Below are positions 1 to 64,000 of a stretch of DNA of 64,000 bases, one piece after another. Under the pieces are notes generated by a model, which saw only the letters and a list, made by a program, of their open reading frames with translations, was not told the origin of the DNA and searched no databases. The position numbers were made by a program, and so were the translations under genes. The stretch comes from Alphaproteobacteria bacterium. GTDB lineage: Bacteria; Pseudomonadota; Alphaproteobacteria; UBA8366. The number at the start of each line of letters is the position of its first letter. Positions within the stretch are counted from its first letter, which is position 1. Location: the NCBI GenBank assembly GCA_028281325.1, contig JANQKC010000009.1, positions 124,001 to 188,000 on the forward strand, written 5' to 3'.

Positions 1-234
1 CGCCACGGGAACGGCCGGCGCCGGCGGTTCGGCGACCGCAACCGGTGGCGGCGTCGCGGCCCGCGCCTTGGTGCTGAGGCTGACACGTAGCAGCGGCACC
101 TCCACGCCCGGGGTTGACGGCAGGTCGAAGGTCACGGCAGAGACGAGCAGGACGTTGACGCCCACGGACAGGAGGAGATAGCCGAACCAACGGCTCCCCC
201 TTCCCGTTCCGTAGATGCCGGCCGCCGCTACCAT
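1..234 (-). CDS. tonB: TonB energy transducer, N-terminal part (cut by window edge)
   Basis: Reading the minus strand from the ATG at 234 gives a short basic start, one hydrophobic segment at about residues 18-38 (YLLLSVGVNVLLVSAVTF) and then a Pro/Ala/Val-rich stretch (ATPPPVAVAEPPAPAVPVA). This is the layout of TonB: an inner-membrane anchor followed by a periplasm-spanning proline-rich linker. The C-terminal domain that would touch the receptor lies beyond the window. Its start overlaps the stop of the heme receptor by 7 bp, so the two are probably translationally coupled. TonB passes proton-motive energy from ExbB-ExbD to outer-membrane receptors. The family call rests only on this layout and the neighbour. 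Confidence 0.72.
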   Translation of the reverse strand, partial: MVAAAGIYGTGRGSRWFGYLLLSVGVNVLLVSAVTFDLPSTPGVEVPLLRVSLSTKARAATPPPVAVAEPPAPAVPVA

Positions 235-2264
235 TTATAGGCCAGTCGAACGTTATAGCTTCGGCCTTCCTCTTTCAGCGTGCTGAACCGCCTGGAATAG
301 GATTTGTCGGTCACATTGGATACCGCGAAGTCGAGCGTGAGCGTATCCAGATGCGGCCGATCCGGTGTCCAGCGGTAGTAGATATCATAGACCGAGTAAC
401 CCGACGTTTCGGTTTCACCGCTGCCGACCCGGCTGTTGGCGGCGGCGAAACGGCCGCGCACGCCGAACAGGCTGTCGATCTGACGCACCTGGTAATTCAG
501 ATCTGCAACCAGCGTCAGCGGCACATTGTTGGAGAGATACTCGCCAGTGTCGTCATTTTCGGCCTCGACATACGAAAGGCCGAGCTTCGCCGTGACCGGA
601 TAGAATTGGTATTCGCCGTCGATCTCGAATCCCATCAGCCGCGCATTCGGGATGTTGAGGTTCCGCGTCGTGCCGGCGGCGGTATCGACCTCCTGCGTGA
701 TGAAATCATCGCCTTCGCTGAGGAACCACGACCCCTTGACGCGAATCTGATCTGTTTCGCCGAGAATACCGTCAAAGTTGACGCCCGCGCCCACCTCGTA
801 GGTCGTCACGGTCTCGGGCTTCAAGTCTGGGTTGGGGACGAAGAAGTTATCCGGAAAGACGAAGGGAATGCCGGGGAAATGACGCCCGGAGGCATAAATC
901 TCCGTCAGATTCGGTGCGCGGAACGCCCTCGATACGCTGCCGAACACCATCAGGTTCGGGATCGGCAGATAGCTTGCGGCGATCTTCGGCGAGATTTCCT
1001 GCTCGTCCTGGGAATTGCCATTCTCGTCGCTGCTGCTGTAAGAGTCGAAACGCGCTGCGGGGATGATCAGGAATTTGCCGACCGGCGTTTCGAGCGAAAC
1101 CTCATCCTGCAGGTAGAAACCGTAATTGGTTGCATCCGCATTCGGCACACCGGGGCGGGTGCCGGCGTTGGAGAGCGTGCCAGTCTGATCGTCACGGTAG
1201 ATCTCGAAACCGTATGACAGCGTATGGCGGTGGCTGTCGCCAAAGGCGAACACCGTCTGATTGTCCAGCGTGAACCCAAGAGTCTCAAGCTCACGCGTCT
1301 GCTCACGCCCTGCATTCGTGCCGGTGAGATCCCGCTCCTCGACGGTGACATCGTTGTAATAGAGATGCAGCTTTGGCTTCAGCCAGTTGTTACCGGGGTC
1401 GTCGAACGCATACTTCAGCGCAAACTGGTTGTCGTGGACCTCCTTATCCACGATCGGATTCGAGGCGGAAATGGTTCCGGAGCCGTTGTTCGGCTCCCGC
1501 CCGTCATTGGTAAGCCCCTGATACAGGAACTGCAGCGTGTTGACGTCGTTGAAGGTGTATCCAAGCTTGAGGTTGCCCGAGACCAGGTTGTCTTCCGTCT
1601 CCAACTTGTTGCCGTCACCCAGCCAGATGTCATCGGACTGCCGCACCCCGATCGATCCGATGATGTCCCAGCCGCCGCTTCGTGCGTAGGCCGCCGCGGT
1701 CGGCGCAATTTCATGATTGCCGGTGCGGTAGCCCATCGCCGTCAAGGCGCCATATGTCTCTCCTGGCTCCAGCAGGTCGGCGGCGTCCTTGGTTTCGAAC
1801 GCCACCACGCCGCCGATCGCACCACCGCCGTAAATCGCCGATGCCGAGCCCTTGACGACCTCGACCCGTTTCAGGAGCGCGGGATCAAGAAAGAAGCGGC
1901 CGTCATGCGCCGATTCAAAATTCTGCCGCCGGCCGTCGATCAGCGTGACGATGGCTTCGTCGTCGAACCCGCGGATCGAAATCGTCTGATTGTTCCGCCG
2001 CGGGCCGCCATCCACCTCGACGCCCGGCGTGAACTGCAACAGGTCGCCGATATCCCCCGACGTGGCGTTTCCGGGCGCGTCCGCCTCGACACTGTTCGTC
2101 ATCGCGGGGACTTCGAAGGCCGATTGCGGGCTGCGGGTGGCGTAGACGGTGATCGTGTCCAAAGAAATCGACGGCGCGGCCCCTTGATCCTGGGCAAGCG
2201 CGGGAACGACACCGCCGATCGGAACGAGAACGCCCAGGCAGGCGCGGAACAGCATTTGACGCAT
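228..2264 (-). CDS. TonB-dependent outer-membrane heme/hemoglobin receptor
   Basis: A 678-residue protein with a signal peptide (ends near ALAQ), a plug domain at about 40-160 (PGVEVDGG, ISIRGFDD, RVEVVKGSASAIYGGGAIGG) and a C-terminal beta-barrel ending in aromatic-lysine-tryptophan (RLAYKW). The heme-receptor signature is visible: a FRAP box at 448-451, an NPDL box at 478-481, and a histidine (His462) between them, where heme receptors carry an axial heme-binding His. It should import heme across the outer membrane. The ATG at 2264 is preferred over an upstream TTG because an AAAAGG ribosome site lies about 9 bases before it. It sits between hemP and tonB on the same strand, under a likely Fur box. 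Whether the ligand is free heme or a heme protein cannot be told. Confidence 0.9.
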   Translation of the reverse strand: MRQMLFRACLGVLVPIGGVVPALAQDQGAAPSISLDTITVYATRSPQSAFEVPAMTNSVEADAPGNATSGDIGDLLQFTPGVEVDGGPRRNNQTISIRGFDDEAIVTLIDGRRQNFESAHDGRFFLDPALLKRVEVVKGSASAIYGGGAIGGVVAFETKDAADLLEPGETYGALTAMGYRTGNHEIAPTAAAYARSGGWDIIGSIGVRQSDDIWLGDGNKLETEDNLVSGNLKLGYTFNDVNTLQFLYQGLTNDGREPNNGSGTISASNPIVDKEVHDNQFALKYAFDDPGNNWLKPKLHLYYNDVTVEERDLTGTNAGREQTRELETLGFTLDNQTVFAFGDSHRHTLSYGFEIYRDDQTGTLSNAGTRPGVPNADATNYGFYLQDEVSLETPVGKFLIIPAARFDSYSSSDENGNSQDEQEISPKIAASYLPIPNLMVFGSVSRAFRAPNLTEIYASGRHFPGIPFVFPDNFFVPNPDLKPETVTTYEVGAGVNFDGILGETDQIRVKGSWFLSEGDDFITQEVDTAAGTTRNLNIPNARLMGFEIDGEYQFYPVTAKLGLSYVEAENDDTGEYLSNNVPLTLVADLNYQVRQIDSLFGVRGRFAAANSRVGSGETETSGYSVYDIYYRWTPDRPHLDTLTLDFAVSNVTDKSYSRRFSTLKEEGRSYNVRLAYKW

Positions 2265-2343
2265 TACAAGCAACCTTTTCTTGGTGGTCGCCGTTGCTTG
2301 CTGCCTGGCTGCCGTGCGGGTGGCTGGGTGGCGGGCTACTGGC

Positions 2344-2517
2344 TTATTTGGTTAGGATCAACTTACCGTTTCCGGTAAGGCGTAGTTTGTACTCCGCGCG
2401 CTCATGGATGATGGTCAGTTCCTTGCCGTGACGAAACAGATCGCTGCTCTGCAATCGTCCATCGACGATCACGACCTCGCGTTTCGCATTACCGGATGCG
2501 GTCTCATTGTCCGACAC
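2344..2517 (-). CDS. hemP: HemP/HmuP family small heme-uptake protein
   Basis: A 57-residue protein. Its C-terminal half carries the HemP signature: GRLQSSDLFRHGKELTIIHE followed by YKLRLTGNGKLILTK at the very end. HemP/HmuP proteins are small and are encoded beside heme receptors; in some proteobacteria they act as positive regulators of receptor expression. The only reasonable start in this frame is a GTG at 2517, because there is an in-frame stop upstream and no ATG. It lies 79 bases upstream of the receptor on the same strand and 53 bases downstream of a Fur-type palindrome. The family call is firm; the regulatory role is taken from the family. Confidence 0.88.
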   Translation of the reverse strand: MSDNETASGNAKREVVIVDGRLQSSDLFRHGKELTIIHERAEYKLRLTGNGKLILTK

Positions 2518-2570
2518 GGGGCTTTCAGTCCATTTTTCGCAAGAGATGAAGGACTTACCTTCTTAATTAA

Positions 2571-2585
2571 GAATGATTATCAATC
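2571..2585 (-). promoter_or_regulatory. Fur-type iron-responsive operator (7-1-7 inverted repeat)
   Basis: GAATGATTATCAATC is a 7-1-7 inverted repeat with 6 of 7 positions matching and strong likeness to the classical Fur box core (AATGATTATCA). It lies about 55 bases upstream of the GTG of hemP, where it would overlap the promoter of hemP-receptor-tonB. Expected behaviour is repression when iron is replete. Alphaproteobacteria may use Fur, Irr or RirA; the sequence looks most like Fur. Confidence 0.72.
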
Positions 2586-2666
2586 ACAATATAGAGAGTC
2601 AACGATATTGTTGCGAGGCGTTCGCAAATATAAGAAATCGGCACCGGGTCGAGATGGCTCTCGGCG

Positions 2667-3455
2667 TTACCGCACGCGTTTACTCTGGAAATCCGGCGTG
2701 CGTTTCTCGCGGAAGGCGTTACCGCCCTCCTTCGACTCTTCGGTCAGGTAATACAGCGATGTGGCCTCGAAACCGAGCGCCGCGATACCACGGATATGGT
2801 CGGTGTCCGCGTTGAAACTGCGCTTCGCGATGGCGATGGCGGTGGGGCTCCGTTCGGCGATTTCGGCGCACCATCGGTCGACCTCGGCGTCGAGCTGGTC
2901 GTCCGGCACCACTTTGTTCACCAGGCCCATGGCCTCCGCTTCCTGCGCGGTGTAGCGGCGGCAGAGATACCAGATCTCGCGCGCCTTCTTTTCGCCGACC
3001 ACGCGCGCCAGATAGGCCGTGCCGAACCCGGGATCGACCGAGCCGACCTTCGGGCCGACCTGGCCGAAGATCGCGCTTTCGGCGGCGATCGTCATGTCGC
3101 AGACCGTCGCCAGCACGTTGCCGCCGCCGATCGAATAGCCGCGCACCTTGGCGATCACCGGCACCGGCACCTCGCGCATCGCCGCATGGATTTCCTCGAC
3201 CGGCACCTTCAAAATGCCCCGTCCCTGCCGCTCGCCCGACCCCTTGGACTGCTGGTCGCCGCCGGTGCAGAAGGCGCGGTCGCCCGCCCCCGTCAGCACG
3301 ATGGCGCAGTTCTCCCGATTCCAACCGCCGCGTTTGATCGCATCGATCAGTTCCTCATAGGTTTGCGCCCGCAGCGAATTGTACCGTTCCGGCCGGTTCA
3401 GCGTAATCGTCGCGACGCGGTTCTTCTCTTCGAACAAGAGGTCTTCGTATTCCAT
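2667..3455 (-). CDS. Crotonase-family acyl-CoA hydrolase/hydratase, BadI/MenB-like
   Basis: A 262-residue enoyl-CoA hydratase/isomerase superfamily protein: NRPERYNSLRAQTYEEL at the N-terminus, AGDRAFCTGGDQ, the oxyanion-hole region GYSIGGGNVLATVCDMTIA and FGQVGPKVGSVDPGFGTAYL. The run VVGEKKAREIWYLCRRYTAQ, followed by EAEAMGLVNKVVP, and ERSPTAIAIAKRSFN are hallmarks of the branch holding MenB (naphthoyl-CoA synthase) and BadI (2-ketocyclohexanecarboxyl-CoA hydrolase). From memory the fit to BadI is close along the whole length. BadI opens an alicyclic ring in anaerobic benzoate/cyclohexanecarboxylate degradation. No other ring-degradation or menaquinone gene is nearby, so the substrate is open. 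Confidence 0.8.
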   Translation of the reverse strand: MEYEDLLFEEKNRVATITLNRPERYNSLRAQTYEELIDAIKRGGWNRENCAIVLTGAGDRAFCTGGDQQSKGSGERQGRGILKVPVEEIHAAMREVPVPVIAKVRGYSIGGGNVLATVCDMTIAAESAIFGQVGPKVGSVDPGFGTAYLARVVGEKKAREIWYLCRRYTAQEAEAMGLVNKVVPDDQLDAEVDRWCAEIAERSPTAIAIAKRSFNADTDHIRGIAALGFEATSLYYLTEESKEGGNAFREKRTPDFQSKRVR

Positions 3456-3815
3456 GGCGTGTCTCGCTTTCCATCGCGCAATTGAAGGCTGTTAGGGCGC
3501 AGCTTGTCCTGCACTCTATCCGGCGGGGATCGCGGCGGGCAACTAGGCCGCATCGAACCCACCGCCTTGCACGGGAATGGACGATCGGATGGATTTCAGG
3601 CTGTCCCGCGCCGCCGCCATCCGATGAAGGCGACGCCGTCGGCGCCCGCGTCGCAACCCCCGGGACCTTCCGGCAGCGCGCGCCGGAACGCAGACCGCAA
3701 TGAGAAGGAAAACAGCGGCGCCGACAGACCGCGTTCGATCATCCGCCGGAAGGAAGGAAGGTGGGGGACGAGCGCCGCGAAACCTCGTCCCCCGGTAGCC
3801 GAAAGAATACGCGCT
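3456..3815. other. Intergenic region with no convincing gene
   Basis: About 360 bases between the start of the crotonase and the stop of the P460 cytochrome, both on the minus strand. It should hold the crotonase promoter. Reading frames here lack a plausible start with ribosome site and show no recognisable protein. I see no clear operator or terminator. Confidence 0.5.
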
Positions 3816-4760
3816 TTAACGGTACTCTTCCGGCAAGAACAACATGGAATCCTGTTCCTCGGCCACGGTCATGTGGCATTCGATACAGAATTTCATGTTC
3901 TTGGCGTTGCGCCCTTTGGTCTCGCCGAAGAACGATCCATTCGGCATGACCATGGCGTATTTCCAATCACCGCTCTCCGTGTTCCAGCCCGCGCCCATCT
4001 TGCGCATGACGAACAGCGGACCGACCCCGATCTTGCCGTCCGGCGTTACGGTGAAGCTGTCTTTAAACAAGTAGGACCCTTCCGGCATTCGGCCGGCCTT
4101 CTCGAACCTGCCATAGGCCCTCGCCGTTTCGTTGGCGTAGTTCTGGACAAATCGCCCCCCATGGGTCGCCGATTGATAGGCAACCTTGCTGTAGCGTTTG
4201 GTGCTGCTGTAGCTCGACGCTACGGCGATTCCGGACTTCGCATAGGCCGCCTTCATCTCGGTGATGATACAGTCATAGGCCGCTTGCGCTTCGGCTGCCG
4301 ACAGCTCTACCGGCGCGGCGCCACCGCACGGATTGCACGGGTTCTTGGCTGCACACGGGTTGCAGGCTTTTTTCGCCGCGCAAGGATTGCACAAGGCCGC
4401 CTTCTGCAGCCGCGGAACGGCGCAGCGCGCACTATAGGCTGCCGCCGCACCGGCACAGGGATTACACGGATTGGCGCCGCAGGGGTTGCAAGGATTCTTC
4501 GCCGCACAGGGATTGCACGCCCGCTTGGCCGCACACGGATTACATGGGTTTTTCGCCGCGCAAGGATTGCAGGCTTTCTTCGCGGCGCAAGGATTCGCCG
4601 CCCGTTTCGCCGCACATGGGTTCACGGCCTTTTTTACCGCGCAGGGGTTCGCCTGCGCCGTCTTGATGATGACCGAATCGCTGGCAATGGCTCCCGCCAC
4701 GCCAAGCGCTATCGCGACTGGAATAACGGTCGACGACAGCATTGTCCCCTTCGTTTGCAT
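3816..4760 (-). CDS. Cytochrome P460-family protein with Cys-rich NPC-repeat domain
   Basis: A 314-residue exported protein. The start at 4760 has GGAGGA five bases upstream, which beats an in-frame ATG 24 bases earlier. A signal peptide (about 1-37) ends in AQA. Residues 38-145 are a low-complexity domain with 15 NPC motifs, mostly as NPCAAKKAC, NPCAAKNPCNPC or NPCAAKRAC units. Residues 150-314 look like cytochrome P460: YDCIITEMKAAYAKSG, a central GSYLFKDSF/MRKMGAGWN region, and a c-type heme site CIECH at 292-296 near the end. P460 proteins are periplasmic heme enzymes with a Lys-heme cross-link that oxidise hydroxylamine or NO. The function of the NPC repeat is unknown to me; metal binding or disulfide scaffolding are guesses. 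A cytochrome c gene is transcribed divergently. Confidence 0.82.
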   Translation of the reverse strand: MQTKGTMLSSTVIPVAIALGVAGAIASDSVIIKTAQANPCAVKKAVNPCAAKRAANPCAAKKACNPCAAKNPCNPCAAKRACNPCAAKNPCNPCGANPCNPCAGAAAAYSARCAVPRLQKAALCNPCAAKKACNPCAAKNPCNPCGGAAPVELSAAEAQAAYDCIITEMKAAYAKSGIAVASSYSSTKRYSKVAYQSATHGGRFVQNYANETARAYGRFEKAGRMPEGSYLFKDSFTVTPDGKIGVGPLFVMRKMGAGWNTESGDWKYAMVMPNGSFFGETKGRNAKNMKFCIECHMTVAEEQDSMLFLPEEYR

Positions 4761-5059
4761 GAATTCCTCCGCCCAGTAGCCCATCCTTTCCGGGGCCGCC
4801 CCTTTTTATTTTTTGAATGAAGCCCCAATAGCCTACTGCCGATTGCCGTCGTCCATGCCTCAATCTTGGTCACGTGGCTGTGAGGCCGCGGCATTCCCCG
4901 TGCGCGGCCCTTCGCCGCACAAAAAGCGCTGGTGTTTCGCGCGAATTTAAAGATATTTGTTCGCGTTAAAGGAAAATTAGGTGGCTACCCTGATCCTATA
5001 GCCGCGGTCCTTGGGGCCCCGCCGCGGCGGTTCGATCGGGAACCAAACAGGAGAACGGA
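4761..5059. promoter_or_regulatory. Divergent promoter region between P460 and cytochrome c genes
   Basis: About 300 bases between two divergent heme-protein genes. It must contain both promoters. An AT-rich patch near 4945-4985 (gaatttaaagatatttg and nearby) is the best promoter candidate. I could not find an Fnr, NnrR or Fur palindrome. Confidence 0.45.
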
Positions 5060-5479
5060 ATGACACGCTCGATTACAGGACTGGTCGCCAGCGCGGCAAT
5101 TGCTGGTTTTATGGTCGCCAGCCCCGCCAGCGCGGCGGAAGGCGATGTTGCCAAAGGCGAGAGAACCTACAAAACGAAATGCAGAAGCTGCCATGCGGTC
5201 AAGCCGGATGTGAAACGGGTCGGCCCCTCCCTCTTCGCGATCATGGGACGCAAATGCGGCACCGCGCCGAAAACGCGTTTCTCGAAGGGCTATAAGGCCG
5301 CGTGCGAGGCGAAATCGTTCACCTGGGACGAGGCGTCCATCGACGCGTACATCAAGGACCCGGCCGGATACATGTCGGAGTTGGCCGGCAAGAAAGTCTC
5401 GTCGCCGATGCGCGCGGTGCGGATCAGGAAAGAGTCAGATCGCGTCAATATCATCGCGTATTTGAAAACACTCAAGTAA
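5060..5479 (+). CDS. Class I (c2-type) cytochrome c, periplasmic
   Basis: A 139-residue protein with a signal peptide (1-26, ending ASA-AEG) and one heme attachment site, CRSCH, at 41-45. The C-terminal part has SSPMRAV, with Met117 as probable axial ligand, and ends in the typical helix DRVNIIAYLKTLK. It should be a soluble periplasmic electron carrier. It faces the cytochrome P460 gene, so it is a plausible electron acceptor for it, but that is inference from position. A GGAG ribosome site lies a few bases before the ATG. Confidence 0.9.
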   Translation: MTRSITGLVASAAIAGFMVASPASAAEGDVAKGERTYKTKCRSCHAVKPDVKRVGPSLFAIMGRKCGTAPKTRFSKGYKAACEAKSFTWDEASIDAYIKDPAGYMSELAGKKVSSPMRAVRIRKESDRVNIIAYLKTLK

Positions 5480-5486
5480 GCGCGGA

Positions 5487-6662
5487 TCAGGGCGGCAGCT
5501 CGAGCCGCCGCCCATTCCACCGTCTGCTCAACCCCCATATACAGACACCCGCGAGCGCCGACATGACGGTCATCAGCAGATAGGCCTGAGCGCCGAACGC
5601 CGCGTAGGCGACTCCGGACAGCGGCACGGCAATCGCAATCGCGGCCCCCATAGCGAGCGCGTTGTAGAAGCTTTGCGCGGTCGCCGACATGCCGACCGGC
5701 GCAGCCCGCGAAACGAAACTCATCGCCGCCAAATGAGCGGCCCCGAAGGTCAGCGCGTGCAGCGCTTGCGCAACGACCAAGACGGCTAGGTCCGTGCTGG
5801 CCGCGAGCAACGTCCACCGGAGGACACCGGCGAGAGCCGCCAGCGCCATCAAAGGCATCAACCCGAAACGGTCGATCAATCGGGCGCCGAAGGCGAACAG
5901 GATAATCTCCGCTACGACGCCCTCGGCCCACAGCAACCCGATCACCTGTTCGCTGATCCCAGCGTCGCGCCAGTTCAGAGTGCCGAAGGCGTAGAGCACC
6001 GCGTGGCTGCCCGCATTGAACGACATGGCCAGAATGAACAGCAGCATGACCGGGTGCAGCGCCAAGCGCCAAACCACGCCGCGCCTTCCCTGCCTGACCG
6101 TCTCGGCCCGCGTGTCGGGAAGGAAACACCCCACCGACACGCTGAAAACCGCCAACGCCAAGATCGCCCAAAGGATCGCATCCTCGCCCCACCAGCCGAG
6201 CAAGACGCCGCCGAGGAACGACGTGAAGATAAAACTCACAGAACCCCAGAGCCGCACCCGGCCGTAGTCGGTATAGCCCCGCGACGCGTTCAGCATGGTC
6301 AGGCTGTCGCCGACCGGGTTTACCGCGCTGTTGAAAATCGCGACGACCATGGCAACGGCCAGGATCTGCCAGAATCCATCGGCAAACAGGTACAACGCGT
6401 ATCCGGCCGCCACGCCGGCCAGCAACAGGACGACCAGACGTTTGCGCTCGCCGCTACGGTCCGCGATCTGCGCGATGACCGGCGTCGTCCCGATACTGAT
6501 CCATCGCCCGACCGACAGAACGAGCCCGATCTCGACCGGCCCCAAACCGCGGCTCTGCAACCAGACGGGCCAATAGGGCATGACCACGCCGACCAGGGCG
6601 AAAACGGCGAAGTAATAGGACGCCAGCCGAGTCGAGAGCCACGGCGGCCGCTTACCGGTCAT
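5487..6662 (-). CDS. MFS transporter, HcaT/PPP-transporter-like
   Basis: A 391-residue membrane protein with about twelve hydrophobic segments. The N-terminal region (PYWPVWLQSRGLGPVEIGLVL) and the loop YGRVRLWGSVSFI resemble the HcaT/LacY-like branch of the major facilitator superfamily, which includes phenylpropionate and nucleoside permeases. Its start lies 19 bases after the stop of the FAD oxidoreductase on the same strand, so the two form an operon. The transporter may bring in the oxidoreductase substrate. The substrate itself is unknown. Confidence 0.82.
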   Translation of the reverse strand: MTGKRPPWLSTRLASYYFAVFALVGVVMPYWPVWLQSRGLGPVEIGLVLSVGRWISIGTTPVIAQIADRSGERKRLVVLLLAGVAAGYALYLFADGFWQILAVAMVVAIFNSAVNPVGDSLTMLNASRGYTDYGRVRLWGSVSFIFTSFLGGVLLGWWGEDAILWAILALAVFSVSVGCFLPDTRAETVRQGRRGVVWRLALHPVMLLFILAMSFNAGSHAVLYAFGTLNWRDAGISEQVIGLLWAEGVVAEIILFAFGARLIDRFGLMPLMALAALAGVLRWTLLAASTDLAVLVVAQALHALTFGAAHLAAMSFVSRAAPVGMSATAQSFYNALAMGAAIAIAVPLSGVAYAAFGAQAYLLMTVMSALAGVCIWGLSRRWNGRRLELPP

Positions 6663-6681
6663 CCAGCTCAGGCGCCATGGG

Positions 6682-7869
6682 TCACGAGATCGAGCCGACG
6701 CCGTAGGACCCGGTCAACAGCTTGCCCTCGGCAAAACGGCTGAGCCGGTAGCCGCTGATGTCGACATCGGTTTCCTGGCCCAGGATGGTCTGCGCCAGGA
6801 CCTTGCCGACCATGGGCGACAGCTTGAAGCCGTGACCCGAAAACCCGTAGGCGATATGCAGGCCGTCGATCCCGTCGACCGGCCCCAAGACCGGGTTCCA
6901 ATCCGGCGGAATATCGTACGGACCGCACCAGGAATCGACCAACTGCGCCTGGGCGAAGTCGGGCATCCGGTGCGCGATTTGGCCGCCCTGCAGTAACACG
7001 AAATCGTCGGAAACGTTTTCGTCCAGCGAGTCCAGCCGATCCAGCGGATCGCCATGATCGCCGGTGCCCACCAACACCACACCGCCCGACGCCGGGCGGA
7101 AATACATCTTGTTCTCGACCGTGAGATCTTTGACGATCGGCAGTTCCCGCTCATAGGGATCATCGGTCCGAAATGTCAGCACGATATGTTTCGATACTTC
7201 CAACGGCAGATGCAGGTCCAGCCAACCGGCCAACGCCGCGGTCCACGGTCCGATGGCGAACAACACCGTCCCCGCCTCGATGTCGCCCTTGGTGGTCCGG
7301 ACGCCGGTAATGCGGTCGCCGTCACGCAGGACGCCAGTGACTTGGGTTTCGGTCGATATGTCGACGCCCTTGGCACGGGCGCCGGCCACGAAACCGGTCG
7401 TGGTCAGATACGGGTCGGCATAGCCGGAGACCGGCTCGTAGCCGATCACAGCCGCATCGTCCACATTGAGACGCGGATGGAACTCTCGCGCCTGTTCCTT
7501 TGAAATCTCGTAGGTTTCCGCGCCAATCCCCGACTGCATGCTGAGGTTCCGTGACACGGAATCAGCCATCTTCTCGTCGGCGACGATGATATAGCCGGAC
7601 TCGACCCATCCGCTCGTGGCGTCACCGACGCCGACATAATCCGGAAAATTCCGAAAAATCTCATGCCCTTTGACCGTCAGTTCCGTATTGGTCGGGATCG
7701 AATAGTGACTGCGGCAAATGGCGCAGGACTTCGCGGTGCCGCCGGTGCAAATCTGCCCCTGTTCGATCAGCAGGACCGACCCCGCCCCTAAGTTCTTGAG
7801 ATGAAACGCGCTGGACGCCCCCACAACACCGCCCCCGATAACGATGTGGTCGTAGGATTTATTTGTCAT
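6682..7869 (-). CDS. FAD-dependent oxidoreductase, DAO / sarcosine-oxidase-beta-like
   Basis: A 395-residue flavoenzyme of the D-amino-acid/sarcosine oxidase superfamily. The dinucleotide fold is at the start (DHIVIGGGVVGASSAFHLK) with the acidic residue LLIEQG ending the second strand. Near the C-terminus GLHIAYGFSGHGFKLSPMVG is the typical FAD-contact loop. The ATG at 7869 is chosen because the flavin fold begins right after it; the open frame continues 47 codons upstream without likeness. Such enzymes oxidise N-methyl or secondary amines or D-amino acids. It is followed in an operon by an MFS transporter. Confidence 0.85.
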   Translation of the reverse strand: MTNKSYDHIVIGGGVVGASSAFHLKNLGAGSVLLIEQGQICTGGTAKSCAICRSHYSIPTNTELTVKGHEIFRNFPDYVGVGDATSGWVESGYIIVADEKMADSVSRNLSMQSGIGAETYEISKEQAREFHPRLNVDDAAVIGYEPVSGYADPYLTTTGFVAGARAKGVDISTETQVTGVLRDGDRITGVRTTKGDIEAGTVLFAIGPWTAALAGWLDLHLPLEVSKHIVLTFRTDDPYERELPIVKDLTVENKMYFRPASGGVVLVGTGDHGDPLDRLDSLDENVSDDFVLLQGGQIAHRMPDFAQAQLVDSWCGPYDIPPDWNPVLGPVDGIDGLHIAYGFSGHGFKLSPMVGKVLAQTILGQETDVDISGYRLSRFAEGKLLTGSYGVGSIS

Positions 7870-8169
7870 TCTTGGCCTACCCGATTGCGCAACGGCGACA
7901 GGATTGCCGTGCCGAGCGATGAAAGCGCAATGCGACGGAAAGGAAAAGAAATTTAACTGGCGGCGACGGCAAAAATAGCGGAGAAAATCAGGGGCGGATC
8001 GGGTGGCCATAAGAGCTAACCTGACCGGATAGGTTTAGTTAACTTTCTGATTCAACAACATTAAATACCGCACACCAGGATTGATCCAACTCGGCTCCGG
8101 TTACGCTGACATCTTGGATGCGGTAGGATAGAAGTCCGATAAAACCCGGGCAAAAGGGAAGCGCGACGC
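7870..8169. other. Divergent intergenic region, 300 bases
   Basis: Separates the oxidoreductase operon (minus) from the coiled-coil/OmpA/GTPase cluster (plus) and should hold promoters for both. Apart from one imperfect palindrome, listed separately, I see no gene or defined promoter, and no copy of the palindrome found at 13.8 kb. Confidence 0.5.
8018..8035. promoter_or_regulatory. Candidate operator, imperfect 18-bp palindrome
   Basis: AACCTGACC-GGATAGGTT is a dyad in which 7 of 9 positions pair. It lies between two divergent transcription units. The regulator is unknown and such a dyad can occur by chance. Confidence 0.3.
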
Positions 8170-8748
8170 ATGGCAAAAACACCGTCGAACACCGAAACAG
8201 CCGAAGATGCCGTCGCCGCGGCGAGCGGCAGCATCGACCAAATCCGCGAGATTCTGTTCGGATCGGCGCAACGACAGATCGATACGCGCTTCTCGAAGTC
8301 GGACAAGGCGCTGAAGAAAGCCGCCGCGGAGGCTGAAGACCGCCTCGCCGATGTCCGGAATGATCTGTCGGAACGCCTCGGCACGCTCGATTCGACCCTC
8401 GAGACGCAAATCAGCCAAGTGCTGGACAAGCTCGACGCGGTACAGGCCGACATCGAGCAGAAGCTTCAGGCCGCCCACCGGGAGCTGTCCGACAACCTCT
8501 CAGCGCTTGAAAAGCAATTGCGGCAGGAAATCGCCGATCAGGCGAAGGATCAGCGACGTCGGCTTGCGGACCTTCAGGATGAACTGGAGAGCGCCGTCAC
8601 CAGGCTCGATGAAGAAAAGACCGGCAACCAAGATTTAGGGTCCTACCTGATGGAGATCGGGCTCCGGTTGCGCGGCGATCAGAGCCTCGATGCAATCCAG
8701 GCCTCTATCGGCGCCGGCGCCAACAGCGGCGGTGAACCGAAAGCCTGA
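8170..8748 (+). CDS. Coiled-coil protein of the OmpA/GTPase cluster
   Basis: A 192-residue, highly charged protein without signal peptide or membrane segment. Residues about 20-160 are almost continuous heptad-like helix rich in Glu, Lys, Leu, Ala and Gln (RLADVRNDLSERLGTLDSTL, QISQVLDKLDAVQADIEQKL). A short conserved-looking motif, IREILFGSAQRQIDTRF, starts the coiled coil. Its stop is 2 bases from the start of the OmpA-domain gene, so co-expression and probably a shared assembly are likely. It is presumably a cytoplasmic scaffold or rod. No catalytic motif is visible. Confidence 0.75.
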   Translation: MAKTPSNTETAEDAVAAASGSIDQIREILFGSAQRQIDTRFSKSDKALKKAAAEAEDRLADVRNDLSERLGTLDSTLETQISQVLDKLDAVQADIEQKLQAAHRELSDNLSALEKQLRQEIADQAKDQRRRLADLQDELESAVTRLDEEKTGNQDLGSYLMEIGLRLRGDQSLDAIQASIGAGANSGGEPKA

Positions 8749-8750
8749 GA

Positions 8751-10559
8751 ATGAGACCGCCCGAGGAAGAACTTAAGCATCTACTCCTCGCCCCCGAGCT
8801 TGCACTTCTAAAGCGGATACAGCGGCGGTGCGACGCGCTGCAGCTTCGCGTCGGCGACGATCCGGCGCTGAAGGATAGCGTGCGCGGCGTCATTGTCGAA
8901 GTGCTGCGCGAATCCGGCGTGCAGGAGCATGACCGCCTCGCCGGCGCGCTTGCCCCGTTGATCGTTTCCAGCATGCGCCAGGAAATCCGCAACTCGCGCG
9001 ACATGATGGTCGACGCGCTGTATCCCATCACCGGCCAGTTGGTAAAGGCCGCCGTCCGGAACGCGTTCAACGAACTCCTCGAAACCATCAATGCGAAACT
9101 CGACGAAGGATTCTCGGTCGATCGGTGGCGTGCCAAGGTCCAGTCGAAGATCACCGGCACGTCGGAAGCGGAAATACTGCTGCAGCGCAATCCGCCCTTC
9201 GATATCGAAGAAATCTATGTCATCCATCGTCCCACCGGCCTGTTGATCGACCGGGTGAGCGCGGTCGCCGCAAGCGGCGGCGAGAATGACGACAGCAACG
9301 CGGATGGCGTCGACAGCGAACTCGTCAGCGGGCTTCTGACCGCCATCATGGACTTCACCCGCGACGCCTTCAGCGACGAAAAAGGCGGTGATCTGCGGAC
9401 GCTCACCTTCGGCGAATCCCAACTCTTCCTGCGCACATCGGCAAACATCATTCTCGCCGCCAAAACCACCGGCACGCCGCCTCCCCGGTTCGAGGCCGCC
9501 CTGCAACGGGTTTTCCTGTCGGTCCTAGAGCGGTGGAACGAATTCCTCGCCTCGTTCGACGATGACGTGAAGGAAGATCAGAAAGCCGCCTTCAACGACG
9601 ACCTGGATGAACGGTTCCACGATCTGCTGCGGGCGCGGACGAAGAACTTCCGGGCCGGCGCGACACGGGCCTACGCGGTGATCGCGGCCGTCTTCCTGTT
9701 GATCGCCATCTGGCCGGCACTGTCGATCTACGACTACTATCGCGCCCAAGCCATCGAAGCCGACGCCCGCAGCGTCGTCGAGGGTCAAGCCGCCCTGGCC
9801 GGCTATCCGATCGACGTGCGATACGACGGTGACGAGCAAAGATTGGTGGTGACCGGCCTGTTGCCCAGCCCCGCGGCGAAAGAGGGCCTGGTCTCCGGCC
9901 TTGCCGACCGGCTTCCCGATGTCGAAAACGATCTTCGACTCGCAACGCTGCACCAGGCACGCGGCGATGAAATCGCCCGCAACCTGGGCACGGTGTTGAC
10001 TGCGGAAGTGGCCAAGCTGAAGGCATCGTTGCAACAGGGAATGATCGACCTGGAAACCCAGACGCAGGCAAATGACGCCGTGTTGGCCGAACGGATATCC
10101 AACTCGGTTGCGGGACTGGACGCGAAGTTCGATCGTTTCGAGAAAGCCCTATCGCAGCGCATCGAAAACCAGATCGCAACCGCGCTTATCCCCTCGCCGA
10201 CCAAGGTGCTGAGCGACTGGGTCCAAACCAATGCGGTTTTCCTGAGCGATGAAACGGAATTTCGCTACCCGGATTGGGCCAAGGCGCTTCTCCGGGAGCT
10301 GGCGGCGCTGATAAAGTCGACTCCCGATGATCTTCGGATCCGCGTGGTGGGTTATACCGACGATACCGGGACCGACCGCCTGAACGAGCGTTTGTCCCTG
10401 GAACGGGCGGAGAGAGTGGCAGGGATGTTGACGGCGCTCGGCGTCCCGGAAAACCGCCTGATCGCGGTAGGCCGGGCGTCGGAAAAATCAATCGGCGCGG
10501 GCGAGAACGCGACCTACAATAGACGGGTCGAGTTCGAGATCGTGACCCTGCCCGAATAG
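8751..10559 (+). CDS. Membrane-anchored protein with C-terminal OmpA (peptidoglycan-binding) domain
   Basis: A 602-residue protein. Residues 1-300 look cytoplasmic and contain MVDALYPITGQLVKAAVRNA and IEEIYVIHRPTGLLIDRV, segments I recall from a family of large proteins annotated only as OmpA family. One transmembrane helix lies at about 306-324 (AYAVIAAVFLLIAIWPALS). A BON-like segment follows at about 345-400 (GYPIDVRYDGDEQRLVVTGL), then coiled coil. The C-terminal OmpA domain (about 510-600) keeps the diaminopimelate-contacting Asp (VVGYTDDTG) and Arg (NRRVEFEI). The layout suits a bridge from cytoplasm to cell wall. It could let the cytoplasmic coiled-coil and GTPase sense or be positioned by peptidoglycan. 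Confidence 0.85.
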   Translation: MRPPEEELKHLLLAPELALLKRIQRRCDALQLRVGDDPALKDSVRGVIVEVLRESGVQEHDRLAGALAPLIVSSMRQEIRNSRDMMVDALYPITGQLVKAAVRNAFNELLETINAKLDEGFSVDRWRAKVQSKITGTSEAEILLQRNPPFDIEEIYVIHRPTGLLIDRVSAVAASGGENDDSNADGVDSELVSGLLTAIMDFTRDAFSDEKGGDLRTLTFGESQLFLRTSANIILAAKTTGTPPPRFEAALQRVFLSVLERWNEFLASFDDDVKEDQKAAFNDDLDERFHDLLRARTKNFRAGATRAYAVIAAVFLLIAIWPALSIYDYYRAQAIEADARSVVEGQAALAGYPIDVRYDGDEQRLVVTGLLPSPAAKEGLVSGLADRLPDVENDLRLATLHQARGDEIARNLGTVLTAEVAKLKASLQQGMIDLETQTQANDAVLAERISNSVAGLDAKFDRFEKALSQRIENQIATALIPSPTKVLSDWVQTNAVFLSDETEFRYPDWAKALLRELAALIKSTPDDLRIRVVGYTDDTGTDRLNERLSLERAERVAGMLTALGVPENRLIAVGRASEKSIGAGENATYNRRVEFEIVTLPE

Positions 10560-10572
10560 CGGATGCGCCCAG

Positions 10573-11091
10573 ATGGTGAGCAAGAAGATTTGTGTGATCG
10601 GCCAGTTCGCGGTCGGAAAGACGTCGCTGGTGCGCCGCTACGTGCTGGATGAATTCTCGCACGATTATCAGGCGACGCTTGGCGTCAACATCTACAAGTA
10701 CAGCGACACCGTGGACTACCCGCCGGATGGCGAAACGACGCTGAACCAGATCATCTGGGATATCGAAGGCGGCGACACCAACCCTGCCAAGACCGGCACA
10801 TACATCCAAGGCGCGGCGGGCGCCCTCATCGTCGGCGATATCACGCGGCCCGAAACGATCACCGCCATGGCCGACCATGCGCGACTGTTCCAATCGCTGC
10901 GCCCAGGGCGTCCGCTCGCTTTCGCGCTCAACAAAATCGACCTGGTCGACGATCCGGCGGATCCGGAGACCGATAGATGCCTGTTCCAGGAATTCGGCGC
11001 AACGGTCGCGCGCACCAGCGCCGCCCACGGCACCGCGGTCCCGGAACTTTTTCGGCACCTTGGGGGGCGAATATTGGAAATCGGCGCGTAA
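10573..11091 (+). CDS. Rab/Ras-like small GTPase
   Basis: A 172-residue single-domain GTPase. G1 is GQFAVGKTS (10-18), the switch I threonine is T35 in a Rab-like ATLGVNIYK context, G3 is WDIEGG (62-67), G4 is NKID (120-123) and G5 is TSA (148-150). The glutamine that follows DxxG in Ras/Rab (DTAGQ) is Gly here, so intrinsic hydrolysis may be slow or need a partner. Prokaryotic Ras-like GTPases such as MglA control polarity and motility; this one belongs to a less studied Rab-like group. It lies 13 bases after the OmpA-domain gene. Its GAP, GEF and effector are unknown; the N-terminal half of the OmpA protein is a candidate partner. Confidence 0.88.
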   Translation: MVSKKICVIGQFAVGKTSLVRRYVLDEFSHDYQATLGVNIYKYSDTVDYPPDGETTLNQIIWDIEGGDTNPAKTGTYIQGAAGALIVGDITRPETITAMADHARLFQSLRPGRPLAFALNKIDLVDDPADPETDRCLFQEFGATVARTSAAHGTAVPELFRHLGGRILEIGA

Positions 11092-11217
11092 TTTGCTTCG
11101 TCTCGGGGACAAGGCATTTCAGAAAATGATTTCAAGAGAAGTCTTATCATTATCGATCACCGAAAACGGACCCAGCACGCCGCCGGCAGCACCGGCGTCC
11201 GATCTAAGCCGAAGCTC

Positions 11218-12357
11218 ATGACCGCAGACCTTCCCTTCCCCGTCATAGAGACCACGAAAACGTTGTTCGACGCGGGTACGTTGGGTCTTGTCGTGATCGA
11301 TGCGGGCTTCACCATCGTCGGCCGGCACGGAAAGCTGGTCGACTGGATCGAGCCGCAAGCCAACGCGATGGATTGCCTGCCCTTCCTGGTCGGCCTCGAC
11401 GAGACCATGAAAGACTTGGCCCGCAGCAAAAAACCACCGTTCCGACTGTCGAACCTGAGCCTGCACGAACCCGACGCCGACGGACCGCGAACCATTTCGA
11501 TCCAGATATACGGGCAACCGGATCACGATGGCGTTTCGCTGCTGGTGCAGGATTCCTCCGAAATGGCGCGGCTCGAGCAGCAGGTGCTGCAACGGAGCAA
11601 CGAACTCGCCCTGGCCGAAGAGAAACTGCGGGACGCGAAGGATCTGGCGGAGGCGGCGAACCGGGCCAAGAGCGCCTTCCTCGCCAACATAAGCCACGAG
11701 TTGCTGACGCCATTGAGCGTGATTTCCGGCGATGCGGAAATCATCCGCCAAGAGGGCGTGTCGCTCGACGAGACCCGCTCCTACGCGGCGGATATCCAGG
11801 AAAGCAGCATCTATCTGATCGACCTCGTGCGCGACCTTCTCGACCTGTCGCGTGCCGAGGTGGGCGGCGCGGACCTCTTGGAGGAAACCTTCGCAGCCGG
11901 CGACGCCGTGGCCGACGCGGTCCGCATGGTCAAACAATTGGGCGGCGCCGAGATCGACTTCCAGATCGAGATTCCCGACGACATACCGAATCTTGTCGCG
12001 GATCGCCGACGGACCAAGCAAATGTTGATCAACCTGCTCTCCAACGCCGTCAAATACACGCCGGACGGGGGGAAGGTGACGGTGACTGTGACCGGCGGTT
12101 CCGAGACCGGACTGGCCCTGTCGGTGCGGGATACGGGCACCGGCATCGACCCGGCCGACCTGGACCGGGTTCTCGAGCCCTTCAACCAAGGCCCTGCGCC
12201 GCCGCGCCAAAGCGGACCGAAGGGCGTCGGCCTCGGCCTGCCGCTCACCAAGTCGCTGATCGCCTTGCACGGCGGCACCCTGTCGATCGACAGCGCGCCG
12301 GGCGACGGAACGGTCGCGACGCTCCGCTTTCCCGCCGACCGCCTGCGCGGGGATTAA
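11218..12357 (+). CDS. Sensor histidine kinase with N-terminal PAS-like domain
   Basis: A 379-residue kinase without membrane segments. Residues 12-115 look like a degenerate PAS fold (TLGLVVIDAGFTIVGRHGKL ... VSLLVQDSSE). A coiled-coil linker follows (118-150), then the phosphoacceptor motif SHELLTPLSVI with His160 and an HATPase domain with N box (INLLSNAVKY), G1 (RDTGTGID) and G2 (GVGLGLPL). The usual SHELRTPL is SHELLTPL. It is cytoplasmic, so any envelope signal must come through a partner. The response regulator starts 12 bases downstream and is almost certainly its target. Confidence 0.9.
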   Translation: MTADLPFPVIETTKTLFDAGTLGLVVIDAGFTIVGRHGKLVDWIEPQANAMDCLPFLVGLDETMKDLARSKKPPFRLSNLSLHEPDADGPRTISIQIYGQPDHDGVSLLVQDSSEMARLEQQVLQRSNELALAEEKLRDAKDLAEAANRAKSAFLANISHELLTPLSVISGDAEIIRQEGVSLDETRSYAADIQESSIYLIDLVRDLLDLSRAEVGGADLLEETFAAGDAVADAVRMVKQLGGAEIDFQIEIPDDIPNLVADRRRTKQMLINLLSNAVKYTPDGGKVTVTVTGGSETGLALSVRDTGTGIDPADLDRVLEPFNQGPAPPRQSGPKGVGLGLPLTKSLIALHGGTLSIDSAPGDGTVATLRFPADRLRGD

Positions 12358-12369
12358 CAGGCGTATCGC

Positions 12370-13797
12370 ATGACCGACCGATCGAAAATTCTGCTGGTCG
12401 AGGACACGCCCGCCCTGGCGCGGACATACTGCGGGTACCTCCGCAACGAGCCCGTCGACGTGAACCATGTGGAAACAGGACAGGCGGCGCTGGACGCCTT
12501 GCGGCAAGGCCTGCCCGACGCGGTGCTGCTCGACCTGAAACTGCCGGACATGGACGGCCTCGAAATTCTCCGAAATCTGCCGCCGGGCTCCCTGACCTGC
12601 CCGGTCATCGTGATTACCGCCCATGGTTCCATGAACACGGCGGTCGAAGCGATGCAGGCGGGGGCGTCGGATTTCCTGGTCAAGCCGTTCAGCGCGGAAC
12701 GACTCAAGGTGACCCTGCGGAACCAGCTCGAGAAGCGGGAACTGACCGAGATCGTCAAGTCGTACAAAGAGAGCGCCAGCCAGCCGGCGTTCGAAGGGTT
12801 TCTCGGATCGAGTCTCATTATGCAATCGGTCTACCACGCGATCCAAAGCGCGGCCGCCAGCGACGCCACCGTTTTCGTCACCGGGGAAAGCGGCACCGGC
12901 AAGGAAGTCTGTGCGGCGGCCATCCACAATCGAAGCAAGCGCCGCAACGGCCCCTTCGTGCCGATCAACTGCGCCGCCATCCCGGCCGACCTCATCGAGA
13001 GCGAGATTTTCGGCCATGTGAAGGGCGCCTTCACCGGCGCCGTCGCCGACCGGAAAGGCGCCGCCGAAACCGCCGATGGCGGGACGCTGTTCCTCGACGA
13101 AATCTGCGAGATGGACGTGGCGCTGCAGAGCAAACTGTTGCGTTTCGTCCAAACCGGCAGCTTCGCGAAGGTCGGCAGCAGCGACCCGCAGACCGTGGAC
13201 ATCCGCATCATCTGCGCCACGAACCGCGACCCGCTGGCCGAGGTGCATGCCGGCCGCTTCCGCGAAGACCTGTACTACCGCCTGCACGTCATTCCCTTGA
13301 CGCTGCCGCCGTTGCACGAACGCGGCGATGACGTGCTGGAGATCGGGCGGCATTTCTTGACCATGTATTCGGATGCAGAAGCGAAAAGCTTCACGGACTT
13401 CGATGCCGACGCCGCGGATGCGCTGCGATCGTACGGTTGGCCCGGCAACGTCCGGGAACTGCAGAACGTCATTCACCAAACCGTCGTGATGCATGACGCA
13501 GAGACGGTGGGCGCGTCGATGCTGGCCCTGCCGACCGGCAACCCGCCGGCGCGTCGCGGCACGGCAAAGGATACCGCCGGTACGAATGAAACGATGACGC
13601 CCCAGGACCCGCCCGACAGTGCGGATTTGGAAGAGCTGGCGAAATCGATCCGGCCGCTCAACGATATCGAGCGGGAGGCCATTACCCGCGCCGTCCGTCT
13701 GTGTGGCGGCGATGTCCGCAAGGCGGCGGTCTTCCTCGGCGTCGCACCGGCGACGATCTACCGAAAACTCAAGAAGTGGCAACGCGCAGAAAACTGA
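12370..13797 (+). CDS. NtrC-family sigma-54-dependent response regulator
   Basis: A 475-residue regulator with three domains. The receiver (1-120) has the phosphoacceptor Asp55 (AVLLDLKLPDMDG), the switch TAH and the conserved KPF. The AAA+ domain (about 142-375) has Walker A GESGTGKE (172-179), the sigma-54 contact loop GAFTGA (219-224), Walker B LFLDEI (240-245) and an arginine-rich second region (GRFREDLYYRLHVIP). The C-terminal Fis-type helix-turn-helix is DVRKAAVFLGVAPATIYRKL. It should activate RNA polymerase-sigma-54 after phosphorylation by the adjacent kinase. A consensus -24/-12 promoter with two palindromes begins 35-150 bases downstream of its stop. Confidence 0.94.
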   Translation: MTDRSKILLVEDTPALARTYCGYLRNEPVDVNHVETGQAALDALRQGLPDAVLLDLKLPDMDGLEILRNLPPGSLTCPVIVITAHGSMNTAVEAMQAGASDFLVKPFSAERLKVTLRNQLEKRELTEIVKSYKESASQPAFEGFLGSSLIMQSVYHAIQSAAASDATVFVTGESGTGKEVCAAAIHNRSKRRNGPFVPINCAAIPADLIESEIFGHVKGAFTGAVADRKGAAETADGGTLFLDEICEMDVALQSKLLRFVQTGSFAKVGSSDPQTVDIRIICATNRDPLAEVHAGRFREDLYYRLHVIPLTLPPLHERGDDVLEIGRHFLTMYSDAEAKSFTDFDADAADALRSYGWPGNVRELQNVIHQTVVMHDAETVGASMLALPTGNPPARRGTAKDTAGTNETMTPQDPPDSADLEELAKSIRPLNDIEREAITRAVRLCGGDVRKAAVFLGVAPATIYRKLKKWQRAEN

Positions 13798-13831
13798 CGC
13801 CAAACCGGAACGGTTCGCATCCCGTGTCTCA

Positions 13832-13846
13832 TTTTGAGACTCAAAC
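13832..13846. promoter_or_regulatory. Candidate enhancer (UAS) site 1 for the sigma-54 regulator
   Basis: TTTTGAGACTCAAAC has a perfect 6-1-6 dyad core (TTTGAG-A-CTCAAA). It closely matches a second palindrome centred exactly 40 bp downstream. Both fit TTTTGARAYTCAAAC. Its centre is about 120 bp upstream of the predicted start site of the -24/-12 promoter, a usual enhancer distance. Confidence 0.68.
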
Positions 13847-13871
13847 CGCCCCATCACGACGCCGCCCTACC

Positions 13872-13886
13872 TTTTGAAATTCAAAC
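13872..13886. promoter_or_regulatory. Candidate enhancer (UAS) site 2 for the sigma-54 regulator
   Basis: TTTTGAAATTCAAAC has a perfect 6-1-6 dyad core (TTTGAA-A-TTCAAA). It is the partner of site 1 and differs only at the two symmetric positions beside the centre. Its centre is about 80 bp upstream of the predicted start site. The 40-bp spacing puts both sites on roughly the same helix face. Confidence 0.68.
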
Positions 13887-13931
13887 CTCGCCGTTTTCCG
13901 CCGTTTTCCGTGCGGACGCGGCCGCGTGGCA

Positions 13932-13948
13932 TTGGCACCATCATTGCT
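13932..13948 (+). promoter_or_regulatory. Sigma-54 (-24/-12) promoter
   Basis: TTGGCACCATCATTGCT fits the sigma-54 consensus TTGGCAC-N5-TTGCW, with GG and GC exactly 10 bases apart. Transcription would start near 13959 and read the lipoprotein gene at 14030 and then the DUF4332 gene. The adjacent NtrC-type regulator and paired palindromes support this as a working promoter. Confidence 0.85.
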
Positions 13949-14029
13949 CCCTCCTCCGTACCGGCGTGTTTCCGGGAAACGGACCACTCGATCCGACCGT
14001 CAACCACTCCGCTGCGGGAGAGCACAGAT

Positions 14030-14248
14030 ATGACCAATCCAGGGATGAGAAAGCTGTTGGCCGCCTTTGCGATTCTCACCGTCGCTGGTGGCTGCGCCGT
14101 CTCGACGCCGGAGACCGACCCACGGGGAACGGTCGCGCGCTCGAACGACACGGCGACGACGCCGAAGAAGGACCCGGCTATAGGAAGCCGCGTGGTCAAG
14201 GGAATGAATTACTCGAATTCCGGATTTGTCGGCCTCCTGATCCGGTAA
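14030..14248 (+). CDS. Small predicted lipoprotein
   Basis: A 72-residue protein with a signal sequence (RKLLAAFAILTVAGG) and a lipobox-like AGGC, so the mature protein would be a lipidated peptide of about 50 residues starting at the Cys near residue 22. The mature part is polar and Thr/Pro/Lys-rich and ends MNYSNSGFVGLLIR. The ATG at 14030 follows a GGGAG site; upstream codons in frame belong to the promoter region. It is the first gene after the sigma-54 promoter. No known family is recognised. Confidence 0.7.
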   Translation: MTNPGMRKLLAAFAILTVAGGCAVSTPETDPRGTVARSNDTATTPKKDPAIGSRVVKGMNYSNSGFVGLLIR

Positions 14249-14357
14249 CGCGACCGCACGAAGGACACCGCACCCGCCGAGAACCGAGGGTGCGCAAAGA
14301 ACTGCCCAACACGCCGGTCCGCGCGAACCGACCGGCCCCGATAGGAGAGAAAGAGAC

Positions 14358-14765
14358 ATGAATTACAGTATCGAAACGATCGAAGGCATCGGCGAGGTAC
14401 ACGGCAAGACGCTCAAGGAAGCCGGGATCGCCAACACGAAAGCATTGCTCGAACGATGCGGCACGCGCGCCGGAAGGGCCAAGACCGCCAAGGAGACCGG
14501 CCTGACCGAAGCGCAACTCCTCAAATGGACCAACATGGCCGATTTGATGCGCATCTCCGGCGTTGGCGAGGAGTATTCGGAGTTACTGGAAGCCGCCGGC
14601 GTCGACACCATTAAGGAACTGCGCAACCGCAATCCGGAAACGCTGACCGCCATGATGGAACAGACCAATCAAACCAAAAACCTGACGCGCCTGACCCCCA
14701 AACAGGCGCAAGTCGAAAAGTGGGTTGCCGAGGCGAAGACGCTTAAGCCCGTCATCTCACACTGA
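14358..14765 (+). CDS. DUF4332 (helix-hairpin-helix-like) protein
   Basis: A 135-residue protein with two helix-hairpin-helix-type repeats: YSIETIEGIGEVHGKTLKEA near the start and LMRISGVGEEYSELLEAAGV in the middle. This matches my memory of the DUF4332 family, whose members are short, soluble and have no assigned enzymatic role. Helix-hairpin-helix motifs often bind DNA or proteins. It follows the lipoprotein gene by 109 bases on the same strand and has AGGAGA before the ATG. It is probably part of the sigma-54-driven transcript, with a hairpin after its stop. Confidence 0.8.
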   Translation: MNYSIETIEGIGEVHGKTLKEAGIANTKALLERCGTRAGRAKTAKETGLTEAQLLKWTNMADLMRISGVGEEYSELLEAAGVDTIKELRNRNPETLTAMMEQTNQTKNLTRLTPKQAQVEKWVAEAKTLKPVISH

Positions 14766-14793
14766 GGTTCGCGGTGCCGGTCGCTGGAGCCCA

Positions 14794-14811
14794 CCGCAGA
14801 TCCCTCTGCGG
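14794..14811 (+). terminator. Hairpin after the DUF4332 gene
   Basis: CCGCAGA-tccc-TCTGCGG is a perfect 7-bp stem with a 4-base loop, 29 bases after the stop of the DUF4332 gene, followed by a weak T-rich stretch (cttgttgtg). It may end or attenuate the lipoprotein-DUF4332 transcript. Confidence 0.5.
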
Positions 14812-14899
14812 AGCTTGTTGTGCCCCAATTCCAGTGGCCGGCATCGTGGACACTAGATTTGAAGACAAACTTATTGCGTGCATTAGAGAATCATGTTCA

Positions 14900-15340
14900 A
14901 TGAGAAATAGAATGAAGTTATTCACGACATGGACCTGGATCATCGTGGCGTCGGCCTTTCTGGGCCTTGCCCAGCCCGGCCAAGCACAAAGCAGTTGCAA
15001 GGGGCTTTCGAAGGGAAAATGCGGCAGCAGCAGTTCCTGCACCTGGGTGAAAAGCTACAAGACTCAGAAGGGCAGTACCGTCGCCGCCTATTGCCGCGCC
15101 AAGGGGTCCAAGGGCGCGGCGGCCAAATCGAAATCGACGAAAACGGAAGCCAAGGCGAACGCGGAATCGAAGAAGAGGAAGGCCGCGGCCAGCAAATCTT
15201 CGACGGCGAACAAGCGCGCTTTGGACAAAAAAAGCAAAGCAACGGCCGCGAAGAAGAAAGCGCCGGTACAATCTGCAAAGGAGAAGGCGAAAGCAAAGAC
15301 CAAGACTGAGAAAACGTCGAGGGCGTCCACCAAGAAATAG
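14900..15340 (+). CDS. Small exported Cys- and Lys/Ala-rich protein
   Basis: A 146-residue protein with a signal peptide (TTWTWIIVASAFLGLA...GQAQ). A compact segment follows with four cysteines (SSCKGLSKGKCGSSSSCTWV and YCRAKGSK), and then a very basic low-complexity tail of about 85 residues built from Lys, Ala, Ser and Thr (KKKAPVQSAKEKAKAKTKTE). The tail resembles histone H1-like or nucleic-acid/polyanion-binding tails, but the signal peptide suggests a periplasmic or surface location. ATG codons at 14900 and 14912 are both possible; neither has a strong ribosome site. No function is assigned. Confidence 0.65.
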   Translation: MRNRMKLFTTWTWIIVASAFLGLAQPGQAQSSCKGLSKGKCGSSSSCTWVKSYKTQKGSTVAAYCRAKGSKGAAAKSKSTKTEAKANAESKKRKAAASKSSTANKRALDKKSKATAAKKKAPVQSAKEKAKAKTKTEKTSRASTKK

Positions 15341-15484
15341 CCGCGCGGGACGACCCGACGACAGTGCGAACCTCGGCGATGAGGGCGGTAAACCCACTCG
15401 TCAATAAGGCGAATGCATTGTTTCAGAACCACCGGCCGGTCATCACATTCGACCAACGGTGTTGCAATTGCCGGGGGGCGTGAG

Positions 15485-15518
15485 AGGGAGATGGAAATTA
15501 GTCCATCTCCCTTTCGCT
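15485..15518. terminator. Intrinsic terminator between convergent genes
   Basis: AGGGAGATGGA and TCCATCTCCCT form a perfect 11-bp stem with a 6-base loop, followed by ttcgctttt on the plus strand. It lies between the small exported protein (plus) and the RND pump (minus) and probably serves the plus-strand gene. Confidence 0.75.
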
Positions 15519-15551
15519 TTTGGGCGCGGCCAGCGGACTCCGGCGGACGTG

Positions 15552-18500
15552 TTACTCCGCCGTCGCCGCGGCGCTCTGCGGCGCGCCGCGCCGGCGGCGG
15601 ATCCATTGCCCGAGGTCGCCTTGAACCGCGATCATCGACGGTATGACCAACAACACCAGGAATGTGGTGATCATCAACCCGAAGACCAATGTAATCGCCA
15701 TCGGCACCAAGAACTGCGCCTGAAAGCTACGCTCGAACAACAACGGCGTTAAGCCGCCGATCGTCGTCAGCGACGTCAGGATAACCGCGCGCAGGCGGTC
15801 GCAGGTTCCGTTGATCACGGCATTCATAAAATGCTCGCCGCCGCGAATCCGCTCGTCGATGGTGGTCACCAGAATAATCGAGTCGTTGACGACGATACCG
15901 GCGAGCCCAACCAGCGCGATCAGACTAAGAATCGACATATCGAAGCCGAGCAGAAGATGCCCGAGCGTCGCCCCGACAAAAGATAAGGGAATGACGGCCA
16001 TCACGACAAAGGGCCGCACATAACTGCCGAATACCCAGGAAAGGATGATGAAGATCGCGATCATGCCGAAAAACGCGCCGAGCTTCATATCCGACAGGGT
16101 TTGCTCCTGCTCTTCCGCCTTGCCTGCGAATGAAACGCTTGCGCTGTGTTTCTTCGCAATCTCGAGTACCCCGTCCCGCTGCAAGGCTTCCAACACGGTG
16201 TTGCTGTTGGTCACCGCCGCGTCGATTTCCGCCGTGATGGCCACTTGCCGCTGGCCGTCCTCGCGTTTGATACGGGCGAACCCCTGTTTCTCGCGGAATT
16301 GGACGACCTCGCCGAGCGGCACTTCGACACCCCCGACGGGCGACCGCACGTATATGTCGGAGAGAAGACCGGAATCGACGTCCTGCCGCGGGAACCGCAC
16401 CCGGATCGTTACCTCCTCGTCGCCGCGCGCAAACCGACGCGCCGTCGCGCCGTCGAAGGCGTGACGCACCTGACGGCCGACCGAATCCGTGGTGAAACCA
16501 AGCGCCTTGCCCTGCGGCGACAGTTCGAGGATCAGTTCCTGCTTGCCGTAGGTCAGATCATCCTCGATATCGGTCACGCCGGGATACCGGGCCAAAAGCG
16601 CCCGCACTTCGTTGGCCCCCGCCTTGAGCGCGACGAGATCGTCACCGGACAAGCGTATGTCGACCGGACGGCCCGGCGGCCCGCCCTGCGCCGGGAGGAT
16701 CGTCATCGTTTCCAGTCCCGGCATCGGTCGAACCCTCTCGCGCCACAAAGCCATGAACTCGGCCGTCCGGACAGTGCGCTCGTCGGACGGCGTCAGTTCG
16801 ACGACGATACCGCCCACATTGTCGCCGTCGACGCCGCCACCGCCGTCACGCGGGCCGACCGATGCACCGATGGAGGCCACGTTCATCATTACGGTCTGAC
16901 CCGCGGTGGCCATGATTTCATCTTCCACCGCGTGCAACGCCCGATCGAGTTCGTCGATCATCTTTTCGGTCTGCGCCCGCGGCGTCCCGGAAACCATCTG
17001 CACGTTCGCGTAGATGATGTCGGACTCCGGCGATGGGAAGAACGAGAACTGCACCCGTCCGCCGGCAAGAATGCCGACGCTGACGATCAACGAGGCGATC
17101 GCCGTGGCGAAGGCCGCATAACGCCAGCGAACGACGAATTTCAGGAACCGGCGGAATTGGGTCTCACGGAACGAGTCGAAGCGCGAATTGAACCAAACGC
17201 GGAACGGCCATTCCTTGCCCGACCCCCAACTGAACGCGCCGCGCAGATGACCCGGCAGCGCCAGGAAACATTCGATCAAACTGGCGACGATGATCGCGAT
17301 CACGACATAAGGGATCGCCGAGATGATGTCGCCGATGATATCGGTGATAAACAGCAGCGGCGCAAAGGCCGCGATCGTGGTCAGCGAAGACGAGAATACC
17401 GGCGCCGCCATCCGCCGCGCGCCGTTCTCGGCCGCCGATATAGGGTCCAGCCCTTTTTTGTGCAGCGCGTCCGCATGCTCACCGACAACGATGGCGTCAT
17501 CGACCACGATGCCGAGCGCCATGATCATCCCGAACAGGCTGAGCATATTGACCGTTTGCCCGGTGGCCAGCATGACGCCCATGGTCGCCATCAGCGAGAC
17601 TGGAATGCCCATCGCCACCCAAAAGGCCACCGGCGAATTGAGAAAGATGAACAGGACGGAGACGACCAAGACCAATCCGGTCAGTCCGTTCTCGAGCAAC
17701 AGGTTGACGCGGCTGCGGATCAAATCGGCCTGAACGTTATACTGCTCGACCTTCAACAACGGCGGCAAGGTCGGCACCACGTCCGCAAGATACGCGTTGA
17801 CGATGTCGGCCAATTCCAAGGCGTCCGCGTTCAGCGACCGCTGCACCCGCAGTTCGATGGCCCGCTGGCCGTCACGGCGACGTTCGGCCTGGTTCTCGTC
17901 GAACTGCTCGGACGTGCGCGCGATATCGTCGACGTGGATCTTCTGACCGGACGGCAGCGACATCACCTCGATGCGGGCGATACCACTCGCCTCCTTTTCG
18001 AGGCCGATGCTGCGAATTTGCTTCTGGAACGCGCCGGACGTGTCGCCGGACGGCAAATCCTGCGAGGTCTCGCCGATCCGCCGGGCGATATCTTCCAGCG
18101 TCATATCGAGTTCGAGAATCTTGCTTTGCGGCACCTCGACCCAGATCTCCTCGTCCCGGGACCCGAGAAGGGTGACCTTATCGATGCCCCGATCGAGCAA
18201 ATCGTCCCGCACCCGCTTGGCGACCGCCTTGAGCGCGGCTTCCGAATACGGGCCGGAGATGACGATGCGGCTGATCGGATCGTAGCGGACGACACGCCGG
18301 ATTTCCGGCCGTTCGCTGTCCTCTGGCAATGTCGTGACTTGTCCGACCGCGGTTTCCACATTGGACAGGGCGAGTTGCATATCCGTGCCGGGCAGGAACT
18401 CTACCGCGATACTGGCGAACCCTTCGCGCGCCGTGGACAAGACCTGTTTGATCCCGTCCAGGAACCGCACCTCCGGTTCAATGGCTTGGACGATGTTGGT

Positions 18501-18725
18501 ATCCACGTCTTCGGCGCTGGCGCCGCGCCATTCCACCTGCACGGTCACGAAGTCGATGCCGAAATCGGGGAAGAACTGGGTGTTCATCCGCTGCAACGAC
18601 ACCACGCCGATCAGGACCATAAGAACCATCAGAAGGTTCGCCGCGGTCCGGTGCCGGACGAAAATGCCGATCAGGTCGCGCCGCGCTCCCCGCGCCGGCC
18701 CGCCCGATCCCGTCGCGCCGGCCAT
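15552..18725 (-). CDS. RND multidrug efflux transporter (HAE-1/AcrB-like)
   Basis: A 1057-residue inner-membrane pump, the usual family length. The first transmembrane helix and periplasmic strand (RTAANLLMVLMVLIGVVSLQ, NTQFFPDF) and the fourth helix GMIMALGIVVDDAIVVGEHA, with the two Asp of proton relay, are typical. A second set of helices in the C-terminal half (LIALVGLAGIVVNDSIILVT) shows the duplicated layout. It should export hydrophobic compounds with its HlyD-type partner and an outer-membrane channel not encoded here. Its ATG overlaps the stop of the adaptor gene (TGATG), so the two are translationally coupled. Confidence 0.94.
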   Translation of the reverse strand: MAGATGSGGPARGARRDLIGIFVRHRTAANLLMVLMVLIGVVSLQRMNTQFFPDFGIDFVTVQVEWRGASAEDVDTNIVQAIEPEVRFLDGIKQVLSTAREGFASIAVEFLPGTDMQLALSNVETAVGQVTTLPEDSERPEIRRVVRYDPISRIVISGPYSEAALKAVAKRVRDDLLDRGIDKVTLLGSRDEEIWVEVPQSKILELDMTLEDIARRIGETSQDLPSGDTSGAFQKQIRSIGLEKEASGIARIEVMSLPSGQKIHVDDIARTSEQFDENQAERRRDGQRAIELRVQRSLNADALELADIVNAYLADVVPTLPPLLKVEQYNVQADLIRSRVNLLLENGLTGLVLVVSVLFIFLNSPVAFWVAMGIPVSLMATMGVMLATGQTVNMLSLFGMIMALGIVVDDAIVVGEHADALHKKGLDPISAAENGARRMAAPVFSSSLTTIAAFAPLLFITDIIGDIISAIPYVVIAIIVASLIECFLALPGHLRGAFSWGSGKEWPFRVWFNSRFDSFRETQFRRFLKFVVRWRYAAFATAIASLIVSVGILAGGRVQFSFFPSPESDIIYANVQMVSGTPRAQTEKMIDELDRALHAVEDEIMATAGQTVMMNVASIGASVGPRDGGGGVDGDNVGGIVVELTPSDERTVRTAEFMALWRERVRPMPGLETMTILPAQGGPPGRPVDIRLSGDDLVALKAGANEVRALLARYPGVTDIEDDLTYGKQELILELSPQGKALGFTTDSVGRQVRHAFDGATARRFARGDEEVTIRVRFPRQDVDSGLLSDIYVRSPVGGVEVPLGEVVQFREKQGFARIKREDGQRQVAITAEIDAAVTNSNTVLEALQRDGVLEIAKKHSASVSFAGKAEEQEQTLSDMKLGAFFGMIAIFIILSWVFGSYVRPFVVMAVIPLSFVGATLGHLLLGFDMSILSLIALVGLAGIVVNDSIILVTTIDERIRGGEHFMNAVINGTCDRLRAVILTSLTTIGGLTPLLFERSFQAQFLVPMAITLVFGLMITTFLVLLVIPSMIAVQGDLGQWIRRRRGAPQSAAATAE

Positions 18726-19936
18726 CAGGGTGTCCTGACCTTCAGGCCCGGTCCGATCTCGGGGAACCGGGTCGTTACGATCGAATCGGCGGCGTCATAA
18801 TCGCCCCGGATAAGCAAGTCCTTCCCGTCGCGCGCGACGATCCGCACCTGGCGTGGATCGAGGCGTTCATCCGCAATGCGATAGACGGTATCTCCGCCAT
18901 ACACCGCTTCCTCCGGGACCCGCGTTACGTTTTCATACCGCGGACCCGGCACCCGGACTTCCACGAAAGCCCCCGGCCGCAGGTTGGTTCGGACATCGAC
19001 CCCGTCGATCCTAGCGAACACCTCGACGCCACCGCTCGCGGTCTGCACCTCACTTTCAATCCGGTCGAGCGTGCCATCAAAGTCCTGACCGGCCCACAAC
19101 ACCTTAACCTGAACATCCCGGTAATTGCCGTCCGACAGGAAGCGCGTGAACTCCTGGTTGCCCACATGGAAACGGGCTTCCAAGCTTTCCGCCCGGATCA
19201 TCTTGGCCACCACGTCACCGACATTCACGAACTTGCCTTTGCCGGTGGTGACGCCGACCAGGAAGCCATCGAAGGGCGCCGCGATGCGGCTGTCCTCTAT
19301 GTCGCGCGTAACCCGATCGAGATCGACTTCCAACCGGGTGATCGTGTTGCGGCGTTCGATTTCCCGTTGCTTCGCATCGCTCAGACTGAGCTTCGCGTCA
19401 TCCAGCGCCTTCTCGGACGAATGCCCCGATCCGGCCAACCGATTGCGCCGCTTCACGTCCCGCTCCAGCAGGTCGATGCGCTCGCGATCGCGTTCCAGCA
19501 TCGCGCGATTGCCTTCTAGATCGGCGGTAATTTCGCGCAGCCGCGCTTCGGAGTTGAAGGGATCGAGCCGCACCAGCAACTCGCCCTGCCGCACCACGCC
19601 GCCTTCGATGAAGTTCGGGCCGATCTCCAGGATCGATCCCGACACTTCGGGCCGTATATCGATTTCACGGCCCGCGACGATACGGCCGAAGAACCGCCGC
19701 TCCGGCTGGACCGTGACCGATGCCGCCGGAACCGACGCAACGGTCCAAACCCGCTCGACCACCGGCTTGGCGGCCAGTTCCGGCCGGGTCGATATCAGGA
19801 AAATCGCCACCATCACGCCAATAGCCAGAATGGCCAACGGCACAAGAATAGTGAAAAGCCGCTTCGACAGGCCGAACCGTTTCAACCCTTCCGCGCGACC
19901 AAGCTTGCTCCGTTCGATATCGTCCCCGTGCTTCAT
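18725..19936 (-). CDS. HlyD/AcrA-type periplasmic adaptor of the RND pump
   Basis: A 403-residue adaptor protein. A cytoplasmic start is followed by one membrane helix (FTILVPLAILAIGVMVAIFL). Then come the lipoyl-like half motifs (GRIVAGREIDIRPEVSGSI, DSRIAAPFDGFLVGV) separated by a long alpha-hairpin (about 130-200) and a beta-barrel (TNLRPGAFVEVRVPG). The ATG at 19936 overlaps the TetR stop (ATGA) and is preferred over an open frame extending 54 codons upstream. It links the RND pump to an outer-membrane channel. Confidence 0.93.
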   Translation of the reverse strand: MKHGDDIERSKLGRAEGLKRFGLSKRLFTILVPLAILAIGVMVAIFLISTRPELAAKPVVERVWTVASVPAASVTVQPERRFFGRIVAGREIDIRPEVSGSILEIGPNFIEGGVVRQGELLVRLDPFNSEARLREITADLEGNRAMLERDRERIDLLERDVKRRNRLAGSGHSSEKALDDAKLSLSDAKQREIERRNTITRLEVDLDRVTRDIEDSRIAAPFDGFLVGVTTGKGKFVNVGDVVAKMIRAESLEARFHVGNQEFTRFLSDGNYRDVQVKVLWAGQDFDGTLDRIESEVQTASGGVEVFARIDGVDVRTNLRPGAFVEVRVPGPRYENVTRVPEEAVYGGDTVYRIADERLDPRQVRIVARDGKDLLIRGDYDAADSIVTTRFPEIGPGLKVRTP

Positions 19937-20670
19937 GCTTCTTCCTCGTCTGCATACGGGTCGACCTCGGGAAGGCCCAGCATGGCGAGCATCCGCGGGA
20001 CCATCGTCCCGACAATCAGCCGGATATACTCGGGCGTATAATCCTCCCAGTCCAACCGCGCAAGGATGAGGCCCTTGGTTGCACCGAACGCCATGCATTG
20101 CGCGATCATATTCGCGGTCAGCAAGAGCGTTTCCGGCGCGCGACGGTCGTGTCCGGTCGCCGCCGCAACAAGCTCGGCAACCGCATCGTGTACGGGATTG
20201 ATGCGGTCGCGGATCAACATGGCGAACTCACTCGACGGCTGATGAAATTCGCGCAGCATGATCGGCATCTGCCACCGCAGGGTTTGGCCGCTCGAAACGC
20301 CGGTGAGCAGCGAGCGAATGACGAAAGCGGCCATCCGCGCCAGCGCGGCGCGATCACCATCGGCCCGTTTCACGCCATCCCTTAAGGCCTCGATCATGGG
20401 GCCGAACAACGGTTCGGTATCCTCGACCAGTTTGACCAGGATGCCGTGATACAGCCCTTCCTTGCCGCCGAAATGATAGTTGATCGACGCGCCGTTGACG
20501 CCCGCCTCGCGCGCAAGCTCCCGGATGGATACGCCGTCATAGCCTCGATCCGCGATCAACCGGCCGGCAGCCTCCAGGATACGGGCGCGGCTCTCCTCGC
20601 CGCCGGGCCGGCCCGGCCTCCGGGTTTCCGTCTGGGGCGTGATCGCCTTTATGCGAGAATGTGACGCCAT
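19933..20670 (-). CDS. TetR-family regulator, CecR-like
   Basis: A 245-residue regulator. The N-terminal TetR helix-turn-helix is clear (SRARILEAAGRLIADRGYDG, SIRELAREAGVNGASINYHF). The long C-terminal ligand domain resembles CecR/YbiH. It is the first gene of the TetR-HlyD-RND operon and overlaps the adaptor start by 4 bases, so it very probably represses its own operon. The ATG at 20670 (MASHSRIK) is chosen; an upstream extension would run into the operator region. Confidence 0.9.
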   Translation of the reverse strand: MASHSRIKAITPQTETRRPGRPGGEESRARILEAAGRLIADRGYDGVSIRELAREAGVNGASINYHFGGKEGLYHGILVKLVEDTEPLFGPMIEALRDGVKRADGDRAALARMAAFVIRSLLTGVSSGQTLRWQMPIMLREFHQPSSEFAMLIRDRINPVHDAVAELVAAATGHDRRAPETLLLTANMIAQCMAFGATKGLILARLDWEDYTPEYIRLIVGTMVPRMLAMLGLPEVDPYADEEEA

Positions 20671-20693
20671 AACGCTTTCAAGCGGCTGCCTGT

Positions 20694-20710
20694 TGTTACA
20701 ATTCGTAACA
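20694..20710. promoter_or_regulatory. Short inverted repeat upstream of the TetR gene
   Basis: TGTTAC-aattc-GTAACA has 6-bp arms and lies about 25 bases upstream of the TetR ATG. It may be a second operator or part of the promoter region. Confidence 0.4.
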
Positions 20711-20743
20711 GTGCGACAAGATCGTACACAAATAATCAAACGA

Positions 20744-20762
20744 TTGTTTAATAAATAAACAA
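20744..20762. promoter_or_regulatory. Candidate TetR operator
   Basis: TTGTTTA-ataaa-TAAACAA is a perfect inverted repeat with 7-bp arms in an AT-rich patch, between the TetR operon (minus) and the flavin reductase gene (plus). AT-rich TTGTTTA/TAAACAA arms are usual for TetR regulators, and autoregulation is expected from the operon structure. Confidence 0.65.
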
Positions 20763-20957
20763 ACCCCCAAAAGTTTCAAGAGGCGGTGTCGGCCAAATTG
20801 CCGCACGCGGTCCCCCGCCCTGCCGCCGCCAAGGGCCGAACCGAGCGGCCCCGGCGCAACCGGAAAGGCGCGCCGGACCGCCCAAATCCAGAGCGGTGTT
20901 GCCATTCGGCCGAAAATTCGTATTGGTTGACGAAACAATGCACTTGGGAGAACGCGC

Positions 20958-21596
20958 ATGTTCTACGACCCGGATATCAAGAAATCTCACGGCCTGCCCC
21001 ACGACCCGTTCAAATCGCTTGTCGCCCCCCGCCCCATCGGCTGGATCAGCACCGTCAGCACCGACGGCGACGTGAACCTCGCGCCCTACAGCTTTTTCAA
21101 CGCGGTCTGCTACAACCCATGCATTGTGATGTTTTCGGCCAGCGGCCTGCCCGACGATCCGCACAAGCATTCCTGGCGCAATGCCGAGGAGACCGGCGAA
21201 TTCGTCTGCAACATCGTGTCCGAGGACTTGAAAGACCATATGAACACGACCTCGGCGCATGTCCCGCGCGGCGTCGACGAGTTCGAGTTGGCCGGCCTGA
21301 CGGCCGAGCCGTCGGAGAAGGTCAAACCGCCGCGCGTGAAAGAGTCGCCGGCGCATCTTGAGTGCAAATATCTGCGAACGGTCGAATTCGAAAGCGACGA
21401 GCCGCACCACACGCATGGCGTCGTGTTCGGCCATGTGGTCGGCATCCATATCCGCGACGACATCCTGACGGACGGCTTGGTGGACACGCTGAAACTCCGG
21501 CCGGTCGCCCGCCTCGGCTATATGCAGTACACGGTCGTCGACAACGTGTTCACCATGGGGCGTCCGGACGTCAAGATTCCAAGCGCCGCCGAATAA
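20958..21596 (+). CDS. Flavin reductase-like FMN-binding protein (DIM6/NTAB family)
   Basis: A 212-residue protein with the flavin-reductase-like core: SLVAPRPIGWISTVSTDGDV near the start, NLAPYSFFNAVCYNPCIVMF, and TGEFVCNIVSEDL. Such split-barrel proteins bind FMN and either supply reduced flavin to a monooxygenase or reduce a substrate directly. A GGGAGAA site lies before the ATG. No partner monooxygenase is adjacent. It is divergent from the TetR-RND operon, and the operator between them could affect it. Confidence 0.85.
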   Translation: MFYDPDIKKSHGLPHDPFKSLVAPRPIGWISTVSTDGDVNLAPYSFFNAVCYNPCIVMFSASGLPDDPHKHSWRNAEETGEFVCNIVSEDLKDHMNTTSAHVPRGVDEFELAGLTAEPSEKVKPPRVKESPAHLECKYLRTVEFESDEPHHTHGVVFGHVVGIHIRDDILTDGLVDTLKLRPVARLGYMQYTVVDNVFTMGRPDVKIPSAAE

Positions 21597-21724
21597 GGTC
21601 GATCGCCGGGTTGTCGGCGCAAACGGCTCGCGTTTCGGCCAGGGTTCGCCGCCTGCGTTTGACACGGCGTCGGCGAACCCTGTCAAATTGCCCCGCACCG
21701 CCAATCAGAGCGTAACGCCCGACC

Positions 21725-23842
21725 ATGACTGATATTCTCGCCTCCGCCCAAACGCTGCAGCCGATGCTCGAACCGCGCGGCATCGCCGTGCTTGGCGCAT
21801 CGGACAATCCCACCAAGATCGGCGGCGTGCCGCTGCGGTATTTCCGCGAATACGGCTACCAGGGCGGCATTTACGCGGTGAACCCGACCCGAGACACGGT
21901 TCAGGGCCTGCCGGCCTACAAGACCGTTACCGATATCGACGGTCCCGTTGATATGGCGATCATGGCGGTGCCGGCCCGGCTCGCGATCGAAACCGCCGAA
22001 GCGGCCGCCGAAAAAGGCGTCAAGGCGCTCTGCACGTTCACCTCGGGCTTTGCGGAAGCCGGCGAGGAAGGACAACGCGCGCAGGAACAGCTGGGCGAAA
22101 TCGCGCGCGATACCGGGATGCGTATCCTGGGGCCGAACTGCCTCGGCTATTTCAACGCGCGCAACCATGTCTATGCGACCTTCAGCACCAGCATCGGCCA
22201 CGGCCTGCCGAAGGTCGGCAATGTCGGTCTGGTCAGCCAAAGCGGCGCGTTCGGCAGCCATTGTTTCGTGCTGGGACGCGAACGCGGTCTCGGCTACAGC
22301 GCCTGCATCACCACCGGCAACGAGGTCGATATCAGCGTCGCCGAGTGCATCGCCTATCTCGCCACCGACGACAATACCGACGTGATCGCCTGCTATATGG
22401 AAGGCTGCCAGGACGGCGAGATGTTCAAACAGGCGCTCGCCCTGGCCTATGAAAACAAGAAACCCGTGGTCATCCAGAAGGTCGGCCGCTCCTCCGTCGG
22501 CACCGAGGCCGCGGCGTCGCATACCGCGTCGCTAACCGGCGCGGACCAGGTCTTCGATGCGGTCTTCGACCGCTACAACGCCTTCCGCGCGGATACCGCG
22601 TCGGAACTGATCGATATCGCCTATATGTGCAGCGGCATATGCCGGTCGGGCACGATTCCGGCCGGCAACAAGGTCGCCATCGCGACGATCTCCGGCGGCG
22701 CGGGCGTCATGATGGCCGACGCGGCCGAAGAAGCGGGCCTCGACCTCGCCCCCCTGCCCGACAAGACGCAGGACTATCTCAAGGAACTGGTGCCCTTCGC
22801 CGGAACCCGGAATCCGGTCGATTTCACGGCGCAGGTCTACAACGACTACTCGCTCATCACCAAGAACTTCGAAGCGATCCTGGAAGAAGGCGGCTACGAC
22901 GCGGTGATCGGCTTCTTCAGCTCGCTGCTGTATTCGGACGCGGTGTCGCAGAAGGTGCTCGACTCGCTGATCCCCGTCCGCAAGGCCTACCCCGACCGAG
23001 TCCTGGCGCTGTCGGTGATCGGCCCGGACCAGCGCAAGCGCGACTTCGAAGACCAGGGCTTTCTGCTGCTGCACGACCCCTCGTCGGCGATGGAGACGAT
23101 CTCGGCGGTCCTGCAGATCGGCGCGGGGCTGGCGCGCGGCCCGTACCCACCCGCGGGCGGCCCGAAACCGCCGGTTCTCGAAGCCCGGCCCTACAACGAA
23201 GCCGAAGCGAAAGCCGTGCTCAACGCCGCGGGGATCAGGGCGTCACCGGAAAAGATCGCCGCGACCGCGGCCGAGGCGGAAATCGCGGCGGCGGAAATCG
23301 GGTATCCCGTGGTGATGAAGGTGGTCTCCGCCGACATCGTCCACAAGTCGGACGTGGGCGGGGTCAAACTCAACCTGTCCTCGACGGAAGCGGTTCGGGC
23401 CGCCTACGACGCCATCATGACGGACTGTACCCGCGCACACCCCGACGCGAAAATCGACGGCGTGTTGGTCGCAAAGATGATTTCCGGCGGGGTGGAGGCG
23501 ATCCTCGGCGTCCAGCGCGATCCCGTCTTCGGCCCGGTCGTGATGTTCGGCCTCGGCGGCATCTTCGCCGAGGTGATGAAAGACGTGACCTTCCGTCTCG
23601 CCCCGTTCGGCGAGGAAGAAGCGATGGACATGATCCGGTCGATCAAGGGTTTCCCGCTGCTCGACGGCGCGCGCGGCGCGGCGACATGCGACATCACCGC
23701 CCTGGCGAAGACGCTGTCGCGCCTGTCGGTGTTCGCCGACGCCAACCGCGACGTCATCACCAGCATCGACATCAATCCATTGGTCGTGCTGCCGGACGGC
23801 GACGGCGTCGCGGCCTTGGACGCGGTGATCCTGACCGAGTGA
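21725..23842 (+). CDS. Acetate-CoA ligase (ADP-forming)-like acyl-CoA synthetase
   Basis: A 705-residue protein with the fused layout of NDP-forming acyl-CoA synthetases. A CoA-binding Rossmann domain comes first (RGIAVLGASDNPTKIGGVPL). The succinyl-CoA-ligase-like domains follow, carrying the active-site His region (GNVGLVSQSGAFGSHCF) and TISGGAGVMMADAAEEAG. A C-terminal ATP-grasp domain completes it (GYPVVMKVVSADIVHKSDVG, GGVEAILGVQRDPVFGPVVM). It forms acyl-CoA from acid, CoA and ATP or the reverse. The acyl substrate cannot be read from sequence. It stands alone on its strand between a flavin reductase and a convergent transporter. Confidence 0.88.
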   Translation: MTDILASAQTLQPMLEPRGIAVLGASDNPTKIGGVPLRYFREYGYQGGIYAVNPTRDTVQGLPAYKTVTDIDGPVDMAIMAVPARLAIETAEAAAEKGVKALCTFTSGFAEAGEEGQRAQEQLGEIARDTGMRILGPNCLGYFNARNHVYATFSTSIGHGLPKVGNVGLVSQSGAFGSHCFVLGRERGLGYSACITTGNEVDISVAECIAYLATDDNTDVIACYMEGCQDGEMFKQALALAYENKKPVVIQKVGRSSVGTEAAASHTASLTGADQVFDAVFDRYNAFRADTASELIDIAYMCSGICRSGTIPAGNKVAIATISGGAGVMMADAAEEAGLDLAPLPDKTQDYLKELVPFAGTRNPVDFTAQVYNDYSLITKNFEAILEEGGYDAVIGFFSSLLYSDAVSQKVLDSLIPVRKAYPDRVLALSVIGPDQRKRDFEDQGFLLLHDPSSAMETISAVLQIGAGLARGPYPPAGGPKPPVLEARPYNEAEAKAVLNAAGIRASPEKIAATAAEAEIAAAEIGYPVVMKVVSADIVHKSDVGGVKLNLSSTEAVRAAYDAIMTDCTRAHPDAKIDGVLVAKMISGGVEAILGVQRDPVFGPVVMFGLGGIFAEVMKDVTFRLAPFGEEEAMDMIRSIKGFPLLDGARGAATCDITALAKTLSRLSVFADANRDVITSIDINPLVVLPDGDGVAALDAVILTE

Positions 23843-23863
23843 TCCAGCGCGGCACCGCCGGTT

Positions 23864-23989
23864 TCAGAAACAACCCGGCACGCCGGCCAACGACAAGACG
23901 AAGGCCACGGTGGCCCCTTGCGTCGCCCAGCCGACGAGCGCCAAAACCAGCAACACAACGAACAACGCGATTGCAAAGTATCCGATCAT
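23864..23989 (-). CDS. Small 41-residue membrane protein coupled to the MFS gene
   Basis: A 41-residue, almost entirely hydrophobic peptide (MIGYFAIALFVVLLVLALVG, then a second hydrophobic run to the end). Its ATG overlaps the stop codon of the MFS transporter as ATGA, the classic sign of translational coupling. The two runs are split by WATQGAT, so it may form one long or two short helices. It could be a small transporter-associated subunit. No family is recognised. Confidence 0.6.
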   Translation of the reverse strand: MIGYFAIALFVVLLVLALVGWATQGATVAFVLSLAGVPGCF

Positions 23990-25203
23990 GCCGCCGCCCG
24001 TCGCGGTACGGGGCGTTCGTCGATCGGCCAATGCAGCGCTGCCGAGCCAACGCCGAGCGCCACGCTGAACCACCACATGGCGTCGTAACTGCCGAGATAG
24101 TCATAGACGGCGCCGGCCAGCCAAGCGCCCAGGAAGCCCCCGACCTGATGGCCGAAAAAGACGATGCCGAACAGCATCGACAGGTAGGCCGGCCCGAAAA
24201 TATACGCGACCAACCCGCTGGTCAGCGGCACCGTGCCGAGCCAGAGGAATCCCATCGCCGCGCCGAACAGAAGGACGGTCGTTTCCGAGACCGGCGTCAC
24301 GATAAACACCACGAAAATCGCCGCACGCGCGAGGTAGAGCAGGCTGAGAACGGATTTCTTCGGATAGCGTTGCCCGAAGTAACCGCAGAAATAGGTTCCG
24401 ACGATGTTGCAGACCCCGACCAGCGTCAACGTGGCGGCGGCAAGCCAGGACGGCATACCCTTGTCGCCGAGATAGGCGGGTAGATGCACCGCGACGAAGG
24501 CCAGGTGAAACCCGCAGACGAAGAAGCCGGCGGTCAGCAACCAGAACCCTCTATGCCGCCGCGCCTCGTGGAATGCCTCGGCCATGGTTTGGGTGTCGCG
24601 GCCGTCCGGTTCGGCATGTTTCCCGGAAATGCCATAAGCAAGCGGCACGATCAGCAGCGCCGTCACCGCCAGGATCAGCAAGCTGGACGACCACCCCAGC
24701 CAATCAAGCAGGAGATGCGTGTACGGCAGGGCGAGGAACTGGCCGATGGACCCGCCCATGCTGGCCATGCCGAGCGCCAGGGTCCGCTTTTCCGGCGGCG
24801 CGGCGCGGCCGACCGCGCCCAAGACAACGGTGTACCCGGCCCCGCTCAATCCGAGCCCGACCAGCAGCCCGCCGACCAATAGTTGACCGCCTTCGCCCGA
24901 CACGGTCATGACCGCCAGCCCGGCCGCATAGGCGAGTCCCCCGGCAACCGCCACCCGGCCCGCGCCGTACCGGTCGGCGGCCGCGCCGGCGACCGGCGCC
25001 GCGAGTCCCCAGAACAGGTTCATCATCCCCATCCCGAAGGCGAATGTCTCGCGGCCTAGGTTGAGATCGACGCTGATCGGCGCCAGGAACAGGCCGAACG
25101 TCTGCCGGATCCCCGCCGTAATCCCCATGATCACGCCACCGCTCAGCACAGCGATCAGCAGGATACGAGGCAGCGCATGGAAAGACGATCGCGGCTGAGT
25201 CAT
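23986..25203 (-). CDS. MFS transporter, monocarboxylate/oxalate-formate-like
   Basis: A 405-residue twelve-helix permease. The first helix region GGVIMGITAGIRQTFGLFLA and the loop AADRYGAGRVAVAGG (MFS motif A-like) are characteristic, and the overall look suits the monocarboxylate/OFA branch. The ATG at 25203 (MTQPRSS) is preferred over an upstream extension that enters the regulatory region. A LysR-type regulator is divergently transcribed 108 bases away and probably controls it. A 41-residue membrane peptide overlaps its stop. Confidence 0.88.
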   Translation of the reverse strand: MTQPRSSFHALPRILLIAVLSGGVIMGITAGIRQTFGLFLAPISVDLNLGRETFAFGMGMMNLFWGLAAPVAGAAADRYGAGRVAVAGGLAYAAGLAVMTVSGEGGQLLVGGLLVGLGLSGAGYTVVLGAVGRAAPPEKRTLALGMASMGGSIGQFLALPYTHLLLDWLGWSSSLLILAVTALLIVPLAYGISGKHAEPDGRDTQTMAEAFHEARRHRGFWLLTAGFFVCGFHLAFVAVHLPAYLGDKGMPSWLAAATLTLVGVCNIVGTYFCGYFGQRYPKKSVLSLLYLARAAIFVVFIVTPVSETTVLLFGAAMGFLWLGTVPLTSGLVAYIFGPAYLSMLFGIVFFGHQVGGFLGAWLAGAVYDYLGSYDAMWWFSVALGVGSAALHWPIDERPVPRRAAA

Positions 25204-25270
25204 GAGGAGTCTCCAAGATGAATCTTCACTTGGCGACACCCTAGGCGAGCGCACATAATCACGGAAACGA

Positions 25271-25289
25271 ATTACTGTGATTTTGTAAT
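25271..25289. promoter_or_regulatory. Candidate LysR operator between LysR and MFS genes
   Basis: ATTAC-N9-GTAAT is a 19-bp interrupted dyad in the 108-base divergent spacer. LysR regulators bind such T-N11-A-like dyads near their own promoter. The arms are short, so support is moderate. Confidence 0.5.
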
Positions 25290-25311
25290 CTTATTTGGTG
25301 ATGTAAAAGAC

Positions 25312-26262
25312 ATGCTGCGATCCAATCTCGACGTGGACCTGCTGCAGGCATTCGCTGAAGTGGCGCACACGCGCAGCTTCACCCAAGCAGCGGAACGGCT
25401 GAACCGGGTGCAATCGGCGGTCAGCGGCCAGATCAAACGCCTGGAAGCCATCACGGGCGTCCGGCTGTTCGACCGGACCCGCCGGTCGGTGAAGTTGACC
25501 AAGGAAGGCGAGATTCTGTTGGATTATGCCCAGAAAATCCTCCGCTTGAACGACGCGGCCTTGTCCGACCTCGGCCAGACGCGGCCGTCCGAGAAGGTCC
25601 GTCTCGCCGTCTCGGACCATTCCGCCTGCTTCCTGCCGCAGGCGCTCGTCCGGTTCGCCGCCGCCATGCCGACGGTGCAGCTTGAGATTCGGTGCGAGCG
25701 GAGTTGGGATGCGCTCGATGCGCTGGACGCCGGCGACGTCGACCTCGCTTTCGTGACGCAACCGTGTGGCCGCACCGACGGGGCGGTCGTCTATCGCGAA
25801 CAACTCATCTGGGCGGCGGCAGAAGGTTCGGAGGCGCCGGGGCTCGATCCGCTTCCCCTCGCCATCTTCGGCCCCGGGTGCGTCTACCGGGACGCCGCCT
25901 TGCGGGCGCTGGACGCTTGCGGAAAGCCGTGGCGGCTCGCCTATAACAGCCCAAGCCGCGATGGCCTACTGATCGCGGTCAGAGCCGGCCTTGCGGTGAC
26001 CGTCGCAACCGAAAGCACGCTGGAGAGCGGCCTGGCGGCCATCGGCTCGGAACGCGGGCTGCCCGCGCTCCCCGAGATCGAGTTATCGCTTCATCGTCGG
26101 GCCGTCGGCAATGCATCGGCGACGACGCGCCTTGCGGCGATTATCCGCGACACATGGCGGGATGCCCCGACCAACGGTGCGGAGAAACGCCCGCAACCCG
26201 CTCGCCGCGGCGGCGTTCCGGATGAAAACAGGCTGCCGAAAACCATGAACCGGAGCGCATGA
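25312..26262 (+). CDS. LysR-family transcriptional regulator
   Basis: A 316-residue regulator. The helix-turn-helix lies in LLQAFAEVAHTRSFTQAAER, continuing RVQSAVSGQIKRLE, followed by RLFDRTRRSVKLTKEG, the classical LysR N-terminus. The rest is a periplasmic-binding-protein-like effector domain, extended by a basic, low-complexity tail of about 35 residues. It faces the MFS gene and is the likely regulator of that transporter. A terminator hairpin overlaps its stop. Confidence 0.92.
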   Translation: MLRSNLDVDLLQAFAEVAHTRSFTQAAERLNRVQSAVSGQIKRLEAITGVRLFDRTRRSVKLTKEGEILLDYAQKILRLNDAALSDLGQTRPSEKVRLAVSDHSACFLPQALVRFAAAMPTVQLEIRCERSWDALDALDAGDVDLAFVTQPCGRTDGAVVYREQLIWAAAEGSEAPGLDPLPLAIFGPGCVYRDAALRALDACGKPWRLAYNSPSRDGLLIAVRAGLAVTVATESTLESGLAAIGSERGLPALPEIELSLHRRAVGNASATTRLAAIIRDTWRDAPTNGAEKRPQPARRGGVPDENRLPKTMNRSA

Positions 26263-26282
26263 CGGGCAGCGCTCCGGCTTTT
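26250..26282 (+). terminator. Terminator at the end of the LysR gene
   Basis: CCGGAGCGC and GCGCTCCGG form a perfect 9-bp stem with a 10-base loop, followed by CTTTT. The LysR stop codon lies in the loop. It separates the LysR gene from the convergent SDR gene. Confidence 0.78.
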
Positions 26283-26311
26283 AGGTCCGAGGCTAACGTC
26301 CGGTCGATCCG

Positions 26312-27229
26312 CTAGACCGGATCCCAGCTAAAGACATCCGCCGACACTTCCAGCGGATACATATGCGACTTGAAAGCCGGGATCGCCTGCTCGCCGATCA
26401 TCTCGGGTGTCCAGCCCTCGCCGCGCTGAACCGCGCGCAGCGGCCGCGGCTGGCTGAACAGGAATATCTCGTTGTTGCGCACGCCGAAGATCTGACCGGA
26501 CACGTTGTCTTCGTCGGCCTTGTGACTGCACAAATAGACCGCCATCGGCGCGATCTTCTCGGGAGTCATCTGCTTCAACTTCTCGACCCGCGCCTCGGCT
26601 TCGGGCGAATTCGTCGGGATCGAGCCGATCATCCGGCTCCACGCGAAAGGCGAGATGCAGTTGGACCGCACCCGGTAGCGCGCCATGTCCAACGCAATCG
26701 ACTTGGACAGTCCCATGATGCCGAGTTTGGCCGCCGAGTAATTGGCCTGCCCCACGTTGCCGACCAAGCCCGAGGTCGACGTCATATGCACGAAGCAGCC
26801 GGAACTCTGCTTGCGGAAATGCGGCGCGGCCGCGCGGCTGATGTAGTAGCTGCCGTGCAGATGGACGTCGATGACCGCGTGCCAGTCCTCGTCCTCCATC
26901 TTGTGGAAAATGCCGTCGCGCAGGATGCCGGCGTTGTTCACCACGCCGTCGACCTTACCGAAACTGTCGAGCGCGGTTTCCACGATGCGGGCCGCTCCTT
27001 TCGGATCGGAAACGCTGTCCGTATTCGCGACGGCCTCGCCGCCGGCGGCGGCGATCTCCTCGACCACCTCCTGCGCCGGGGTCTTGTCCTCGCCCTCGCC
27101 GGAGACCGATCCGCCGAAGTCGTTGACCACGACCTTCGCGCCGTGCGCCGCCATCAACATGGCGAAACCGCGCCCAATGCCCCGGCCCGCGCCGGTAACG
27201 ACGATGACCTTGTCCTGAACCATGCTCAT
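26312..27229 (-). CDS. Short-chain dehydrogenase, MFE-2 (3-hydroxyacyl-CoA)-like
   Basis: A 305-residue SDR. The cofactor motif is TGAGRGIGRG, NNAG occurs at about 100, and the catalytic set is Ser (TSTSGLVGNVGQ) with YSAAK. The insert VVVNDFGGSVSGEGEDKTPA after the cofactor motif and the overall length are typical of the 3-hydroxyacyl-CoA dehydrogenase part of peroxisomal multifunctional enzyme type 2. It probably oxidises a 3-hydroxyacyl-CoA or similar alcohol with NAD(P). The C-terminal tail is longer than in classical SDRs. It lies alone on the minus strand, with a TauD gene upstream. Confidence 0.87.
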   Translation of the reverse strand: MSMVQDKVIVVTGAGRGIGRGFAMLMAAHGAKVVVNDFGGSVSGEGEDKTPAQEVVEEIAAAGGEAVANTDSVSDPKGAARIVETALDSFGKVDGVVNNAGILRDGIFHKMEDEDWHAVIDVHLHGSYYISRAAAPHFRKQSSGCFVHMTSTSGLVGNVGQANYSAAKLGIMGLSKSIALDMARYRVRSNCISPFAWSRMIGSIPTNSPEAEARVEKLKQMTPEKIAPMAVYLCSHKADEDNVSGQIFGVRNNEIFLFSQPRPLRAVQRGEGWTPEMIGEQAIPAFKSHMYPLEVSADVFSWDPV

Positions 27230-27446
27230 TCTTTTAGTGCTCCCGGTTTGGTATTTCCGATCAAGATTTCTTATCCCTTCCCCGCATGTCCGGATCGCCG
27301 TGATCGACCGCCGTTAAGACGGCATGGACCATTTCCGAGATACTCGGCCTGATTGAAATGCGGCAGGATACGCGTGTCACCACGCGCCCGATCCTAGGGC
27401 CAAGCGGCCGTCGAGACAACGCCGTCGGAAGCTCCCAAGCGGCGGT

Positions 27447-28352
27447 TTAGTACGGCACGCTTCCCCGGATGACCGTCCGATGCAGCACGCGCGGGTGCTT
27501 GTCCATTTCGAAGTCGCCGGTGGCGCGATGCAAGAGACAGCGGTTGTCCCACATGACGAGTTCGCCCTCTCGCCAGTGATGGGTGTGGACGAAGCGCGGC
27601 TGGGTCGCGAAATCGAGCAGCCGGTACAGCAGCTCCCGGCCCTCGGCGACCGGCATCCCTTCGATATGCGAGGTGTGGATGCCGATATAGAGCACCTTCC
27701 GGCCGGAATCCGGATGCGTCCGGACGATCGGGTGCGACACCGGCGGCCGCTCGGCCTTTTGTTCCTCGGTCGCCGGCCGGTTGAACGTGTTCTCGCGGCT
27801 GGCCTCCCAACTGTGGACCGCCCGACGCCCTTGGATGCGCTCCTTCAGCACCTCCGGCAATTCGTCATACGCGGCCGCCATGTTGGCGAACTGGGTCGAG
27901 CCGCCCTTCGGGGGAATCTTCTTGGCGTGCAGCAGCGTCGCGAGCGACGGGACGTCGTGATAGGACTTGTCGGTGTGCCAAAAGAAATTGCCGCTGGTCG
28001 CCGGCGTCTTGGTCGGATTGCCGTCCAGATCGAGGTTCGATACCATATGGACCTTGGGCGATTTCACGCCATCCAGCCCCCGCACGACATGCCCCTCGAC
28101 CTCGCCGAAGCGTTCGGTGAAGGCATACTGCTCGTCCTTCGACAGGTCCTGGTTCGGGAAGACAAGGATATGGTATTCGAGCATGGCGCTCAGGATCGCG
28201 TCGCGGGCCGAGTCGTCGAGCGGCTTCGACAGATCGAGCCCGGTCACCGCCGCGCCCATGAAACTCGGCAGCGGCTGAACCGTGGGAAAACCAGCGGTTT
28301 GGGCCATCCCTTGCGGCGCGGCACCCTGGCCCACCGTTTCGACGTTCTCCAT
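27447..28352 (-). CDS. TauD/TfdA-family Fe(II)/2-oxoglutarate dioxygenase (copy 1)
   Basis: A 301-residue dioxygenase with the iron-binding facial triad: HTD (in GNFFWHTDKSYHD) and the distal His in CLLHRATGD, followed by the 2-oxoglutarate-binding Arg near the end (RVLHRTVIRG). The ATG at 28352 has GGAGG eight bases before it. Members hydroxylate taurine, aryloxyacetates, carnitine precursors and others. Two further paralogs lie at 42.4 and 45.7 kb. Substrate unknown. A divergent deaminase gene begins 131 bases away. Confidence 0.9.
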   Translation of the reverse strand: MENVETVGQGAAPQGMAQTAGFPTVQPLPSFMGAAVTGLDLSKPLDDSARDAILSAMLEYHILVFPNQDLSKDEQYAFTERFGEVEGHVVRGLDGVKSPKVHMVSNLDLDGNPTKTPATSGNFFWHTDKSYHDVPSLATLLHAKKIPPKGGSTQFANMAAAYDELPEVLKERIQGRRAVHSWEASRENTFNRPATEEQKAERPPVSHPIVRTHPDSGRKVLYIGIHTSHIEGMPVAEGRELLYRLLDFATQPRFVHTHHWREGELVMWDNRCLLHRATGDFEMDKHPRVLHRTVIRGSVPY

Positions 28353-28482
28353 GCTTCGATCCTCCGGTAAATGCGAACTGATTGTACGGTAGCACACGGA
28401 AAGCGGTCAAAGTTTGCCCGGCCCTGGCCCGATCCCCGGCGCTGCAGTAGGCTCGTTACCAACAGCGGAAAGGACACGAGCG

Positions 28483-28935
28483 ATGCCCTCGAACGAGCAT
28501 GTCGACTTCATGCGCCACGCCCTCGACGAAGGACGCACCGGCGCCGCCGCCGGCAATCCGGCGATCGGGTCTGTCATCGTCCGCGACGGCAAGATCGTCG
28601 CCCGTGGGCACAACACCGTGACGAGTACCTATGATCCGACCTGCCATGCGGAAACCGTGGCCATCCGCAACATCTGTCAGGCGGAAAAGGTCACCGAACT
28701 ACCCGGCACCACGCTCTACACCACGATGGAGCCCTGCCCCATGTGCATGTGGACGATCTGCATGACCAAGATCGACCGCTTGGTCATGGGCGCGCGGCTC
28801 GCCGATCTACAGCCGCTCAGCGTGAATTACGGCGATTACTCGGTCGAATCTTTCCTCGACCTGACCGACAACAAGATCGAGGTCGTCACCGGAATCCTGG
28901 TCGACGACTGCGCCGCACTGCGCCGGGGCAGTTAG
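28483..28935 (+). CDS. CMP/dCMP-type zinc nucleoside/base deaminase
   Basis: A 150-residue deaminase with the zinc motif HAE (CHAETVAIRN) and PCPMC (MEPCPMCMWTICM). This is the CDA-superfamily active site, with the Glu as proton shuttle. The length and the PCPMC form suit guanine deaminase or tRNA-adenosine-deaminase-like proteins. It is followed 53 bases later by a RidA-family gene on the same strand, an often seen pairing of deaminase and reactive-imine clearance. The exact base or nucleoside is not clear. Confidence 0.87.
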   Translation: MPSNEHVDFMRHALDEGRTGAAAGNPAIGSVIVRDGKIVARGHNTVTSTYDPTCHAETVAIRNICQAEKVTELPGTTLYTTMEPCPMCMWTICMTKIDRLVMGARLADLQPLSVNYGDYSVESFLDLTDNKIEVVTGILVDDCAALRRGS

Positions 28936-28988
28936 CCTCGCCCGCGTCTCACCGTTTCCCTATTCAAACCTCAGATGGAGAAAGCCCC

Positions 28989-29339
28989 ATGAGCGATATC
29001 ACCCGCAATCACATCGGTCCCCGGATGAGCCAGTCCGTGGAGCATAACGGCGTCATCTACCTCGCCGGCCAGGTCGGCGACGACCAGAATGCCGACGTCG
29101 CGACGCAAACCGCGCAGATCCTGGCGAAGATCGACAAGCTGCTGGCCGAATGCGGCAGCGACAAGTCCAAGCTCCTGTGGGCGCAGCTCTGGGTCACGGA
29201 CATGCGCAACTTCGCGGCCATGAACGAGGTTTGGGATGCCTGGATCGACCCGGCCAACCCGCCCGTCCGCGCCGGCTTGTGCAGCGCGCTTGCCGCACCC
29301 GACTGGAAGGTCGAGATTATGGTGATGGCGGCGAAGTAG
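28989..29339 (+). CDS. RidA/YjgF-family protein
   Basis: A 116-residue RidA-like protein: HNGVIYLAGQVGDDQN at the start, WVTDMRNFAAMNEVWDAW, and the C-terminal PPVRAGLCSALAAPDWKVEI with the substrate-binding Arg. RidA hydrolyses reactive enamines and imines made by PLP enzymes and by amine oxidation. A GGAGAAAG site precedes the ATG. It probably shares a transcript with the deaminase. Confidence 0.9.
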   Translation: MSDITRNHIGPRMSQSVEHNGVIYLAGQVGDDQNADVATQTAQILAKIDKLLAECGSDKSKLLWAQLWVTDMRNFAAMNEVWDAWIDPANPPVRAGLCSALAAPDWKVEIMVMAAK

Positions 29340-29354
29340 AACCCGCGCAGTGCG

Positions 29355-30107
29355 TCATGCGGGTTCGCGGCGGTAGTGATAGCGGTACAGTTCGGTCGTC
29401 AAGCCGAGACCTTGGTAGAGGGCGATGGCCGGGGCGTTCGGCGCCTCGACCTGAAGGCAAACGCCCCAAGCGCCTGCCGCCGCCGCCCACGCGAAAAGCC
29501 CGTTCAGCATCCGGCGCGCGTATCCTTTGCCGCGCTGCGCTTCGTCGGTGATGACGGATTCGACGCATAACAGGCCGCCATGCAACGCCCCAAACGCCAA
29601 GGCGGCGAGCCGACCGTCGGCGCGTAACCCGGCGAAACCCGACGGAACCATCAGCGAGCGGACGACGCGCGTGAAAAACGCATGCGCGTCGTCGTCGCGT
29701 CCCTGTAACGCTTGCATCGCCGCAAGCCAATCGCCGCTCGGATAGGAAAGGATTTCGACAGCGGCGTCCGCCTGGGACTCGACCGTGCGGATATCGGCGT
29801 GCAGCGTGATCGTCTCGCCTTCCGCGCTGAATCCCAGTTCCGCCAACCGGGCATCGACCGACGGGTCCAAAAGGGTCGGCACCCGGAATATCACCGGCTG
29901 CCCCTGCCCGCCATAGACGGCACGGCACGCCGATAGCGTTTCGTCGATCGCACCGGCCCCCGCAGTCAACGGATTGGCCGAATTCACGCGTCGCCCGAAT
30001 CCGCCCGAAACGCGCAGCACCCAATCGCCACACCAAACCTGATGCAGCGCGGGCCAAGCATTGTGGCAGCCTTCTTCGGCCTGCCAGGCGAGTTCAGTCG
30101 CGTTCAT
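29355..30107 (-). CDS. GNAT-family N-acetyltransferase
   Basis: A 250-residue protein. The second half carries the GNAT acetyl-CoA site: VESVITDEAQRGKGYARRML (R/Q-x-x-G-x-G/A) followed by LQVEAPNAPAIALYQGLGL. The N-terminal half (HNAWPALHQVWCGDWVLRVS) is a degenerate GNAT-like domain seen in two-domain members. The ATG at 30107 has AAAGGA a few bases before it. Substrate unknown. It converges on the RidA gene. Confidence 0.88.
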   Translation of the reverse strand: MNATELAWQAEEGCHNAWPALHQVWCGDWVLRVSGGFGRRVNSANPLTAGAGAIDETLSACRAVYGGQGQPVIFRVPTLLDPSVDARLAELGFSAEGETITLHADIRTVESQADAAVEILSYPSGDWLAAMQALQGRDDDAHAFFTRVVRSLMVPSGFAGLRADGRLAALAFGALHGGLLCVESVITDEAQRGKGYARRMLNGLFAWAAAAGAWGVCLQVEAPNAPAIALYQGLGLTTELYRYHYRREPA

Positions 30108-30240
30108 GTCTATTCCTTTCATCGCCTCGGAAATCTAACGGTTTCCTGTGTGCGTTGACAGCGCCCAACCATGCTGCCTACCGTGATCCTTCCCGTCCCG
30201 CGGTGCGACACGCAAAAACAAAAATCTCAAGGAGAGGAAA

Positions 30241-31977
30241 ATGGCGCGATCCGGCCGACGCAAAGCCCCGGAAGATTTACGGAGTTATCAATGGTATGGC
30301 GTCGACGACCTGCACGGCTTCGGCCACCGGTCGCGCACCAAGCAGATGGGCTTCGCCAAGGAGGATTTCGCCGGCAAGCCGGTGATCGCGATCATCAACA
30401 CCTGGAGCGAGATCAACCAGTGCCACGCGCATTTCAAGCAGCGCGCCGAAGAGGTGAAGCGCGGCGTCTGGCAGGCCGGCGGCTTCCCGGTCGAACTGCC
30501 CGCCATGTCGCTCTCCGAGCCCTTCGTGAAACCGTCGACCATGCTCTACCGCAACATGCTGTCGATGGAGGCCGAGGAACTGCTGCGCAGCCACCCGATG
30601 GACGGCGCGGTGCTGATGGGCGGCTGCGACAAGACCACGCCGGCGCTGCTGATGGCGGCGGCCAGCATGAACATTCCGTCGATCTTCGTCCCCGCCGGGC
30701 CGATGCTGCGCGGCAACTGGCGCGGCGAGACGCTGGGCAGCGGCACCGACACCTGGAAATACTGGGCGGAACGCCGCGCCGGCAACATCACCGAGGACGA
30801 CTGGGAGGAGATCGAGGGCGGCATCGCCCGGTCGCCCGGCCACTGCATGACCATGGGCACCGCCTCGACGATGACCTCGGTCGCCGAGGTGATTGGCATG
30901 ACGCTGCCGGGCGCGGCGTCGATCCCGGCGGCGGATTCGAACCATCCGCGTATGGCGACGGCAAGCGGCCGCCGCATCGTCGACATGGTCTGGGACGACC
31001 TGACGCCGCGCGAACTCATGACGATGGACGCGGTCGAAAACGCGATCACCACCGTGATGACACTCGGCGGGTCGACCAACGCGGCGATTCATATCCTCGC
31101 CATCGCCGCGCGCAACGGGCATGACGTCACGCTCGACCTGTTGGACGAGTTGTCGCGCAAGACGCCGGTGCTGGCCGACATGCGGCCGTCTGGCCGCTTC
31201 CTGATGGAGGATTTCTACTATGCCGGCGGCCTGCGCGGCCTGCTGAACCGGATGCGCGACCTGCTGCATCTCGACTGCCTCACGGCGAACGGCAAGACGC
31301 TCGGCGACAATCTCGGCGACGCCGGGGTCTACAACGACGAGGTGATCCGGACGCGCGACAACCCGATGTCCGACGAAGGCGGCTTGGTCGTGCTGCGCGG
31401 CAATCTCGCGCCGAACGGCGCGGTGGTCAAACACACCGCCGCCGACCCGAAACTGCACAAGCATGTCGGCCCGGCCGTGGTGTTCAAAAGCCACCGCGAC
31501 CTGCTGGAACGGATCGACGACCCGGATCTCGACGTAACCGCGGACTCCGTCCTGGTTATGCAGAATGCCGGCCCGGTCGGCGGACCCGGCATGCCGGAAT
31601 GGGGCATGCTGCCGATCCCGCAGAAGCTGCTGAAGCAAGGCGTGCGCGACATGGTGCGCATTTCGGACGCGCGGATGAGCGGCACGTCCTACGGCACCTG
31701 CGTACTGCATGTAGCTCCCGAGTCCTTCGTCGGCGGACCGCTGGGTCTGGTGCAAAACGGCGACATGATCGAGTTGGACATCATGGGACGACGGCTCGAC
31801 CTGAAGGTCAGCGACGAGGAGCTCGCCAAACGGCGCGAATCGTGGACCCCGCCGAAGCCCCATTATCCAAGAGGATACGGCTGGATGTTCACGCAACATA
31901 TCCAACAGGCGGATAAAGGCTGCGACTTCGACTTCTTGCGATCGTCGGAGTTGGTCGACGAGCCCGAGGTGCACTAA
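30241..31977 (+). CDS. IlvD/Edd-family dehydratase (sugar-acid dehydratase type)
   Basis: A 578-residue iron-sulfur dehydratase. The three cluster cysteines are visible: NTWSEINQCHAHF, GGCDKTTPA and PGHCMTMGTASTM. The N-terminal KQMGFAKEDFAGKPVIAI and the acidic C-terminal part fit the branch of arabonate/xylonate dehydratases more than branched-chain dihydroxyacid dehydratase. It removes water from an aldonic acid to give a 2-keto-3-deoxy acid. A GAGAGGAAA site precedes the ATG. No sugar-acid transporter is adjacent. Confidence 0.88.
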   Translation: MARSGRRKAPEDLRSYQWYGVDDLHGFGHRSRTKQMGFAKEDFAGKPVIAIINTWSEINQCHAHFKQRAEEVKRGVWQAGGFPVELPAMSLSEPFVKPSTMLYRNMLSMEAEELLRSHPMDGAVLMGGCDKTTPALLMAAASMNIPSIFVPAGPMLRGNWRGETLGSGTDTWKYWAERRAGNITEDDWEEIEGGIARSPGHCMTMGTASTMTSVAEVIGMTLPGAASIPAADSNHPRMATASGRRIVDMVWDDLTPRELMTMDAVENAITTVMTLGGSTNAAIHILAIAARNGHDVTLDLLDELSRKTPVLADMRPSGRFLMEDFYYAGGLRGLLNRMRDLLHLDCLTANGKTLGDNLGDAGVYNDEVIRTRDNPMSDEGGLVVLRGNLAPNGAVVKHTAADPKLHKHVGPAVVFKSHRDLLERIDDPDLDVTADSVLVMQNAGPVGGPGMPEWGMLPIPQKLLKQGVRDMVRISDARMSGTSYGTCVLHVAPESFVGGPLGLVQNGDMIELDIMGRRLDLKVSDEELAKRRESWTPPKPHYPRGYGWMFTQHIQQADKGCDFDFLRSSELVDEPEVH

Positions 31978-31983
31978 GCCCGC

Positions 31984-32217
31984 CTAGGCGGCGGTACGGT
32001 TTCCTCCGGTCGACGCGGCGATACGCTTCCCGCGCACCGCCATCAGGCATTCGTGATAAGTGTTCAGAAGATAATGCCGGTCGGCCGGCGTATGCGCGCC
32101 GGCCATGGCGCCGCTCGACATGGTACGGTTCTCGACCCGCATCACGTCCAGCATCAACCGGTAGGCGATGGCCTCCGCGGTGCCCTCGCCGATATTGAGT
32201 GGCGACAATTCAGACAT
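31984..32217 (-). CDS. Conserved-looking small helical protein
   Basis: A 77-residue soluble, mostly helical protein (AEAIAYRLMLDVMRVENRTM, DRHYLLNTYHECLMAV) with no motif I recognise. A GGGAG ribosome site lies about nine bases before the ATG, and the frame ends 7 bases from the convergent dehydratase stop. I think it is real, but its function is unknown. Confidence 0.5.
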   Translation of the reverse strand: MSELSPLNIGEGTAEAIAYRLMLDVMRVENRTMSSGAMAGAHTPADRHYLLNTYHECLMAVRGKRIAASTGGNRTAA

Positions 32218-32476
32218 CGTCTATTTCTCCCACTGCAAACCCGTTATCTGAATGGCCGAGACCGTCCCCTCTCGAGCCCCTCCTCCGTGCTGAAAGCCGC
32301 ATCCCCTCACCGACGAAATCCGTCGGACGGCGTGCTCGTTTCCCCACGAAACCATGCTTCGCCAGGGCCGTTAACAAGTCGTTAAAGCCCCTAGGATCTT
32401 GACTCAAAGAGAAGATTTCAACCGGACCGCGCACGCCCAACAATCGTTCTAGCGGCTTGGGATCAACCGAAGGATT

Positions 32477-33286
32477 CTATTCCGCCGCCTGGTCCAACCG
32501 GTCCGGCCCGACCACGCTGAGCCCGCAGCGCAGCGCCTCCAGGCTGATCACCTGATCCGGCGACACGTTGGCGATGTTCACGTCGGAACCGAAGGCCAGC
32601 ACAAAGGCTTTCTGCAATTCGAAGGTGCTGTTCACCGTGACGCCCTTGATCCAATAGCCGGTCAATTCGAACAGCACCTTCGAGATGTCGAGGCCGTCGC
32701 GCAGTCCCTCCAGCAGGTCCTGGTTGATCTCGTCGCCGTCCATCAACTCCGCCGCCTCGACCAGCACCAGGTCGCACCCGGCCTCGAAGCAGAGGTTGGC
32801 TTGTGCGATCAGTTCGGCCGCGTCCTGCTTGTCGTGTTTCGAGCCGACCTCGCCGTGGACTTCCAGGCCGCTGTCGATGGCGATCCGGATCATCCGATGC
32901 CGTTCCTGATCGTTCAACGGCACGCAATTGTCGGAGACCTCGATGGCGCGGATGCCGTGCCGCTTCGCCTCCTCGCAATACGGTTTGACCGCGTCCCACC
33001 CCTGCGTCGCGAAGACATACTCCAGGAACTGACCGCCGATGAACGGCTTCACGTCGAACTCTTTGTAAAGGTCGAGCTTCTTGCGAAAGGTATCGACATC
33101 ATAGAGCCGCGCGGTGCCGGCGACGATCTTGCCGAGGTCGATATAAGGCGCCGACAGCTCCAAAGTATCACGCAGATGCTGCATCGGCTGGCCCCAATCC
33201 AGCACCATGGTCAGGCCGGTCTTGCGGGGTTTTTCGGTGCTGCGCCCGGCGGGCAGCGGGACCATCTCGAAGGGGCGCTCGGTCAT
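32477..33286 (-). CDS. Phosphosulfolactate synthase (ComA)-family protein
   Basis: A 269-residue TIM-barrel protein of the ComA family. It has TGLTMVLDWGQPMQHLRDTL near the start, APYIDLGKIVAGTARLY, KPFIGGQFLEYVF, and AIEVSDNCVPL with EVGSKHD. In archaea and in Xanthobacter, ComA-type enzymes add sulfite to phosphoenolpyruvate for coenzyme M; other bacterial homologs have uncertain roles. The ATG at 33286 (MTERPFEM) begins with the conserved part. No other coenzyme M gene is visible nearby. The MaoC-like gene is divergent. Confidence 0.82.
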   Translation of the reverse strand: MTERPFEMVPLPAGRSTEKPRKTGLTMVLDWGQPMQHLRDTLELSAPYIDLGKIVAGTARLYDVDTFRKKLDLYKEFDVKPFIGGQFLEYVFATQGWDAVKPYCEEAKRHGIRAIEVSDNCVPLNDQERHRMIRIAIDSGLEVHGEVGSKHDKQDAAELIAQANLCFEAGCDLVLVEAAELMDGDEINQDLLEGLRDGLDISKVLFELTGYWIKGVTVNSTFELQKAFVLAFGSDVNIANVSPDQVISLEALRCGLSVVGPDRLDQAAE

Positions 33287-33567
33287 GTCTCGGCTCTCTT
33301 GGTTCTTTTGGGGCTGCAACTGATGCGGCAATGATAGCGCGGAACTCCGTCCGGATGACAGCCCGCCCCCGACGCCCTATGGTCGGCGGGTCAACGACAA
33401 GAGACGACGCTGGGAAAACGCCGCCATGTGCATCCTCCTCCTCGGTACCGGAATGCCGACCGCTACGCTCAAACGCATGCGCTCCGGTCGATCTCGGGCG
33501 AAGACTTGATGGAAGTGCCGTTGAAGGACCCGACGCCGGCCAAAATGAACTGACAGGACAAGCAACG

Positions 33568-34386
33568 ATGACCGATACCACCGCCTCGACCGACGCCGAC
33601 GTCGGATACCGCGCCGGGCTCGTTTATCCGGCATGGGATTTTCAGGTGACCGCCGAAACCCAAGCCAAGAAGCTCGCCTGCTGCGACATCGACCCGGCGA
33701 TCTACGGCGACCGGGTGGATATCACGCATTTCGTCCTGGCGACCGTTCTTGCCGCCAAGCGCGCCGGCCTGCCCATCAACGGCCGGGTCCATATGACGCA
33801 ACGGCTCGACCTAAGCGAGCCGATCATGCTCGGCGAGACCCTGACGGTGCGTGGTGAGGATATCAAGGTCGAGCCGGACCGACGCGGTCATATCGTCACC
33901 TCGCGGTTCGAGTTCGTCCGGCCCGACGGGTCGATCCCGCTGCGCGCGGAGCGGTCGTCGCTCGTGCTCGACGCCACCCTTGCGGACAGGGCGCAGCCGT
34001 CCGCGGCCAAAGCGAGGCCCGCCACGGACCCGACCGAGGGCCTGACAAAGATCGGCGAGAAACAATTGGTGCCGGAGAAGGTGGCGGCCTATAGCGACGA
34101 GGCGGAAAACCTGATCCATTCGGACCCGGAAACCGCACACCGCTTCGGCTTTCGCGCACCCATCGCGGCCGGTTTGATGGCGATCCGGTTCATGATGGAA
34201 GCGCTCAGCAAAAACGCGGTACCGCGACAACTCGACCTGCAAATCCGGTTCCGCCGGCCGATGTTCTGGGACGAAAAGCTCGACATCTGGGGCCGCCACG
34301 ACGATGCGGGCAAGCTCAGCTCCATCGCCATCGTCAACCAGGACGGCAAACTGGCCAACGACGGGGTCGTCAATCACGTCGGGTAG
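33568..34386 (+). CDS. MaoC-like hot-dog-fold hydratase/dehydratase domain protein
   Basis: A 272-residue double hot-dog-like protein. The second half carries a MaoC-type motif (AHRFGFRAPIAAGLMAIRFM followed by a strand LQIRFRRPMFWDEKLDIW). The first half holds a matching fold (INGRVHMTQRLDLSEPIMLG). Such proteins hydrate enoyl-CoAs or serve as fatty-acid-synthase-like dehydratases. The classical Asp/His hydratase pair is not clear, so activity may differ. The ATG at 33568 has AGGAC before it. A repeat element follows the stop. Confidence 0.7.
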   Translation: MTDTTASTDADVGYRAGLVYPAWDFQVTAETQAKKLACCDIDPAIYGDRVDITHFVLATVLAAKRAGLPINGRVHMTQRLDLSEPIMLGETLTVRGEDIKVEPDRRGHIVTSRFEFVRPDGSIPLRAERSSLVLDATLADRAQPSAAKARPATDPTEGLTKIGEKQLVPEKVAAYSDEAENLIHSDPETAHRFGFRAPIAAGLMAIRFMMEALSKNAVPRQLDLQIRFRRPMFWDEKLDIWGRHDDAGKLSSIAIVNQDGKLANDGVVNHVG

Positions 34387-34409
34387 CGATCGCCAACCCC
34401 CGCCACCGT

Positions 34410-34477
34410 GTCATTCCCGCGAAAGCGGGAATCCAGACCCGCCGCTACAGATAGATTCCCGCTTTCGCGGGAATGAC
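34410..34477. repeat. Intergenic inverted repeat, CCCGCGAAAGCGGG family
   Basis: Two perfect 24-bp arms in inverted orientation (34410-34433 and 34454-34477) with a 20-base spacer. Each arm contains the self-complementary core CCCGCGAAAGCGGG. The same family recurs at 46550-46616. It is a REP-like chromosomal repeat and may also end transcription between the convergent genes on either side. Confidence 0.9.
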
Positions 34478-34533
34478 GACGGTGTTTGTTTCGTTACAAG
34501 CGCATCGCACTCGATGTTCGTGCCCTTACAGCA

Positions 34534-35382
34534 CTACTTCCCGAGATGCTCGGTCAGGAAAGCGTCGATCCCTTTCAGATAGGCCTGCTCGCTTCGGAGG
34601 AAGCCCGTGTTGTGCCCTCCGTTGATTTCGAGAAACTGCTTCGGCTCTCGCGCGGCGGCGAACAGGGCGCGCCCGTGCGCGAACGGGACGATCCGATCGT
34701 CCGGGCTGTGGATGACAAGGACCGGGGCCGAGACGGACGCCAGCGCCGCCTCGGTGTCGTAGTCGAACCGGGTCAGCCACCGTACCGGCAGGAACCAATA
34801 AATCTGCGCCGCCATATCGGGCACCGAGGTAAAGGCCGACTCCAGGATCAACGCCCCGGCGTCCCGCCCTTTCGCCGCATGCGCCGCAACCGCACCGCCG
34901 AGCGAACGCCCGAACAGAACGATCCGTTCCGGGGATATCCCGCGCTGGTCGGTTAGGTAGCGCCATGCCGCCTCGGCATCGCGATAGGTTCCCTCCTCCG
35001 ACGGCTCGCCCTCGCTTTGGCCATAGCCGCGGTAATCGATGATCAGCGTCGACAGACGAAGCCGATTGAACAGGCCAATCGACTCCAACCGATGCGAAAT
35101 GTTGCCGGCATTCCCATGAAAAAACAGCAACACGCCCCGCGCATCCTGCGCCGGCACGAACCAGGCGTCGAGCGTCAAGTCATCCTCGGTGGGAATCTTT
35201 ACCGGCTCATACGCCAGCCCGATGGACTCCGGCGTCGCGACGATCGCGCGGGTCGGCGTGTCCGGGTGGTAGATCAAGCAGGATTGCAACAGGAACAGGG
35301 TCGCCAACAACAGGACGTAAAAGCCCGCGACGGGCATCAGGACGCGTTTCGCGGATTGGAGGATATCTTTTGCTGACGCCAT
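34534..35382 (-). CDS. Alpha/beta hydrolase, BEM46/ABHD13-like, membrane-anchored
   Basis: A 282-residue hydrolase with an N-terminal membrane or signal anchor (VLMPVAGFYVLLLATLFLLQ, then a Cys). The catalytic set is visible: nucleophile Ser in FGRSLGGAV, Asp in IHSPDDRIVPF and His in INGGHNTGF, with the oxyanion motif FFHGNAG. This is the BEM46/ABHD13 pattern of serine hydrolases. Substrate unknown. It probably faces the periplasm. A LQSC motif could make it a lipoprotein. Confidence 0.88.
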   Translation of the reverse strand: MASAKDILQSAKRVLMPVAGFYVLLLATLFLLQSCLIYHPDTPTRAIVATPESIGLAYEPVKIPTEDDLTLDAWFVPAQDARGVLLFFHGNAGNISHRLESIGLFNRLRLSTLIIDYRGYGQSEGEPSEEGTYRDAEAAWRYLTDQRGISPERIVLFGRSLGGAVAAHAAKGRDAGALILESAFTSVPDMAAQIYWFLPVRWLTRFDYDTEAALASVSAPVLVIHSPDDRIVPFAHGRALFAAAREPKQFLEINGGHNTGFLRSEQAYLKGIDAFLTEHLGK

Positions 35383-35494
35383 AACGGTTTCGTTCCGGTC
35401 GTTGCCGCACGGCGCGGCGTTGGGTTAGGCCCGCCTTTTACGCTCCGCCCTGCAATCTGCCTTCACCCACAAGCACAGGCAAGGTTCGAAACGG

Positions 35495-35683
35495 TTACTC
35501 GCCGCCGCCCCCGCCGTCTCCGCCGCAGCCACTCTCGCCGCCGCCGCCGTCGCCCCAACCGCGACCGCGTCTGCGCACGGCAAAAATCGCGGCGATCGCC
35601 AGCGCGCCGAGATAATAGGGCACGAACTCGAAGTCAGGATCGTTCAAAACGAGGTTCCAAGCCTCTTGCATCGTCTCGCGCAT
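35495..35683 (-). CDS. Small membrane protein with Gly-rich tail
   Basis: A 62-residue protein with one predicted helix (VPYYLGALAIAAIFAV), then basic RRRGRGWG and a tail of Gly, Asp, Glu and one Cys. GGAGG lies about ten bases before the ATG. It resembles many short bacterial proteins with C-terminal Gly/Cys-rich tails, for which no function is known. The ribosome site supports it as real. Confidence 0.5.
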   Translation of the reverse strand: MRETMQEAWNLVLNDPDFEFVPYYLGALAIAAIFAVRRRGRGWGDGGGGESGCGGDGGGGGE

Positions 35684-35880
35684 GATCGCGTTCCTCCGGT
35701 AGAACCTGACGCTATCCGGACGACCCTAAGATTGATTTAAGGTCGCGAACGTCCGGAAATACCGCGCAAAATGCGGGATTCCCGGCGCGGCACTTTCTCC
35801 GAAACGGTATTGGCGTTAAAATGATTGGGTTCCCGACGACATTCCAATTTTCGCGACTGCACTCATCCCCGGAGGACGCC

Positions 35881-37593
35881 ATGCCCTATCAACCGACGAT
35901 GCTCGGCACCCGTTACATGGTCTCGGCAGGCCATTATCTCGCCACCCAGGCCGGTTACAACATCCTGGAGGACGGCGGCAACGCGGTGGACGCGGGCGTC
36001 GCGGCGGGCATCGCCTTGGCGGTCGTGCAGAGCGACATCGTCAATGTTGGCGGCGTCGCGCCGATGATCATCTATCTCGCCGAGAAGAGAGAGGTGGTGA
36101 CGATCAGCGGCCTTGGCTGGTGGCCCAAGGCGGCCAAGCTCGACGTCTTCCTGCGGGAGCATAACGGCACCGTGCCGCACGGCGTGCGGCGCTCGGTCAT
36201 GCCGGCGGCGCCCGACGCGTGGATCACTGCGCTCAAACATTTCGGCACCAAAAGCTTCAGCGAGGTCGCCGAAGCCTCGATCCGCTATGCACGCGACGGC
36301 TTCAGCATGCACCCGACCTATCAGGGCACCATCGAGAGCGCCAAGGACGGCTATGCGAACTACCCGAGCAACATGGAAATCATGCTGCCCGGCGGCAAGG
36401 TGCCGGAGGTCGGCGAGAATTTCATCCAGGCCGACCTCGCGCGTTCGCTGCAATACATGGCGGACGAGGAAGCCTCCGCGTCGTCCAAGGGCCGCGAAGA
36501 TGGATTGCAGGCGGCGCGCGCGGCCTTCTACGAGGGCGACATCGCGCAAACCATCGCCAAATTCCACCGCGAGGAAGGCGGCTTCATCACCGAAGAGGAT
36601 ATGCGGGAGTTCCGCGTCGCCATCGAACCGCCGGTCAAACACACCTACAACGGCATCGACGTCTATACCTGCGGACCCTGGTGCCAGGGTCCGGTGCTGC
36701 TGCAGATGATGGCGCTGCTCGACTCCTACGACCTCAAGGGCATGGGCCACAACTCGGTCGAGTACATCCACACCCTGTCGGAAGCGATCAAACTCGCCTT
36801 CGCCGACCGCGAACGCTACTACGGCGACCCCCGCTTCGTCGACGTGCCGATGGATACGCTGCTGTCCGACGATTACAACGCGGAGCGCCGCGGCATGATC
36901 CGTCCCGACGAAGCCTGGCCGGGCATGCCGGCGCATGGCGCGGTCGACGGCTTCGACCCGATGGAAGCGAAATTGCTGTCGCCGCCGCAGGCGCCGGAAT
37001 ACGTGCTGCACGACACATCCTATGCCTGCGCCATCGACGAGCACGGCAACGCCTTCTCGATCACGCCGAGCGACAGTTGCGGCGCATCACCGATCATCCC
37101 CGGCCTCGGCCTCGTCGCATCGAGCCGCGGTTCGCAAGGATGGGCGGTCGAAGGCCATGCCTCGGCCATCGCGCCGGGCAAGCGCCCGCGCCTGACGCCG
37201 AACCCCGCCATGGCCGTCGCCGAAGGCAAGATGACCATGCCCTTCGGCACGCCCGGCGGCGACGTGCAATGCCAGGCGATGCTTCAGGTCTTCAACAACA
37301 TCCACGAATTCGGCATGGACCCGCAGGAGGCCATCGAAGCCCCGCGCTTCTCGACCTACAGCGCGCCCAGTTCCTTCGAGCCGCACGAGGCGGAGCCCGG
37401 CATCCTGCGCATCGAAAACCGCGTCGACGACAGCACCGGCAAGGCGCTCGAAGCGAAGGGCCACAAGGTCGAATGGTGGCCGGAAATCACCCGCAAGGCG
37501 GGCGCGGTCTGCACGGTCGTGCACGACCACGAGACCGGCCAACTCGCCGGCGGCGCCGACCCGCGCCGACAGTCCCGCGCCATGGGCTGGTAA
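35881..37593 (+). CDS. Gamma-glutamyltranspeptidase-like Ntn-hydrolase (paralog A)
   Basis: A 570-residue protein of the gamma-glutamyltransferase family. It has the N-terminal core (AGHYLATQAGYNILEDGGNA, VDAGVAAGIALAV) and the putative autoprocessing Thr379 in DTSYACAIDEHGNAFSIT, matching the TTHxSVxD region of known enzymes. It also has the C-terminal PNPAMAVAEGKMTMPFGTPG. The ATG at 35881 has GGAGG upstream; 20 more codons upstream are open but less likely. No signal peptide is seen, unlike classical periplasmic GGT, so it may act on a cytoplasmic amide or be a relative such as an acylase. A paralog lies past the P-type ATPase. Confidence 0.87.
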   Translation: MPYQPTMLGTRYMVSAGHYLATQAGYNILEDGGNAVDAGVAAGIALAVVQSDIVNVGGVAPMIIYLAEKREVVTISGLGWWPKAAKLDVFLREHNGTVPHGVRRSVMPAAPDAWITALKHFGTKSFSEVAEASIRYARDGFSMHPTYQGTIESAKDGYANYPSNMEIMLPGGKVPEVGENFIQADLARSLQYMADEEASASSKGREDGLQAARAAFYEGDIAQTIAKFHREEGGFITEEDMREFRVAIEPPVKHTYNGIDVYTCGPWCQGPVLLQMMALLDSYDLKGMGHNSVEYIHTLSEAIKLAFADRERYYGDPRFVDVPMDTLLSDDYNAERRGMIRPDEAWPGMPAHGAVDGFDPMEAKLLSPPQAPEYVLHDTSYACAIDEHGNAFSITPSDSCGASPIIPGLGLVASSRGSQGWAVEGHASAIAPGKRPRLTPNPAMAVAEGKMTMPFGTPGGDVQCQAMLQVFNNIHEFGMDPQEAIEAPRFSTYSAPSSFEPHEAEPGILRIENRVDDSTGKALEAKGHKVEWWPEITRKAGAVCTVVHDHETGQLAGGADPRRQSRAMGW

Positions 37594-37670
37594 GGCACCT
37601 TTCACCGACAGCACCGCCACCCCACATCTGTCGATGAATCCTTGAGAAGCGGATCAGAGGGAGTGGCGGG

Positions 37671-40415
37671 ATGAACGGGATCATCGCCAAGGACCCGCCG
37701 GCGGATAGGCTGTCCGACCGGCGGGACTGGCACGCGCTGTCATCCGACGACGCGATCACGGCGGTCGAGAGCCGTCCCGACGGGTTATCCGAGGATGAGG
37801 CGCGCCGCCGCTTGGCGGAGGCCGGCCCCAATCGATTGCCGCCGCCGAAAAAGCGCGGTCCGATCCTGCGATTTCTGATTCAGTTCAATGATGTGCTGAT
37901 TTACGTGCTGATCGCCGCCGCCGGCCTGACCGCCCTGCTCGGCCATTGGATCGATACCCAAGTCATTCTCGCCGTCGTCTTGGTCAACGCCATCATCGGC
38001 TTTCTGCAAGAAGGCAAGGCCGAGAAAGCCCTCGAAGCGATTCGCGACATGCTCGCGCCGCAAGCAAACGTCATCCGCGACGGCCGGCGTATATCCGTGC
38101 CCAGCGACGAGATCGTACCGGGCGATATCGTTCTGCTCGAAGCGGGCGACCGCGTGCCCGCCGACCTCCGGCTGGTCGACGTCAAGGGCCTCAAGGTCGA
38201 CGAGTCGGTGCTCACCGGCGAATCCGTTCCCGTCGAGAAAGCCGAAAAGACAGTGGCACAGGACGCCCCGCTCGGCGATCGGACGCCCATGGCCTTCAGC
38301 GGCACGCTGGTGACCTACGGGCAAGGAAAAGGAGCCGTCGTCGAGACTGGCGCAAGGACCGAGATTGGCCGGATCAGCGGCATGCTGTCCGAAGTCACCA
38401 CCTTGCAGACGCCGCTCTTGCGGCAAATGGCCGTCTTCGCCAAACGGCTGACCGTCGCGATCCTGAGCGTTGCCGTGCTCGTCCTCGCCTTCGGGTTGCT
38501 GGTGCGCGATTTCGGCTTCACCGAGATCTTAATGGCGGTCGTCGGCCTGTCGGTCGCCGCCATCCCGGAAGGTCTGCCGGCCATCCTGACGATCACCCTG
38601 GCGATCGGCGTGCAAGGCATGGCCCGCCAGAACGCGATTGTCCGCAGGCTGCCGGCGATCGAAACACTGGGGTCGGTTTCGGTCATCTGCTCCGACAAGA
38701 CGGGCACGCTGACCCGCAACGAAATGACCGTCGCCTCGATCGCAACGGCAAAGCGGTTCTTCACGGTCAACGGCACCGGGTATGCGCCACGCGGCGGCAT
38801 CACGCTCGATGGACGCGACACGGACGCCGGGATGTATCCGTTGCTCGACGAGATAGGCCGGGCGGCGCTGTTGTGCAACGACGCAAGCCTGCACGAATCC
38901 GACGGCCATTGGAGGATCGAGGGCGACCCGATGGAGGCCGCCTTGCTCGCCGTCGCCGCCAAGGCCGGTCTCGATTATGAGTTCGAGCGCCGGTCCTGGC
39001 CGCGCGCCGACGCGATACCGTTCGACTCCGAACACCAGTTCATGGCGAGCCTCAACCACGACCATACGGGAAATTGGGCGGTTTTCGTCAAGGGCGCACC
39101 GGAACGCATACTCGGCATGTGCGACCGGCAGCGGGGTGTCGAAGGCAACATAGCGCTCGACACGGACTATTGGCACAGCCAGGCGGAAGAGATCGCGTCG
39201 CGGGGCCAGCGCATCCTCGCCGTCGCCACGAAGGCAACGGATGCCTCCCAGTCCAGTTTGCGCTTCGATGATGTCGAAAGCGGCCTGACCTTCCTTGGCC
39301 TGTTCGGCCTGATCGATCCACCGCGCGAGGAGGCGATCGCCGCGGTCGCGGAGTGCCAGGCCGCGGGAATTTCCGTCAAGATGATCACCGGCGATCATGG
39401 CGGCACGGCCGTGGCGGTGGCCCGTCAGTTGGGCCTGGAAAACCCGGAAAAGCTGCTGACCGGCCGCGACCTAGACATGCTGGATGACGACGACCTGCGC
39501 GCGCGGGTCCGGGAAACGGCCATTTTCGCGCGTACCAGCCCGGCCCATAAACTGCGGCTGGTCGCGGCCCTGCAAGCCGACAACGCCGTCGTCGCTATGA
39601 CCGGCGATGGGGTCAACGACGCGCCGGCGCTCAAACGCGCCGATGTCGGGATCGCGATGGGTCGGAAAGGCAGCGAGGCTGCCAAGGAAGCATCGGAGAT
39701 GGTGCTGGCGGATGACAATTTCGCGAGCATCGCCGAAGCGGTGCGCGCCGGACGGACCGTCTACGACAATCTGAAAAAGGCCATTCTGTTCATCCTGCCG
39801 ACGAACGGCAGTCAAGCGCTGGTCCTGATCGCGGCGATCCTGCTTGGCTTCACCCTACCGATCACGCCGGTCCAAATCCTGTGGGTCAACATGGTGACCG
39901 CCGTGACCCTCGCCCTGGCGCTCGCCTTCGAGCCCAGCGAACCCGACGTCATGCGCCGCCCGCCGCGCGCCGCCGACGAGCCCATTCTCTCCCGGTTTCT
40001 GATCTGGCGAACGGCATTCGTCTCCGTCCTTTTCATGGGCGCGATCTTCAGCAAGTTCATTTACGCCACAGTCCAGGGGGCCAGTATCGAAGAAGCGCGC
40101 ACCATCGCGGTTAACACACTGGTGGTGCTCGAGATTTTTTATCTGTTCAGCGTTCGTTTCCTGAAAGCCCCGTCGATCACCTTGCGCGGCATCATCGGCA
40201 CACGGCCGGTCTTGATCGCCGTCGGCATGGTCACGGCGCTACAGTTCCTCTTTACCTACGCACCGTTCATGGAGACCTTCTTCGATGTTCGCCCGCTGAG
40301 CCTGGTGCAAGGCCTACAGATCGTAGCGGTCGGCGGCGTCGTGATGCTCGTCCTCGAAGCCGAAAAATGGCTGCACGGACGGGCGACCGGACGGCGCCGG
40401 GCAGAACGGACCTGA
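37671..40415 (+). CDS. P-type cation-transporting ATPase (P2, SERCA/PMR-like)
   Basis: A 914-residue pump. The domain order is an N-terminal cation-ATPase domain (SVESRPDGLSEDEARRRL-like), actuator motif LTGESVPVEKAE, TM4 with AAIPEGLPAIL, phosphorylation Asp342 in SDKTGTLT, nucleotide region KGAPERIL and hinge MTGDGVNDAPALKRADVGIA. The PEGL motif in TM4 and the NMVTA motif in TM6 place it with Ca2+/Mn2+-type P2 ATPases. The cation cannot be fixed. It lies between the two GGT-like paralogs on the same strand, 77 bases after the first. Confidence 0.93.
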   Translation: MNGIIAKDPPADRLSDRRDWHALSSDDAITAVESRPDGLSEDEARRRLAEAGPNRLPPPKKRGPILRFLIQFNDVLIYVLIAAAGLTALLGHWIDTQVILAVVLVNAIIGFLQEGKAEKALEAIRDMLAPQANVIRDGRRISVPSDEIVPGDIVLLEAGDRVPADLRLVDVKGLKVDESVLTGESVPVEKAEKTVAQDAPLGDRTPMAFSGTLVTYGQGKGAVVETGARTEIGRISGMLSEVTTLQTPLLRQMAVFAKRLTVAILSVAVLVLAFGLLVRDFGFTEILMAVVGLSVAAIPEGLPAILTITLAIGVQGMARQNAIVRRLPAIETLGSVSVICSDKTGTLTRNEMTVASIATAKRFFTVNGTGYAPRGGITLDGRDTDAGMYPLLDEIGRAALLCNDASLHESDGHWRIEGDPMEAALLAVAAKAGLDYEFERRSWPRADAIPFDSEHQFMASLNHDHTGNWAVFVKGAPERILGMCDRQRGVEGNIALDTDYWHSQAEEIASRGQRILAVATKATDASQSSLRFDDVESGLTFLGLFGLIDPPREEAIAAVAECQAAGISVKMITGDHGGTAVAVARQLGLENPEKLLTGRDLDMLDDDDLRARVRETAIFARTSPAHKLRLVAALQADNAVVAMTGDGVNDAPALKRADVGIAMGRKGSEAAKEASEMVLADDNFASIAEAVRAGRTVYDNLKKAILFILPTNGSQALVLIAAILLGFTLPITPVQILWVNMVTAVTLALALAFEPSEPDVMRRPPRAADEPILSRFLIWRTAFVSVLFMGAIFSKFIYATVQGASIEEARTIAVNTLVVLEIFYLFSVRFLKAPSITLRGIIGTRPVLIAVGMVTALQFLFTYAPFMETFFDVRPLSLVQGLQIVAVGGVVMLVLEAEKWLHGRATGRRRAERT

Positions 40416-40496
40416 GACGGCCATGGTCGACAATCGGTCCCAACATTGACGGCGGGTGTCCCTAGCCGTCATGCTGGCTCGCAGAGAACCCAAGGA

Positions 40497-40563
40497 CCCT
40501 TCGACAAGCTCAGGGTAGGAACGACGGGGAATGACTCCTCATCCTGAGCCTGTCGACGCATGA
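40497..40563. repeat. Intergenic repeat, CGACAAGCTCAG family (copy 1)
   Basis: An inverted arrangement of CCCTTCGACAAGCTCAGGG (40497-40515) and CTCATCCTGAGCCTGTCGA downstream. Related copies occur near 42.3-42.4 kb and 49.2 kb. This is a common dispersed intergenic repeat type in proteobacteria. Confidence 0.75.
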
Positions 40564-40591
40564 CCGCCCCCAAACCAACGGAGCATCGCCT

Positions 40592-42319
40592 ATGCCCTAC
40601 CAACCCACCGTCTTTGGCACCCGCTACATGGTCGCCGCCGGACACTACCTGGCGACGCAGGCCGCCTTCGACATCCTCGAAGCGGGCGGCAACGCGGTGG
40701 ATGCGGGCGTGGCGGCCAATATCGCGCTTGGCGTGTTGCAGAGCGACATGGTGAACATAGCGGGAGTCGCGCCGATCCTGATCTATCGCGCCAAGGAGCG
40801 GGACGTGCTGACGATCACGGGCCTCGGCCCTTGGCCCAAGGCGGCGACCCTCGATCTATTCCTCAACGAACATGGCGGCGAAATTCCGCTCGGCCTGCGC
40901 CGCACGGTGGTGCCGGCTGCCCCCGACGCCAACATCATGGCGCTCGACCGGTTCGGCACCCTGTCCTTCGGCGAGGTCGCGGCGGCGGCGATCCGATTTG
41001 CGCGCGACGGTTTCGCGATGCATCGGATGATGACGGCCTATATCGAGGCCTACGAGGACAACTACCGGAAATGGCCCGAGAATGCGTCGATCTATTTGCC
41101 GAACGGACGCGCGCCGCAGCCGGGCGAGCGTTTCGTGCAGACCGATCTCGCCCGCTCGCTGCAATTCATGGCGGACGAGGAAGCGGCGGCGGCGAAGCAT
41201 GGCCGGTCGGCGGGGCTGAAGGCCGCACGCGACGCGATCTATTCCGGCGATATCGGCCAGGCGATCCTGCGCTACCACCGGGAAAACGACGGGCTGCTCG
41301 CCGAAGAAGACCTCAACAGCTTCCAATCGACCATCGAACCGCCGGTCAAACGCACGTTCAACGGCTGCGGCGAGCCGATCGACATCTACACCTGCGGCCC
41401 CTGGTGCCAGGGGCCAGTGATGCAGCAGATGCTCGCCCTGCTCGACGGTTTCGACCTGAAATCGATGGGCCACAACAGCGTCGAGTACATCCATGTGGTC
41501 GCCGAGGCGATGAAACTCGCATTGGCCGACCGGGAACGCTATTACGGCGACCCGAATTTCGTGGACGTGCCGCTGGAGCGCCTGTTGTCCGACGCCTACA
41601 ACGCGGAGCGCCGGTCGATGATCCGCCCGGACACGGCCTGGCCCGAGATGCCGCCCGCCGGCGATTTCGGCAACGATCCCGGCCCCGCCTGGATGACCGC
41701 GCAGCATTTGTCGCAGGAAAGCCCGCCGATGCCGGGCGACACCTCCTATGTCTGCGCGGTCGACAAGGACGGCAACGTCTTCTCGTCGAACCCGTCGGAC
41801 GTGACCTGGGAATCGCCGGTCATCCCGGGCACCGGCCTCTGCCCCTCCTCCCGCGGCTCGCAGTCCTGGGCCGTGCCCGGCCACGCGTCGTCCGTCGCGC
41901 CTGGCAAACGGCCGCGCCTGACGCCGAACCCGGCGCTCGCGATGCGCGACGGTAAGCTGGTCATGCCGATCGGCACGCCCGGCGGCGACACGCAATGCCA
42001 GGCTGTCCTGCAGGTGCTGCTGAACCGGGAACTGTTCGGCATGGACGCGCAGGAAGCCGCCGAAGCGCCCCGCTTCATCACCCACAGCCAGCCGGACAGC
42101 TTCGCGCCGCACACCGCCTATCCCGGCCGCCTGACCATCGAAGGCCGGATCGACGCCAAGACCGGCGACGCGCTGGCCGACAAGGGCCACACGGTGGAAC
42201 GGCTGGACGACATGACGTGGAAGACCGCTGGCGTCTGCCTGGTCGCGCACGACCTGGAAAGCGGAATCCTAGAAGGCGGCGCCGACCCGCGCCGCCCGTC
42301 CCGTGCGATGGGGTGGTGA
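40592..42319 (+). CDS. Gamma-glutamyltranspeptidase-like Ntn-hydrolase (paralog B)
   Basis: A 575-residue close paralog of the gene at 35.9 kb. Both begin MPYQPT, share AGHYLATQA and NAVDAGVAA, and end with GGADPRR-SRAMGW. The putative catalytic Thr384 lies in GDTSYVCAVDKDGNVFSSNP. As in paralog A, no signal peptide is visible. The pair probably arose by duplication and now flanks the ATPase gene. A substrate difference is possible: residues after the Thr differ (SDSCGASP in A, SDVTWESP in B). Confidence 0.87.
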   Translation: MPYQPTVFGTRYMVAAGHYLATQAAFDILEAGGNAVDAGVAANIALGVLQSDMVNIAGVAPILIYRAKERDVLTITGLGPWPKAATLDLFLNEHGGEIPLGLRRTVVPAAPDANIMALDRFGTLSFGEVAAAAIRFARDGFAMHRMMTAYIEAYEDNYRKWPENASIYLPNGRAPQPGERFVQTDLARSLQFMADEEAAAAKHGRSAGLKAARDAIYSGDIGQAILRYHRENDGLLAEEDLNSFQSTIEPPVKRTFNGCGEPIDIYTCGPWCQGPVMQQMLALLDGFDLKSMGHNSVEYIHVVAEAMKLALADRERYYGDPNFVDVPLERLLSDAYNAERRSMIRPDTAWPEMPPAGDFGNDPGPAWMTAQHLSQESPPMPGDTSYVCAVDKDGNVFSSNPSDVTWESPVIPGTGLCPSSRGSQSWAVPGHASSVAPGKRPRLTPNPALAMRDGKLVMPIGTPGGDTQCQAVLQVLLNRELFGMDAQEAAEAPRFITHSQPDSFAPHTAYPGRLTIEGRIDAKTGDALADKGHTVERLDDMTWKTAGVCLVAHDLESGILEGGADPRRPSRAMGW

Positions 42320-42339
42320 TCATCTATTTGGCCCTTCAT

Positions 42340-42420
42340 CCTTCGTCAGGCTCAGGATGAGGAAGATTGAGAGGCACAGTTCTTAGACACCCTCATGCTG
42401 AGCTTGTCGAAGCATGAGGA
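42340..42420. repeat. Intergenic repeat, CGACAAGCTCAG family (copy 2)
   Basis: Contains CTTCGTCAGGCTCAGGATGA and, downstream, CCTCATGCT-gagcttgtcga-AGCATGAGG (42391-42419), a perfect 9-bp inverted repeat. It lies between two convergent genes and may help end transcription. Confidence 0.75.
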
Positions 42421-42437
42421 CCACTCTGCGCAACCCG

Positions 42438-43289
42438 CTAAACCGGTCGTGCGCCGTTCACAGTGACGCGGTTCATGTAGCGTTTGTATCCGGGATAGTC
42501 GTTCAGCGCCTTGTGCATGACGCAACGGTTGTCCCAGAAGGCGACCGAGCCCTTCTCCCAGCGAAAGCGGCAGGTGAACTCCGGTCTATGGGAATGCTCG
42601 AACAGGAATTCGAGCAGCGGTTTGCTCTCGTCCTCGGTCATGCCCTTGAAACGGTGCGTCCGCACGCGGTTGACGTAGAGCGCCTTGCGGCCACTTTCCG
42701 GGTGGGTGATGACCACCGGATGCTCGCACTCGGGCTCCTCTTCCGCGCTCGCATCCTCGCGCAGCTTGCTCGTACGCTCCTGGTTGCGCCCGGCGGATAC
42801 CGTCGGCGACTGGATGCGGTTGTCGTGCACCCCGGTCAGCCCGCAGAGCAACGCCTTCATCCCGTCGGACAAGCTCTCGTAGGCGTCATACTGGCTGGCG
42901 AACATCGTATCGCCGCCGACGGGCGGAACCTCCAGCGCATAGAGGATCGAGCCCATCGGCGGTTCCGGCAGGTGCGTCAGATCGTGATGCCAGCTCTCGC
43001 CGACGATCCGCTTGTGTTCCGGGTCCTTGCGGATCGGGAAAATCTCCGGGTGGCCTTCCAACGGCACGTAGCGTGGATGGATGTTGAGCGTGCCGAAACG
43101 CCGGCCGAAATCCTTGTGCTGGTCCTCGGCCAGCTCCTGGTCGCGGAAGAACAGCACCTGATGCTCGACGAAGGCGTCATGGATTTCCGAGAAGGCCGCA
43201 TTGCCGAGCGGTTGCGACAGGTCGACACCCTGGATTTCCGCGCCGCAGCTTCCTGATACGGGTCGAACCTCGATATGCGCGTAGGCCAT
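42438..43289 (-). CDS. TauD/TfdA-family Fe(II)/2-oxoglutarate dioxygenase (copy 2)
   Basis: A 283-residue dioxygenase. Iron ligands are in GESWHHDLTH (HxD) and CVMHKALND, with the 2-oxoglutarate Arg near the end (YMNRVTVNG). The start is supported by GGAGGAATGCC before the ATG. It is closer to the copy at 45.7 kb (shared FFRDQE/DI, QHKDFGR(R/H)FG, EPPMGSIL) than to the copy at 27.4 kb. Substrate unknown. Confidence 0.9.
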   Translation of the reverse strand: MAYAHIEVRPVSGSCGAEIQGVDLSQPLGNAAFSEIHDAFVEHQVLFFRDQELAEDQHKDFGRRFGTLNIHPRYVPLEGHPEIFPIRKDPEHKRIVGESWHHDLTHLPEPPMGSILYALEVPPVGGDTMFASQYDAYESLSDGMKALLCGLTGVHDNRIQSPTVSAGRNQERTSKLREDASAEEEPECEHPVVITHPESGRKALYVNRVRTHRFKGMTEDESKPLLEFLFEHSHRPEFTCRFRWEKGSVAFWDNRCVMHKALNDYPGYKRYMNRVTVNGARPV

Positions 43290-43487
43290 GGCATTCCTCC
43301 GATCTGCTGACGGTCGTTGGGATCGTCATGAGTCTGCCACCAACCAAGGGACACGACAAATTGCCCGAGCCGGGCTCCGAAATCGTTCATGCATGCGTTG
43401 ATAACTCTTTGTTCACGGTAGGGAACTACCTTGTGCGCCTTCATCGCGCCGATATGATTCCAAGTTGCGACTTGTCGAGATACGACC

Positions 43488-44567
43488 ATGACCGTCAGAG
43501 ACGTCATCAAGACTGCCGGAGAACGCACGATCGCATCCGTGCGCGGCCGGTTTTTCGACGCCCGGCATCGCAAGGAAGCGATGGGCGCCGTCCAGACCAT
43601 CGAACGTCACACGGGACAGCGGCTGACCAAAGCGATGCGGCGCAACGCGGACGATTATGCCGTGTCCGTCTTCGGATCGACGCGGTTCGCGCCGTGGTTC
43701 TATGTCTACGCCATGATCAGCGGCCGTTTCCAAGAGGGCTGGATTCCCGACAATTACTTCGGACGGATCGTCATCCCCGCCGTGAATGGCGGTCTACGCT
43801 TCGTCCCCGACTACAAGACCTTCAGCAACATCGTGCTGAGGACGGAGGCGCTTCCCGACATCGCTTACTATATCGAAGGCGTCTTTTACGACCGGACGAT
43901 GGCCGCCATCGATGCCCGCCATATCCGGGATCTACTGCCCGCGGGGCAAAACGACGTGTTCGTCAAGCAAGACGATTCCGGACGGGGGAGCGGCGTCCAA
44001 CGGATATCCTGCGACGCCTTGAATGCCGAGTTTTGCCGGGGCATCGGGAACTGCGTCATTCAATCCCCCATCGAACAGCATGCCTTCTTCGATGAAATCA
44101 TCACCGGATCCGTCGCGACACTGCGAATCACCACGGTCCGCGAGCCTGACGGATCGTTCCGCCACAGGGCGGCGTATCTACGGCTCGGGCGCAGCGATAC
44201 GGCCTGGATCCAGGCGGACAACACCGTACAAGCCGCCGTTATAAACGACGATGGCGACCTGGACGCCATCGGCTACACCCAGGACTGGCGTTGCTACACA
44301 GCGCATCCGGACACCGGCGTGCCCTTCGAAAACAAACGCATCCCCAAATTTACCAACGCCGTGACGACCTGCGTCGAGCTGCACGCCAAACGGCCGCAAT
44401 TCGCGATCATCGGTTGGGACGTCGCCATCGACCGGGACGAGAAGATCAAGATCATCGAATGGAATGCCGATCATCCGGGCATCAAATTCTCGGAAGCCAC
44501 GACCGGTCCCTGTTTTAGGGGGTTGGGTTGGGAAAACATCCGAACCGCCGGCCTCGAAACGCCCTAG
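43488..44567 (+). CDS. Sugar-transfer-associated ATP-grasp protein
   Basis: A 359-residue protein resembling the sugar-transfer-associated ATP-grasp family. The middle holds DVFVKQDDSGRGSGVQRIS, and the end carries IIGWDVAIDRDEKIKIIEWN followed by NADHPG, where acidic and Asn residues would bind Mg-ATP. Such proteins occur in polysaccharide or cell-envelope loci and may ligate an amino acid or similar group to a sugar or lipid. No glycan cluster surrounds it here. Function is inferred only from family. Confidence 0.75.
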   Translation: MTVRDVIKTAGERTIASVRGRFFDARHRKEAMGAVQTIERHTGQRLTKAMRRNADDYAVSVFGSTRFAPWFYVYAMISGRFQEGWIPDNYFGRIVIPAVNGGLRFVPDYKTFSNIVLRTEALPDIAYYIEGVFYDRTMAAIDARHIRDLLPAGQNDVFVKQDDSGRGSGVQRISCDALNAEFCRGIGNCVIQSPIEQHAFFDEIITGSVATLRITTVREPDGSFRHRAAYLRLGRSDTAWIQADNTVQAAVINDDGDLDAIGYTQDWRCYTAHPDTGVPFENKRIPKFTNAVTTCVELHAKRPQFAIIGWDVAIDRDEKIKIIEWNADHPGIKFSEATTGPCFRGLGWENIRTAGLETP

Positions 44568-44671
44568 GCGATCCGGTACGAAAGCGCCCGAACAACGCGG
44601 CAGGATCCGAAGCGTTTGGGCGAAGAACCACATGCCGAGGTCACGGCCCGTGGCGCATCGGCGCGACGCCA

Positions 44672-45607
44672 CTACGCGATATGGACGATCGCCTTTCCGG
44701 AAATCTCCCGGTTGAACAGACGTTCCGCCAGGATGCCGATCTCATCGAAACGCCCCTCCGCCGCGATATGCGGGTCGAGTGCGCCATCGGCAACCAGCCC
44801 TGCGAGCACGCCCAATCCGTCGCAGGCCGACCGCCGTCCAAATTCGGTAAAGAGATACAGGCCGTACATCCGGGCGCGCCCGACACGGAAAAAGTCGCGC
44901 ACATCGACCGTCGCCGTCTCCCCCGCCGAAACCCCGAAATTCACCAGGATGCCGCCACGGTCGACCAGTTGCAGGCTGTCCGCCAAGACCTCGCCGCCGA
45001 CCGAATCCAGAATGCAATGGAAGGGACCATGATCGACGGCGCCCGTGGCGCGCTCGCCGCAGACCACGTGGTCGGCGCCGGCGCCACGCACGAGGTCGCT
45101 TTGGGACTCGCGACGGACAAGCGCCGTGACGGTGGCGCCCGACAATTTCGCCAATTGGATGGCGAACAACCCGACGCCGCCGGATGCACCCGTCACCAGA
45201 ACACGGCGACCGAGCAACTGGCCGCCCTGCTCCAACGCGTAGAGCGCGGTCAACCCAGCCACCGGCAACGCGGCCGCAGCGGCAAAGGACACCCTGTCCG
45301 GCAACACCGCCATCATCCGCGTCTCGACCGCCGCGTGATCGGCCCAGGATCCGGCGGGCACGATGCCCACGACGCGGCTACCCTCGGCCGGTCCGGTGCC
45401 GTCGGCCGCGGCTTGCGCGATGAAGCCCGCGAGATCCCAGCCAAGATGCGTCCCGGCTGCCTCCCGCCGCGCACGCCGGACCTCGCCCAGGTTGAGAGAA
45501 ACCGCCTTGACCCGCACCAGGGCCTGGTTCGGCGATAGGACCGGGTCCGCCACGTCGGTCACGGCAAGATGCCCGGGTGCGGTCGGGTCGATCAACGCGG
45601 CGCGCAT
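44672..45607 (-). CDS. Zinc-independent quinone oxidoreductase / MDR-family dehydrogenase
   Basis: A 311-residue medium-chain dehydrogenase/reductase. It has the N-terminal GroES-like fold (MRAALIDPTAPGHLAVTDVA), a nucleotide site GRRVLVTGASGGVGLFAIQL and a downstream Rossmann fold. The Cys residues of zinc alcohol dehydrogenases are missing, so it belongs with NADPH:quinone reductases. The start at 45607 has GGAGGAGGAG before the ATG; an open frame continues upstream but lies over the next gene. The TauD gene (copy 3) is 43 bases upstream on the same strand. Confidence 0.88.
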   Translation of the reverse strand: MRAALIDPTAPGHLAVTDVADPVLSPNQALVRVKAVSLNLGEVRRARREAAGTHLGWDLAGFIAQAAADGTGPAEGSRVVGIVPAGSWADHAAVETRMMAVLPDRVSFAAAAALPVAGLTALYALEQGGQLLGRRVLVTGASGGVGLFAIQLAKLSGATVTALVRRESQSDLVRGAGADHVVCGERATGAVDHGPFHCILDSVGGEVLADSLQLVDRGGILVNFGVSAGETATVDVRDFFRVGRARMYGLYLFTEFGRRSACDGLGVLAGLVADGALDPHIAAEGRFDEIGILAERLFNREISGKAIVHIA

Positions 45608-45650
45608 TGGCTCCTCCTCCCGGTTTCCGCCCAGCGATCGGCGAAACCCG

Positions 45651-46466
45651 CTAGTGCGGCGTGTCGCCGCAAATGGTGACGCGATACCCGAACCGCCGTT
45701 GCGGAAAGTAGTCCCACATCGCGTTATGCAGAACGCAGCGGTTATCCCAGAAGGCGATCGAATTCGGCTCCCATTTGAAGCGACATTGCCAAGCGGGTTT
45801 CTCGATATGCCGATACAGCATCTCAAGCAGGGCGTCGCTTTCCTCTTTGGTGAGACCGACGATCTCCGACGTGAAGATGCGGTTGACGAACAGCGCCTTC
45901 CGCCCGGTCTCCGGATGCGTACGGACAACTGGGTGCTCGGCGCGTGGAAACTCCTTCGAGGCGTCATTGGTTCGGGGCCGATAGTGCTCTCCGTCATGGA
46001 CCGCCGTCAGCCCATCGAGGAACCCACGCATCGGTTCGGACAACGCCTCGTAGGCCGCGTACATGTTGGCGAACAAGGTATCGCCGCCGCCGTTTTCCGG
46101 CACTTCGAGCAGATGCAGGATCGACCCCATCGGCGGTTCGGCATCGCAGGTCACATCGGAGTGCCAGTATTGGCCCGAAACCCGCGTGGAGTTCTCGTCG
46201 GCCTTCACGGCGATGACATCCGGGTGCCCTTCCACGGGGTTGCTAGGCTGCGGATGGACATGCAATTTGCCGAAATGCCGGCCGAAATCCTTGTGCTGGT
46301 CCAGCGTGATATCCTGATCGCGGAAGAAAACGACGAAATTGTCGAGCAACGCCGCGTGGATTTCCTCGAACTGGCTGTTGCTGACCCCCGCCGCGATATC
46401 CACGCCGGTGATCTCGGCCCCGATGGTTGGCGTCAGCTTGCGGATTTCAATGGATTGGAGGCTCAT
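45651..46466 (-). CDS. TauD/TfdA-family Fe(II)/2-oxoglutarate dioxygenase (copy 3)
   Basis: A 271-residue dioxygenase. Iron ligands are in GQYWHSDVTCD (HxD) and CVLHNAMWD, with the C-terminal Arg in RFGYRVTICG. The ATG at 46466 (MSLQSIEI) is chosen because it begins the conserved fold. It is probably co-transcribed with the MDR-family dehydrogenase downstream, so the dioxygenase product may be its substrate. Two paralogs are in the window. Confidence 0.9.
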   Translation of the reverse strand: MSLQSIEIRKLTPTIGAEITGVDIAAGVSNSQFEEIHAALLDNFVVFFRDQDITLDQHKDFGRHFGKLHVHPQPSNPVEGHPDVIAVKADENSTRVSGQYWHSDVTCDAEPPMGSILHLLEVPENGGGDTLFANMYAAYEALSEPMRGFLDGLTAVHDGEHYRPRTNDASKEFPRAEHPVVRTHPETGRKALFVNRIFTSEIVGLTKEESDALLEMLYRHIEKPAWQCRFKWEPNSIAFWDNRCVLHNAMWDYFPQRRFGYRVTICGDTPH

Positions 46467-46549
46467 CGCGTTTACTTCCTCTCCGTCATGTCCACGCCAG
46501 TCTAACCCGAACCGGCTTCGAAGGCACATGAAGCACCATGATTACCCCT

Positions 46550-46616
46550 GTCATCCCCGCGAACCAGCGGGATCCATGAGCGCTACAATCTGGATTCCCG
46601 CGTTCGCGGGAATGAC
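46550..46616. repeat. Intergenic inverted repeat, CCCGCGAAAGCGGG family (second copy)
   Basis: A diverged left arm (46550-46575) and a right arm ggattcccgcgttcgcggga (46592 onward), matching the copy at 34410-34477 in layout. The left arm carries substitutions, so it is an older copy. Confidence 0.8.
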
Positions 46617-46747
46617 AAGCCTATGGTCCATCGCCCCCTCCCGCCAAGAAACCAGTCTCTGCCCCTCATTCGCGCCCGCCGCGGCCGATGTTCTATAAAG
46701 GGACGAGCAACCAAATCGATCAGCAGCGTTCAGGGAACAACCGCGCC

Positions 46748-47056
46748 ATGCCAGAAAACGACCCCGCATCGCCCCCCTCCATCGGCGGCGATGCCCTCGA
46801 CGCCATCGTGATTTCGGAGAACGACAATATCGCCGTCTGTCTTCGCGACATCGACGCCAACATCGAGATCTCGATCCGAAGAGGCCAGGAAATGTTCTCT
46901 CTTGCGGTGGTCGATCCCATTCCCCGCGGACACAAAGTCGCCGTCCGGCAGATCGCCGAGGGCGACAAGGTTCTGAAATACGGCGAGGTCATCGGACAGG
47001 CGTCCAAAAGCATCGGCGTTGGGAATCACGTGCATGTCCACAACGTCGTCGACTGA
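46748..47056 (+). CDS. UxaA-type dehydratase, small (SAF-domain) subunit
   Basis: A 102-residue protein. The second half (RGHKVAVRQIAEGDKVLKYG, EVIGQASKSIGVGNHVHVHN) is the SAF domain found at the N-terminus of altronate and galactarate dehydratases. Here it is a separate gene 39 bases before the large subunit, so the two form one enzyme. It would dehydrate a sugar acid, or a related hydroxy acid, with an iron cofactor. Confidence 0.88.
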   Translation: MPENDPASPPSIGGDALDAIVISENDNIAVCLRDIDANIEISIRRGQEMFSLAVVDPIPRGHKVAVRQIAEGDKVLKYGEVIGQASKSIGVGNHVHVHNVVD

Positions 47057-47095
47057 TCCGACCTGAGACTCGACCAGCAAGGAGTATTCCAAGAA

Positions 47096-48253
47096 ATGTT
47101 CTTCGGTTACCCACGAAGCGACGGCAGCGTCGGCGTCCGAAACCGCATCGGCATCATCTCGCTGATGGACAACTGCAACGGCCTCGCCCAAAAAATCAAT
47201 CAGAACGTACGCGGCACGGACCTGGTAACCGACCTGTTCGGCCGTAAACTGATTGGGCGCAACCATGAAATGCGGCTCAAGGCGATTCACGGGATGGCGA
47301 TGAATCCCAACCTGGCGGGCGTCGTCCTGATCTCGCTGCACAGCACCTCGACCGACACTTTCGCCGGACCGATCGCCGCGGCCGGCAAGGACGTCGAATG
47401 CATCGCGTTCCAGGACGAATGCAGCACGTGGCGAACCGTCGAAAAAGGTATCGTCGCGGCGGCCAAGCTGGTCCGGAAACATTCCGCCACGCAGCGCAGC
47501 GAGCAGCCGCTGTCCAAGCTCATCTTCGGGGTGGAATGCGGCGGATCGGACTTCAGCAGCGGCATCTCCGGCAACCCGGCGCTCGGACACGCGGCGGACC
47601 TGTTGATGGACGCGGGCGGCTCGGTCGTGCTGTCGGAAACCGCCGAGATCATGGGCGCCGAACACCTGCTCGCCGAACGGTCGGTCAACCAGGACGTGGC
47701 GGCCAAGATCGTCCAGGCGATCGCCGACATGGAGGAAATGTCCCGGATGGGCGGCGTCGAGGATATCCGCAAGACCAACCCGTCGGCGGACAATATTAAG
47801 GGCGGCCTCACCACCTTGGCGGAAAAGGCCTTGGGCGCGGTCAAGAAGGCCGGCACCAAGCCGCTGCAAGGCGTGGTCGACTATTGCGAACCGGTCGTCC
47901 CCGAGCCGCCGGGGTTCTATTTCATGAGCACCCCGGCGCCCGCGTGCGAATCCATGACCGGGCTGGCGGCGGGCGGCGCGCAGATCATCGGGTTCAACAC
48001 GGGCCTGGGCCAGCCGTCCTCGCATCCCTTCTCGCCAACGATCAAGATCACCGGCAATCCGCATGCCGCCGCGCGCGGCTTCGACGATCTGGACGTCGAC
48101 GTCAGCGAGATCATGTCCGGCAGCATGACGATCGAGGAAGGCGGGCAACTGATCTACGACGAACTGCTGCGGGTCGCGAACGGGCAATACACCTATACCG
48201 AACTCTACGAAACCGGGCAGTCGACGATCGGCGTCGCCGGCGCGAGTTTCTGA
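47096..48253 (+). CDS. UxaA-type dehydratase, large subunit
   Basis: A 385-residue protein matching the C-terminal catalytic part of the UxaA/GarD family. It has FFGYPRSDGSVGVRNRIGII at the start, FGVEC-GGSD and the CESMTGLAAGGAQ region. Several conserved Cys and His may bind iron. It pairs with the SAF-domain subunit just upstream. The sugar acid is not clear; the enoyl-CoA hydratase 17 bases downstream suggests a non-standard pathway. Confidence 0.88.
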   Translation: MFFGYPRSDGSVGVRNRIGIISLMDNCNGLAQKINQNVRGTDLVTDLFGRKLIGRNHEMRLKAIHGMAMNPNLAGVVLISLHSTSTDTFAGPIAAAGKDVECIAFQDECSTWRTVEKGIVAAAKLVRKHSATQRSEQPLSKLIFGVECGGSDFSSGISGNPALGHAADLLMDAGGSVVLSETAEIMGAEHLLAERSVNQDVAAKIVQAIADMEEMSRMGGVEDIRKTNPSADNIKGGLTTLAEKALGAVKKAGTKPLQGVVDYCEPVVPEPPGFYFMSTPAPACESMTGLAAGGAQIIGFNTGLGQPSSHPFSPTIKITGNPHAAARGFDDLDVDVSEIMSGSMTIEEGGQLIYDELLRVANGQYTYTELYETGQSTIGVAGASF

Positions 48254-48270
48254 ATACCGGGAGGAAGCGC

Positions 48271-49065
48271 GTGAGCACCGATACCCTGCTGTTCGAGGTC
48301 ACGGACCGCGTCGCCGTCATCACCCTGAACCGGCCGGCGCAACGCAACGCCATCAACCAGGACATGGGGGCGAAGCTGATGGACCGCCTGGCCGCGGTGC
48401 GCGCGGACCCGGATATCCGCGTCGCGGTCCTGACCGGCGCCGGCGGTACGTTCAGCGCGGGCGCCGACTTGAAGGAACGCGCCTCCGGCGGCGGCCAGCG
48501 CAGCCAAGACAATTCGCCGTCCTCGGTCATCGAGGCGAATCCCGACGCGCGGTGGTCGACGATGACATTCGAGAAACCGCTGATCGCCGCGATCGACGGC
48601 TATTGCCTCGCGGGCGGCATGGAACTGGCGCTCGCCGCCGACATCAGGGTCTGTTCGACCGAGGCCCAGTTCGGACTGCCGGAGATCACCCACGGGTTCT
48701 TTCCCGGCGGCGGCGGCCCGCAGCGCCTGGCGCGCAGCATCCCGCAATCCATGGCGATGGAACTCGTCCTGACCGGCGACCGCATCGACGCCGAGACGGC
48801 GCTGCGGGTCGGTATCGTCAGCCGCATGGTGCCCGCCGACGATCTGATGCCGACAGCGCTGAAGATCGCGACGCGCATCGCGGGTCACGCCCCGCTCGCG
48901 GTCAAGGCCGCCAAGGAAGTCACCCAAGCGGCGTTGGACGAAACCTTCGACCGGGCGATGCGGCTTGGCGGCGCGTTGCGCTGGGTCGTCGGACAAACCG
49001 AGGACGCGAAGGAAGGCCCCCGGGCCTTCGCCGAAAAACGCGCCCCTCGCTATAAGGGCCAGTAG
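48271..49065 (+). CDS. Enoyl-CoA hydratase/isomerase family protein
   Basis: A 264-residue crotonase. VAVITLNRPAQRNAINQDMG, GGTFSAGADLKE, the oxyanion segment AAIDGYCLAGGMELALAADI and FGLPEITHGFFPGGGGPQRL are typical. The start is GTG at 48271, with GGGAGGAAG before it. It follows the UxaA genes by 17 bases, so an operon is likely. A Glu in the LPEITHG segment could be one catalytic residue; exact substrate unknown. Confidence 0.9.
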   Translation: MSTDTLLFEVTDRVAVITLNRPAQRNAINQDMGAKLMDRLAAVRADPDIRVAVLTGAGGTFSAGADLKERASGGGQRSQDNSPSSVIEANPDARWSTMTFEKPLIAAIDGYCLAGGMELALAADIRVCSTEAQFGLPEITHGFFPGGGGPQRLARSIPQSMAMELVLTGDRIDAETALRVGIVSRMVPADDLMPTALKIATRIAGHAPLAVKAAKEVTQAALDETFDRAMRLGGALRWVVGQTEDAKEGPRAFAEKRAPRYKGQ

Positions 49066-49174
49066 CCATCGACGCGTGTTTCCGCGCGAACCGCCAGCGT
49101 CAATATTGGTCGAACACGTATGTATGTCACGAGATCGGTGTCGTCACGACGATGGGTCTTCACGGTCGCCGAAA

Positions 49175-49262
49175 TGCTTCGTCCCTCGACACGCTCGGGA
49201 TGAGGAGGCTCAGCATGAGGGCTGATCTGGGACCTCGGCCTGACCCTGAGCTTGTCGAACGG
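49175..49262. repeat. Intergenic repeat, CGACAAGCTCAG family (copy 3)
   Basis: Contains CGTCCCTCGACACGCTCGGG and CCTGAGCTTGTCGAAC with a CTCAGCATGAGG stretch between. It lies between the enoyl-CoA hydratase and the convergent VOC gene. The remaining 100 bases of this spacer show nothing else. Confidence 0.7.
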
Positions 49263-49303
49263 TCTTTGCGATGGGAGCCCACGCCAGCAAACGTTGTGAC
49301 GCG

Positions 49304-49675
49304 CTAGACGTGCTGGTCGACCAGGATCGGATTGCCGTCCGGGTCGACGATGACGAAACTCGCCGGCCCCGTCGTCGTCTCGTCCGCCTCTTTCTCGAAG
49401 GAGACGCCGTCCTCCTTCAGGCGCTTCTGGATATCGCGCACGTCCTCGAAGTCGTCGAGCGGCGTCCCGTCCGGTCCGAAGCCGGGATTGAAGGTCAGGA
49501 TGTTCTTGTCGAACATGCCTTGAAACAGACCCACGACACAGTCGCCATTCGTGAGAACCACCCAGTTCTCAGTCTCGTCCCCTTCGATCTTGCTGAACCC
49601 CAGTTTCGAATAAAAGGCTTTCGAGGCGGCAAGGTCTTTAACGGTCAAACTGATGGAAAATGCGCCAAGGCTCAT
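49304..49675 (-). CDS. VOC-family (glyoxalase/bleomycin-resistance-like) protein
   Basis: A 123-residue single VOC domain. It has FSISLTVKDLAASKAFYSKL at the start and VIVDPDGNPILVDQH at the end. VOC proteins are metal-dependent lyases, dioxygenases or binding proteins; the ligand cannot be read. AAAAGGA precedes the ATG. It follows the pabBC gene by 24 bases on the same strand. Confidence 0.9.
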   Translation of the reverse strand: MSLGAFSISLTVKDLAASKAFYSKLGFSKIEGDETENWVVLTNGDCVVGLFQGMFDKNILTFNPGFGPDGTPLDDFEDVRDIQKRLKEDGVSFEKEADETTTGPASFVIVDPDGNPILVDQHV

Positions 49676-49699
49676 GGTTCGATTCCTTTTCTTGTGAAA

Positions 49700-51520
49700 C
49701 TAGGATGCCCGCCGTTTCAGCAATGACGTATCGACCGGCTCGGCGCGCACGAGCCCGCGCACCGAGTTGCCGAGATAGACCCGGTCGGCCGCTTCCAAAT
49801 CCGCCGGCGTCAGAATTGCTTCTTCGATCGCGCAATCGGGATCGGCCAACAAGGCGCGGCGTAGCGTGCCGTCCAGCAGGCCGCAGGCGAGCGGCGGCGT
49901 CAACAAGCGGCCGTCCCGCTCGATGAAGATGTTGGTGTAGCTGCCTTCGGTCAGTTCGCCCTTCTCGTTCACGAACACCGCTTCGTCGCAACCGGTTTCG
50001 CGCATCAGCCGCTCGCGCGTCCGGTCGTAGAACTGCCGCCGCGTCGTCTTGTGGAAGAGGAACCGATTGGCGCTGTCGGTCGGCTCGTCGGCGATGACAT
50101 ACCGCGTTCTTGCGTCAGGCGACGGCGGGTCGACGGCAACATTCGTCACGTCGACGCGGCCATCTTCATCCAGCGTCAACCGCACCCGATGACACGGCCC
50201 CTCCAACGCTTCGGCGACGCCATCCAAGATGTTTCGGACCGCATCCAAGTCGCACGCAAATCCGAAATAGGCGGCCGATCGTGACAACCGCTCCAGATGC
50301 TCGTCCAGAAGATAATAACCGCCATCGCGATCCCAGCGCATCGTCTCGATCAAGTCGAACTGAGCGTTGCGGCCCGTCATGAAACGCGCCTTCAGCAGGC
50401 ATTCCGCGAATTCGGCGGGGCCGTCGGAATCGTAGACGATCCCGCTGCCGATACCCAGCTCGCCCCGGCCCGACCCGTCGAGCATGATCGTGCGGATCGC
50501 GACATTCAGATCCACGTCGCCGTTCGGCGCAATCATGCCGACCGCGCCGGTGTAGACGCCGCGCGGCTCCGTTTCCAACTCGCGGATGATCTGCATCGCC
50601 CGAATCTTCGGCGCGCCGGTCACCGACCCACAGGGGAAAATGCTTCGGATCAACGCCGGCAGGTCGACGTCCGGGCGCAGGCGGGCCGATACGCCCGACG
50701 TCATCTGATGCAGGCTGCGAAAGGTCTCGACGCGGAACATGTCATGCACCGTTACCGAGCCGATCTCCGCGAGCCGCCCGAGGTCGTTGCGCATCAAGTC
50801 GAGGATCATGAGATTCTCGGCCCGCGATTTCTCGTCAGCGGCCAGCGCCGCCTTCAGGTCCCGGTCTTCGTCCAGGGTCCGTCCGCGCGGCGCGGTTCCT
50901 TTCATCGGGCGCATCCAAGCCGCACCGTCCCGCGTCCGCAGGAATAGCTCGGGCGACAAAGACAGGACATGAAAATCCTCCGCCCCGATCAACGCCGCAT
51001 GGGCCACCCGCTGTTCGCGCCGCAAATCGTTATAGAAAGCAACGGGATCGCCGGAAAACTCGAAGCGGTGCTTGAAGGTCAGATTGATCTGATACACGTC
51101 GCCCGCGGCGATGTAATTCTTCACCCGATCGAAACCGGCCAGATAAGCATCCCGGTCGATCGACAGTGTCAGATCGCCGACGGCATAAGACGACGTCCCG
51201 GGCTGGAGCGGCGGCCCGTCGACCGTGGAAATCTCCCGACACCGCGAAAAGACGCCCATCCAGATCAGCGGCTGTTCCCGATGCGGCGGCAACAGGGGAA
51301 GCAAAGCCGGCTCCAAAGCGTAGCCCAATTCATAGGACAGAAATCCGGCCAGCGCGTATCCATCCGCCGTCGCCGCCGCCATCGCGTCCAACGCCGCCGG
51401 CACATCCGCCGGCGCATCGCAGCGGATAACCCGGATCGGGTCGACGAACAGTCGGGCCGGCCGGGCCGGGTCCAGATGATCTTCCAGCAAGACATACGGC
51501 GTGGCGGGTATGCCGGTCAT
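49700..51520 (-). CDS. pabBC: Aminodeoxychorismate synthase component I fused to 4-amino-4-deoxychorismate lyase
   Basis: A 606-residue fusion. Residues 1-370 are PabB (chorismate-binding fold): FLSYELGYALEP, YQINLTFKHRFEF, the active Lys motif RPMKGTAPRG and the C-terminal GSGIVYDSDGPAEF. Residues about 380-606 are PabC, a PLP-fold lyase: GYYLLDEHLERLSRSA, the Lys region HKTTRRQFYDRTRE, and NEKGELTEGSYTNIFIERDG. Together they turn chorismate and ammonia into p-aminobenzoate for folate. The glutaminase subunit PabA is not in the window. The start overlaps the stop of the GT4 gene by 4 bases (ATGA). Confidence 0.93.
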   Translation of the reverse strand: MTGIPATPYVLLEDHLDPARPARLFVDPIRVIRCDAPADVPAALDAMAAATADGYALAGFLSYELGYALEPALLPLLPPHREQPLIWMGVFSRCREISTVDGPPLQPGTSSYAVGDLTLSIDRDAYLAGFDRVKNYIAAGDVYQINLTFKHRFEFSGDPVAFYNDLRREQRVAHAALIGAEDFHVLSLSPELFLRTRDGAAWMRPMKGTAPRGRTLDEDRDLKAALAADEKSRAENLMILDLMRNDLGRLAEIGSVTVHDMFRVETFRSLHQMTSGVSARLRPDVDLPALIRSIFPCGSVTGAPKIRAMQIIRELETEPRGVYTGAVGMIAPNGDVDLNVAIRTIMLDGSGRGELGIGSGIVYDSDGPAEFAECLLKARFMTGRNAQFDLIETMRWDRDGGYYLLDEHLERLSRSAAYFGFACDLDAVRNILDGVAEALEGPCHRVRLTLDEDGRVDVTNVAVDPPSPDARTRYVIADEPTDSANRFLFHKTTRRQFYDRTRERLMRETGCDEAVFVNEKGELTEGSYTNIFIERDGRLLTPPLACGLLDGTLRRALLADPDCAIEEAILTPADLEAADRVYLGNSVRGLVRAEPVDTSLLKRRAS

Positions 51521-52620
51521 TGGACCGCCGCGTCGACCGCCGTCGCATTGTGAAGGGCTTCGAAGGCGCCGATACTGCGCCGCAACCCGAATGACCGCTC
51601 GATCTGAGCCCGCGCCTTTTCGCCAAGGTCGCGGCGAAGGCCGGCATCGTCCCGAAGCCGGGCGAGCGCCGACGCCAGCGCGTCCGGGTCGCGCGGCGGG
51701 ACCACCAATCCGGCGTCACCGATGATCCGGGCCGCGTCGCCCACATCGGTCGCCACGACGGGCAAGCCGCTGGCCATCGCCTCGCCGATCGCGTTGGAGA
51801 AACCTTCGCCAAAATGCGACGGGCTGACCAACGCATCCACAGCCGACAGCAGTTTTGGGACGTCATCACGCTCGCCAAGGGGCATGACGCGGGTCTTCCC
51901 GGCCAAGGCCTCGGTACCCGCGCCGATGACCAGGCAGTCGACGTCCCGGGTCCGCCGCACGGCGGCGAGCAAGGTCTCGTGGCCTTTCATCCTGTCGAAG
52001 CGCGCCACGGTTGCGATCACGAAGGCGTCTTCGGAAAGGCCCAGTTCCTGCCGAACCTGTTTGCCCGCCATGCCGTCCGGCGCGAAAGCGCCGGTATCGA
52101 ACCCATTGTCGATGACCACGCTATGCCGCGGCCGATAGCCGAGCTTGCGGTGTGCGACTTGGCCGGCCTTCGAATTGAACACCACCCCATCGGCGAACCG
52201 GGACAGCAACGCGCAAAGCCGCACGACGATGCGCAGCGACACCGGATAAGCCCCCAGGTCCACATCCGAGCACCGCACGCCCCAATACAACCGCGTTTGC
52301 CGACGGCGCCCGGAAAGAAACAACGCCAGCAGGGCAACGAGGTCGGCATGATACATCCAGCTCTGGATGACCGCCGGCTTTTCGCGTCGAATGATCCCGG
52401 CCAAGCGAAACAGCGCGACAGGGTTGGGAATCCCCCGACGCAGGCCGAGATCCCGGACCGTTACGCCGGCGCTCAGCAGCCGGTCCCGTTGCGATCCGCC
52501 CGGCGACAGGCTCACCACAGTCGGCGACGCACCATCCTGGTGTTGCGCGATACACAGGTTCGCCAGCATGCGCTCCGCGCCGCCGGTATCCAGCCCGGTG
52601 ATGACATGCATCACCGTCAT
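51517..52620 (-). CDS. Glycosyltransferase family 4
   Basis: A 367-residue GT-B glycosyltransferase. It has a Gly-rich N-terminal loop (MHVITGLDTGGAERML), the C-terminal donor-binding motif EX7E (GEGFSNAIGEAMASGLPVVA) and VARFDRMKGHETLL. The ATG at 52620 (MTVMHVI) starts the fold; an open extension upstream of 65 codons has no likeness. It transfers a sugar from a nucleotide donor to an unknown acceptor. It is coupled to pabBC. Confidence 0.9.
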   Translation of the reverse strand: MTVMHVITGLDTGGAERMLANLCIAQHQDGASPTVVSLSPGGSQRDRLLSAGVTVRDLGLRRGIPNPVALFRLAGIIRREKPAVIQSWMYHADLVALLALFLSGRRRQTRLYWGVRCSDVDLGAYPVSLRIVVRLCALLSRFADGVVFNSKAGQVAHRKLGYRPRHSVVIDNGFDTGAFAPDGMAGKQVRQELGLSEDAFVIATVARFDRMKGHETLLAAVRRTRDVDCLVIGAGTEALAGKTRVMPLGERDDVPKLLSAVDALVSPSHFGEGFSNAIGEAMASGLPVVATDVGDAARIIGDAGLVVPPRDPDALASALARLRDDAGLRRDLGEKARAQIERSFGLRRSIGAFEALHNATAVDAAVQ

Positions 52621-52834
52621 GCGAATGTCCCTGCGGCGGCGATCCGGCGCATCGAACGCTCGTTTCCCCGCCTCCGTTTTCCAGCCGTTTGGTCTGCTGA
52701 CACGACGATCCTCTGTTCCCGCTACCGACGGACTGGGCACGCTATCGCTGTCCGCCGGGTCGATCAAAGGCTTTGTGCGCTCTGGTGGCGTTGGATGGCG
52801 GATTGCCGCATTCACGGATTTTTCTTTTGTACAC

Positions 52835-52844
52835 TTGTATACAT
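52835..52844. promoter_or_regulatory. Candidate GntR operator upstream of its own gene
   Basis: TTGTATACAT lies in a tract rich in GTAC/GTAT units (TTGTACAC just before, ATGTGTAT just after), about 40 bases upstream of the GntR ATG. The core matches the perfect palindrome TTGTATACAA found between the GntR gene and the flavoprotein gene in 9 of 10 positions. Confidence 0.6.
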
Positions 52845-52882
52845 GTGTATCCTTAAGGTCAGACTATATACGGCAGTTTCGA

Positions 52883-53575
52883 ATGACCGACCAAATCGCC
52901 GACGAAATGATTGCCCTGAAGAACCGGGACGATCGGCAATACGCCTCGCGCAGCGAAGCCGCGCACAGCCTGCTGCGCACCGCCGTGATGGAAGGCGTGC
53001 TGCGGCCCGGCGACCGGCTGCGCGAACTTGACGTGGCAAGCTGGCTGAACATGAGCCGGACGCCCGTGCGCGAATCCTTCCGCCGGCTGGAACGCGACGG
53101 CCTGATCACCTTTGCCCCGCATAAGGGCATGACCGTCACGGTCCTGGACCATGGGGCCGTCATGGAGTTGTATCGCATGCGGGAAGTTCTCGAAGGGACC
53201 GCGGCCTCGCTCGCCGCGCAGCATGCCACGGAGGCGGAAATCGCCTCGTTGAAGGACCTGGTCGGCATGGAAGCGTCGATCGGGGCCAACGAACAGGGCC
53301 TGTCCGACCACAACATCGCCTTCCACAACGCGATCTACGCCGCCGCCCACAACCGCTATCTGCTGCGGTCGTTGAACGGCCTGCGGGATTCGATGGCGCT
53401 GCTGGGCGACACCACCTATTCCATTCTGGGCCGGGCAAAAGCCGCCTGCGCGGAGCACAATGCCGTGGTCGACGCCATCGCCCGCCGCGACGCGGACGGC
53501 GCCGATGAGGCCATGCGGGCGCATATGCGCGGCGCGCAACACGCCCGGCTTCGGCAGATGCACGGCCAGCCCTGA
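52883..53575 (+). CDS. GntR-family (FadR/VanR-type) regulator
   Basis: A 230-residue regulator. The winged helix-turn-helix is at about 20-90 (RSEAAHSLLRTAVMEGVLRP and SRTPVRESFRRLERDGLITF). The FCD ligand domain (about 95-220) keeps metal-binding positions (Asp/His: LSDHNIAFHNAI, AAHNRYLLR, CAEHNAVVDAI). Such regulators sense a carboxylic acid. Similar palindromic sites lie upstream of its own gene and upstream of the FAD flavoprotein gene, which is therefore a likely target. Confidence 0.9.
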   Translation: MTDQIADEMIALKNRDDRQYASRSEAAHSLLRTAVMEGVLRPGDRLRELDVASWLNMSRTPVRESFRRLERDGLITFAPHKGMTVTVLDHGAVMELYRMREVLEGTAASLAAQHATEAEIASLKDLVGMEASIGANEQGLSDHNIAFHNAIYAAAHNRYLLRSLNGLRDSMALLGDTTYSILGRAKAACAEHNAVVDAIARRDADGADEAMRAHMRGAQHARLRQMHGQP

Positions 53576-53658
53576 CCCAATTCGAAACCGATGGCCAACC
53601 AACCAACACCCTATCGAATGCCGGCCATTCCGGCCGTGTTGACCGAGTCTGATCCACA

Positions 53659-53678
53659 TTGTATACAAAGATATACAA
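53659..53678. promoter_or_regulatory. Candidate GntR operator upstream of the flavoprotein gene
   Basis: TTGTATACAA is a perfect 10-bp palindrome, followed by GATATACAA, so the full site also reads TTGTATA-N6-TATACAA. It lies about 100 bases upstream of the flavoprotein ATG. The same core occurs upstream of the adjacent GntR gene. Confidence 0.65.
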
Positions 53679-53774
53679 TCTGAACCGCAATTGTCCGTAG
53701 GACGCAAGGGGCCCACGCGAAAGCCGCGTTGAACGCCCGCAACTGTCGTGTAAGTGTCGGGGGAACCAAAGGAA

Positions 53775-55247
53775 ATGAGCGAAGAATTTGACGTAATCGT
53801 TGTGGGCGCCGGCAATGCCGCGATGTGCGCCGCGATGTCGGCCCACGAGAACGGGGCCAAGGTCTGCATCCTGGAGCGCGCCAACGAGGACGAAGCCGGC
53901 GGCAACAGCCGTTACACGGCGGGCGCCCTGCGGTTTGCGCATAACGGCCTGCAGGACATCATGACCCTCGTCGATCTGACCGACGAAGAGAAGGAAAACA
54001 ACGATTTCGGCACCTACACGACGGACCAGTTCTTCGACGACATGTTCCGCGTCACGCAATACCGGACCGATCCGGAACTGTGCGAGATACTGGTAACGAA
54101 AAGCCTAGAGACGACCAAGTGGATGCATTCGAAGGGCATCCGCTTCATGCCGATGTACGGCCGACAGGCCTTCAAGGTCGACGGCAAGATGAAGTTCTGG
54201 GGCGGTCTCGCGCTGGAGTTCTGGGGCGGCGGCCCCGGCATTTGGGAGATGGAATCGAAGATCGTCGGCGACCTCGGCATCCCCATCAAGTTCGAGCACC
54301 GCGCCGTCGAACTGCTGTATGACGACGAAAAGGTCTACGGCGTGAAGGTCAAACATGACGGCAAGGTCTTCGACATGAAGGCCAAGTCCGTGGTGCTGGC
54401 CGCCGGCGGTTTCGAATCCAATTCCGACTGGCGCACCCGCTATCTCGGCCCGGGCTGGGATCTGGTGAAGGTGCGCGGCACCCGCCACAACATGGGCGAA
54501 GGCATCAAGATGGCGCTCGACATCGGCGCCATGCCCTACGGCAACTGGTCGGGATGCCACGCGGTCGGTTGGGACCTCAACGCGCCGGAATTCGGCGATC
54601 TGGCGGTCGGCGACAACTTCCAGAAGCACAGCTACCCGCTCGGCATCATGGTCAACGCCACCGGAAAACGCTTCGTCGACGAAGGCGCGGATTTCCGGAA
54701 CTATACCTACGCCAAATACGGCAAGGTGATCCTGGAGGAGCCGGGCCAGTTCGCCTGGCAGATCTTCGACCAGAAGGTCACCGGCCTGCTGCGCGACGAA
54801 TACCGCATCAAGCAGATGACCAAGGTCACCGCCAACACGATCGAGGAGCTGGCGCCGAAGCTGGAAGGCGTCGACGCCGATCAGTTCGTCAAGACCGTGA
54901 AGGAATACAACGACGCGGTGATGACCGACGTACGCTTCAATCCCGCCGTGCTGGACGGACGCGGCACCAAGGGCCTGGAGGTTCCCAAGACCAACTGGGC
55001 CAACACGCTCGACGAGCCGCCCTACGAAGCCTACGCGATCACCTGCGGCGTGACCTTCACCTTCGGCGGGTTGCGGATCGACAACGACGGCCGCGTGCTC
55101 GACACCGACCTGCAGAAAATCCCCGGCCTCTACGCGGCCGGCGAGTTGGTCGGCGGCCTGTTCTACTTCAACTACGCGGGCGGCACCGGCCTCATGAACG
55201 GTTCGGTCTTCGGCAAGATCGCCGGCGCGAGCGCCGCGACGGACTGA
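53775..55247 (+). CDS. FAD-binding fumarate-reductase/tricarballylate-dehydrogenase-like flavoprotein
   Basis: A 490-residue flavoprotein of the FAD_binding_2 group. It has EEFDVIVVGAGNAAMCAAMS at the start, GGNSRYTAGALRF near the flavin, and the C-terminal CGVTFTFGGLRIDNDGRVLD and IPGLYAAGELVGGLFYFNYA region. The overall pattern resembles tricarballylate dehydrogenase (TcuA). No TcuB-like partner is adjacent. The ATG at 53775 has AAAGGAA upstream. It probably answers to the neighbouring GntR regulator. Confidence 0.88.
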   Translation: MSEEFDVIVVGAGNAAMCAAMSAHENGAKVCILERANEDEAGGNSRYTAGALRFAHNGLQDIMTLVDLTDEEKENNDFGTYTTDQFFDDMFRVTQYRTDPELCEILVTKSLETTKWMHSKGIRFMPMYGRQAFKVDGKMKFWGGLALEFWGGGPGIWEMESKIVGDLGIPIKFEHRAVELLYDDEKVYGVKVKHDGKVFDMKAKSVVLAAGGFESNSDWRTRYLGPGWDLVKVRGTRHNMGEGIKMALDIGAMPYGNWSGCHAVGWDLNAPEFGDLAVGDNFQKHSYPLGIMVNATGKRFVDEGADFRNYTYAKYGKVILEEPGQFAWQIFDQKVTGLLRDEYRIKQMTKVTANTIEELAPKLEGVDADQFVKTVKEYNDAVMTDVRFNPAVLDGRGTKGLEVPKTNWANTLDEPPYEAYAITCGVTFTFGGLRIDNDGRVLDTDLQKIPGLYAAGELVGGLFYFNYAGGTGLMNGSVFGKIAGASAATD

Positions 55248-55274
55248 CCCTCCGCTCCTGCCATTTCCTGTCAG

Positions 55275-55305
55275 CAACCCCGCTTCCGATTTCGGAACGG
55301 GGTTG
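55275..55305 (+). terminator. Terminator after the flavoprotein gene
   Basis: CAACCCCG-c-TTCCGA-tt-TCGGAA-CGGGGTTG forms a 14-bp stem with one bulged base, 28 bases after the stop codon, followed by ttgtct. The stem is very stable; the T-run is short. Confidence 0.72.
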
Positions 55306-55357
55306 TTGTCTATCACGGCTCGGATACGATCCCGTTATCAGAAACGACGGGGTTTTC

Positions 55358-55786
55358 ATGGAACAACGATTCACGATGGTGTCGCTTGGCGTCAGGGATT
55401 TGAACCGCGCCGCGGCATTTTACGAGGACGGCCTGGGTTGGAAGCGGTCGAGCGACAGCAACGAGTCCATCGTCTTCTTCGAGATGGGGGGCGTCCTGCT
55501 GGGCCTGTATTCCTGGGACGGCTTAGCCGAAGACGCAAAGGTATCACCGGAAGGCACCGGTTTTTCCGGCATCACGATCGCCCATAACGCACGCAGCACC
55601 GAAGAGGTCGACAGGATTCTGGATACCGCGAAGGCCGCCGGCGCAAAAATCCTGAAACCGGCCGAAGATGTCTTCTGGGGCGGCTACTCCGGCTATTTCG
55701 CGGATCCCGACGGCCATTTGTGGGAGGTGGCGTACAACCCATTCTGGCCGCTCGATGAGCAGGGCCACCCGCAATTGGCCGATTAA
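55358..55786 (+). CDS. VOC-family protein
   Basis: A 142-residue VOC-domain protein: FTMVSLGVRDLNRAAAFYED at the start, and SGYFADPDGHLWEVAYNPFW, the usual metal-site ending, near the C-terminus. The ATG at 55358 is the first Met before the fold. The ligand is unknown. It is separated from the flavoprotein by a terminator hairpin, so it probably has its own promoter. Confidence 0.88.
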   Translation: MEQRFTMVSLGVRDLNRAAAFYEDGLGWKRSSDSNESIVFFEMGGVLLGLYSWDGLAEDAKVSPEGTGFSGITIAHNARSTEEVDRILDTAKAAGAKILKPAEDVFWGGYSGYFADPDGHLWEVAYNPFWPLDEQGHPQLAD

Positions 55787-55792
55787 CGCGCC

Positions 55793-56926
55793 TCAGAGAT
55801 ACATCGCCGAGACGATCGCCACCTTGTTCTGCGACGCGGTCGCCTGGTCGCTGTCCCACATCACCTCGATCTGCCGGATGATGTCCTTGTCCTCCTTCGT
55901 CATCGGAATGTTACCGATGCGCATACGACACAGAATGTTGATCGTGCCGACAAGGTTCTGAACGAAAGGATCGGTACTCGAAACGGAGCGGAGGGCAAGG
56001 ACCGCATCGGCCAGCGTCGTGCGGAGCATCCGAAATTGCTCCAATATCGGCTCGCTGGGAAACAACCGTGCGGAGAAGGAAATCATCATGCCTTCATCGA
56101 GGATGCGCTGACGCTGAGAGATCGCATCCGCCGCGATCGCCCCGAGCCGCGCCCGCTCGATCGGCGGCAAATGGGCGAGCGCGTCGTCGAAGAACGCCAG
56201 GTTGCAAAACTGCAGGGCCGCGACGGTCAACCAGGGATCGGTGGCCTGAAAGTTGCCGAGGCCCAGCCGGATGACACGATTGCTCGCGTCGGAATCGTCC
56301 GCCGGTCCATCCCGGTACAGTTTCATATCGGGTTGCGCCGCGATCTTGCCGCGCCAGGCAGCCGAAGTGAGCCAGCTGTATTCGAACCCAAGCGCCGGAT
56401 GGATCGGCACGCCCGATAGAATCGCCAAGCGATGCAGGCCATACCACGCGTCATGGCCGTTCACGTTCCCGACAAAGGTTTCGACCCGGCGGGCCGGATC
56501 CTCGAAGGTCACCGCGGCGGGCGCGCTTTCGGACTGAGCGCCCTTATGATCATGGCGGATGCAGGTACCATGCACGAGCACGTGCAAGGCATTGTGAGCG
56601 AGATAGTCCACCCCGGTTGCAACATAGCGCGGATCGATCCAACTCGACTCGTCGAGCCACATGAAGTACTCGCCGGACGCCGCCGCGCGGGAGGCCGCGA
56701 CGCATTCGACCGCGCTCAGCTTTCGGGTATCGCGCAAGACCTTAACCCGCACGTCCGTTGCCGCCAGCTTGTCCACGAAAGCGACGCGATCCTGTTCGGC
56801 CGGTCCGTCATACAGGATAATTTCGATGGATTCATAGCTCTGCCCCACGGCGGCCCGCACGGCGCGCTCGACATGCGCCATCGGACCGGAAACGGCAACA
56901 CCGATACTAACGAGTGGATCGCTCAT
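55793..56926 (-). CDS. Glycosyltransferase family 2-like protein
   Basis: A 377-residue protein with a GT2-type N-terminal fold. It has DPLVSIGVAVSGPMAHVERA, IEIILYDGPAEQDRV, and a DxD-like position in EYFMWLDESSWIDPRYV. The C-terminal 150 residues are helical and unassigned. The ATG at 56926 begins the fold; an upstream Met is 8 codons earlier. It could transfer a sugar to an envelope glycan; a weak C-terminal region makes the exact family uncertain. Confidence 0.75.
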   Translation of the reverse strand: MSDPLVSIGVAVSGPMAHVERAVRAAVGQSYESIEIILYDGPAEQDRVAFVDKLAATDVRVKVLRDTRKLSAVECVAASRAAASGEYFMWLDESSWIDPRYVATGVDYLAHNALHVLVHGTCIRHDHKGAQSESAPAAVTFEDPARRVETFVGNVNGHDAWYGLHRLAILSGVPIHPALGFEYSWLTSAAWRGKIAAQPDMKLYRDGPADDSDASNRVIRLGLGNFQATDPWLTVAALQFCNLAFFDDALAHLPPIERARLGAIAADAISQRQRILDEGMMISFSARLFPSEPILEQFRMLRTTLADAVLALRSVSSTDPFVQNLVGTINILCRMRIGNIPMTKEDKDIIRQIEVMWDSDQATASQNKVAIVSAMYL

Positions 56927-57123
56927 ATGTCGTACCGCGGCGAAGTGCAAAATCCCGCGAGCAGAATACTGTAAGAAGCATCCGTTGCCATAGCGTCGGG
57001 AGCTGTCGTCCTGGATTGGCCCGACGCCCTGTCGATCCTGTATGCTGCCGGTCGACGCGCGGTTTCACCGAATTCGCGCGCCATCGCGATATGCAGTCTT
57101 TGCAGAGAAGGAGCGCCCGCGCC

Positions 57124-58590
57124 ATGCAACCGAAGAACATGATGTTCATCATGTCCGACGAACATCAAGGCAATGCAATGGGTTGCCAAGCGCATCCGTT
57201 GGTCAAGACGCCGACGATGGACCGGCTCGCGGCGAACGGCACCCTCTTCGACGCGGCCTATGCGTCCTGCGCGATCTGCGTGCCGACCCGCGCCGCCTTC
57301 GCCACCGGACGGTATGTCCATGACATCGGCAACTGGTGCAACGCGCATCCATACACCGGGGCGACCACGGGTTGGGGCCATCGATTGCAGCAAAACGGGC
57401 ACCGAGTCGTTTCGATCGGCAAACTGCACTACCGCAACGAAACCGACGAGACCGGCTTCGACGAGCAGATCGTGCCGATGCATGTGGTGAACGGAATCGG
57501 CGATGTGGCCGGCGCCGTGCGCGACGAACTGCCGGTCAAGGGCAACTGCAAGAAACTGTCGGACGAGATCGGCCCCGGTGAGTCGATGTACACCGAATAC
57601 GACCGCAAGATCGTCGACAACACCGTCGCTTGGCTGCAGAACGAAGCGCCGAAACACCGCGACAAACCGTGGTGCATCTTCGCGTCCTTCGTCTGCCCGC
57701 ATTTCCCGCTGATCGCGCCGCCGGAATTCTACGAGATGTATCCGGTCGACGGCATCCCCCTGCCCGAGCCGCATCCCGACCGCGGCTACACGCGACATCC
57801 GTGGATCGAGGCCGCCGCGAACTGCTCGATCTACGACCAGTTCTTCACGGACGAGACCCGCAAGATCGCCATCGCCTCCTACTACGGCATGATTTCCTTC
57901 CTCGACGACAACATCGGCAAGGTGCTGGCGGCGCTCGACGACTGCGGCCTCGCCGACGACACGCGCGTGGTCTACACCAGCGATCACGGCGACAACCTCG
58001 GCACGCGCGGTCTGTGGGGCAAATCGAACATGTATCAACCGGCGGCGCATATCCCGATGATCATGGCCGGTCCCGACGTACCGAAAGGCAAGGTCAGCAA
58101 AACGCCGGTCACGCATGTAGATTGCTACCAGACGATCCTGGATTGCGTCGGCTTGCCGCCGGACGAGACGGATAAGAACCTGCCGGGGAAATCGATGTTC
58201 GACATCGCAATGCAGGACGACGACAAGACCCGCGTCGGCTTCAGCGAGTATCACGCGTCCGGCGCCAAGACCGGCGCCTTCATGCTGCGCCGGGCCAATT
58301 TCAAATACATCTACTACGTGGAGATGGACCCGGAACTCTACGACCTGGATGCCGATCCGATGGAACTGAACGACCTGTCGAACGCGCCGGAACATGCGGC
58401 GCTGATGGACGAGTTCCAGATGCAATTACGCGCCATCTGCGACCCGGAAGCGGTCGACCGGCGCGCCAAGGCGGACCAAGCGGCGCTTGTCGAAAAACAC
58501 GGCGGCCGCGCGGCCGTGCTGGACCGCGGCAGCTTCGGCGGCACCCCCGCGCCGGGCTACAAGCCGGAGTTCAGGTCGGGCGCGGAATGA
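57124..58590 (+). CDS. Sulfatase (Cys-type, formylglycine-dependent)
   Basis: A 488-residue sulfatase. The start QPKNMMFIMSDEHQGNAMGC carries the metal-binding Asp. The modified-Cys motif is CVPTR (in ASCAICVPTRAAFATGRYVH), matching C-x-P-x-R, so it needs formylglycine activation. SDHGDNLGTRGLWGKSNMYQ is the second metal site. No signal peptide is visible, so it may act in the cytoplasm, as for choline-sulfatase-type enzymes. The activating enzyme is not in the window. Confidence 0.9.
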   Translation: MQPKNMMFIMSDEHQGNAMGCQAHPLVKTPTMDRLAANGTLFDAAYASCAICVPTRAAFATGRYVHDIGNWCNAHPYTGATTGWGHRLQQNGHRVVSIGKLHYRNETDETGFDEQIVPMHVVNGIGDVAGAVRDELPVKGNCKKLSDEIGPGESMYTEYDRKIVDNTVAWLQNEAPKHRDKPWCIFASFVCPHFPLIAPPEFYEMYPVDGIPLPEPHPDRGYTRHPWIEAAANCSIYDQFFTDETRKIAIASYYGMISFLDDNIGKVLAALDDCGLADDTRVVYTSDHGDNLGTRGLWGKSNMYQPAAHIPMIMAGPDVPKGKVSKTPVTHVDCYQTILDCVGLPPDETDKNLPGKSMFDIAMQDDDKTRVGFSEYHASGAKTGAFMLRRANFKYIYYVEMDPELYDLDADPMELNDLSNAPEHAALMDEFQMQLRAICDPEAVDRRAKADQAALVEKHGGRAAVLDRGSFGGTPAPGYKPEFRSGAE

Positions 58591-58832
58591 CTTGAACGAC
58601 CGGACCTGAACCACCCCGCCATACAAATACACGGGTTCTAGGCAATCGCCAGAGTCGTTATCGAGTGCATGAATAGAGACGATTCTTTCACATTTCTTAA
58701 CTAGAAACTGTTTGGATCGGTCACGGTCGGACACCCCCTTTGGCTTCCTAAGAAAACACCACGCGACAGCAAGCAGCGCATTGGGAAGTTTCTCGAAACG
58801 ACAACGCTCGGGCTCTCTCAGATAGCCATCCT

Positions 58833-60563
58833 ATGAATTCGAACCCGCATTCCACCGTTATCGAGACAACCAAACCGCGACTTTCCGTAGAATTCTGGAT
58901 CGCGATTTACGCGATCGCCGTTTCGCTGATCCCTCCCGCCTTTGCCTTTATCGACGATAGCGTCGCCGCCGTCTTCCGACACTTCGCGGCGGACGCCTTT
59001 ATCTACCTCGCCGTCGCCGCCAAGTCGCAATTCGGCCACTACACGTTCGATGGCGTCGAACCCACCAACGGCTTCCACCCGTTATGGCAAATGACGCTCC
59101 AACTCGTTTTTCAGGTATTCGATCTCTCCGCCGATAAAGTTCGCCAACTCTATGCAAGTTATTGGCTGTCCGTCATCCTGACGACCGTCGGGAGCGTCCT
59201 GACGGTCCAAACCGTATTCCGATGGACGAAATCCTATCCAACGGCTTTGCTGGCCGTGCCGGGCCTGTTCGGGTTGGCGATGCTGCTCTGCGATTGGCCA
59301 ACCGGCTCCCTGTGGAGCTTCATGAACGGAATGGAGAGCGCATTCAGCTTTCTGTCCATCGGGCTACTGCTGTTCTTCCTGTCCCATAGCACCCGGTTGC
59401 CGCTCGTCGGCGACGAGACGGTGGACCGCCGCTCGCTGTTGATGCTGTCGGTCTTGTGCACCGTGATGGTCTTCAGTCGTCTCGACGACATCTTTCTGCC
59501 GGCGGTTCTGACCGCCTGGCTGGTGTTGCGGCGGGATGCACCGGTCTCCAAACGGTTTGAGGCTGTTCTCTGGTTCTGTATTCCGTTGGCGGGTACCCTT
59601 CTCGCCTACTTCGCATTCAATCTCGCGACTGTTGGTCACGCCATGCCGGTCAGCGCCGCGGCAAAATTCGACCTTAGAACGCCTTTAATCAACATCGGTT
59701 TTCTTGGCTCATCCTTGCACGCCCTGGTCCCAAACCTCCTGTACGACCCCTTCGGCGAAAACACCGGCAATGTCGGCATCACCGCCGTCAATTGGCGAAA
59801 CGCGCAACTGTTGGTGCCGATCGTGGCCGCCCGGCTGCTCCTGTCCCGATTGCATTGGCTCGATCTCGGCAACGGCACCCACTTCCATGTCTGGATGCGG
59901 TTGTTGCTGATCTACGTAATGACAAAGGGCATCTACAATTTCTTGTTCGTACCGCTGATTCACCAAGGGAATTGGTACTTTGTGCTTTCAATAACCATCA
60001 TCAATCTCGCGGGCGCCGTGGCGCTTTTACGCGGGCTCCGGCACGTGCTCGCGCGGCGCGTGGCGTTGAACAAGGCGCTCCTCCCGACGATCGGTGCGAT
60101 CACGGCGGCGAGCCTCGCGCTGTTCATCCATGACCGGCAGACCACGGCAGAAGCCGACCGGTACATCGCGATGTTCAAGCACGGTCCAGCGATCACCGAA
60201 AAACTTAAGTCGACGGTACAGGAACCCCGCATCCTAGAGGCGGATGACGGAATCCTGAATTTCGCGCTCGGCGTGCCGACGAAGAGCGCGTTCAAGTTCG
60301 CGATCGATCCCAAGGCCTACACTGCGTTTAGGGAAGGGCGTTTTCTGTCGGAGGCCGCGCGGCGCGGGTACCAGCTCATCGGAAGCCTTTATTACCTGCG
60401 CTCGGCAACACCGGAAGACCTTACACCGGAGACCATTCCCGATACGTTGCGCGAAAACTTGTATAGTGCAACGGACTGGGATCTCGACGATTTCGATTTC
60501 GAACTCGTACTTCAGGACGAAGCCACCGGGGCGGTGTTCATCCGCTTTACGCCGAAGCGCTGA
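58833..60563 (+). CDS. GT-C-like polytopic membrane protein
   Basis: A 576-residue membrane protein with about ten hydrophobic helices. The first luminal loop has AADAFIYLAVAAKSQFGHYT followed by FDGVEPTNGFHPLWQ. That acidic loop and the TNGFHPLW motif recur in GT-C-type sugar transferases using polyprenyl-phosphate donors. The C-terminal 130 residues look soluble and periplasmic. It probably modifies an envelope glycan or protein. Function is inferred from this loop only. Confidence 0.7.
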   Translation: MNSNPHSTVIETTKPRLSVEFWIAIYAIAVSLIPPAFAFIDDSVAAVFRHFAADAFIYLAVAAKSQFGHYTFDGVEPTNGFHPLWQMTLQLVFQVFDLSADKVRQLYASYWLSVILTTVGSVLTVQTVFRWTKSYPTALLAVPGLFGLAMLLCDWPTGSLWSFMNGMESAFSFLSIGLLLFFLSHSTRLPLVGDETVDRRSLLMLSVLCTVMVFSRLDDIFLPAVLTAWLVLRRDAPVSKRFEAVLWFCIPLAGTLLAYFAFNLATVGHAMPVSAAAKFDLRTPLINIGFLGSSLHALVPNLLYDPFGENTGNVGITAVNWRNAQLLVPIVAARLLLSRLHWLDLGNGTHFHVWMRLLLIYVMTKGIYNFLFVPLIHQGNWYFVLSITIINLAGAVALLRGLRHVLARRVALNKALLPTIGAITAASLALFIHDRQTTAEADRYIAMFKHGPAITEKLKSTVQEPRILEADDGILNFALGVPTKSAFKFAIDPKAYTAFREGRFLSEAARRGYQLIGSLYYLRSATPEDLTPETIPDTLRENLYSATDWDLDDFDFELVLQDEATGAVFIRFTPKR

Positions 60564-60574
60564 TCCACGCGGCT

Positions 60575-61657
60575 CTACCCCACCGCATATTCCGCGACCA
60601 ACCCATCCTTGAACCGCAGGCCGTGACCCGGCGTTTCCGGGGCGGTCATGATGCCGTCGACCGGCGAGGCCCAGTCCTCGAACAGGTCGCCCAGCAGGCC
60701 CATCTCCTCGATAATCAGGCCGTTGGGGATCGACGCCATCAGGTGGATCATCAGTTCCGGATAAAGATGCGGCGCGATCTTCATGCCCCAGGTGTCGGCG
60801 ATGGCGGCGATCTTGCGCAGTTCGGTCAGGCCGCCGCGCACCACGTCGGGCTGCAGGATCGGAATCTTCGGGTTCTCGAAGAAGGGTTTTAGCTCGAAAC
60901 GGGTGAAGTGGCTCTCGCCGCCGACCACGCGGGTGTCCAGCGCATCGGCGACCCGAAAGTACCCGTCGAAATCGGTCGGTACGACGGGTTCCTCCAGCCA
61001 GTAGATACCGTGATCCTGCAGGCGTTTGCCCATCAGGATCGCCGTGTCGGCGGTCCAGGCCATGTTCACGTCGACCATGATGTCCACGTCCTCGCCGACC
61101 GCGTCGCGCACCCGCCGCGTGTTCTCCACATCCTCGGCCTCGGTCCAGGTATGGCCGACCTGCATCTTCACGGCCTTGAAGCCTTCCCCGACCAACCGCT
61201 TGGCCTTCTCGACCATGCCGTCGCCGCCGAGGCCGCGCCAAACGCCGGACCCGTAGGCCGGCACCTCTTTCCGGCAATGCCCCCAGAGGCGATGCAGCGG
61301 GAGCCCCGCCTTCTGCCCGACCAGATCCCATAGCGCCACGTCGACCGCCGACAACGCGAACATCTGCGCGCCGCCGCGACCGTCCGCCTGCCCGGCCATC
61401 CATAGATCATGCCAGATACCCTCGACTTCGGTGGCGTCGCGGCCCAACAGACGCGGCGCGATCACCTCTTCCAGGCAGGCCTTGGTCGTGCGAAAGCCGT
61501 CGCGCATGTAAAGCTGATAGCCGAGACCGATCAGGCCGGAATCAGTCTCGATCTCGACCGCCAAGATATCCCGGTCTCTGTCATATCCCTTCTGTACCAA
61601 AAGCTGCTCGACATAGGGCACGCGCATAAGCGTGACCCGGACATCTTTGATGATCAT
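60575..61657 (-). CDS. Mandelate racemase/muconate-lactonizing (enolase-superfamily) enzyme
   Basis: A 360-residue enolase-superfamily enzyme. The N-terminal lid (IIKDVRVTLMRVPYVEQLLV) and barrel residues are seen: KMQ in GFKAVKMQVGHTW, metal ligands in IMVDVNMAWT, YWLEEPVVPTD and VVGGESHF, and the catalytic His in MKIAPHLYPEL. The barrel KxK is KxQ here, so the base set differs from mandelate racemase. It probably dehydrates or epimerises an acid sugar. The ATG at 61657 starts the fold. Confidence 0.88.
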   Translation of the reverse strand: MIIKDVRVTLMRVPYVEQLLVQKGYDRDRDILAVEIETDSGLIGLGYQLYMRDGFRTTKACLEEVIAPRLLGRDATEVEGIWHDLWMAGQADGRGGAQMFALSAVDVALWDLVGQKAGLPLHRLWGHCRKEVPAYGSGVWRGLGGDGMVEKAKRLVGEGFKAVKMQVGHTWTEAEDVENTRRVRDAVGEDVDIMVDVNMAWTADTAILMGKRLQDHGIYWLEEPVVPTDFDGYFRVADALDTRVVGGESHFTRFELKPFFENPKIPILQPDVVRGGLTELRKIAAIADTWGMKIAPHLYPELMIHLMASIPNGLIIEEMGLLGDLFEDWASPVDGIMTAPETPGHGLRFKDGLVAEYAVG

Positions 61658-61851
61658 GGCGAACTGGTCCCTCTGGAGCGGCGATTGCGACCGCCTTCGC
61701 TGCGTCAACAACGCGGCATAACCACCTGTGGTTTGATGAAAACCTTCCCGGGATTTGACATCGCCTCAATGCTGCTGTCAAACGAAGGGACACGTCGTTA
61801 TGGCCGGGCGATCGCCTGGAAATCAGCAATCACGCCGCGGGAGGACACGGG

Positions 61852-63083
<1,232 letters not shown>

Positions 63084-63087
<4 letters not shown>

Positions 63088-63788
63088 ACCGACGCGGTCA
63101 CGCCGCCGTCGACACGGATGTTCTGCCCGGTGATGTAGCTGGCGGCGTCGGATATCAGGAAGGCGACGGTTTCCGAAATCTCCCGGACATTGCCGTAGCG
63201 CCCCATGGGAATCTGCGCCACGCGATGCGCCTTTTCCGGCCGGCTGTCGATGAAACCCGGCAGGACGTTGTTCATGCGGATGCCGTCCGGGGCGAATTTT
63301 GTGCTGAATAGTTTGGTGTAGGCGGCCAGCCCGGCCCGGAAGACGCCCGAGGTCGGGAAGTCCGGATCGGGTTCGAACACCGCATAGGTCGAGATGTTGA
63401 CGATCGAGCCGGATTTCTGCGCCTGCATGGTCGGCAGGACCAGCCGCGCCATGCGGATGACGTTCAGCAGGTAATAGTCCATGCCGAGGTGCCAGTCCTC
63501 GTCGCCGATCTCCATGATGTCGCCCTTCGGGCCATGGCCGGTGCAGTTCACCACGCCGTCGATCCGGCCGAACCGTTCCAGCGCAACGGCGACGAATTGT
63601 TCGAGATCCTCGAGAACCAAGTTCGATCCGGTAAATCCCAGACCGCCGAGTTCCTTGCCCAGCGCCTCCCCCTTGCCCGAGGACGACATGACCGCCACGT
63701 CGTATCCGGTTTCGGCCAGTTTCCTCGCCGCGTCGGCGCCCATGCCGCTGCCGCCCGCGATGATCAGGGCGGCGGGTTTGTCTGCCAT
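63084..63788 (-). CDS. Short-chain dehydrogenase/reductase
   Basis: A 234-residue SDR. The cofactor motif is a variant ([20 protein letters not shown]), NCTG replaces NNAG, and the usual YxxxK is seen as [13 protein letters not shown]. The Ser at the active site lies in [10 protein letters not shown]. It ends with [17 protein letters not shown], the typical C-terminus. AAGGAG lies before the ATG. Its substrate is unknown. It overlaps the convergent acyl-CoA dehydrogenase by 4 bases. Confidence 0.88.
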
Positions 63789-63827
63789 TAAAAGTGCTCC
63801 TTATTGTGGGGTCCGGAAAACCGCATC

Positions 63828-64000
63828 TCAAATGACCGCCTTCTCGACGAAAGACCGGTTCTCCGCGATCCGGGCGTAGTCGAACGGTGTCAGATCCAGC
63901 GTCCGGTATTCGCCATAGGTGATCAATTCCGAAATGCCCCGCCCCATCGCGGGCGACTGCTGGAAGCCATGGCCCGAGAACCCGTTCACGAAGATGAAAT
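63828..64000 (-). CDS. FAD-dependent oxidoreductase, C-terminal end (cut by window edge)
   Basis: The minus-strand frame gives VNGFSGHGFQQSPAMGRGIS near the window edge, a DAO-superfamily FAD-contact loop, and ends DYARIAENRSFVEKAVI. It is the last 57 or so residues of a DAO/FOXRED1-like oxidoreductase, much like the enzyme at 6.7-7.9 kb. Its gene would be upstream of the SDR on the same strand. Confidence 0.8.
   Translation of the reverse strand, partial: FIFVNGFSGHGFQQSPAMGRGISELITYGEYRTLDLTPFDYARIAENRSFVEKAVI

Follow-up and report, generated by a model that had tools for sequence, protein, structure and literature searches.

The gene at positions 3816-4760 on the reverse strand of the window (the whole 64,000-nucleotide stretch of alphaproteobacterial DNA that was analyzed) raises the question of what a dense run of NPC motifs is doing on a heme protein of the cytochrome P460 type. 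P460 enzymes are studied for making N2O or NO from hydroxylamine. The translation is a putatively exported protein of 314 amino acids, hereafter called NPC-P460, and the features of the locus are as follows.

3816-4760, reverse strand: NPC-P460 gene, 314 amino acids, with a GGAGG ribosome-binding site at 4766-4770 (forward-strand coordinates)
4650-4760, reverse strand: signal peptide region, residues 1-37, judged by eye from the sequence, ending in TAQA directly ahead of the first NPC
4455-4649, reverse strand: NPC array 1, residues 38-102, 11 NPC motifs, from the sequence; predicted disordered
4407-4424, reverse strand: conserved spacer CAVPRL, residues 113-118, alignment consensus C-[VIAFLY]-[VI]-P-[RS]-[LVIM]; modelled as a confident fold
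4326-4388, reverse strand: NPC array 2, residues 125-145, 4 NPC motifs, following the spacer strand and preceding the first long P460 helix, from sequence and model
3819-4304, reverse strand: cytochrome P460/c'-beta domain, residues 153-314, from Pfam, Foldseek, VIA and the model
4062-4064, reverse strand: Lys233, aligning to Lys70 of N. europaea P460, the residue cross-linked to heme; unvaried across alignments A1 and A3
3873-3887, reverse strand: CIECH heme c attachment motif, residues 292-296, from the sequence
5060-5479, forward strand: small secreted class I cytochrome c (Pfam), divergent from NPC-P460 and of a recurrent neighbor type

The start codon at 4760 was preferred over the ATG at 4784 because the GGAGG lies upstream of the former. 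A preliminary description had placed 15 NPC motifs at residues 38-145, ahead of a P460 domain with CIECH, and the translation confirmed this; its estimate of about 20 cysteines in the repeat also agreed with the sequence, since 20 of the protein's 23 cysteines fall in residues 38-147. The same description treated the motifs as one regular repeat. The number of motifs stood, but they form two arrays parted by CAVPRL. Motifs begin at residues 38, 47, 56, 65, 71, 74, 83, 89, 92, 97, 100, 125, 134, 140 and 143, and the gaps of 3, 5, 6 or 9 residues within the arrays indicate that units such as NPCAAKNPCNPC and NPCAAKKAC are intermixed. When the array stretch was shuffled in 20,000 trials, a mean of 0.41 NPC and a maximum of 4 were obtained, compared with the 15 observed. 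Among the 15 NPC codon triplets 8 spellings occur; no triplet departs from the others at codon positions 1 and 2, and third positions are mixed (C6/T9; C4/A2/T4/G5; C8/T7). The array was detected at the DNA level by Tandem Repeats Finder with matches of just 70-78%, a consequence of largely synonymous variation in the NPC codons. Since the first two codon positions are fixed and the third is mixed, the array is no recent product of slippage; it is an old protein repeat with its motif under purifying selection. In an AlphaFold2 model built from 27 sequences, pLDDT was below 50 over residues 1-99 and the arrays, which are thus predicted to be disordered, and above 90 along most of the heme domain.

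The heme domain was assigned to the P460 superfamily as previously proposed. Pfam Cytochrome_P460 (PF16694) scored 29.5 bits for NPC-P460, above its cut-off of 27, and was matched (E ≤0.01) in 25 of 27 aligned orthologs. The best Foldseek and VIA matches to the heme-domain model were cytochromes c'-beta, a group that includes NeCP-beta, McCP-beta and TtCP-beta: Foldseek returned 7s5o, a cytochrome c'-beta, at E 4e-5, and VIA returned 7ead (c'-beta) at Z 9.5 (123 aligned, rmsd 3.4), followed by 9hrk at Z 9.4 (128 aligned, rmsd 3.3); McP460, at Z 9.4, was tied with 7ead, and NeP460 scored Z 6.5. All top 17 VIA entries were P460 or c'-beta proteins. NPC-P460 shares with the cytochromes P460 (NeP460, McP460, NsP460) the fold, the CxxCH heme c motif, which is invariant in A1 and A3, and a lysine at the cross-link position, and differs from them in having NPC arrays, one of them within the fold. 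The cross-linking lysine, for which an alignment had been suggested, is present: Lys233 aligns without gaps to Lys70 of NeP460, the NeP460 query having been compared against 2je2. This lysine distinguishes NPC-P460 from the c'-beta proteins, which have Met or Phe at that position (PMC11928373, Table 2), as 7s5o does with Met79 in the alignment. The heme domain therefore probably forms the lysine cross-link, judging by sequence. Gly258 falls at the position of the distal carboxylate in the sequence alignment to 7s5o. This position is Glu96 in NeP460, Ala109 in NeCP-beta and Gly82 in McCP-beta, and TtCP-beta also has Gly there. NPC-P460 thus probably has no distal carboxylate and probably does not oxidize hydroxylamine. 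The glycine would bring it closer to NsP460, which has the lysine, lacks the carboxylate and shows no NH2OH oxidation (PMC11928373). A branch with the cross-link lysine and apparently without the catalytic carboxylate may do something else.

Relatives of NPC-P460 were found in 47 of 114 related genomes. Across 84,980 species genomes, 387 relatives were found, of which the best 80 were kept; the titles of these 80 name Alphaproteobacteria, its orders or families, or unplaced Proteobacteria, and include Rhodospirillaceae, Kiloniellaceae, Pelagibius, Sneathiella and many MAGs. NPC arrays were observed in most of the best 80 loci, with 4-43 NPC in 75 proteins. The preliminary description would have been refuted by a repeat lacking in orthologs or a heme domain of another family; instead the array is conserved and the P460/c'-beta fold was matched. 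The commonest layout in relatives is array 1, a C-(V/I)-(V/I)-P-R-L spacer, array 2 and P460. NPC-free paralogs read HFRVERPADLTGADALxIY without a gap and have no array 2, which therefore looks inserted after the first strand and ahead of the first long helix. In another NPC-P460 (L187:3972-5066(+)) the second array occupies a different P460 loop, after the KDSF/Lys strand and before GPLF. No NPC-P460 was found on plasmids when these were searched. Arrays reaching 43 NPC appear to be absent from the 2025 review of the P460 superfamily, in which a keyword search for alphaproteobacteria, repeat and cysteine-rich found none of the three.

The preliminary description had suggested searching for repeat proteins of this kind and their partners, and the search showed that NPC arrays are a family of exported proteins in their own right, with a recurrent partner and a second heme fusion. 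Most NPC proteins have no P460 domain, and small ones of about 77-150 amino acids are common across genomes. The window's genome has a second NPC protein of 93 amino acids (L033:8982-9275(-), contig C20 of G000 at about 18.9 kb), whose gene is flanked by those of a histidine kinase and an MsrP-like molybdoenzyme. Relatives of this locus have the order RR, HK, NPC, two uncharacterized Cys proteins, SCO1/SenC, MsrP. Two secreted Cys-containing proteins without a Pfam match (L057:9509-9937 and 9945-10490; WCYITEIMYAEGTAHHQCALWC and EEWGLPEEKTARFEAKVVDVLCELSGDCP) were found as a pair repeatedly downstream of small NPC genes.

Clustering of neighbors brought out the recurrent partner: it is cytoplasmic and matches DUF6969 in Pfam at 281.7 bits. 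Genome-level co-occurrence in a sample of the class was used as the unbiased test of the link. NPC arrays were defined by a pattern of three closely spaced NPC codon triplets, and a genome was scored positive with at least 3 hits, a threshold picked after the counts were seen; genomes with 1-2 hits were mostly chance repeats, and a reversed-pattern control was nearly empty. Among 387 alphaproteobacterial genomes, NPC arrays were present in 53, DUF6969 in 96 and both in 48. DUF6969 was thus present in 48/53 genomes with arrays and in 48/334 without them, for an odds ratio of 57 and a p of 1.4e-28, a value that overstates certainty because genomes are not independent. One of the 53 positives, G251, resembles a non-coding chance repeat; it was kept in, which weakens rather than strengthens the association. 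Co-occurrence was seen in 26 of 29 families of this sample, and the family count and gene adjacency are stronger arguments for the link than p. Among the 114 relatives, DUF6969 was present in 28 of 30 NPC genomes and 15 of 84 others (table 28/2/15/69, p 1.3e-13). Contig breaks notwithstanding, DUF6969 adjoins NPC-P460 in about 28-29 of the best 80 loci; it is not adjacent in the window's own genome.

Within the class sample, the NPC pattern is lacking from about half of the genomes that have DUF6969. Several DUF6969 genes without NPC lie near other exported Cys repeats, namely a GCCAAEGC lipoprotein (L194), GCSGC (L161), SPCAP (L163) and KKPCAA (L204), and in several neighborhoods examined (e.g. 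L184, L185, L197) no Cys-repeat gene was found near DUF6969. The protein has no apparent signal peptide, and its invariant motifs include the His clusters QYYYHxH and EHGHFH as well as a TNRWVT-like motif. Its model (pLDDT 91.6) found no PDB relative at Foldseek E <0.5, and the best VIA match was Z 2.9, an absence of match that does not amount to a new fold. The literature searched yielded no paper on NPCAAK or DUF6969, and the NPC-DUF6969 system appears to be new relative to the literature that could be searched.

Outside Alphaproteobacteria, DUF6969 lies 11-75 bp from NPC genes. In two such loci (L200, L201) two Sulf_transp genes are followed by a 77-amino-acid NPC gene, DUF6969 after 11/12 bp and a secreted rhodanese after about 14 bp; a third locus from the same class (L203) has the order Sulf_transp, DUF6969, rhodanese. 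YeeE-like SoxT proteins are described as importing sulfur (PMC11582611). In another class (L198), NPC arrays stand on both sides of a small SoxA/TsdA-like cytochrome c domain (CATCH), 75 bp from DUF6969. This domain scored 39.4 bits for PF21342 SoxA/TsdA and 31.4 bits for TIGR04484 SoxA, the latter under its cut-off, and a relative 56% identical was found in a second genus (L206). NPC arrays have therefore been joined on a second occasion to a c-type heme, one unrelated to P460. SoxYZ/SoxA/TsdA systems likewise bring together periplasmic cysteines and c-type heme; the P460 domain, in contrast, is unrelated to SoxA.

Other neighbors recur as well. A secreted PF03781 (FGE-like) protein, scoring 134.9 bits against a cut-off of 23.3, lies beside NPC-P460 in 29 of the best 80 loci, mostly divergent; FGE, EgtB, OvoA and PvdO belong to the PF03781 family. 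The canonical FGE catalytic Cys pair has the context GGSxxC-x4-C; the conserved motif of the neighbor, GGSWDDxGCGxCRPAARH, is unlike it in lacking the canonical pair spacing in GGSWDDxGCGxC. The window's genome has no FGE-like protein of this kind. Comparison of loci L158 and L159 showed its gene between those for a universal stress protein and DUF6969 in a genome of the same genus (G001). An FGE-type CxPxR motif in the spacer was considered and rejected, the spacer being C-x-x-P-R and conserved even where the FGE-like protein is missing. Cytochromes c occur near NPC-P460 in about 20 of the best 80 loci, including the window, where the product of 5060-5479(+) is the probable electron partner. 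SUF genes are found directly beside NPC-P460 in Kiloniellaceae/Pelagibius and, as an independent case, in L202, and MsrB is adjacent in 7 loci. Within 5 kb of 81 DUF6969 places, a mixed set partly selected for NPC or P460 genes that does not give unbiased rates, rhodanese was found at 17 and Sulf_transp at 8, so that sulfur neighbors are a minority. ZnuABC was linked in two loci only (L056, L059) and was set aside as a zinc lead.

What was observed comprises the arrays and their conservation, co-occurrence and linkage with DUF6969, two kinds of c-type heme attachment and recurrent neighbors (secreted rhodanese, a YeeE/YedE-type sulfur transporter, the SUF operon, the FGE-like protein, cytochrome c and methionine sulfoxide reductases). 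Our tentative reading, given a probability of roughly 0.4, is that NPC arrays are exported, disordered Cys arrays of a periplasmic sulfur/redox thiol system, beside a c-type heme and with DUF6969 as partner. DUF6969 would act on the arrays or chaperone them prior to export. The arrays would then offer many thiols for periplasmic sulfur/thiol chemistry and could carry or buffer sulfane sulfur, or supply a pool of thiols that can be renewed. Through the nearby cytochrome c, electrons might pass between the c-type heme and either this thiol chemistry or N-oxides. Sulfane-sulfur handling is slightly favored because of the associations with rhodanese, the sulfur transporter, SUF and SoxA/TsdA. Weighing against the reading are the small share of DUF6969 places with sulfur neighbors, the DUF6969 genomes that lack the NPC pattern, copper-like neighbors (SCO1/SenC and the cupredoxin-like protein) together with ZnuABC, the denitrification genes nirS, NosR and ApbE near NPC-P460 in one lineage, and, for the window's genome, the separation of DUF6969 from NPC-P460 and the lack of the FGE-like protein.

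Soft-metal binding would rank close behind the sulfur/redox thiol role and may be nearly as likely. It is possible, though doubtful, that the arrays are periplasmic soft-metal buffers, with Cu(I) the likeliest metal, matured before export by DUF6969 in the way that MNIO matures captophorins/bufferins, with the heme protein alongside. Twenty closely spaced cysteines on a flexible chain would suit this role. Standalone NPC genes also lie near SCO1/SenC, ZnuA, a mercuric-reductase-like disulfide reductase and a cupredoxin-like protein under the Pfam cut-off, and the neighboring two-component system resembles metal or envelope-stress sensors. Modification of exported Cys-rich peptides by a cytoplasmic enzyme is a known copper strategy (PMC12668002). 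Both systems have exported Cys-rich chains and a conserved partner without a signal peptide; modification of the NPC chain by that partner would be a further, inferred likeness. However, the NPC motif differs from those of captophorins/bufferins, and no related PDB fold was found for DUF6969. An MNIO/bufferin system as such was rejected, there being no match to MNIO (PF05114) in the window's genome. Moreover, no consistently linked copper efflux or copper-sensor gene was observed, and the tightest operons outside the class join NPC-DUF6969 to rhodanese and sulfur transport genes.

An N-oxide system appears improbable. Here a Lys-cross-linked P460 heme would bind NO or N-oxides, while the arrays trap or exchange NO as S-nitrosothiol and shield Fe-S proteins. 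Proteins of the P460/c'-beta superfamily do bind NO (PMC11928373), the SUF operons for Fe-S assembly (in two lineages) and MsrB would fit such a role, and one lineage has nirS, NosR and ApbE at a distance of 5-8 kb. The nir linkage is limited to that lineage, however, and most NPC proteins have no P460 domain, for which a SoxA/TsdA-like heme can substitute. Still less probable is a structural role, in which disulfide-linked arrays would act as spacers or would anchor the heme domain, either at the cell surface or within the periplasm. Low-complexity Cys repeats could cross-link heavily, and array length varies widely, from 4 to 43 NPC. Yet the picture of a simple N-terminal tether is incomplete, since array 2 breaks the P460 fold and the array of L187 sits in another heme-domain loop, both odd for a stalk, and the DUF6969 partner and the standalone NPC proteins would be left unexplained. 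A functionless repeat artefact or neutral slippage expansion, suggested by the DNA-level tandem repeats and variable copy number, is scarcely tenable, being ruled out as slippage by the codon pattern and by conservation over many genera and several classes, and opposed by the strong DUF6969 linkage.

A further-reaching reading is one that we consider rather unlikely as a whole: DUF6969 would be a new family of cytoplasmic His-rich peptide-modifying metalloenzymes that convert many cysteines per exported NPC chain. Once modified, the arrays would work with c-type hemes of the P460 or SoxA/TsdA-like kind, either joined to them or serving them, and the whole would make up a periplasmic system for sulfur or metal that was not known before. 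The two-gene rule of an exported NPC protein plus DUF6969 is robust and testable, and it gives a concrete partner to a domain of unknown function that is present in about a quarter of the sampled alphaproteobacterial genomes and in other classes. Experimental access is offered by the cultured genera Pelagibius and Sneathiella.

Three minor observations were also made. The window's genome encodes a 79-amino-acid exported protein of KPC/SPC/NPC repeats (L034:9202-9438(+), contig C36 of G000 at about 291 kb; CKPCKAKAACKPCSPCKAK). Near NPC genes, an exported protein (TQTGCQFLEPEG...) that is weakly cupredoxin-like, under the Pfam cut-off, was found at L116:4325-4834(+) and L155:6047-6541(+). Two P460-domain proteins of 734 and 495 amino acids (L175:4753-6954(-) and L176:5441-6925(-)), with a lipoprotein-like start and no NPC arrays, adjoin FGE-like and DUF6969 genes, and the heme motif of the second is CKTCN instead of CxxCH.
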